Under the pieces are notes generated by a model, which was not told where the DNA came from, did no database searches, and worked only from the letters and a program-made list of their open reading frames with translations. Source: a virus. From it: a stretch of 27,387 bases of DNA. The translations under genes and the position numbers were made by a program. Within the stretch, counting starts at the first letter, position 1; the number at the start of each line of letters is the position of its first letter. The stretch lies in IMG/VR virus record IMGVR_UViG_3300028874_000033, positions 1-27,387 of that record. One strand, 5' to 3'. Positions 1 to 27,387 of the stretch are shown one piece after another.

Positions 1-17
1 CGCCCCAGCAGGCTCAT
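1..17 (-). CDS. start of a gene leaving the window (partial)
   Basis: An ATG overlaps the TGA of the lysozyme gene by four bases (ATGA). The frame stays open for five codons (Met-Ser-Leu-Leu-Gly) up to the window edge. The four-base overlap is the coupling style used throughout this window, so a real downstream gene is likely. In many phages the gene after the endolysin encodes an Rz-type spanin, but five codons cannot show that, so no function is assigned. A GGAG about ten bases upstream is a weak ribosome-binding candidate. Confidence 0.35.
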
Positions 18-493
18 GCTGCCGCCACTCCCGCCGCGATTGCGTCCGCCCCGCTGCTACCGGCGAACAGAGCCGCTTCAGCAGCCCGGCGCCGGGTAAG
101 ACCACGCATTGGCACGCCGGCGGCCTTATTCCAACATGCGAACTGGGCCGCGGCGCCAGTCATGTCGCCGGCATTGACCAGGCGCAGCAGGGTTGACGAC
201 AGGAAGTTGCCCGCGCCCAGGTTGTAGACGAAATCCACCAAGGCGTCGAACTGGCCCTGCGTAATTTGCGCGGTGACCGCCATAGAGACTGACGCCTCCC
301 GAGATGCAAGGTCGATGATCAGTTGCGCGTCGGCTTGGTCCTGGGTCCATACGAGGCCGTAATCGACTTCTGGGCCGGTATGACCCCAGCCAATCGTCCA
401 TGGCGCACCTCCAGTGGAAGGGTCTGGGTATGCCGTCAGCGAGCAGCTCTCGAAATATTTCAGTACTGCGATGCCGTTTTGTGAAGTTTTCAA
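14..493 (-). CDS. GH24 lysozyme (endolysin)
   Basis: A 159-residue phage lysozyme of glycoside hydrolase family 24 (T4/P22 type). It hydrolyses the MurNAc-GlcNAc bond of peptidoglycan at host lysis. The family catalytic pattern is visible near the N-terminus: Glu15 in YFESC, Asp24 in YPDPS and Thr33 in PWTIGWGHT. No N-terminal membrane or signal-anchor segment is present, so export should depend on a holin, and a holin-like gene lies at 24726-24947. The start is TTG at 491-493 with GAGGAG six bases upstream; no ATG gives the full motif. The TTG overlaps the stop of a 33-codon ORF (TTGA). The length is normal for the family. The function is secure from motifs; the host is not shown. Confidence 0.93.
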   Translation of the reverse strand: MKTSQNGIAVLKYFESCSLTAYPDPSTGGAPWTIGWGHTGPEVDYGLVWTQDQADAQLIIDLASREASVSMAVTAQITQGQFDALVDFVYNLGAGNFLSSTLLRLVNAGDMTGAAAQFACWNKAAGVPMRGLTRRRAAEAALFAGSSGADAIAAGVAAA

Positions 494-591
494 GTCCGGC
501 TCCTCACGCTTGTTCTGGATTCAAAGCTGATGGCTTGAGCGCCGGCGTTCGGGAGGATCTGCAGCAACTGCTGTTGGGTAATTGGCATCAT
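490..591 (-). CDS. 33-codon ORF, N-terminal relic of a GH19 endolysin
   Basis: A short ORF starts at ATG 589-591 (or the adjacent ATG at 586-588), with GGAG three to four bases upstream. It ends in a TGA that overlaps the TTG start of the lysozyme gene. Its first 20 residues, containing ITQQQLLQILPNAGAQA, resemble from memory the N-terminus of GH19 (chitinase-like) endolysins of Pseudomonas phages. The remaining 13 residues do not, and they are encoded by the leader that carries the lysozyme Shine-Dalgarno. I infer the stub left when a GH19 lysin was replaced by GH24. It may still be translated and couple ribosomes to the lysozyme start. It is too short for a catalytic domain. Confidence 0.5.
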   Translation of the reverse strand: MMPITQQQLLQILPNAGAQAISFESRTSVRSRT

Positions 592-626
592 TTTCTCCGA
601 ATAGAATTAAATATTCTAAGCAGCGA

Positions 627-2393
627 CTATCCTATGTAATCTAGAGATTGGGTAGTTGCTACTGCACTGATAATACTGCCAACGTTTGTCGCAGTGCTAC
701 GAATATTTATTTGAAACCATTCCCCAGGATTACCATCGGCAACGTAGCTAATAGACATGGCGGGGCCGTCTGGATTGGCCGGAAGAAAATAGCTTTGCCT
801 AGACACTGCAATACTGCTTGAGTTTTGTATCTGAAGGTCGAGTACTCCGCCGTTAAATGAACCGGTCATGACTACGTCACAAGTAATAAGCATCTTGGAC
901 GCCCCCATTGGGAGTGCTAGGCGATTGCTGTTTGTAGAGGACCAACCACCTTGGGAATCGTAGTTAAGTGTATCAAACTTGATTATGTTGTTACCAGTGG
1001 ATAACGGCTGACTAGCCGATCTGGTTACTTTTGTCGCCCTAAGATTCTGAGAATAAATCCTCATACTCAGAGGGATTCTAGCAGTGTAAATAGAACCATC
1101 CGGATTAAGGGAATCATTCGCCATGAAATTGAATCGGAATTGTGAGTAGGATGGCTGTCCGGAACTTGCTGCGTAGTTTGCGAAGTAGGCGTCTATATTG
1201 CCAATCTGGCCGCCGGCGTCGATTACATACGGAACTTCAAGCGGCCCTGCACAGTTCACAATGCTGATACGCTGCGGGATTTGACCTTGCAATGACACAA
1301 TAGCAGAGTCGTTCGCAGAAGCGGGCCCAGCAAAGCACTCACAATCAACAATAGATACTGTATTCCCACGGAAAGGGTAGGTTGTGACAGGTGGTGCAAA
1401 CCAATACACAACTGGCATACCCGCAGACTCGCCGCCAAAGCGTGAATTCCGTGCAAAGAAAGAGCCTTTGAACACGTCAGCCCACCTGACGTTTGCCAAT
1501 CTATCAATACCTTGCGTCCCCATATCTGGAACGCCGAACATATTATTCAAATAAATATTAGGGTGTCCGTCAGTGGCAAGAGATCCGTTAACAAAAACGG
1601 GCGTGCTTGAAGAAAAGTTGTCTTTTGATATAAACGCCCAACAATCATCAAAAACTGCTGAGTCGCAGTAGTTGAGCAATATCTGATGCGGCTTGTAGAA
1701 TGCGCAATTCTTGACAGTCAAGTTTGCCGATAAATGCGATGTCGCGCCACCTGTCGGAAAAGTCTTAATAGAAAATTCAGAGCATAGGCTAAAAGTACAG
1801 TTTTCGATATTCCATCTAGTTGTGTCTATATTGTTATTCTGAAGTCTTACTTGACTATTACCACCAACAAAATTTATGCCTTTGATGTCCCACTGATACG
1901 CCTCATTGATTCCGCTAAGAATTTCTTTATTAATGTCCCATTGAATAAAGAATGCGTTGTCACCAGTAAGTTTAAAATACGATCCCGGCATAATTTCGTC
2001 AGTAAGCTTGTATACACCTTTGGAGGCAGAAAGATTAATGGCTTGGCTTACATAGCCTCCAGTATTTGTTCCGACAGCTGTCTGATAACCGCCTGGAGCA
2101 CTTGACCACGCCGCTGCGTTTTTGATTGCCAAGGTGTCGTCAGTTATACCGTCCCCTTTTGCACCAAACTGACGGATATTTCCAGCAAAAGGCGTTACAA
2201 ACTTCCATCTGCCCCCATCGTTAGCGACGATTATAGAACCACCATCACTTGAACTGCTGGTGTCCGTAACATCTAGGTAATAATCAGCTGAGCCATTATC
2301 TCCTGGAAGATAGTATCCTAGAGTTTTTGCACTGTTGTATACTGTCTTGTCAAGTGTGCATAGAGAAGCAATGTTTGGGACTACAGTATACAT
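627..2393 (-). CDS. tailspike with pectate-lyase-like beta-helix
   Basis: A receptor-binding tailspike of about 588 residues. After about 70 residues of particle-binding head comes a GAKGDGITDDT motif (about residues 72-90), the hallmark of phage pectin-lyase-fold spikes. A long Asn/Val/Ile-rich series of short strands typical of a right-handed beta-helix follows. The last ~150 residues look like a separate beta-sandwich, possibly carbohydrate-binding or trimerising. Such spikes bind and often depolymerise host O-antigen or capsule; the substrate cannot be read here. I chose ATG 2391-2393, preceded by AGGGTGG; a TTG at 2426 lies in the loop side of a hairpin. The gene is visibly more A+T-rich than the head genes and sits behind a terminator-like hairpin, suggesting a swapped module. 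Confidence 0.85.
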   Translation of the reverse strand: MYTVVPNIASLCTLDKTVYNSAKTLGYYLPGDNGSADYYLDVTDTSSSSDGGSIIVANDGGRWKFVTPFAGNIRQFGAKGDGITDDTLAIKNAAAWSSAPGGYQTAVGTNTGGYVSQAINLSASKGVYKLTDEIMPGSYFKLTGDNAFFIQWDINKEILSGINEAYQWDIKGINFVGGNSQVRLQNNNIDTTRWNIENCTFSLCSEFSIKTFPTGGATSHLSANLTVKNCAFYKPHQILLNYCDSAVFDDCWAFISKDNFSSSTPVFVNGSLATDGHPNIYLNNMFGVPDMGTQGIDRLANVRWADVFKGSFFARNSRFGGESAGMPVVYWFAPPVTTYPFRGNTVSIVDCECFAGPASANDSAIVSLQGQIPQRISIVNCAGPLEVPYVIDAGGQIGNIDAYFANYAASSGQPSYSQFRFNFMANDSLNPDGSIYTARIPLSMRIYSQNLRATKVTRSASQPLSTGNNIIKFDTLNYDSQGGWSSTNSNRLALPMGASKMLITCDVVMTGSFNGGVLDLQIQNSSSIAVSRQSYFLPANPDGPAMSISYVADGNPGEWFQINIRSTATNVGSIISAVATTQSLDYIG

Positions 2394-2404
2394 ATACCAC
2401 CCTA

Positions 2405-2438
2405 TGATAAAATAATAGAGCTGCAAGTCATGCAGCTC
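2405..2438 (-). terminator. probable intrinsic terminator between fibre-assembly and tailspike genes
   Basis: On the minus strand an 8-bp perfect stem (GAGCTGCA / TGCAGCTC, plus positions 2418-2425 and 2431-2438) has a 5-base loop and is followed by a T-rich run, TATTATTTTAT. It lies six bases after the stop of the fibre-assembly gene. It would end or attenuate the long structural transcript before the tailspike. The T run is interrupted, so termination may be partial. Confidence 0.55.
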
Positions 2439-2443
2439 AAGTT

Positions 2444-2824
2444 TTATAACGCCGGTACGTCCGGCCAGGCAGGCGAGTCAACTGTGATATCAACCAGTTG
2501 GAGCGATCGGTAGTACGCCTGCCATGCCTTGGCCGTTGCCGTTTCGGCGTCCGTAGCATTCCCCAGTTGCTGCGATACCAAAATTGGCACCATTGCCTGA
2601 GAGGCAGCGGCAATCAACGCGTCCTTCTGGTCCTGTTTGGCTTTCAATATTGCCGCTGGCTGAAGTTCGGGGTGCAAATATACTTGATATCGGGGGTCAT
2701 CATCTTGCATTTCAATAACGCCAGGCCAATAGTCAGGATCAGGTGGCGACAAGAAAACTGCCGTTATCCGTGGGGGTGCCTCATCGGAAAGCTGAACAAA
2801 AATTGTCGTAGTTTCGGTGGTCAT
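2444..2824 (-). CDS. tail fibre assembly-like protein
   Basis: A 126-residue protein directly downstream of the tail fibre gene, sharing an ATGA start/stop overlap with it. The N-terminus is a small beta-rich part. The C-terminal half contains a helix rich in Ala, Gln and Asp (residues ~58-105), and the protein ends WPDVPAL. Size, position and the final W-P motif fit the tail fibre assembly or DUF4376-like proteins that sit behind fibre genes and act as fold chaperones or as a fibre tip. No catalytic motif is seen. The family call is from position and general character. Confidence 0.55.
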   Translation of the reverse strand: MTTETTTIFVQLSDEAPPRITAVFLSPPDPDYWPGVIEMQDDDPRYQVYLHPELQPAAILKAKQDQKDALIAAASQAMVPILVSQQLGNATDAETATAKAWQAYYRSLQLVDITVDSPAWPDVPAL

Positions 2825-5307
2825 ATCGAATATCCAACAATCGAAGCGGTAAATGTAGGTGATCCTGCGGTGTTCGAAGTAGAAACATATAATGTTTGTG
2901 GTGTTGCTATGTCAATAGAATAATTTCCATTTAGCGCGCCGCCAGCCGACACTGTTCCTGAAACGTTCTGCGATCCAATTGAAGTTGTTGTCGAGTTAAT
3001 CGTAATGCCACAGTTAGACACCGCTGTAGAAGAGTTGGTCATACCTCCAGAGGCCCTAACGGCATTTAACGGGACGGCAGAAGATAGCGGGACAGGCGAC
3101 AAAACTAACCCGCCACTTACTCCAGAAAATACTTGAACTGGAACTATACCAATGCTTCGATCATTTTGATAAATTACCTTGAACTGGCCGGAGCCATTAG
3201 TGGGCAGCACACTAACCAGTCCAGATGCAGTATAACCGGAAGGCATATTTGCCCCAGTATATACACTGGTAGCCGCCGTTGATGTGGCATTTGTAGCAAG
3301 AAGCACAGCAGATAAGGTAGTGGGGTTATAGATTACATACAGCGCGACATAGCCATTAGCCGGCGCTGATCCGACATCCATGCCACCAGGCCCCGTTGTA
3401 GCCAGCCCGATAGTATTACTGAAACTTGATATACAATATCGCAGGCCGCCGAGTCCAGTCTCTACAATCACCTCATCCGCGCTCATGCTGGCAGTTGCCG
3501 AAGCAGTGCTGACGCTAATGCGTAGGTTCCTCACCTGACCAGCAATTCCAGATACCTGGCCGAATTGAAGCGCCTGCTGACTGCGCATGGCGGCTGCTAT
3601 CTGTTCGGCGGCTCCGGTGCAGAACAGCAGAATGTATGAACCAGATCCGACCGAGCTGTTCCATTGAATCCAGGCATCCCCGTTGGCGATAAGCTCGCCA
3701 CCCTGGAGTGCTGCGTGTGCGGCGCCGGCAAGTTGAACTACGCCGAGACCGTCATTAATCGTACTCGCACCATTGTTTGCGGTCTTGACCTTAAAGCGCA
3801 ATACCTGGCCTTCAGCCCGCGTGGTGATCGCAGGAGTGAAAGCGCAGACATAGGTGTTGACCGTGCCAGTGTCAGTGGCGAATGCCAGGGTGCCAGCCTG
3901 GAATTGTCCAGCATTGATGGCTTGCCGGCTTTGCGTTGCCGGCGCAACCGGAAACGCACCGCCAGATGACGCAATGATTACCCAGCAACCACCGCCCACT
4001 GTGCTGTTGTATTGCAACGAGACTTCGCTGCCAGCAATAATTTCACCGCCTTGCAACGCGGCATATCCACCACCAAGAATTTGGAGGCCCGCCAGCCCGT
4101 TCGGACTGAAAACACTAGCCCCAGTATTTGCAGTAGCAGCTTTAAATTTAAGGGTCAAGCCATCTTTTAATGCAGTGATCGCAGGAGTGAAAGCGCAGAC
4201 ATAGGTGTTGGCAGTGCCAGTATCCGCGGCGTATGCAAGGGCCTCCGTTTGGATCTGACCAGCATTGACGGCGTGCAGGCTCTGGGTTGCCGGCGCCATT
4301 TGCTCAGGTGCCCCGGTGCAGAATAGTAGGACGTAGGAACCCCCGCCAATGGAAGAATTCCATTGAACCCAGGCGTCTCCAGTAGCGAACAGTTCTCCGC
4401 CCTGGAGCGGCAAGTTGGAGCCCCCCACCAACGCAACAACCCCCAGACCGTCATTGATAGTGCTCGCGCCAGTATTGGTGACATTGACCTTGAAACGCAG
4501 CGGAGCTGCCTCGCTGCGAGATACCAGCGCAGGCGTGAAGGCGCAGACATAAGCATTTGCAGTCCCGCTATCAACCGCATAGCTCAGCGCACCCGATTGC
4601 ACATTCAATTTAGTGGCATACGCCGACAAATCCGGCACATTTGCTTGATACCAGGACTGAGCCGATTCTGACCAGACCGCCATAAAAGGTATTCCTGCCT
4701 GAATATCGCCAGCAGCAAACTGAGAGCCGTTCCCCTTCAAAAGCGGCGCATTAGTCGGAAATGCCAACAAGCCAACGCTTGCCGAGATTGTCACGCTTCC
4801 GGTGTTGGTGGCGGCCGGCGTTATCAGGACTGGCGCATGGAAATTCGCAGTCGCGGCTGAGACCGAGTTTTCCCCCAGCGTAGACGGAAGAGAAATCACC
4901 AGGCCGTTTGCAGTACCGGTCGCAGCACTGCTCAAATAGAAGCCACGCTGAATCTCTTCTATCTGGACGAGGCGGTTCTCTGAGCCGCGCGTGGCGAAGT
5001 TTGCAACGATGCTATTCAGCGCCCACCCTTTCGCCGTCGTTCCTTCCATGCCACGGATGACCGTCAAGTTGTCGCCCGATACGCTGATCAGGTGACAGAT
5101 CTCAAAGGTAGTTTCCTGCTGATCGGCGATGGTGATCTTGGAATAGATTGGGACGCTCCCCGATATCCCGGATGGGATGATCGGGTCATAAGTCAGAGTG
5201 GCCGCAAAGATTGAGCCAGTCCCAGGAAATACCGGAATAACAGTCTGGCTGGCGGTGATGTTTGCCGCCAGGGCGCCTTGAACATTGTTGCCAAATCCTA
5301 GAATCAC
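2821..5307 (-). CDS. tail fibre protein with three tandem modules
   Basis: An 828-residue fibre. The N-terminal ~120 residues (starting ILGFGNNVQGALAANIT) contain a beta-rich attachment domain with the pattern VIRGMEGTTAKGW, seen in phage fibre proteins that dock to the baseplate. Residues ~237-587 hold three repeats of about 117 residues, each with YVCAFTPA, NTGAS-type, LQGGE and a Trp/Gln-rich strand. The C-terminus is Ser/Thr/Gly/Ala-rich and beta-rich. The start is GTG at 5305-5307 with GGGAG six bases upstream. The downstream neighbour is the assembly-like protein, overlapping by four bases. Host range is probably shared between this fibre and the separate tailspike; which binds first is unknown. 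Confidence 0.8.
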   Translation of the reverse strand: MILGFGNNVQGALAANITASQTVIPVFPGTGSIFAATLTYDPIIPSGISGSVPIYSKITIADQQETTFEICHLISVSGDNLTVIRGMEGTTAKGWALNSIVANFATRGSENRLVQIEEIQRGFYLSSAATGTANGLVISLPSTLGENSVSAATANFHAPVLITPAATNTGSVTISASVGLLAFPTNAPLLKGNGSQFAAGDIQAGIPFMAVWSESAQSWYQANVPDLSAYATKLNVQSGALSYAVDSGTANAYVCAFTPALVSRSEAAPLRFKVNVTNTGASTINDGLGVVALVGGSNLPLQGGELFATGDAWVQWNSSIGGGSYVLLFCTGAPEQMAPATQSLHAVNAGQIQTEALAYAADTGTANTYVCAFTPAITALKDGLTLKFKAATANTGASVFSPNGLAGLQILGGGYAALQGGEIIAGSEVSLQYNSTVGGGCWVIIASSGGAFPVAPATQSRQAINAGQFQAGTLAFATDTGTVNTYVCAFTPAITTRAEGQVLRFKVKTANNGASTINDGLGVVQLAGAAHAALQGGELIANGDAWIQWNSSVGSGSYILLFCTGAAEQIAAAMRSQQALQFGQVSGIAGQVRNLRISVSTASATASMSADEVIVETGLGGLRYCISSFSNTIGLATTGPGGMDVGSAPANGYVALYVIYNPTTLSAVLLATNATSTAATSVYTGANMPSGYTASGLVSVLPTNGSGQFKVIYQNDRSIGIVPVQVFSGVSGGLVLSPVPLSSAVPLNAVRASGGMTNSSTAVSNCGITINSTTTSIGSQNVSGTVSAGGALNGNYSIDIATPQTLYVSTSNTAGSPTFTASIVGYSI
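3546..4597 (-). repeat. three tandem ~351-bp coding repeats in the fibre gene
   Basis: Three in-frame copies of a ~117-residue module follow each other (roughly 4243-4597, 3892-4242 and 3546-3891; limits approximate). Copies two and three share an exact 36-base block at 4175-4210 and 3824-3859, offset by 351 bases. The first copy matches the same block imperfectly around 4530-4552. This is internal duplication of a fibre segment, and the exact shared block indicates recent duplication or gene conversion. Confidence 0.8.
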
Positions 5308-5348
5308 TGGATTCTCCCGCTTGCTGAATGACCCAATCCTACCATGCC

Positions 5349-5990
5349 CTAGGGATAGGTCACAGGATAGAAGGTTGTGGTTTTAGTGACCAAAAATGAA
5401 TACATGAAGGGCAGATTAACAAGTCCCTGCTGAATGCAGGCGATCAAAAAGTCTGCAACGCCATCCCCGTAATCAGGAATGACTAAGGTAATGACGCCGT
5501 TATTGACAGAAACGGAAATATCAAATGTGCATTGTAAATTAGGATCGACCCCATTAACCCCGTGAATGAAGCGAGCCACCCTACGTTTAATCCATGGAAT
5601 CGAAAATTGAAACCCGTCGCCTTTATAGAAGTTCCAAGTCAACAACCGCTTAAATATGTCGTCAGACATTCCAAACTGCGAAGTAGATATATTTTTAATT
5701 TTTGCATATGGAATCGTATTATATTCAACTGTGTTATACGGACCCGTTTTGCTCTGTGCCGACTCTCGATCAACGGAGGGGCGTATCTGCCCATAAACAC
5801 CAAGAGCTACCCAATCCAAAAGCGCGCCAGTTATCGTTGGCGAGGTCCAGCAAGGCAACTCAATATCATTAAATGAATCAAGATATGTCTGCGCCATATT
5901 GTTATACGCATCAAAAAACGCCGTGACATTTATATCGTCATTGTATTGCACGAAGGGATAGGCCGGAATAATATCGGTCACGTTAGACAT
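5349..5990 (-). CDS. baseplate wedge / tail protein I-like protein
   Basis: A 213-residue protein between the J-like baseplate protein and the fibre, the standard place for the outer wedge protein that connects the baseplate to fibres (tail protein I of P2, DUF2612-like). It is rich in aromatics, with a helix-rich N-terminal half (residues ~20-80), a YKGDGFQFSIPWIKRRVARF segment about two-thirds along, and a beta-rich C-terminus. The start overlaps the J-like gene by eight bases. Base composition is already more A+T-rich than the upstream genes. The role is inferred mainly from order and length. Confidence 0.6.
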   Translation of the reverse strand: MSNVTDIIPAYPFVQYNDDINVTAFFDAYNNMAQTYLDSFNDIELPCWTSPTITGALLDWVALGVYGQIRPSVDRESAQSKTGPYNTVEYNTIPYAKIKNISTSQFGMSDDIFKRLLTWNFYKGDGFQFSIPWIKRRVARFIHGVNGVDPNLQCTFDISVSVNNGVITLVIPDYGDGVADFLIACIQQGLVNLPFMYSFLVTKTTTFYPVTYP

Positions 5991-7197
5991 ATTGCTGCAC
6001 CGTTACATGGGTGGCGTCAGTTGTGAAATAGCTGTATTCCCCGCCAAACACCAGACCGGTATTCGTGTTTGGCGGCACGATCACGCCATTGATGCCCACT
6101 TCAATGGTGATCAGCGAAATTAACTCTGGCTGAATGATCGAGGCCAGAGAGCTTACAAAGATCTGCTCTAGCGTGTATGTATTGATCGGCTGACCCACAT
6201 ACACGCTGTTCACGTAGTTCACTATGTTGGTGATGGACGCATTATCCACTGCGGCAGGATCAATGTAGTTGGAAGCCGAGGTGTTCCAGGTCAAAATAAT
6301 ATTGACCATTTCAGAATCCGGCGTGATGTACCCTACTGAATACGTGTCCGGATAATCAGAAATAGACACAGTAACCGATGCTGGCGTGTTTCCGTACTGA
6401 TCAACGACGGCTGTAGTAAGTTTAGAAATGTCCGGTACACTTTCATAAATGGCTTGAGCTACGCTGTAGGGATCTCCGCCACCGACAATTGCGACCCACT
6501 GGGTAGTAGAAACTTGTCGATAAGAGACCAGACGATTCTGAACGCCGGAGATCTTCTGGGTAGCAGTTTTGAAGGCGTCTGGGGATCCCTGCACGGTAAA
6601 CATTCCGGCCTGAACTACCTGTGCCCGGTAATCGGTGACTGACTGCCCAGCAAGGCCGGCAAGCCCGTTGATTGGGTTGATGCAGGTCAGTGTGATCGTA
6701 CTTGGAACAGAGGTCACCATCATCGTCACGGTCCCGGCCGGAACGGCCCATGAACCGGAGTTGATCGCCAGGCAATAGACCGGCGCAGTAACTCCGCCCG
6801 TTGGGATGGTTATTAGGTTCTGCACCGCGTATTGGTTATTGCCATCAGATACCAAAAAGCCCTTGGGGATGACAAAACCGACCGGGCCGGTAAACACCAC
6901 ATACACCGACGTGTTGGAGCCAACTCCCTGAGGCACCCCATAAATTGCTCCGAGCGACTGCGTGAGTTTGACATTGGCCGCATAGGGAGAAACTGAATTA
7001 ACCAGATCAACGAATGCTTGGTCAATTAGTGTAAGAGCGCCAGTAGCAGTACTTGCAAGATCAGTGATCAATGCGGCCGGTAGGCTTGCGGTATAGCCTG
7101 GTACTTCAGCGGCAACCAGCGCAATCAGATTCGCGAGCAGCACTTGCGGGGGTGTTGGTTGCGGTCCGGCAGCCGTCACTGAAATGGGTAAGGTCAT
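5983..7197 (-). CDS. baseplate J-like protein
   Basis: A 404-residue baseplate wedge protein of the gpJ / Mu gp47 type. The family pattern is visible: a helical N-terminus, a beta-rich middle with PKGFLVSDGNNQYAVQ and AVPAGTV (residues ~112-160), then GLAGQSVTDYRAQVVQ, comparable to the usual E-s-D-e-fR-R segment, followed by the DAFKTATQKISGVQN helix and a VVDQYGNTPASVTVSISD region. Such proteins form the inner ring of the baseplate wedge with the gp25-like protein just upstream (gene 7227-7559). The ATG is preceded by AGGG about nine bases upstream. Confidence 0.85.
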   Translation of the reverse strand: MTLPISVTAAGPQPTPPQVLLANLIALVAAEVPGYTASLPAALITDLASTATGALTLIDQAFVDLVNSVSPYAANVKLTQSLGAIYGVPQGVGSNTSVYVVFTGPVGFVIPKGFLVSDGNNQYAVQNLITIPTGGVTAPVYCLAINSGSWAVPAGTVTMMVTSVPSTITLTCINPINGLAGLAGQSVTDYRAQVVQAGMFTVQGSPDAFKTATQKISGVQNRLVSYRQVSTTQWVAIVGGGDPYSVAQAIYESVPDISKLTTAVVDQYGNTPASVTVSISDYPDTYSVGYITPDSEMVNIILTWNTSASNYIDPAAVDNASITNIVNYVNSVYVGQPINTYTLEQIFVSSLASIIQPELISLITIEVGINGVIVPPNTNTGLVFGGEYSYFTTDATHVTVQQYV

Positions 7198-7226
7198 CGT
7201 TTTTCGCCCTGTAGTGGTAGCTTAGA

Positions 7227-7559
7227 TCAAACCGCGATCTGCTGGAAAATTGACTGGCCGCGCAGTGTGATGATGTTGATAGCATATGTCGGCACACTGG
7301 TATTGGGTACGCGTTGAATAGATAGACTGGCAAAATACGTAGAAAACTGCTGCTGGATCATGCTCACCGAATAGTCTGGAGCGATCTGACTGACAATGCT
7401 CTGGCGCGCGGCGATCCCATACTGAGAATAAAATGGGGATTCACCCTGCTCCAATTTCAGGGTTTGGATCAGCGTGGTAATCCAGACCAGCGTATCATCG
7501 CCATCTGCCGTGGTGTCGACCTCAGTCCAGACACCGCCCACGCGCCCCCATGTTCTCAT
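7227..7559 (-). CDS. gp25-like baseplate wedge protein
   Basis: A 110-residue protein between the spike and J-like genes. It contains TLVWITTLIQTLKLEQGESPFYSQYG, of which the part through GESPFYSQYG (residues ~35-50) resembles the G-E--f-p-yG segment of gp25/gpW-type wedge proteins, although the usual EPR core is not evident. The gene starts inside the end of the spike gene (ATGA overlap), which supports co-production with baseplate parts. These proteins bind the end of the sheath and start sheath polymerisation. The assignment rests on order, size and weak motif resemblance. Confidence 0.65.
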   Translation of the reverse strand: MRTWGRVGGVWTEVDTTADGDDTLVWITTLIQTLKLEQGESPFYSQYGIAARQSIVSQIAPDYSVSMIQQQFSTYFASLSIQRVPNTSVPTYAINIITLRGQSIFQQIAV

Positions 7560-8224
7560 TGAGGCTTACCTGTATTTACGCCAATCCCAAGAACTGGGTG
7601 CGTATGGTTCACCAGGCTTATCGACCCAGAAATTACATCAAGGGTCACATTGACGGGGCCAATAAGGCTTATTCCAGTTCCTGGGCCAGAGCTTTCCTGG
7701 GTGATAGGGCCGTCGAAATATAGCGCGCCCTTGAGGCGTACGTTTTCAGATGAGACGGCGACCTGAGTCTCAGTGACTTTTACCGACGAAGCACCATCAG
7801 TAGTCATCATCGTCGCGCCATGGATTCCGTACATCGTCAGAATGTTCGGGTCGACGGCAAACCAGTTGACATTCGCCATTGGCATGAAAAATAGCGCGGT
7901 TAGGGAGGGCGGCGCAGTCATGTCGGCCAGTCCCGTGCCGAGCCCGGTGACCCCGCGTAATGATACCGAGGCCGGCACTGTAACGCCCTTGTCGCCCTCC
8001 TGGATCGGCAGGCGAACGTACTCGGAGCCAAACACTGGGATGGTGATCTGCGGAAAGCTGATACGTCCCGGCAGCATGTCAAACTGGATGGTCACGATCG
8101 ATCCGCTGATAGCCACCACATGACAGGGCAGAGATTTCCCGGACAGCTCATCAAACCCCTGCATCTGAGCCTGATTCAGCATCCCCAGAGATTGCTGCAA
8201 TGATAGCTTGAGGGCATCACTCAT
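7556..8224 (-). CDS. baseplate spike protein, Gp138/gpV OB-fold type
   Basis: A 222-residue membrane-piercing spike. Residues ~30-100 form an OB-fold-like N-terminal domain (LPCHVVAISGSIVTIQFDM, then PIQEGDKGVTVPA), as in Gp138_N proteins. Residues ~135-200 are short alternating strands of the triple beta-helix kind. Near the C-terminus is VNHTHPV, a His-x-His motif that in other contractile-tail spikes binds a metal ion at the tip. The gene lies between the hub and gp25-like genes, as expected. A separate PAAR tip protein is not evident, so the His-x-His end may itself be the apex. Confidence 0.8.
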   Translation of the reverse strand: MSDALKLSLQQSLGMLNQAQMQGFDELSGKSLPCHVVAISGSIVTIQFDMLPGRISFPQITIPVFGSEYVRLPIQEGDKGVTVPASVSLRGVTGLGTGLADMTAPPSLTALFFMPMANVNWFAVDPNILTMYGIHGATMMTTDGASSVKVTETQVAVSSENVRLKGALYFDGPITQESSGPGTGISLIGPVNVTLDVISGSISLVNHTHPVLGIGVNTGKPQ

Positions 8225-8229
8225 TAAAT

Positions 8230-9249
8230 TTACTCCGTAATGGCCTCAACAATAGTAACCCAGGAATCAGGTGATGTATCGCGGAAGGCACCGACATGGC
8301 GAATCGACGAGATCACGAAATTACCGCTGAATGTGGTGATGCCCTGCGCTGCTAACTGGGCAGCCCCGGCATTATTGGTCAGCACAGCCCCCACGGCGCC
8401 ATATGGGCCTTTCGCCGATGCCTGGGTGGGCGCCTGTAGTGTCAGCGTATCGCCGACGTTCAGATCAGCACGCATTGGCACCTTGATCGACAGCGTATTC
8501 AGGCCAACCCAGGTAGGCTGCCCGATCAGCTCAGTCAGAGTCACCACGCTGGCGCCGATACCGGCGCTGAAATCGGTCATCACCACAAAATCTTTCTGGG
8601 CGTAGATCTTGATTCCGCCATAGCCGTTCTTGTTGGCGATGCTGCGCGATAGGCTATTGATGGCGTTCGAATAAGCGGCCAGACTTTGATAGGGGACTGC
8701 ACTGACGGTCTCAGGCAGAATCAAACCCTGCATTACCTTGGTGTTGATTTTGGCGCCTGGGAAAGCTCCCAGCAAGCCGCGCAAGGCTACGGTTTCGAGA
8801 TCTTCTCCCTGCTGGCCTGCCAGGATGAAAAAGAAAGGGTCATTGCTGGCGATCACTGGGGTGTAATTGATCAGCCCTAGATTTAGCGACTGATTTATCC
8901 CCTGCCAATTGGCAAAAGGCACGAAGACCTGGCCGCGCAGGATCATGCCGTAATGAATGGCCTGGGCTCGGGCAAGGGGAAGCCCCGTCTTATCGAATCC
9001 AGCATAAACCGTCACAATCGCATTGTAGAGATTCACGCTTTGCACCAGGACCGATAGTGGAAGCCCACGAATTGTTACCGTGCAGGTATCCGCCGTCATC
9101 AACCCGGCGCCCATGCTTTGAACATCGAACTGGATGTCCAGTGCGCCAGAGCGCCCTACAGAATCGAAGGGGCCAATCGGATTTCCCTTTGAGTCGCTGA
9201 TTGGGTTTCCGTTGAGATCGGTGATTTCGACTCGATATCGCCGGTCCAT
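8230..9249 (-). CDS. baseplate hub protein (gp27/gpD-like)
   Basis: A 339-residue protein starting MDRRYRVEITDLNGNPI. The order plug, hub, spike and the beta-rich composition fit the hub that carries the spike and joins tube to baseplate (T4 gp27, P2 gpD family). Features in support are the early TCTVTIRGLPLS strand pair, the central LNLGLINYTPVIASNDPF region and the C-terminal NVGDTLTLQAP / FVISSIRHVGAFRD segment, which resembles the end of hub proteins where the last strands describe ligand-binding-like barrels. The ATG shares one base with the preceding TAA (TAATG). No enzymatic motif is seen. Confidence 0.7.
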   Translation of the reverse strand: MDRRYRVEITDLNGNPISDSKGNPIGPFDSVGRSGALDIQFDVQSMGAGLMTADTCTVTIRGLPLSVLVQSVNLYNAIVTVYAGFDKTGLPLARAQAIHYGMILRGQVFVPFANWQGINQSLNLGLINYTPVIASNDPFFFILAGQQGEDLETVALRGLLGAFPGAKINTKVMQGLILPETVSAVPYQSLAAYSNAINSLSRSIANKNGYGGIKIYAQKDFVVMTDFSAGIGASVVTLTELIGQPTWVGLNTLSIKVPMRADLNVGDTLTLQAPTQASAKGPYGAVGAVLTNNAGAAQLAAQGITTFSGNFVISSIRHVGAFRDTSPDSWVTIVEAITE

Positions 9250-9506
9250 TAGGTGGCCTCGAAATTATTTGTGCTCAGCCGATAGATCAGGCTTCCAAAT
9301 CCAATAGAAAGGTTTATGTCGAACCCCACCGGAGAAGCCACCATCGGAGTAAAAAACGCTACGTTATTCTGCGTATCAGTGCCTTGCACGTAATAGCGAT
9401 TGGCATAATTGTTGTAGAGCACTTTGACGAAATAGTTATTTCCGGCCAGGCTGGCCTGGAACTCGAACGGTGTAGTCCCGTTTGGGGCAAATGGCGTAAT
9501 TTGCAT
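9249..9506 (-). CDS. small baseplate plug-like protein
   Basis: An 85-residue all-beta protein between the Dit-like and hub genes. The pattern (FEFQASLAGNNYFVKVLYN, RYYVQGTD, a late GFGSLIYRL) resembles the small baseplate plug proteins described for phages with this type of hub (Pam3 gp18-like, DUF6983). That is remembered family knowledge, not a search result. In such phages the plug closes the bottom of the tube before ejection. The gene is ten bases downstream of the Dit-like stop and overlaps the hub start by one base. Confidence 0.55.
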   Translation of the reverse strand: MQITPFAPNGTTPFEFQASLAGNNYFVKVLYNNYANRYYVQGTDTQNNVAFFTPMVASPVGFDINLSIGFGSLIYRLSTNNFEAT

Positions 9507-9516
9507 GGCTCAACCC

Positions 9517-10188
9517 CTAGAGAATATCATCAACAAAGCCTACAGCCTTATCGGAAATACCCGACCAACTCGGGAGCGACGGCATGGCATTATTGAACTT
9601 GCTCATCATATTACCCATGACCTGCTCAAGCTGGCTTGCCTGCAGAAGCGGCTGCAAAAACTCCAGCTGCCAGGTGTGTTGAACCTGCTTGTTAGAATCA
9701 GAAAATCCAGACATGTCGATCATCGACGACATTAGGCAGCCGGTATAGATGTACGCCGGGGTTAAAATCGTATAACTGCCCCCATTCGCATTATGATAAT
9801 CCAGGGCCATTTTGAGCGCCGTGAATGTCAGGATCTTCAGAGGATACTGTGCATTGACCGTATTGGCCGGGCGCAGCATCTGCATACTGATTCGATTGGG
9901 CCGACTCACCACAGCGTTGGCGGCTGTAGCCATATCGAAAAACGGGTACTCGGCAATGTCCTGGGCGATCAGGCTGCTACCAGCCATCACGTTGAAGTGC
10001 GTGGTGAATCCAACACCAAGCGCGCCAGAACTCAATAGGCCCGACACAAGAGAGAGACCTTCGGTAAATACCGCGATAGGCAGAATCCCACCCGGCACCT
10101 TTTCGGCGATACCGCCCACCAGCAGGATCGGCGATATCTCATAGGCCAGCTTGAAAGCGTCCTGAGCGATGCTATCGAATATGCTCAT
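9517..10188 (-). CDS. Dit-like tail/baseplate protein
   Basis: A 223-residue protein between tape measure and plug, where phages of this layout carry a distal-tail or tail-hub (Dit-like) protein that joins the tube to the baseplate. The N-terminus is hydrophobic and Gly-rich (residues ~15-65). The middle holds the RPNRISMQMLRPANTV strand region and LKILTFTALKMALDYHN. The C-terminal part has a long Gln-rich helix (WQLEFLQPLLQASQLEQV). Its start overlaps the tape-measure stop by four bases. The call is by position and general resemblance; no diagnostic catalytic residue is expected. Confidence 0.6.
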   Translation of the reverse strand: MSIFDSIAQDAFKLAYEISPILLVGGIAEKVPGGILPIAVFTEGLSLVSGLLSSGALGVGFTTHFNVMAGSSLIAQDIAEYPFFDMATAANAVVSRPNRISMQMLRPANTVNAQYPLKILTFTALKMALDYHNANGGSYTILTPAYIYTGCLMSSMIDMSGFSDSNKQVQHTWQLEFLQPLLQASQLEQVMGNMMSKFNNAMPSLPSWSGISDKAVGFVDDIL

Positions 10189-12197
10189 GCGCTACCCCGG
10201 ACTGTCAGATTCTGATACTGGAACAACGCCGCCTGGCCGCGCACGCTAGAAATGCTGGCCTGGGTATCCGATCCAGGCGCCTGTTTGGTAGTCAGCTCGA
10301 TCTTCACTCGCTGGCCCTCATTGCCCTTGCGGTTCAGCATGTCATCGGCCGCGCGCAGGCGGTTGGTCAGCCCCGGGTGCTGCTGCTCAAGCTCTGGGTT
10401 GCCGTCTTTGATCAGTTTCAACAGATATCCAACTGTCTCCTTTTTCAGATAGAGGTTGTTGTCATCGCGGGGCTTTTTGAGATCCCCACCTTCACGAAAC
10501 ACGTAGTTTCCGCCGTTGTACTGCGCCAGGGCCTTGGCGATATCACCCTTATTTTCAGTAATATTTCGGCTCAGCACATTGGTCCCGGCATCGATGTTTT
10601 TCGCAGGATCAAAAAAGTCAGAAAAATCATTCGCCGAGGAAAGCCCGACAAGGCTCCCGGTGGCCCTGGTCAACTGCATCACGCCCATGGCATTGGCTGG
10701 CGACGTAAGGCTGGAAACTCCTCCGCTCTCCTCTTTCGCAATGGATTTTATGAGATTTTCACTGACTGCATATTTGGCAGCGGCCGCCTTAAAAATCTGA
10801 TCCTTCTTTTGGATAGCTACCAAGCGATTTGGATCATCATAAAGTCCGCCGATCCAGTCTTTTGGTGACCAGTCAGGATCGGATTTTGGCGGATATTTTG
10901 GCCCTTGTTGTCCTTGTTGTCCTTGTTGTCCTTGCAGACCTTGGACCCCTTGCATTCCTTGCAGACCTTGTTGCCCTCCCTCGGCATCATTCCCCGGTAC
11001 CGCATCGCCGACCGGGATAATGCCCAGCATTTTCAATGCCGATACGACGCCCTTCGATAGTGCTGAGATTCCGGATGCCAAGCTGCTCATGTCGCTCAGG
11101 AATTCAGGGCTCGCAAGATATCGAGAGAACCGGTCCAGGCCATCGCCAATGGCCGCGAATAGGGCTTTCCCATTGCCATCCATGAAGCGCATCAGGTTGT
11201 TGGTGAAAGCGTCAGAGAAGCGCGTCAGGGACGGGTTGATGGCCTTTAGCACTTCGACGAAATGCGATCCCAGTTTGTCGATGTTGCCCTGAAGATGGAT
11301 CAGGGTTTCTTGGTACGATTTTTGCGTTGAGTCAGAAAGGTTGGTGCCTTTCGACTGAGAAAGCAGCTCTTTTTGTGCTTTTGAGAACTCTGGATCATCC
11401 ATCGCCCGGAGCTGGTTATAGGATTCGGCCCCAAGACCAAGCCGGCCATATAGCACGTTGAAGCGAGACCGCGCCGCCGGCCCCTGATTGCTCCGGGCGA
11501 AATCATGGGCGCTCTGTAGCGCTGACTGGTAATTCCCCTGGACATCACCTTCCGGATTCAACCGTAGCACGCGCAGAGCCGCATAGGCCGGATCGTCAGG
11601 TCGCCCTTGAGCTCCGGAGATAGAGTTGAGCAGGCCTTCGGAATCCGTGAGCTTGTTGCCCCAAACGTTATGCACCGCCGTGGCGAAGCCGGTGCTTATG
11701 TTGAGGCCTCGGGAGGCGGTGAATCCAGATGAGACGTGCTGCGCCAGTTTGTCATAGCCGAATAGCGATCCAGCGGCCAAGGCAGAAATACCAAGGCTCC
11801 ACTTTACCGCCGTGCTGAAAACTCGACTGAGCGCATGCAGGGTAGACGTGAGAGCCTTTCCAAGCGCCTTGAATGACTGCCCTACCGCGGCAAGAGTGCC
11901 ATCAAGAATCGTCAGCGCTGTGCCTTTTTTTGGCTCTCCTTTCTTCTCGTCTCCAGGCTTTGGCGCTGCTGGTGGATTGAACTTCCCATCAGGTACAGCC
12001 GGCGCTGGTGGCGCTCCTCCTGGTATGGCTGGAGCAGCGGGCTGAGGCGCAACGGATGGCCCCTGGGGAATTGGGAAATAAGAACCAGCCTGAAATGCCG
12101 CTGCTGCGGTATATAGCCGCAACAGCATATTACCTTTGTCAACGTCCATGTCGATGTCAACGGGCATGCTCAGTACCGGGAGCTGATTTTCACTCAT
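10185..12197 (-). CDS. tape measure protein with collagen-like linker and transglycosylase domain
   Basis: A 670-residue tape measure. Residues ~60-95 are a Pro/Ala-rich linker and ~95-175 a hydrophobic segment with LGISALAAGSLFG. A long helical part (to ~390) follows, then a collagen-like Gly-x-Gln run at ~405-435. A soluble lytic transglycosylase (SLT) domain spans ~455-590, with the catalytic Glu in KEESGG near residue 487, MGVMQLT, and QYNGG near 555. It sets tail length and locally opens peptidoglycan during DNA entry. It is short for a tape measure, implying a short tail. It starts eight bases inside the frameshifted chaperone ORF. The collagen-like run is unusual in this position. Confidence 0.85.
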   Translation of the reverse strand: MSENQLPVLSMPVDIDMDVDKGNMLLRLYTAAAAFQAGSYFPIPQGPSVAPQPAAPAIPGGAPPAPAVPDGKFNPPAAPKPGDEKKGEPKKGTALTILDGTLAAVGQSFKALGKALTSTLHALSRVFSTAVKWSLGISALAAGSLFGYDKLAQHVSSGFTASRGLNISTGFATAVHNVWGNKLTDSEGLLNSISGAQGRPDDPAYAALRVLRLNPEGDVQGNYQSALQSAHDFARSNQGPAARSRFNVLYGRLGLGAESYNQLRAMDDPEFSKAQKELLSQSKGTNLSDSTQKSYQETLIHLQGNIDKLGSHFVEVLKAINPSLTRFSDAFTNNLMRFMDGNGKALFAAIGDGLDRFSRYLASPEFLSDMSSLASGISALSKGVVSALKMLGIIPVGDAVPGNDAEGGQQGLQGMQGVQGLQGQQGQQGQQGPKYPPKSDPDWSPKDWIGGLYDDPNRLVAIQKKDQIFKAAAAKYAVSENLIKSIAKEESGGVSSLTSPANAMGVMQLTRATGSLVGLSSANDFSDFFDPAKNIDAGTNVLSRNITENKGDIAKALAQYNGGNYVFREGGDLKKPRDDNNLYLKKETVGYLLKLIKDGNPELEQQHPGLTNRLRAADDMLNRKGNEGQRVKIELTTKQAPGSDTQASISSVRGQAALFQYQNLTVRGSA
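10903..10977 (-). repeat. collagen-like 9-bp tandem repeat in the tape measure gene
   Basis: Three exact plus-strand 9-mers CCTTGTTGT occupy 10903-10929. Imperfect copies (CCTTGCAGA, CCTTGGACC) continue to about 10977. On the coding strand they give Gly-x-Gln triplets (GQQ, GLQ, GMQ, GVQ), a collagen-type repeat. Short tandem repeats like this change copy number by slippage and could alter linker length. Confidence 0.8.
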
Positions 12198-12336
12198 GAC
12201 GCCGTTTCCCCTTCAATCGCTCTCGATACTCGTACTTGCTTTTTATGTCCAGATCAAGGGCATCCATTACCTCGGCGAAGTATTTCCCAGAGGCATCATT
12301 CAGGATGGAATTGACAATGCTTCCTGACCATTCGGG
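12190..12336 (-). CDS. -1 frame extension of the tail assembly chaperone
   Basis: In the -1 frame relative to the chaperone gene, coding character resumes near 12336 and continues for 48 codons (PEWSGSIVNSILND to the end RLKGKRRHE). It overlaps the tape-measure start by eight bases. No ATG, GTG or TTG in this frame lies near the junction, so a ribosomal frameshift from the upstream ORF is the natural way to express it, as for lambda G/GT-type chaperones. A textbook slippery heptamer (T TTT TTT) lies in register at about 12515-12522, but codon quality favours the shift much nearer 12340. The exact slip site is unresolved; an indel making a pseudogene is the alternative. Confidence 0.6.
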   Translation of the reverse strand, partial: PEWSGSIVNSILNDASGKYFAEVMDALDLDIKSKYEYRERLKGKRRHE

Positions 12337-12905
12337 ACTACTTCCTGGGCCGACTCCGCAGCGATCAGATCGATAGTTTCGGCCTTCTGCAACGTCTTCA
12401 AGGAATTCATGTAGTCCGTATAGCTCAAGGATGTAGCCAGCGACCCCCAGACCGCCGCCGTCCCCTGAACGATCTCGCTCATCTGATTGCGCTTGGTCAT
12501 GCCACACACGCAGATAAAAAAAACGAGCTCGTCCATGACCTCGCTCAAATCGACAACCCCCCGACTTACCGCTTCCGCCATTGGCAGCGATTGCCAGCCA
12601 CCGTTCTCGGCGGCATAGATAGCGGTCGAGCCGTTGATGATATGCGTCACCAAAGTGTTTTGTACGCCGTCCTTGCCATCCCACTCGCCGGCATCCTTTG
12701 CCAGTTTTTCGAGAAGAAGGTAAGCGGTTCGCGAGCTTGCCAGAAGACCGAGCCCTGACGAGAAGAACTCTCCATAGAGACGGCCCAGGATCAGGAAGTG
12801 CTGACGGAAAATGTCCTTGCTCAGCGGAGTCGAATGGATATAGACCGGTGCGCCGTCATCGCTTTCGGTTAGCACTACCAGGTTCAGCGCGTGGTTGATC
12901 TTCAT
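12300..12905 (-). CDS. tail assembly chaperone
   Basis: A 201-residue helical protein between the tail tube and tape-measure genes, the place of the tail assembly chaperone that coats the tape measure during tube assembly. It begins MKINHALNLVV. I chose ATG 12903-12905, which shares one base with the tube stop; a GTG at 12917 is the alternative. The last ~13 codons show poorer coding character than the -1 frame, which runs on for 48 codons, so this is probably the short (G-like) product and a longer product is made by frameshift. There are no catalytic motifs. The function rests on order and the frameshift architecture. Confidence 0.65.
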   Translation of the reverse strand: MKINHALNLVVLTESDDGAPVYIHSTPLSKDIFRQHFLILGRLYGEFFSSGLGLLASSRTAYLLLEKLAKDAGEWDGKDGVQNTLVTHIINGSTAIYAAENGGWQSLPMAEAVSRGVVDLSEVMDELVFFICVCGMTKRNQMSEIVQGTAAVWGSLATSLSYTDYMNSLKTLQKAETIDLIAAESAQEVVPNGQEALSIPS

Positions 12906-13342
12906 CAGAGGTTCCACATGTCGGAGTTGATGTCGTAGACGCCGGTCAGGGTCAGATTGAAATCGGCGTTGGAGCCATTCAGGCTCACGGGCTCGATCGC
13001 AGTGATCTGGACATCACGCAGAGTGAAGTCGCCAAGTACGGAAGTATCCGTGTACAGCTTCGCGGCGCTGACGTAGGTACTGGCCTCGATCTGCGTCCGG
13101 AACAGGCTTGCCAGGGCCTGGCAGCGCACCAGATGCACAGTGATCGTCGCCATGGCATAAGGCTGTGGCGAAGTGGCCACGCCAGTCATGGTGGGAATCG
13201 GCTCGCCCAGGGCGCTGAAAGAGATCGACATCCCTTCCTTACCCAGATATGAGGCGCTGACTCGCAGCGACGGGAAGCTCGGGAAATCAATGGACGCCCT
13301 GACACGGTTGATAACGCCCTGGGGAATCAGTGGATTTGGCAT
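12905..13342 (-). CDS. tail tube protein
   Basis: A 145-residue protein immediately downstream of the sheath gene, the usual place of the inner tail tube subunit. The beta-rich sequence (SLRVSASYLGKEGMSISFS, ATITVHLVRCQALA, FTLRDVQI, ADFNLTLTGVYDINSDMW) fits the tube fold, with strands flanking one helix. The length is right for contractile-tail tubes. The ATG has AAAAGGG eleven bases upstream. The protein is expected to stack as hexamers around the tape measure inside the sheath. The identity is from position and pattern. Confidence 0.75.
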   Translation of the reverse strand: MPNPLIPQGVINRVRASIDFPSFPSLRVSASYLGKEGMSISFSALGEPIPTMTGVATSPQPYAMATITVHLVRCQALASLFRTQIEASTYVSAAKLYTDTSVLGDFTLRDVQITAIEPVSLNGSNADFNLTLTGVYDINSDMWNL

Positions 13343-13368
13343 TTGGAAACCCTTTTAAGTAGAGGTGA

Positions 13369-14484
13369 TCAGAGCGTGGTGGTCGTGGTCAGCAGCGACT
13401 GCCCGCTGAAATCGACGGTCAGATTGAACACGATGTTTTTGAAGCCACGGTTCGGGACCATGGTGACCGCCAGGCCAGAATACAGCCCGACGCCATAGTC
13501 GTTCGGGTGCGCATTGATGTAGGTCAGGAATGGCACCGCAGTCACTTGAGGCGAGCCATTGGTCAGGCCGAACGAGGTCGAGGAATTCATCACGTTCTGC
13601 GCGACGTTCTCGACGGTATTGATGCCGGCCTGGTTGTAGTAAAGCGGGTTCTGCGCGTTGTTCGAGCCATTGATGACCGCGTTCGCAATAGCCTGGGCGG
13701 CGTTGATCTGCACCCAGTCAACCGCATACCACTGCATCATGTCCTTGCCGTCAGAGGTCACGCCGCCGAACACGATCGTGTTACTGATGCCGCCCTCGGC
13801 ACCCGTGCCGATGTAGTTGACGAATGCAGCGCCGAGTGACTGCCTGGCCGGATTGGTGACATTCAATACGCTCAGAGCATAGACAAAGCGGAATGCGAAC
13901 GGAGCCAGCTTGTTGGTTTCAGAAGGCGCCGAGTTGAGGACGTTGTACATCAACGCTGCACTTGGGGATTCCGTGGATTCCGTCTGAGTGGCCGAGCAAA
14001 TGACCGCCTTGCTGGCGTATGGCGACACATACGGCGTTCCGGTAACCGGCAGCGTTGTGGTGTCGATGAAAAAGTAGGTCATGGCGGTGGGTGCCGCATA
14101 GAGACCGGTCAGCGTCACAAAGCTGGAAATCCCATCCCATGCCTGTGGGCACAGGTAGGTATAAAACCGTTTCGTCGGGTTGGCGATGTAGGTTGCCAAG
14201 TCCGCGATGCCAGAAGTACTGCTACTTTCGGTGCCCAGCTCCAGGATGTAGACAGACTGGGTATTGCCCTGGGCAAAAAAGTCCGTCACAGCGTTCTGAA
14301 CATGCAACTCCGGAGTGCCCGACAGGAGCGCCGTGTAATCGGATGCCTGGGTAAGCAAAGCGTTGTGCCCGGCGGTGAGCGTGGTAGAGCCCTGGGACAC
14401 GATGCAGCCAGTGCTTTGCAAGCCGTTCGGCGTAGCCGCGACGATTTCAGAGACGTTGACGCTGACGATTGTATAGTTGTTCAC
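13369..14484 (-). CDS. tail sheath protein (DUF3383-like)
   Basis: A 371-residue contractile tail sheath subunit. The N-terminal VSVNVSEIVAATPNGL and LLTQASDYTALL segments, a middle with RFYTYLCPQAWDG and MTYFFIDTT, and a C-terminal AVPFLTYINAHPNDYGVGLYSGL followed by beta strands ending SGQSLLTTTTTL match the DUF3383 sheath type seen in several Pseudomonas and Burkholderia myoviruses (remembered family). The start is GTG 14482-14484, overlapping the previous stop by four bases (GTGA). Polymerised around the tube, it contracts to drive the spike through the outer membrane. It makes the myovirus assignment firm together with the gp25-like and J-like genes. Confidence 0.85.
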   Translation of the reverse strand: MNNYTIVSVNVSEIVAATPNGLQSTGCIVSQGSTTLTAGHNALLTQASDYTALLSGTPELHVQNAVTDFFAQGNTQSVYILELGTESSSTSGIADLATYIANPTKRFYTYLCPQAWDGISSFVTLTGLYAAPTAMTYFFIDTTTLPVTGTPYVSPYASKAVICSATQTESTESPSAALMYNVLNSAPSETNKLAPFAFRFVYALSVLNVTNPARQSLGAAFVNYIGTGAEGGISNTIVFGGVTSDGKDMMQWYAVDWVQINAAQAIANAVINGSNNAQNPLYYNQAGINTVENVAQNVMNSSTSFGLTNGSPQVTAVPFLTYINAHPNDYGVGLYSGLAVTMVPNRGFKNIVFNLTVDFSGQSLLTTTTTL

Positions 14485-15410
14485 GATTGGACCTCGACGG
14501 TGAAGAGAACTTGGTTGATCAGTTGCAGAGCAATGTCGTTCGCGGTCTGCTGATAATAGTTAACCTCGAAGTCGATCGTTTTTTTCATGGCCAGGGCATT
14601 GATTTCGCTCTGGAGCATTTTGACATCTTTTACCACGGGGATGTTTGTCACCCCAAAGTTTTCATAAGTGAGCGCGGCATTCACGATGTAATCGCGGTAT
14701 TTCAGCGCAACATGGTTGTTCAGTCCGATCAGTGTGGCGCGCACTGTGTCGCGCACAAATTGCCAGCGATTGTCGGGATCAATCGAGGGCGCCGACTGAA
14801 TAGCAATAGTTTCCCGAACATCGATCACTGCATAGGGCGGCGCGATGTTGCTCGGAACCAAGAAGGCCGGATACACCGGGCAATATTGCGAAAGCTGCAT
14901 GAGCAAGGGCAGGGAGTTTGAAATCACGAGCTCATTGAGATTCAGCTCGTCTGAACTGTTGATCATCTGCCCGCGTACAATCGGCGAGATCGAATCACCG
15001 CGGTAATGGTAGAGCCCGGCACTCACGAACTTGTCCAGCATCGAGGCGAACGAGAAGGGAGACCCTTCAATCGTGCATACCCACATTTGGCTGGAGTCGA
15101 GCAGGTTGAAATCGTCCACCCGAGTATCCGTGGTGAAGATCAGGTGGTTCAGGGACTGGGTTTGATCCTCATCCTGCTGATTGCTCACGCTGCGGTGCAC
15201 GGCGCCCTTGATCACCAGGGACGTGACTGGTGGTGGCGTGACGAGCAGATCGGCCCTGATCCAGAACACAAATCCATCGAGTGGCAGGATACTGCGCTGG
15301 TAGAGGGTGAACGTGAGCGATTCATCATTAGAAAGAACCGACACGCCATCTGTCAGCACCGTTTTCATCGGCGTGCTTTCAGCGGCGGCGGCGGCGGTCA
15401 CGTTAGTCAT
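14481..15410 (-). CDS. virion structural protein of the neck/tail region
   Basis: A 309-residue protein directly upstream of the sheath gene. It starts with an Ala/Thr-rich leader (residues 1-16) and has strand-rich parts (ESLTFTLYQRSILPLDGFV, VTSLVIKGAVHRS). The centre has SLPLLMQLSQYCPVYPAFLVPSNIAPPYAVIDV, and the C-terminal segment contains YENFGVTNIPVVKDVKMLQ. I do not recognise a family with certainty. Comparable phages carry collar, gateway or tail-terminator proteins between capsid and sheath, and this is the largest of the four here. It overlaps both neighbours (eight and four bases), so it is expressed with the tail genes. Confidence 0.5.
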   Translation of the reverse strand: MTNVTAAAAAESTPMKTVLTDGVSVLSNDESLTFTLYQRSILPLDGFVFWIRADLLVTPPPVTSLVIKGAVHRSVSNQQDEDQTQSLNHLIFTTDTRVDDFNLLDSSQMWVCTIEGSPFSFASMLDKFVSAGLYHYRGDSISPIVRGQMINSSDELNLNELVISNSLPLLMQLSQYCPVYPAFLVPSNIAPPYAVIDVRETIAIQSAPSIDPDNRWQFVRDTVRATLIGLNNHVALKYRDYIVNAALTYENFGVTNIPVVKDVKMLQSEINALAMKKTIDFEVNYYQQTANDIALQLINQVLFTVEVQS

Positions 15411-15828
15411 TGAATTCTATCCAGGCCTGGAAGCTTGTTTCATAAAGACCGCCATCGACGAAGGACGGACGGCCCGGATCGCTGCGAGTCTTGAACCGCG
15501 AGTTGACCCCCTCGATGGCAGCCAGGGTCGGTGTTCCAGGGATACCCAGGGTTTCCACCTCATGGGTGGTTAGGAACAACTGGAAGCGCGAAACTGTATT
15601 GCTCAACAGCACCTCATCAGGCATCGGAGCATCAAATTGAATGACATCTGCGAGTTGATTTGTCAGGGTCTTGATGACTTCTCGCTGGACATCGGCTCGA
15701 TGGACTTTGTAGAAGGTCTCCATGATCCCATAGTGATCCTCCAAGTCTTTCGCGACCTCGAATGTGGTTTTCCCCGGATCTTCTCCGTAGTCGTAAACCA
15801 TGTCGATGACGCCGAACTGGACAATCAT
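15403..15828 (-). CDS. neck or tail-completion protein, unrecognised family
   Basis: A 141-residue acidic protein in the connector block. It starts MIVQFGVIDMVYDYGEDPG and has a helical middle (KTLTNQLADVIQFDAP), a strand pair FQLFLTTHEVETLG and a C-terminal YETSFQAWIEFND. The last part resembles tail-completion or terminator proteins that end in a beta-strand with aromatic residues, but no family can be named. It overlaps the upstream gene by four bases (ATGA) and the downstream gene by eight. It is probably the collar or tail-terminator unit of the head-tail joint, by position only. Confidence 0.45.
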   Translation of the reverse strand: MIVQFGVIDMVYDYGEDPGKTTFEVAKDLEDHYGIMETFYKVHRADVQREVIKTLTNQLADVIQFDAPMPDEVLLSNTVSRFQLFLTTHEVETLGIPGTPTLAAIEGVNSRFKTRSDPGRPSFVDGGLYETSFQAWIEFND

Positions 15829-16274
15829 GATATGCCCCAGTACGTCCCCATTTCTTGCAGGAACGCCAGGGCGGTTCGGCCGTATGGGGTCTGAAGCAAC
15901 TGCAGGTCCGCCAGGTTCAGGTTCTGCATGGCATTGCCGACAGCTGTAGAGGCCGAAGAAGCATTGTCCGAGGAGCTAGTGATTACGCCCGAGCGCCACG
16001 CACCAGTCATCTTGAAAGCATTCCGAAGATCATCAAAGAACGATGACCCAGCTACATCAACAGCAGACTGGATGAGGTAGGCTCCGCCAAGGTTGAGCAG
16101 TGCGTCCGTATAGCTGTACATGATCTCAGCACAGGCCAGATATGCAGGCATGAACTCTCCGGCCTTGCCGAACGAGACGGCCAGCGAGGTCGAATCATCC
16201 GGCAGTACAGCGGTGGAAATGCCCATGTCGTTGCGCACGAAGCTCACGAAGTCAGCAAAACTTGGCGGGAACAT
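15825..16274 (-). CDS. head-tail connector-like protein
   Basis: A 149-residue, mainly helical protein. The N-terminal FADFVSFVRNDMGISTAVLP is followed by long helices (residues ~38-90, with EIMYSYTDALLNLGGAYLIQ) and a C-terminal NLADLQLLQTPYGRTALAFLQEMG. Overall shape, size and position after the capsid genes resemble head-tail adaptor proteins (DUF4054-like or gateway proteins of similar phages), but this is weak. It lies nine bases after the previous gene and overlaps the next by four, consistent with a single structural operon. Confidence 0.5.
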   Translation of the reverse strand: MFPPSFADFVSFVRNDMGISTAVLPDDSTSLAVSFGKAGEFMPAYLACAEIMYSYTDALLNLGGAYLIQSAVDVAGSSFFDDLRNAFKMTGAWRSGVITSSSDNASSASTAVGNAMQNLNLADLQLLQTPYGRTALAFLQEMGTYWGIS

Positions 16275-16283
16275 AGCGACCCC

Positions 16284-16754
16284 TTAGCGTTCGATGACCA
16301 TCTTTTTCAGGCCATTCTGCGAGTTGTCGTTAGGGTCGACTGACTCGCTCTGGATCTCCAGGGAGGTCTGAGAGCGGGAGCTTTTCCCATCCTTCTCGCC
16401 ACGACCTTGAGCCAAAGCAGCATCGACCGCCGCAGCGCCGGTAGCCAGGATGTCTTCGGACTTCTTGATTTGGACGTCCTTCAGGTCGCCGTTCTTGTCC
16501 TGCATCGCCGTCGCACTGACTTCAGAGTCAATGGAGTAAATGATGCCAGAGAAGGATGGGCCTGGGTTTCGCTTTGCATCCGCATAGCCGTAGATATCGG
16601 CATGCGCCTTGAAATACTCGATGTCCATGCTCGTCAGATTGTCGATAACCGTCTGGTTGCCGGGACCGACATCATGGGTAGTCATGGTGCGCTCCGGGAA
16701 GCGCAGATAGATCCTGTGGTTTTGGCTCGAAGCGTTCGCCAGAAAAAGTTTCAT
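16284..16754 (-). CDS. virion-region protein, unrecognised family
   Basis: A 156-residue protein, first gene after the major capsid protein and its hairpin. It begins MKLFLANASSQNHRIYLRFPE, with a short beta-rich N-terminal half and IEYFKAHADIYGYADA (residues ~43-60). The C-terminal half is charged and probably disordered (GRGEKDGKSSRSQTSLEIQ). I cannot name a family. In phages with this order, small connector or head-completion proteins occupy this slot. ATG 16752-16754 has GAGAG nine bases upstream. The low-complexity tail suggests a flexible binding arm. Confidence 0.5.
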   Translation of the reverse strand: MKLFLANASSQNHRIYLRFPERTMTTHDVGPGNQTVIDNLTSMDIEYFKAHADIYGYADAKRNPGPSFSGIIYSIDSEVSATAMQDKNGDLKDVQIKKSEDILATGAAAVDAALAQGRGEKDGKSSRSQTSLEIQSESVDPNDNSQNGLKKMVIER

Positions 16755-16781
16755 GGTGGGTCTCTCAAGTAGTTTTCAGGA

Positions 16782-16808
16782 AATGCCGGGGCGAAGTACC
16801 CCGGCATT
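16782..16808 (-). terminator. hairpin after the major capsid gene (attenuator-like)
   Basis: A 10-bp perfect stem AATGCCGGGG / CCCCGGCATT (plus 16782-16791 and 16799-16808) with a 7-base loop sits 12 bases after the capsid stop codon on the minus strand. Only two T residues follow the stem (TTCCTG), so it is not a full intrinsic terminator. It may attenuate transcription or protect the capsid mRNA 3' end, giving more capsid than connector proteins. It was read directly from the sequence; its activity is inferred. Confidence 0.5.
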
Positions 16809-16819
16809 ATACCCAGACC

Positions 16820-17845
16820 TTAGAACGCCGCCGAAAGAATCGTGGCGCCCTGGCCGCGCAGGCACCAGCCAGGAGTGGAGCGGATGGTGTAGATGGTGGT
16901 GGTGCCACCGTCCGGCGTTGGGCTGACGACTTCCATCGGTGCCGCCATGTCGCACAGCATGGTGTTGACCGCCTGCTGGTTTGGCGTCAGGGTCGCGAAG
17001 ATGTTGGTGTCGAACGCGATTTGAGCCGGGTTGATGCGCAGCTCCGGCACCGCGATGACGATGGCGTCAGTGCCGCCGGCGCCTTGCCCGATCAGGGTAT
17101 CGTCGACGGAGAAGATCACCTCGTCGCCGCCGGCACGCATGGTGACATCCTTGATCGCTTCAGTGATGGTCGCGGAGCCCGCGCCGGTACGCTGGTAGCT
17201 GGTCAGCTGGACGATGCCGCCATAGCTCAGCTTCGAAATGAAGCGTTGCGGGGCGAGGATGGTGAAGCGCAGAGGCACGCCGATCATCATCATGCCGCTT
17301 TTGATGATGGCAATCTCGTTGAGCAGGAACTGGAACAGCTCACCGTTATCGTAGGCGTTGTAACCGGTGGTAGCGTGGCTATCAGGCGGCAGGTTGTGAC
17401 GATTGGAGTTCGGCGAGTTCAGCAGGCCTTCGTTGTTCGAGGCGTCGAAACCGTACAAGAGCAGGTTACGCATGGTCTGGGCAATGCCCTGGTGCGCGGA
17501 CAGTCGGTTAGCGTCAACCAGAGAATAGCCGGAGTTGCGCGCGGCATCTTCGTCGAACAGCTGATACTGCGAGCGGCAGGCCACTCGGTAGGTTTTCATT
17601 TGGTCGTAACTCGGCACGATCGAGGCCGAAGGCAGACGGCTCCACATCGACTGGCCGACCTGGGCCTGGGTGCTGACACGCAGGCTGCGCTGATAGGCCA
17701 CGAGATCCGTAGTCCCCAGACGGACATCGGGTTTGCGCTCCGGGAGCAAGTCCCAGGCCCCGGTCTTCTGCGTGTACTGCATAAGGATGTTGGGCTGCAT
17801 GTACGACGGATCGACACGCACCATCCCGAAAGAAACGTTGCTCAT
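16820..17845 (-). CDS. major capsid protein (DUF2184-like)
   Basis: A 341-residue HK97-fold-type major capsid protein, starting MSNVSFGMVRVDPSYMQPN. The DUF2184 group has this length and features such as QTMRNLLLYGFDASNNEGLLN, GYNAYDNGELFQFLLNEI and PLRFTILAPQRFISKLSYG (remembered family knowledge). I chose ATG 17843-17845, with AAGGGGG seven bases upstream. Longer starts would run through the decoration gene. The G+C-rich, even codon use and very strong ribosome site suit high expression. The hairpin at 16782-16808 follows. The upstream protease/scaffold and decoration genes complete the shell module. Confidence 0.85.
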   Translation of the reverse strand: MSNVSFGMVRVDPSYMQPNILMQYTQKTGAWDLLPERKPDVRLGTTDLVAYQRSLRVSTQAQVGQSMWSRLPSASIVPSYDQMKTYRVACRSQYQLFDEDAARNSGYSLVDANRLSAHQGIAQTMRNLLLYGFDASNNEGLLNSPNSNRHNLPPDSHATTGYNAYDNGELFQFLLNEIAIIKSGMMMIGVPLRFTILAPQRFISKLSYGGIVQLTSYQRTGAGSATITEAIKDVTMRAGGDEVIFSVDDTLIGQGAGGTDAIVIAVPELRINPAQIAFDTNIFATLTPNQQAVNTMLCDMAAPMEVVSPTPDGGTTTIYTIRSTPGWCLRGQGATILSAAF

Positions 17846-17856
17846 TTGAAGCCCCC

Positions 17857-18456
17857 TTAAACGATAAACACACCGATTGGCATGCCGTAGGCCCATTGGA
17901 TCTGGGAGGAAACCACGGTGATCGTGGTGCCGTTGGTGTCGACATCGGCAAGCGTGATCGGGATCGCAGCGCTGCTGTCGGACGGCTCGACCGAGGTGAC
18001 CAGGTTGTTTACCGAATCCCAGTACCAAACCTGCGGCAAGGTTCCGGCGTTGACGTATGCGACAACATCTGCCGCCAGCGGCAATGGGATACGAGCCCCC
18101 GAACCGGAACGGTAGAAATGCACGGCCTCGCCACCGCTCCACGATGGAACCGGATTACCCGGGGTGATGATGCCATTGTAGTTGCGGTTCGACACGCACC
18201 AGGCGTTGATGTGGTTGACGACCAGTGGCTTTACGACCGAGCCGCCATAGGTGTTTTGATTGCCGCGAACCGCCGCGCCGACGGTGAGCGGCTGGCCGGC
18301 ATGGATCTGGGTAGTCACGGCAGTGGAAACGATGCCAGATTCCAGCAGGAGCTGGAGCGCCGGGTCATCCTGAGCGTCACCCTGGACATAACCCTGCGAG
18401 GAAACGTTGAAACTTGGGCTATCGCCATACGTTTTGAACGGATTGAAACTGATCAT
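17857..18456 (-). CDS. capsid decoration-like protein
   Basis: A 199-residue protein between the protease/scaffold and the capsid gene, the classic location of a head decoration protein. It is all-beta in character: a Gly/Ser-rich N-terminus (PSFNVSSQGYVQGDAQDDP), TTQIHAGQPLTVGAAVRG, then AVHFYRSGSGARIPLPLA and a C-terminal GTTITVVSSQIQWAYGMPIG. Such proteins sit on the shell surface and stabilise it against internal pressure. The gene is 11 bases after the scaffold stop and 11 bases before the capsid start. The function is from position and composition. Confidence 0.65.
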   Translation of the reverse strand: MISFNPFKTYGDSPSFNVSSQGYVQGDAQDDPALQLLLESGIVSTAVTTQIHAGQPLTVGAAVRGNQNTYGGSVVKPLVVNHINAWCVSNRNYNGIITPGNPVPSWSGGEAVHFYRSGSGARIPLPLAADVVAYVNAGTLPQVWYWDSVNNLVTSVEPSDSSAAIPITLADVDTNGTTITVVSSQIQWAYGMPIGVFIV

Positions 18457-18467
18457 GAGGCGCTCCC

Positions 18468-19787
18468 TTAGCGAGTGGTATCACGACGGCCAGCATACTG
18501 CTGGGCTTCGATTTGGAATGGCGCCAGGAAGGCGCCGATGTCGCCTACGAAGCGGGTGGTTTCACGCCCTGCCGAGTCGCGCCCCTTGATCGGACGCAGA
18601 GAGCCCACAGGAACGTCAGAGCCGGAGTTGACGAAGGTTGCGGCATCGGCATAGACCTGGCGCTCGGCGATACCCAGCAGCACGTCATCGGTGATAGCGT
18701 CGATGTTCACGCCCTTATAGGCGTCGGAGTAGGCTTGGAGGCCTTTGATCATGCGCTTGCGGTAGGCCTGCACGGTTTCGCCGGACATCGGCGGCCGGGC
18801 GCGTTTGCCGAAGGAAGAATAGGCGGAGTCGGCCTTTGCCTGGGCTTCGCTTTTTTCTTCGTCGGCCTTGGCGACTTCCATGGCGTCCTTGTCGTCTTCT
18901 TCGCGGGTTTTGCGAGAAGCTTCGTCGGCATCGGCTTTCGCTTTTTCATCAGCGTCAGCTTTCGCCTTCTCTTCTTCCTTGCGCTTCTCGTCGGAGTCGG
19001 CCTTGGCTTTCTCCTCCTTTTCTTTCTTTTCCTTTTCCTCGGCATCGCAACGCGCGGCGTCGGCCTTGGCCTTTTCTTCTTCCTTGCGATCCTCGTCCGC
19101 CTTTTTATCGGCGGCGTCGGCGCGCGCCTCGAATGCGGAAAGACGCTTGTTGATCGGCGCCATGGCATCAGCCAGCGCGCCAGCGAGTGCAGCCTTCAGT
19201 TCTTCGGGGGTCATGTCACTTTCACCTGTGTTGGATATGTCAATGCCTTCGGGTACTGAGTTCTTATCCCATACGCCGTTGGTTCCATGCTCTTTTGTCA
19301 CCAGAGCAATATGGTCAATCAGAAACGGCTTTCCTTCAAGGAGCACCGCTTCGTCAGTCCCTTCTGGGTTGATGAGGATATTCCCCGAATCTTCTCCGAA
19401 AATCACGGTAGGACTGGTGGACACTTCCCCCTTTCGAATCTCATCTACAATATCATCGCTGTATACCCGACATACACCCCACGCCTCATCATTTTTAAGG
19501 TATGGCAGCATAACACTACCCACGATTCGATCTTTGAACTCGATATCGTTGAGTATTAGTTCGTCTGGGTGATTAACGATCAGTGACAGGCCGTTGCAAC
19601 GCGCCAGAAATTCATCGTTGAGATAGTTGTCTGGGTTGCGCCAAACATGCTCTCCGATACTGCTCCGGTAGGCCATGCCGGTGCCCGTGATGCGCAGATT
19701 GACCAGCCACATATTGTGGAACTTAAACGGAGAATCGAGCGACCCGTCGCGGATTCTGCGCGCAACATCAAGCTCGGTTAAGCTCAT
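18468..19787 (-). CDS. DUF2213-like capsid maturation protease fused to scaffold
   Basis: A 439-residue protein. Residues ~25-190 fit the DUF2213 prohead protease group: YRSSIGEHVWRNPDNYLND, SLIVNHPDE with a likely catalytic His, KDRIVGSVML, and EVSTSPTVIF with a Ser near the expected nucleophile. Residues ~190-330 form a very highly charged coiled coil of Ala/Lys/Glu/Asp repeats, a scaffold-like core. A folded C-terminus follows (SLRPIKGRDSAGRETTRF). An in-frame ATG at 19212-19214, behind AGGTGA, could start a 248-residue scaffold alone, as lambda Nu3 does inside C. It overlaps the minor head gene end by 20 bases. The catalytic residues are suggested, not proven. Confidence 0.75.
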   Translation of the reverse strand: MSLTELDVARRIRDGSLDSPFKFHNMWLVNLRITGTGMAYRSSIGEHVWRNPDNYLNDEFLARCNGLSLIVNHPDELILNDIEFKDRIVGSVMLPYLKNDEAWGVCRVYSDDIVDEIRKGEVSTSPTVIFGEDSGNILINPEGTDEAVLLEGKPFLIDHIALVTKEHGTNGVWDKNSVPEGIDISNTGESDMTPEELKAALAGALADAMAPINKRLSAFEARADAADKKADEDRKEEEKAKADAARCDAEEKEKKEKEEKAKADSDEKRKEEEKAKADADEKAKADADEASRKTREEDDKDAMEVAKADEEKSEAQAKADSAYSSFGKRARPPMSGETVQAYRKRMIKGLQAYSDAYKGVNIDAITDDVLLGIAERQVYADAATFVNSGSDVPVGSLRPIKGRDSAGRETTRFVGDIGAFLAPFQIEAQQYAGRRDTTR

Positions 19788-20571
19788 TTTTCCCTTTCTC
19801 CGTTAGATATTCGTCTGGTAGGTCGCGCGGGGAATAAACCGGGAGTGCCTTACATCTGCAAAATGGTTCTTCGGCAGCGGCCGTAATTTCGTCATAGTAG
19901 CCGTTTGCGGGCTTTATGAGTCCTTTTTCAAGAGCCCACGAGTCGCGCAGCAGGTAAATGCGTTCGTCACGCTCTTTGTGCTTAGGTCGATAGTCATAAT
20001 CAGGCTGGCGCCAATCTGAGTGCCACCTCAATGCAATGGCACCCGTCTGAACGGCATGGATGTATCGGATGTTGGAAGCGAGTTTATGGCCCTGATCGAT
20101 CGCTACCCGGCGGCGCTCAAATGCTTCCTGGACGATATCCTTCTTGATTGCGGCTTTCTGCTCGACCTTGTCGATGACGAAGGTGCCATCCGGCGGAACA
20201 GAAGAGACCCAGCCGGTAAAGCGCTGGATCGTCTTGTCGATCGCCTGTTCGCGATTGATCTTGATCAGGTTGGCGCTGATGAATATTCGGCGGTCCAACT
20301 CGGCGCGAAGGCTCGGCTTGATCTTTTCCAGTCCGAACGCCTTGGGCTTGCCGATTTCCTTATTGACGCCCCCATCGACTACGAGACGCCGATAGATTTG
20401 GGTCAGGTGGGCGCGGGCCAGGTCTTTGTCATTGGTCTTGCGCTCAGCAGCGATGCGCAACTTCCCGCACCAGGCGTTCAGGCTCTTCTCGGAATCCCAT
20501 CCGTTTTCGCAGTAGTAATTGACAGCGTCCGTCAGAACCTCGTGGAAGCTCTTGATACGACGTGTGGGCAC
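19768..20571 (-). CDS. minor head protein (Mu gpF-like)
   Basis: A protein of about 267 residues after the portal. The C-terminal part ALRWHSDWRQPDYDYRP with RDSWALEKGLI and PFCRCKALPVYSP resembles the Mu gpF / SPP1 gp7 head-morphogenesis domain, with its H/D-rich segment and Cys-Arg-Cys near the end. I chose GTG 20569-20571, since AGGTGA lies five to six bases upstream and it begins just after the portal stop. The upstream GTG at 20580 overlaps the portal stop and lacks a good ribosome site. A few copies usually bind the portal and may enter with the DNA. The rest is helical and charged. Confidence 0.65.
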   Translation of the reverse strand: MPTRRIKSFHEVLTDAVNYYCENGWDSEKSLNAWCGKLRIAAERKTNDKDLARAHLTQIYRRLVVDGGVNKEIGKPKAFGLEKIKPSLRAELDRRIFISANLIKINREQAIDKTIQRFTGWVSSVPPDGTFVIDKVEQKAAIKKDIVQEAFERRRVAIDQGHKLASNIRYIHAVQTGAIALRWHSDWRQPDYDYRPKHKERDERIYLLRDSWALEKGLIKPANGYYDEITAAAEEPFCRCKALPVYSPRDLPDEYLTEKGKNELNRA

Positions 20572-20572
20572 C

Positions 20573-21970
20573 TTACTCACCTGAATCAGCCTCTGGCATG
20601 CCTTGCGGCTCAGCGGGCGGCTCATAGGCGGCCAGGGCGTCGAAATCAATCAACAGAGGCGTGTTCTTGATGGATTCCAGGCTATTGGCAATGTCGGCCA
20701 TCCACTGCACGGCGATGGCGTAGTTCTCGGGGTCGATGCGCGCAGTAATGGCCGTGAAGAGCTTGGTCACCTGATCGATGACCTTCGCCTCACCTTCCTG
20801 CTTGTCCTTCTTGGGCTCTTCAAGGAGCGGCGGCCAGGTGGACACGAAGTCACGCTGCCAGACATAGAACATCTCCTTGTACGAGCGCCCGGCGATGTAC
20901 TCAGGATATTCAGCCGCCATCACTTCATAAAACGACTCATCCCAGGCGACGTGCTGGACGATGTTTTCGAAGAATTCGATGGTCGAGTCAATGGTCTGGC
21001 GAACGCCGTCGATGTACTGAGCAACGCTCTTGGCGTCCTCGGTGCCATCGGAGAACCCGAGCGCGAACGCCTCGTCCTTGATCAGGTTTGCGGGGATGTC
21101 ACTGCCGGCCGCGATATCCGCGATGATGTTCTCGCGGGCGCCCTTAAGAGCATCGTCAACGTTCTGCAGGTTCAGTGACTCAACTGCATCTTGTTGTCCG
21201 ATCGTCATGACGTTGCCAGTGATGGCTGATTTCGTCATTTCTCTCTTTCGCCTGCTCGCAAACCCCATCAGTCCGCTAACGGTAGATGAGTTCTGCACCT
21301 GCTTGATGATCAACAGACCGGCCTTCTCGGCCACCATGTCGTTGACAGGCATCGTCTTCAGATAGGACTGCATTGGGTACAGGACGCGCTGAAACACGCT
21401 GCGCCCGGTATAGCCGAACGTCGAGTTCTGGAAGCTCAGGTAAATCGGCGACCCGTTGAAGAGGCGCAATGTTCGCGATGGATCCCACGCAACCCCCTGG
21501 ATGGTGGTGACCTTCTTCGGCGCCTGGAATTCTGGCGAGTTCGGGTCTTGGTTCGCGATCATTGAACCGGCCGTATTGAGCGGGTCGAAGACGTTGATGT
21601 AGAGATCGGATTCTTGCAGCTTCCAGAGATCAAGAGGCTGGTCAGTCTTGCTCTTCAGATCGCCAATACCGATTGCCGCAGCACCGTAGCAGCGGACAGT
21701 GTAGTGGAGGTTCTTGATCTTTTGAGTGATCTCCAGGCGGGTCCAGGCGTCCTCAAAATGGGTGATGATGCGATTACCTGGATCATCCTCAAGTACACAC
21801 TGACGGCGCTTGAAGAGAGCGAGGTTGACCGGCTTCTCAACGAGTTTGCCGCCCAGCGGGTGATACTCCCAAAGCGCCTTACACAGCTCATAGCTGGCAT
21901 TGTCCCCGGCCTGGATCTTCTGACCCCCGAGCATTTCCAGCATGTCAGAATTGAGAACTATCTCGGCCAT
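20573..21970 (-). CDS. portal protein (DUF1073-like)
   Basis: A 465-residue portal beginning MAEIVLNSDMLEMLGG. Supporting segments are LWEYHPLGGKLVEKPVNLAL, YTVRCYGAAAIGIG, FGYTGRSVFQRVLYPM, a central helical stem and a C-terminal crown. The IPANLIKDEAFALGFSDGTEDAKSVAQYIDGV stretch, where IPANLIKDEAFALGFSDGTE sits near residue 315, recalls the typical P-xtrLfG-s--G--s-ge-d-k-Y region of portals. ATG 21968-21970 shares one base with the TerL stop. The dodecameric portal is the DNA gate and docking site for terminase, whose genes lie directly upstream. Some DUF1073 proteins lie near anti-CBASS Acb1-type domains in databases; no such catalytic His pair is evident here. Confidence 0.85.
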   Translation of the reverse strand: MAEIVLNSDMLEMLGGQKIQAGDNASYELCKALWEYHPLGGKLVEKPVNLALFKRRQCVLEDDPGNRIITHFEDAWTRLEITQKIKNLHYTVRCYGAAAIGIGDLKSKTDQPLDLWKLQESDLYINVFDPLNTAGSMIANQDPNSPEFQAPKKVTTIQGVAWDPSRTLRLFNGSPIYLSFQNSTFGYTGRSVFQRVLYPMQSYLKTMPVNDMVAEKAGLLIIKQVQNSSTVSGLMGFASRRKREMTKSAITGNVMTIGQQDAVESLNLQNVDDALKGARENIIADIAAGSDIPANLIKDEAFALGFSDGTEDAKSVAQYIDGVRQTIDSTIEFFENIVQHVAWDESFYEVMAAEYPEYIAGRSYKEMFYVWQRDFVSTWPPLLEEPKKDKQEGEAKVIDQVTKLFTAITARIDPENYAIAVQWMADIANSLESIKNTPLLIDFDALAAYEPPAEPQGMPEADSGE

Positions 21971-23292
21971 CAGAGTACTCTCTCGTCCCCAAATGCAAGT
22001 AGTAGACCATATAAATAGCAATCAAGTAAGTCGTCGGCCCGTTTATGGGCTGCTTTGTCGGCAAGGTGGAAGGCGCCGACTTGTTTGATCAGATGGTTTG
22101 CGGATTTCTGTTTGAACTGGACGACCTTGTCGTAGGCATATCGGGTGATCTTGCATTTGCCCAGGTAGTGCGGGCTGGAGCCAAGAACGGCGCGCTCGTC
22201 CTTACCCTTTGCCGTCAGGATGGAACTGATCGGGTGTGTCTGCCATCCCTGTGTCTGAGCCTTCTGCAACAGGATCGCGCCCATCTGCGCGTCCTCGATG
22301 TACAGACCCTGACTGCCATGCCGCGCGCCGCACTGACGAGAAAGATCCTCCAATCTGGCGAAGACCCCAGGCATCGACACCTCAACCAGGGCGGCGTCGA
22401 TCTGCCAGACATCCCAGTCCAATATCGTCAGCCGGGGCTCGTGATAGGTCTCTTCGTAGGCGAAATAGATGATCCCAGTACCGTCATGCTCTGTGCCGCC
22501 CTTGAGCGCGGTGTCCATGACTGCAAATACCGTGTCGCAATGCGTGGGCGGCTCAATAGGTAGCCCATCAACCAGCAGCTTCTCAAGGTCCAGTAGGGCG
22601 TTTTCTGACCAATCCACGAACTCGGCCAGGAACTCTTGCCTGAATACGCGCGGATCGCAGCTCAGGCGCTCCTTCTCCAGCTCCTCTGGCGGCACATAGG
22701 GATTACTGGAGGTCGGCGCGTAGTGCTCAAGGAAGCCCATCTTCTTGTCGTTGCACAGCGCATAGAAGAAATTGTCGTCGTCAATTCCGTCCGGTGTTGA
22801 GAAGACCCAGGCCGATCCTCCCGTAGTGAGCAAAGTCGGCTTGATGGACTTCGGCCATACCTCTTGCAGCATCTCGCGAACTTTGGTGAAGGCAGCCTCG
22901 TCACACAGCACCAGGTTGTACTCTCGGCCCCGGCCGGCGAGCTTGTTGTCGTTCGTCACCCAGAAGTCGATCTTCCCGCCGTTCTTCAGCAGGATTCGCT
23001 TCTCGCTACGTGATTTGGTCTTGATCAGCGGCTCAAGCAGCTCTACCAGCTTGTCGAAGATCTCTTGGTACTGGCGGTACTCCGCAGTGAAGATACCAAC
23101 CCGGCCACCACTCATGCGCGCCAGGCCAGGCAGCGGGAAGCTGTGTAGCGCGCAAGATGACGCCATCGTGGAGAGCATGAAAGTCTTGCCCCAGCGCCGG
23201 CCACACCTGACGACGTTGTACCGGACCTTCATACCTTTTCGGTAAATGGCAATCTGGCCTTCGTGGAGGGCCGGCAGGTGGATTTCGGGCAT
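21970..23292 (-). CDS. terL: terminase large subunit
   Basis: A 440-residue packaging motor with both expected domains. In the ATPase, Walker A is CGRRWGKT at 30-37 and Walker B with catalytic Glu is LVLCDE at 127-132. Coupling motifs follow around residue 155 (LLTTGGSAWVFSTPDG). In the RNase H-like nuclease, a first Asp lies in FAVMDTALKGG near 260, a second acidic cluster is GLYIEDAQMG near 355, and a last is RADDLLDCYLYGL near 425. Length and motifs are complete. ATG shares one base with the TerS stop. It cuts the concatemer and pumps DNA through the portal encoded next. Confidence 0.95.
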   Translation of the reverse strand: MPEIHLPALHEGQIAIYRKGMKVRYNVVRCGRRWGKTFMLSTMASSCALHSFPLPGLARMSGGRVGIFTAEYRQYQEIFDKLVELLEPLIKTKSRSEKRILLKNGGKIDFWVTNDNKLAGRGREYNLVLCDEAAFTKVREMLQEVWPKSIKPTLLTTGGSAWVFSTPDGIDDDNFFYALCNDKKMGFLEHYAPTSSNPYVPPEELEKERLSCDPRVFRQEFLAEFVDWSENALLDLEKLLVDGLPIEPPTHCDTVFAVMDTALKGGTEHDGTGIIYFAYEETYHEPRLTILDWDVWQIDAALVEVSMPGVFARLEDLSRQCGARHGSQGLYIEDAQMGAILLQKAQTQGWQTHPISSILTAKGKDERAVLGSSPHYLGKCKITRYAYDKVVQFKQKSANHLIKQVGAFHLADKAAHKRADDLLDCYLYGLLLAFGDERVL

Positions 23293-23987
23293 CAGCCAGC
23301 CTCGGGCATTGGCAGCATGTTGTGAACCACCAGAGGATCGGTTCCGTTTTCGCCATTCCGAATTGCTTCGACTTCTTCAATGACTTTTTCGGTGGAGGCA
23401 ATCCGGTATTCGATATCGGCCTGTATTTTTCTAGGAATCATGCGATCCCCGTTCAGGTATGAGATTGTTTTCTCAAGCGACTCCATGCGGACAGCATTCA
23501 TGTTCATCGTCTTGGTGACCGTAGCAATCGCCTCCTCGAGCGCGGCGATCTCTTCTGCCGAGGCATCGTCTGTTTTCGAGCGATATTTACCAATGGAGTC
23601 AGCGGCCATCAAGTTGGCCACCCTCAGCCTATGCAGTTCGTCATAGAGCGTCATTGACTTGGCATCTTCTACCAGGTCGTCAGGGATGAGCATACGCCTG
23701 GAGTAGATGCTTCCGCCGATTACCTCTGGCATCGAAACCTGATATCGGGGGATCGACTGCTCTGACACTTCTTTGGTGCCTACCTTTTTGCGCGGCCTTG
23801 GTGGCTCTTGCGGAGGCGGCTCATTCTCAGCGCGAGCAATTTCTTCCTCGTCTGGGATATGGATATGGCGCTTGGCAGTTTCGTACCTCAAGCCATTGAG
23901 TTCGCACCAGGCCTTCGGTGGAGTTTGGTACTTTCCGTACTCGCGCGCGTATTGCCTTTGGAGGGATGCCCAATCTTTTTTAGCCAT
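23292..23987 (-). CDS. terS: terminase small subunit
   Basis: A 231-residue protein directly before terL. The N-terminal ~45 residues (WASLQRQYAREYGKYQTPPK to GLRYETAKRHI) look like a helix-turn-helix DNA-binding part. A Pro/Glu-rich linker (residues ~55-75) leads to a long helical oligomerisation core (residues ~115-215). It is expected to recognise the packaging site and assemble as a ring. I chose ATG 23985-23987 (MAKKDWAS), with AAGGGGAA five bases upstream; an earlier in-frame GTG/ATG gives a five-residue extension (MKGNP). The direct repeats of TGCGAA at 24045-24089, just before the gene, could be its binding sites. Confidence 0.8.
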   Translation of the reverse strand: MAKKDWASLQRQYAREYGKYQTPPKAWCELNGLRYETAKRHIHIPDEEEIARAENEPPPQEPPRPRKKVGTKEVSEQSIPRYQVSMPEVIGGSIYSRRMLIPDDLVEDAKSMTLYDELHRLRVANLMAADSIGKYRSKTDDASAEEIAALEEAIATVTKTMNMNAVRMESLEKTISYLNGDRMIPRKIQADIEYRIASTEKVIEEVEAIRNGENGTDPLVVHNMLPMPEAG

Positions 23988-24044
23988 GGGGTTCCCCTTC
24001 AAATCGGCTTAGTCATTGATCTTATGGTGCCATAGGGGAGGGGC

Positions 24045-24096
24045 TGCGAATAGTGCGAAGGTTTTGCGAAAAGATTTGCGAAGTGCGAATTGCGTT
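24045..24096. repeat. five TGCGAA direct repeats plus one near-copy
   Basis: Exact TGCGAA hexamers start at 24045, 24054, 24065, 24077 and 24084, and TGCGTT starts at 24091. Spacings are 9, 11, 12, 7 and 7 bases. They are followed on the plus strand by an A+T-rich run. The region lies just upstream of the terminase small-subunit gene and has no supported ORF. A second cluster of the same hexamer is at 25295-25337. This is iteron-like; a packaging, replication or operator site is possible. Confidence 0.7.
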
Positions 24097-24108
24097 TTTT
24101 ATTGATAC

Positions 24109-24144
24109 CGCGCCACGAAACTGTAGATTCAATTTCGTGGCGCG
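24109..24144. repeat. 12-bp perfect inverted repeat
   Basis: CGCGCCACGAAA (24109-24120) and TTTCGTGGCGCG (24133-24144) are exact complements separated by 12 bases. The element begins six bases past the end of the Ig-like gene on its transcript strand. No T run follows on either strand at the right side, so it is not a standard terminator. It could be a transcript 3' end stabiliser, a weak terminator or a dimeric protein site linked to the adjoining TGCGAA repeats. Confidence 0.7.
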
Positions 24145-24150
24145 AGAAGG

Positions 24151-24729
24151 TCAGGCCAGGGCTTTGAGGAACTTGATCGCGGCCCGGACTTCCTTGAGCG
24201 TGGTCAGCCCCATCTTCTCGATGAAGGCTTCCAGTTTTTCCAGATCGGTCTGGGTGGCCAGCTTGTGTGCTTTTGCATCGACGTCGTCATAGTCGATAGT
24301 GCCCGATACCACAACAGAGTCGACTGGAGCCGATGCCGTTGCAGTGATGGTCATATCTGCAGCTGGCTGTGTGGAAGGAGCCAGCGGATTGGCAGCTACT
24401 GTGGTTGTGACCGTGTCTTCGACCTGCGCCGCGGGAGCGTCTGCGGTAACTGTGAAGTCGATCAGCACCACTGCATCCGACGCCGACGGGTTCGCCACGG
24501 AAACGGCAGAAATGGTCGCCACGCCGGCAGCAACTGCGGTGACAACGCCCAGGGAATCGACGGTCAGGATGCTGGTGTCGCTGGAGGTGTAGTTTGCCGG
24601 CTCACCGGAAGTAAGCTGCGCAGTAGTGCCAGCGATCAGCGCCAGGGATGATGCAGTAACATTCATGGGTTTTGCCTCTTTGCAGAATAGCCCGGAAAAC
24701 CAGGCATGGATGGATTTCAGGATGTTCAT
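24151..24729 (-). CDS. bacterial Ig-like (BIG2) domain protein
   Basis: A 192-residue protein. Residues ~1-20 form an amphipathic or weakly hydrophobic leader (ILKSIHAWFSGLFCKEAKP); there is no canonical lipobox, since the residue before Cys is Phe. Residues ~22-95 match a BIG2 Ig-like domain, including LALIAGTTAQL, the YTSSDTSILTVDSLGVVT core and AGVATISAV. A Thr/Ala-rich beta segment follows, then a charged helical C-terminus (DLEKLEAFIEKMGLTTLKE). The start overlaps the holin-like stop (ATGA). ATG 24664-24666 just before the Ig domain is an alternative start. Ig domains in phages usually occur on virions and bind surfaces. Its place between holin and terminase is unusual. Confidence 0.7.
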   Translation of the reverse strand: MNILKSIHAWFSGLFCKEAKPMNVTASSLALIAGTTAQLTSGEPANYTSSDTSILTVDSLGVVTAVAAGVATISAVSVANPSASDAVVLIDFTVTADAPAAQVEDTVTTTVAANPLAPSTQPAADMTITATASAPVDSVVVSGTIDYDDVDAKAHKLATQTDLEKLEAFIEKMGLTTLKEVRAAIKFLKALA

Positions 24730-24947
24730 TTGCCGTCCTCTCCTGAGGGGGCAGGGTCTTGCTTGATGATGCGAGAGACCGCGATAGCCATCATCAGGAA
24801 CATGTTGACGCTGGCCCAGGTAGCGGGAGGGAGCGAGCCATTGAACGCGGTCCAGGCGCCACCAGCAGCGTTGAGAACGCCACCGATGAGAGCCCAGCGA
24901 ATAGACCAGAGCTTGTGACACTGGGTCGCGTTATCGATCAAGTTCAT
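24726..24947 (-). CDS. holin-like small membrane protein
   Basis: A 73-residue protein with two probable membrane segments, ~14-33 (WSIRWALIGGVLNAAGGAW) and ~43-60 (WASVNMFLMMAIAVSRI), and a charged tail (KQDPAPSGEDGK). The opening MNLIDNATQCHKLWSIRWA resembles the DUF7940-type holins of Pseudomonas and related phages (remembered). A holin makes inner-membrane holes that release the cytoplasmic GH24 lysozyme, whose gene is ~24 kb away at the other end of the window. ATG shares one base with the previous TAA. Confidence 0.7.
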   Translation of the reverse strand: MNLIDNATQCHKLWSIRWALIGGVLNAAGGAWTAFNGSLPPATWASVNMFLMMAIAVSRIIKQDPAPSGEDGK

Positions 24948-25267
24948 TATTTCCTGGTCTCCGCGCTATGGACGATGCTTTTCAGGTTATCCGAAAATCC
25001 AGTGCTTTGGATGTCCAGGCGCTGGGTGGTGCTGCGCAATGAGTCGATGATTCTTTCGTTTACGTCCAGCCGGCGCTCGATCATCTCCACTCGCTGAGTG
25101 GTCAGGGCCTGGCTGGTTTGAAATCCGTTCAGCGTGGTCTGGAGCGTGGATACCGCATTGATCAACCAGGCGAAGGATCCAGTGGCCGCAGCGGCCAGGA
25201 TGATCTGCAGGACAGGCACAACAAGCTTGAAGGTCGTACTGTCGGCTATCCTGGTTGCATCATTCAT
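24947..25267 (-). CDS. one-TM coiled-coil membrane protein
   Basis: A 106-residue protein with one membrane segment at ~14-38 (KLVVPVLQIILAAAATGSFA and onward) and a C-terminal helical, probably coiled-coil part (ALTTQRVEMIERRLDVNERI). I chose ATG 25265-25267 (MNDATRIADS), which directly precedes the TM helix; a longer reading frame to 25378 runs through the TGCGAA cluster and has no good ribosome site. It pairs with the downstream holin-like gene by a one-base overlap, so a role in lysis control, such as an antiholin or a membrane-anchored partner, is likely. The family is unrecognised. Confidence 0.6.
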   Translation of the reverse strand: MNDATRIADSTTFKLVVPVLQIILAAAATGSFAWLINAVSTLQTTLNGFQTSQALTTQRVEMIERRLDVNERIIDSLRSTTQRLDIQSTGFSDNLKSIVHSAETRK

Positions 25268-25294
25268 GGGCACTACCGAATAATTTATGGAGAG

Positions 25295-25337
25295 TGCGAA
25301 TGCGCAATTCGCAGATAGATTCTGGCAGAACTGCGAA
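25295..25337. repeat. TGCGAA cluster with a palindrome
   Basis: TGCGAA occurs at 25295-25300 and 25332-25337 on the plus strand and as TTCGCA at 25308-25313. The first and third copies form a dyad, TGCGAAT-GCGCA-ATTCGCA, at 25295-25313. The cluster lies between the terminator at 25386-25416 and the start of the one-TM gene. It is the same hexamer that fills 24045-24089. No promoter hexamers are convincing here. A regulator or replication/packaging protein could bind both sites. Confidence 0.6.
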
Positions 25338-25385
25338 GTGAATGAAACAATTTGACGCCAAATGGCCAGTACTTTCATCTGGTCG

Positions 25386-25416
25386 TAAAAAAGCCCGAGG
25401 TTTTTAGGCTCGGGCT
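25386..25416 (-). terminator. strong intrinsic terminator
   Basis: On the minus strand an 8-bp perfect stem AGCCCGAG / CTCGGGCT (plus 25409-25416 and 25392-25399) with a 9-base loop is followed directly by six T residues. This is a textbook Rho-independent terminator. It closes the transcript carrying ninG, tRNA-Thr and the structured segment, and separates it from the lysis/packaging operon. Confidence 0.9.
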
Positions 25417-25700
25417 CCGACCGGGAAACTCCCAGTCCTCTGATGCAGATGTCCGGTGCTGATCTCCGGCGTTGGTAGTGCTGGGGATCAAACCCAGTGC
25501 CTCCTGAAACTGCCCCTACCCGGACAAGACGGTCTTGCGACCCGATGCGGACTTGAACCCTGCATCTCGACTTCGCGTGACTGGCGCATCAGCCTGCGCA
25601 TTCATCTGCATCGATTGACGTCATCAGCTTTCGGTCGCCTTGAGGTCCACTACACGCCAATGGCGTCAATCGATAAAGACGATTCCCGCATCATGCGGGC
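25417..25700 (-). ncRNA. candidate structured RNA between tRNA-Thr and terminator
   Basis: This stretch contains no convincing ORF but many exact complementary pairs. They are 11 bp (ATCGATTGACG, 25664-25674, with 25610-25620), 10 bp (25603-25612 with 25442-25451), and 7 bp TGTCCGG/CCGGACA (25520-25526 with 25450-25456). Hairpins include CTGGG-7-CCCAG (25481-25497), GGTC-GCAA-GACC with a GNRA loop (25531-25542), GATGC...GCATC around a TTCAAGT T-loop (25544-25566), GCGCA...TGCGC (25584-25599) and CCCGCA...TGCGGG (25685-25699). The 11- and 10-bp pairs overlap by three bases and could be alternatives. It ends at the terminator. I do not recognise an Rfam class. Short ORFs (29-38 codons) exist but lack ribosome sites. 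Confidence 0.55.
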
Positions 25701-25766
25701 ACTTGTTTTGCGCTGGTTGAACTGTTGCACGCATCTTGTACTCGCTTGCGGCGTTCCTGCGCTTTC

Positions 25767-25842
25767 TGGTGCCATCACAAGGAATCGAACCCTGGACATC
25801 CTGATTACAAGTCAGGCGCTCTACCAACTGAGCTACAACGGC
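25767..25842 (-). tRNA. tRNA-Thr (anticodon UGU), CCA encoded
   Basis: A 76-base cloverleaf. The 7-bp acceptor GCCGTTG pairs with TGATGGC (with G-U pairs), and the D arm GCTC-AGTTGGTA-GAGC is present. The anticodon arm CCTGA-CTTGTAA-TCAGG has anticodon TGT (Thr, ACA codons), and the T arm CAGGG-TTCGATT-CCTTG is intact. Discriminator A is followed by an encoded CCA. Transcribed on the minus strand, it begins four bases after the ninG stop, so it is probably cut from the same transcript. All invariant positions looked at are intact. Confidence 0.95.
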
Positions 25843-25846
25843 AAGG

Positions 25847-26428
25847 TCAAAGCATAGCCTTGAGCTGGCGCAATTTCAAACGGTATTCGGCGGTGATCGC
25901 CTTCAGCTCTTCGACGGTGTATCGCTTGGGTTCATGCGGACCTTCCAGCCATTCGACCTTTTCGATGCCGATGCGCTTTATCAGCTCTGCGCGATATGGC
26001 CCGAGATTCCCGGACTTAGCCATGTTGCAGTTGCGATTACATTGCAAATGCACATTAAGTGGCTCATAACGGAGCGCCGGATTGCTTCCAGAAGGCTTGA
26101 AATGTCCGGCTGCATATTGAACATCTGCCGTAGTTCCGCACGATATGCATGGAAGGCCTGCGTCCCTTGCGCGCACCCAGGCATTGAAGGCAGTCTGCGC
26201 CTCACGCATATACTGACCTTTCGTCTTGACGCGCTCCTTAGCCTCCCGAGACGCTTTGCGCTCTACCTGAGCCAGCGACCTGCACGCCTTCTCATGGTTC
26301 ACATCCTTGATCGCCAGACCACACTTTGGACTGCACACGGACTGACCCAGGCGCTGCGGCGGGAAGCTGGCGCCACAGGCCGGGTTCTTGCAAAGCTTGT
26401 TCTTTGGTTGCTTGGCTGTCAGAGACAT
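25847..26428 (-). CDS. ninG: NinG / Rap recombination protein
   Basis: A 193-residue homologue of lambda NinG (Rap), a DNA-branch-binding endonuclease that promotes recombination. It has an N-terminal zinc-binding part, C13-x4-C18 and C32-x3-C36, and a charged helical linker. The HNH-like core has LPCISCG (C94, C97), AAGHF (H109), H127 and C130-x3-C134, then KSGNL and GPYR as in lambda. The C-terminal EELKAITAEYRLKL also matches the lambda protein, as does length (lambda is 204). I chose ATG 26426-26428 with GGAG seven bases upstream; an ATG 14 codons earlier has AGGAG but adds non-homologous residues. It overlaps the antirepressor's read-through frame by ten bases. Confidence 0.93.
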   Translation of the reverse strand: MSLTAKQPKNKLCKNPACGASFPPQRLGQSVCSPKCGLAIKDVNHEKACRSLAQVERKASREAKERVKTKGQYMREAQTAFNAWVRARDAGLPCISCGTTADVQYAAGHFKPSGSNPALRYEPLNVHLQCNRNCNMAKSGNLGPYRAELIKRIGIEKVEWLEGPHEPKRYTVEELKAITAEYRLKLRQLKAML

Positions 26429-26580
26429 GATCCAACTCCGCTGCTTTTTCTCCACATTCCGGAAACCCATTCGACTCCTTTTGGAGTGAAGCGTGAAGAG
26501 GTGAATGCATGATCGTTGTGTGCCGCGTTACCGGTCTTGACCTCAAATCGGCCGGCGTCGATGTGGTTTTGGTAGGCAGT
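26419..26580 (-). pseudogene. C-terminal KilAC remnant beyond an in-frame TGA
   Basis: Directly after the TGA at 26581-26583 the same frame continues for 53 codons (TAYQNHIDAGRFEVKTG, then FTPKGVEWVSG) to a TGA at 26419-26421 that overlaps the ninG start. This matches, from memory, the end of KilAC antirepressor domains, where the segment usually reads YRLAGEW-x-AYQ with Trp in place of the stop. A TGG-to-TGA change would therefore split the gene. The reading could be restored by stop-codon read-through; otherwise this stretch is not translated. Confidence 0.65.
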
Positions 26581-27102
26581 TCATTCGCCGGCCAGCCGAT
26601 ACATCACGGCATTGACGCGCAGGAACTCGCGGAACTCTCTTTCGTTGGCGCCAAGAAGCTTGCAGACCTGGCGGAAGGTCATCGACCCGGATGCTTCGAC
26701 GTATTGATCGACGAACTCGACCTTTGGAGCGGCGATAGCCAGTTGCTGGGCTTGTTGTTCGATCTGCTCTTGCTGGTCGGCGGCCAGACGGAGAGCGTCT
26801 GCGAATGATTTTGGCAGCGCAGCAGGATTTCCGTTTTCCAATTCTTGCCAGCGGTCAACGAGAGCTGCTGTGAACTCAGGGGAAAGTTGAGCTACCACAA
26901 TGAAGCTGTCCCGCTTGCAGACCTGGAACACGGCAACGCTCTGGCCAAGGTGATTTTTAACTTCCCCCAGTGGGGGGAGTTGAATAGTGCCCCGCTCTGA
27001 AAGTCGCTCAATCGACTGCTTTACCTTGTCATGCCTCGACCCAACCAGTTCGGCGATCTGCTGGCTACTCATCGTGATTGAGCTGCTGGTTGCGATGTTC
27101 AT
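26581..27102 (-). CDS. Rha/KilAC-type antirepressor, truncated by an in-frame TGA
   Basis: A 173-residue regulator. Residues ~8-90 are a Rha-type domain (MSSQQIAELVGSRHDKVKQS, then LSPEFTAALVDRWQELE). Residues ~103-123 form a Gln-rich coiled coil. Residues ~124-173 are the first half of a KilAC domain (PKVEFVDQYVEASGSMTFRQ, then LLGANEREFREFLRVNAVMYR). It stops inside the domain; the rest is encoded in frame beyond the stop. Such proteins control lytic development or antagonise a repressor. ATG 27100-27102 has GGGAG eight bases upstream and overlaps the NinX-like stop (ATGA). Truncation may abolish or change activity. Rha or KilAC naming is by motif only. Confidence 0.8.
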   Translation of the reverse strand: MNIATSSSITMSSQQIAELVGSRHDKVKQSIERLSERGTIQLPPLGEVKNHLGQSVAVFQVCKRDSFIVVAQLSPEFTAALVDRWQELENGNPAALPKSFADALRLAADQQEQIEQQAQQLAIAAPKVEFVDQYVEASGSMTFRQVCKLLGANEREFREFLRVNAVMYRLAGE

Positions 27103-27387
27103 TGCATCAGCTCCCGTGGCACGCTTACGGTATCGCCGAGGACAGATGCGACGATTGCGCGGCAGGCGGCTACCAGATGGGTTCTGGCGTGCGCGGCCGT
27201 ACCACAGGAAGGAATCTCGGCCCGTAGCGCAAGGTCGGTGACCCACTCAAATTCGATGGCGTACTTCTCGATCAGCGGTCCGCCCTGACTCCAGTCGGTG
27301 GATGGCCGCCAAAATTGGGGGAATCCATCATAGTCCCGAAGTACTTCGCCATGGTATATCCGCAAGGAAATACCTTCATCCTGTGCG
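27099..27387 (-). CDS. NinX-like (DUF2591) protein, 5' end outside the window
   Basis: The frame is open to the right edge. A TTG at 27365 could start an 88-residue product, but the codons upstream (Ala-Gln-Asp-Glu-Gly-Ile-Ser) are in frame with no stop, so the gene probably begins outside the window. The FWRPSTDWSQGGPLIEKYAI segment and the final LVAACRAIVASVLGDTVSVP match the pattern of NinX / DUF2591 phage proteins (W-PS-DWS-gGplIe- and laA-Ra-V-s--Gd-v-vP). Their molecular role is unknown. Its stop overlaps the antirepressor start (ATGA), so the genes form one early transcript with ninG. Confidence 0.65.
   Translation of the reverse strand, partial: AQDEGISLRIYHGEVLRDYDGFPQFWRPSTDWSQGGPLIEKYAIEFEWVTDLALRAEIPSCGTAAHARTHLVAACRAIVASVLGDTVSVPRELMQ

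Follow-up and report, generated by a model that had tools for sequence, protein, structure and literature searches.

A conserved, covarying RNA unit with a hypervariable insert in phages and prophages, including a copy downstream of a tRNA-Thr gene

The DNA analyzed in the present work (hereafter, the window) is the whole of positions 1 to 27,387 of the virus record IMGVR_UViG_3300028874_000033, 27,387 nucleotides in length. According to the gene calls and the tRNA search, the minus strand is the transcribed one in the region considered; along it a NinG-like gene is followed by tRNA-Thr, a segment harboring the RNA unit described here, an intrinsic terminator, and then the lysis, terminase, portal, and structural genes. 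An Ant-like antirepressor gene (phrog_63, 26581-27246, minus strand) lies 5' of ninG. The features of the locus are the following:

26470-25847, minus strand: NinG-like gene (gene calling).
25851-25879, minus strand: weak sigma-70-like promoter TTGAAA-17-TATGCT directly 5' of the tRNA (9 of 12 matches, about one such site expected by chance; not significant).
25767-25842, minus strand: tRNA-Thr, anticodon TGT (UGU), directly 5' of the segment (ARAGORN; Rfam tRNA model, 67.9 bits).
25685-25699, minus strand: small hairpin CCCGCAT/ATGCGGG, outside the conserved core.
25656-25680, minus strand: 5' strand of helix P0 (R), perfect core 25664-25674.
25604-25628, minus strand: 3' strand of helix P0 (R'), perfect core 25610-25620, overlapping the P1 5' strand.
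25603-25612, minus strand: 5' strand of helix P1, GATGCAGATG.
25583-25602, minus strand: P2 hairpin AATGCGCAGGCTGATGCGCC, stem 25595-25599/25584-25588, kissing bases GCTGA 25589-25593.
25471-25582, minus strand: variable insert (putative cargo), 112 nt.
25544-25566, minus strand: T-arm-like element in the insert, GATGCAGGGTTCAAGTCCGCATC.
25531-25542, minus strand: GNRA-capped hairpin GGTC-GCAA-GACC.
25473-25520, minus strand: tRNA-like acceptor plus T-arm minihelix (T-arm 25481-25497) ending in CACTACCA; weak, with an MFE z of 0 and a weak mascRNA-like match in the Rfam scan.
25452-25470, minus strand: P4 hairpin GCCGG-AGATCAGCA-CCGGA, kissing bases TCAGC 25458-25462; the outermost pair is G-A in the window copy.
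25442-25451, minus strand: 3' strand of helix P1 (R''), CATCTGCATC.
25419-25437, minus strand: short hairpin GACTGGGAGTTTCCCGGTC, between the unit and the terminator.
25387-25416, minus strand: intrinsic terminator AGCCCGAG-CCTAAAAAC-CTCGGGCT-TTTTTT (-15.2 kcal/mol, z -3.3).

An earlier note on this DNA had proposed a structured non-coding segment between the tRNA-Thr gene and the terminator, and all the features that it named were found. ARAGORN and Rfam place tRNA-Thr(UGU) at 25842-25767, the intrinsic terminator closes the segment at 25416-25387, and the coding-potential caller retrieved no gene on the coding strand from 25847 to 25273, in agreement with the claimed lack of a convincing ORF. 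The perfect 11-bp pairing of the note corresponds to 25664-25674/25610-25620 (the P0 core) and its perfect 10-bp pairing to 25603-25612/25442-25451 (P1), and the two have exactly three bases in common (25610-25612); the GNRA tetraloop hairpin lies at 25542-25531 and the T-arm-like elements at 25566-25544 and 25497-25481. The core unit, at 25442-25612, is, however, narrower than the proposed segment, and variable, unconserved parts contain several of the other small hairpins. The 349-nt segment folds at -135.3, compared with -120.1 ± 6.1 for shuffled sequences (z -2.5; 2 of 100 shuffles as good); it is homology and covariation that raise it above chance.

The unit, on the minus strand, is composed of helix P1, the hairpin AAUGCGCAGGCUGAUGCGCC (P2), the variable insert, the hairpin GCCGGAGAUCAGCACCGG (P4), and the P1 partner; about 56 nt are conserved and the remainder varies. 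Reading the flanks of the copies revealed this same layout nearly everywhere, with P4 usually in the form GCCGG-AGAUCAGCA-CCGGC. The loops of P2 and P4 are complementary (GCUGA/UCAGC), GGCUGA in P2 pairing with AUCAGC in P4, a contact that does not appear in the earlier note.

The covariation alignment comprised 104 gap-free copies, in which 24 pairs were scored, with shuffles and slid pairings as controls. Changes on both sides were found in 19 of the 24 pairs (9.3 in shuffled alignments), and the covariation score was 0.358 versus 0.103 in the control. The paired cells reached 95.5% (82% in shuffles, 27-43% in the slid controls), the first percentage being inflated because pairing in P1 and P4 was among the criteria by which the copies were selected, whereas pairing in the P2 stem and in the loop contact was not. 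The covarying pairs are distributed over P1 (seven of eight), the P2 stem (five of five), P4 (three of five), and the loop-loop contact (three of five), so that the covariation named as a check in the earlier note is extensive, both in its 10-bp helix and in the P2-P4 contact. Moreover, when contigs were picked by the P2 20-mer alone, the combined P4 and P1 score reached 11 in 90% of them, versus 13.6% with shuffled flanks, and the P4 loop contained CAG in 69 out of 73. Compensatory loop changes were observed in three copies carrying GACTGA with GATCAGT, in copy L019, where GTCTGA is found with GATCAGAA (GTCTGA/GATCAGA), and in copy L222, where GGTCGAT is found with AGATCGACA (GGTCGAT/ATCGACA); compensation is absent from one copy with GTCTGA and from one with GACTGA. 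The loops may pair within one molecule or between copies.

These comparisons show a conserved core of P1, P2, and P4 which, with the P2 and P4 loops paired, is predicted to form a compact ring beside P1. The ring serves as a fixed frame: the insert that it holds between P2 and P4 is hypervariable, and another variable domain is found upstream, in helix P0, which has a strand in common with P1. In our judgment, the existence of a genuine, conserved RNA family is practically certain.

The first relative was retrieved as one short, strong BLAST match in Pseudomonas phage Jeremy. The exact 20-base P2 core is present in 83 IMG/VR stretches and in 26 stretches of GTDB species genomes, some of the latter not being real copies. 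Relaxed scans and a descriptor search, followed by curation, yielded at least 196 copies in 186 contigs, and the homologues in phages, whose search the earlier note had indicated as a check, amount to hundreds. A covariance model built from the copies (R1, whose E-values are rough) gives the window copy 49.8 bits and matches 49 out of 50 phage records, the exception being HK022, and at least 6 of 398 Pseudomonadota species genomes. The unit is harbored by phages P1 (at least two copies), mEp460, and phiEt88, and by Klebsiella phages; virulent phages carry it too, namely ZC03 (Schitoviridae), within a tRNA cluster, and Magnus (Ackermannviridae), in two copies. Any part of the 661-nt P1 array was matched in 1,348 of 5,426 complete E. 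coli genomes, and the copies are almost always without annotation in phage and E. coli genomes. A strongly conserved, covarying RNA appears to have escaped annotation in P1, many lambdoid prophages, and more than a thousand complete E. coli genomes.

In phage P1 the units lie between tRNA-Thr and tciA, the two main ones occupying 65635-65767 and 66064-66163 of OP279344.1. The whole of this region (L086:2913-3900, plus strand) consists of arrayed units, some complete and some degenerate, with a third, weak copy at 3687-3809 (19.8 bits) and T-arm minihelices, one of which has a TCCACCA end, overlapping a small annotated ORF. L279, a Verrucomicrobiota metagenome-assembled genome, also contains a strong unit (85.5 bits, near 1202-1221); either the hosts are more diverse or the binning is wrong.

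The upstream helix was surveyed in the 174 copies with enough upstream sequence. A P0 helix scoring at least 11, with its 3' strand overlapping or abutting the P1 5' strand, was found in 84 of them versus 2 of 174 shuffled sequences, and a score of at least 12 was reached by 77 versus none; about half of the copies are without a strong P0. The P0 loop ranges from about 25 to 190 nt and contains tRNA-like bodies or T-arms in Jeremy, ZC03, AH02, and P1. Of the 84 strong P0 helices, 55 compete with P1 for seven of its eight bases. This competition makes the switch between the two helices that the earlier note had suggested possible.

The inserts range from 11 to about 180 nt, and 161 of them fall into 133 clusters, 111 of which are singletons. 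One insert (ACTACAGTAGTGCGCGCTT...GGGGCTTGCTACAACCCTG) was found with four different P1 helices, including that of phage P1 copy 2; phage P1 copy 1 and mEp460 have an almost identical unit at quite different genomic places. In the pairs of copies sharing a contig, the core agrees at 14-20 of 20 positions and the P1 helix at seven or eight of eight in four of the eight pairs, whereas the similarity between the inserts is about that of shuffled sequence in all eight. For a non-coding RNA, it is unusual that a single phage combines a fixed scaffold with unrelated inserts.

Concerning the known RNAs, none of the Rfam 15 families matched the unit, in the window or in the other members, at gathering or relaxed thresholds. 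In the literature searched, most subscription journals lying outside the search, no paper contained the core motif or described such a family, and the name Proteo-phage-1, considered as a candidate, was not found. The Pas sRNA paper describes different RNAs, and the cores of the hammerhead and other ribozymes are incompatible with the unit. ARAGORN and the Rfam tRNA model gave no match over the unit; the likeness to tRNAs resides in T-arm motifs and extended-acceptor bodies within P0 and the inserts, while the conserved core differs. The outcome that the earlier note had set against its own proposal, decayed tRNA genes only, is refuted, even if tRNA-like fragments are present in the variable regions. 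Skipping-rope RNA (RF02924) reached 24.4 bits, below its cut-off of 36.7, over the tRNA-like P0 of ZC03 and off the unit, and no match over the cut-off was obtained in the 50 phage records.

GOLLD and ROOL are large phage and prophage RNAs found near tRNA islands, with kissing loops and a variable linker that sometimes contains tRNAs (PMC12286853). The unit shares with them the phage and prophage location, the frequent vicinity to tRNAs, a variable stretch, and the kissing loops, the last supported by the compensatory loop-loop changes. Nevertheless, GOLLD and ROOL are several hundred nucleotides long with an elaborate conserved fold, while the unit has about 56 nt plus the insert and is unrelated in sequence; an RNA-only multimeric cage is a further trait of GOLLD and ROOL. 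Membership was rejected, given that no Rfam covariance model matched the unit in any scan and that it falls short of their length. The put RNA of HK022 is a cis-acting antiterminator of about 70 nt made up of two adjacent stem-loops, which no P1 encloses and for which no kissing contact is described (PMC9378689). The unit resembles put as a short structured RNA of lambdoid early leaders, the mEp460 copy lying just 3' of the inferred pL and about ten pL-side phages being consistent with such a position; unlike put, units also occur in tRNA clusters and late operons, away from an early promoter, and with large inserts. Homology to put was likewise rejected, since R1 has no significant match in HK022 and the core differs there by at least five to six mismatches. 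The unit represents a new family within a known kind, the structured phage RNAs, and its identity as a new conserved family is close to certain, although an earlier account not registered in Rfam is possible in the journals outside the search; the new structured RNA that the earlier note had thought possible is supported by the Rfam scan, the homologues, and the covariation.

As for the function, we lean tentatively, with somewhat less than even confidence, toward a trans-acting stable scaffold presenting exchangeable RNA cargo. According to this model, the unit would be transcribed inside phage operons, often together with tRNAs, and trimmed out of the transcript or ended by a terminator; it would then act in trans as a stable scaffold displaying an exchangeable cargo, sometimes a tRNA-like T-arm. 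The activity would reside in the cargo, and the kissing loops would either stabilize the frame or link several copies. The resemblance to GOLLD and ROOL lies in the kissing loops, the variable linker, and the tRNA neighborhood, in a far smaller unit. The tandem copies with unrelated inserts, the tRNA-like contents, and the tRNA neighborhoods favor a scaffold in trans over a cis element, for which one copy should suffice. When a tRNA lies within 500 nt of a unit, it is on the same strand in 27 cases out of 27 (8.5 expected nearby); T-arm motifs outside called tRNAs are enriched 6- to 10-fold within units and in their vicinity (41 on the same strand versus 3 on the opposite one), and, together with extended-acceptor tRNA bodies, they occur in the P0 and inserts of Jeremy, ZC03, P1, AH02, and the window. 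On the other hand, for about 85% of the copies the sequence examined contains no tRNA closer than 500 nt, and the inserts are barely more structured than an intergenic control (mean z -0.43 versus -0.08), which is weak as proof of cargo and fits tolerated drift as well. If the scaffold model were true, the unit would be a small, tractable example linked to the unexplained GOLLD/ROOL type; P1 and mEp460 grow in laboratory E. coli, so that structure, expression, and function can be directly tested. A broader proposal, possible but doubtful in our opinion, is a modular phage RNA cassette system, in which a constant kissing-loop scaffold would be passed between unrelated phages, duplicated in arrays, and loaded with diverse exchangeable payloads (tRNA mimics, decoys, antisense pieces), e.g., against host defenses targeting tRNA or RNA.

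In ZC03 the unit lies within its tRNA cluster, and its P0 is an extended-acceptor tRNA-like body. In an annotated tRNA-Arg of this phage (L291:2917-2998, plus strand), the acceptor helix is extended to about 18 bp and the anticodon region is odd; rather than a working tRNA, this feature probably represents the tRNA-like P0 domain of the unit.

Many copies lie in the leaders of pL (early-left) and late operons, which would suit a cis element equally well. By analogy with put, the unit might be a leader RNA acting in cis on the polymerase that transcribes it, so that terminators and Rho are overcome in tRNA arrays and in long untranslated leaders, and the insert would then be filler that is tolerated; we regard this as rather unlikely. 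The operon-leader positions and the terminators favor it. With gene calls made outside the named phages by our own trained caller (which matched the annotation where checked), the unit shares the strand of the upstream gene in 143 of 161 cases and of the downstream gene in 139 of 155 (about 90%). The frequent upstream genes encode CI-like repressors, Q, and NinG, the downstream ones endolysin, holin, RecT/Bet, ParB, and terminase. Read by position, the units in whole phage records fit antitermination sites: about 10 lie downstream of an S24/CI repressor on the pL side, about 13 between NinG/Q and lysis or terminase, and two on the pR side; three lie after terminase. An intrinsic terminator follows within 60 nt in 27 of 176 units (15%) versus 13 of 217 other genes (6%; p = 0.002); the 10-fold enrichment of a first scan fell to 2.5-fold against this better control. 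In the window, about 25 kb of late genes on the same strand follow the unit, from which the strong terminator separates them; the promoter scan found no promoter-like site in the interval. In mEp460, two operator-like sites are followed by the unit, then by a terminator hairpin, and finally by the pL genes; the annotation includes no N gene. The two sites (L281:2664-2702, plus strand) are copies of TTGCnnAnnnnGCAA downstream of cI, and another lies at 1880, between cro and cI; they look like CI operators marking pL and pR.

Nevertheless, most copies are without a recognizable downstream terminator, and several late-leader members, phiEt88 among them, lie downstream of Q. Nearness to operon starts was discarded as cis evidence, given that the asymmetry (p = 3e-7) is the same for other large gaps (log-rank p = 0.57). 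Moreover, a leader RNA leaves the tandem copies with unrelated inserts and the tRNA cargo unexplained, and the unit also occurs in the ZC03 tRNA cluster (Schitoviridae) and in Ackermannviridae. Were the put-like reading true, RNA-only antitermination would extend from HK022 to many phages.

Less probable still is an RNA-processing or mRNA-stability element, whose P0 helices (15-25 bp) and T-arm minihelices would be RNase III and RNase P sites at which polycistronic transcripts of the phage are cleaved, with the ring protecting the new ends. The high-scoring P0 helices, absent from shuffled sequences, the T-arm and tRNA pieces nearby, and the location of the window unit between a tRNA and coding genes are in line with it; the near-invariant loops, the insert exchange, and the tandem arrays remain unexplained, and half of the copies or so have no strong P0. 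A site for recombination or packaging that works as folded DNA, in the manner of attC cassettes, or a packaging RNA like the phi29 pRNA, whose two complementary loops on a three-way junction the unit resembles, is very improbable: the array behavior, the cassette exchange, and the closeness of some copies to terminase genes speak for it, but the unit is absent from some related phages (HK022), occupies pL, pR, late, and tRNA positions alike, follows transcription in its strand in about 90% of cases, and varies through G-U at several pairs, which favors RNA over folded DNA.

Two neighbors of the unit deserve mention. In L046, a match to isrJ (RF01393) over the cut-off (3735-3813, minus strand), with a terminator at its end, lies directly 5' of two tRNAs and the unit; it looks like the 6S-like leader of a late promoter dependent on Q, in which case isrJ would have to be reinterpreted. 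In L061, an abiF RNA (RF03085, 55.6 bits; 1719-1755, minus strand) overlaps the terminator directly 3' of two tandem units, suggesting a possible AbiF defense system beside the array.
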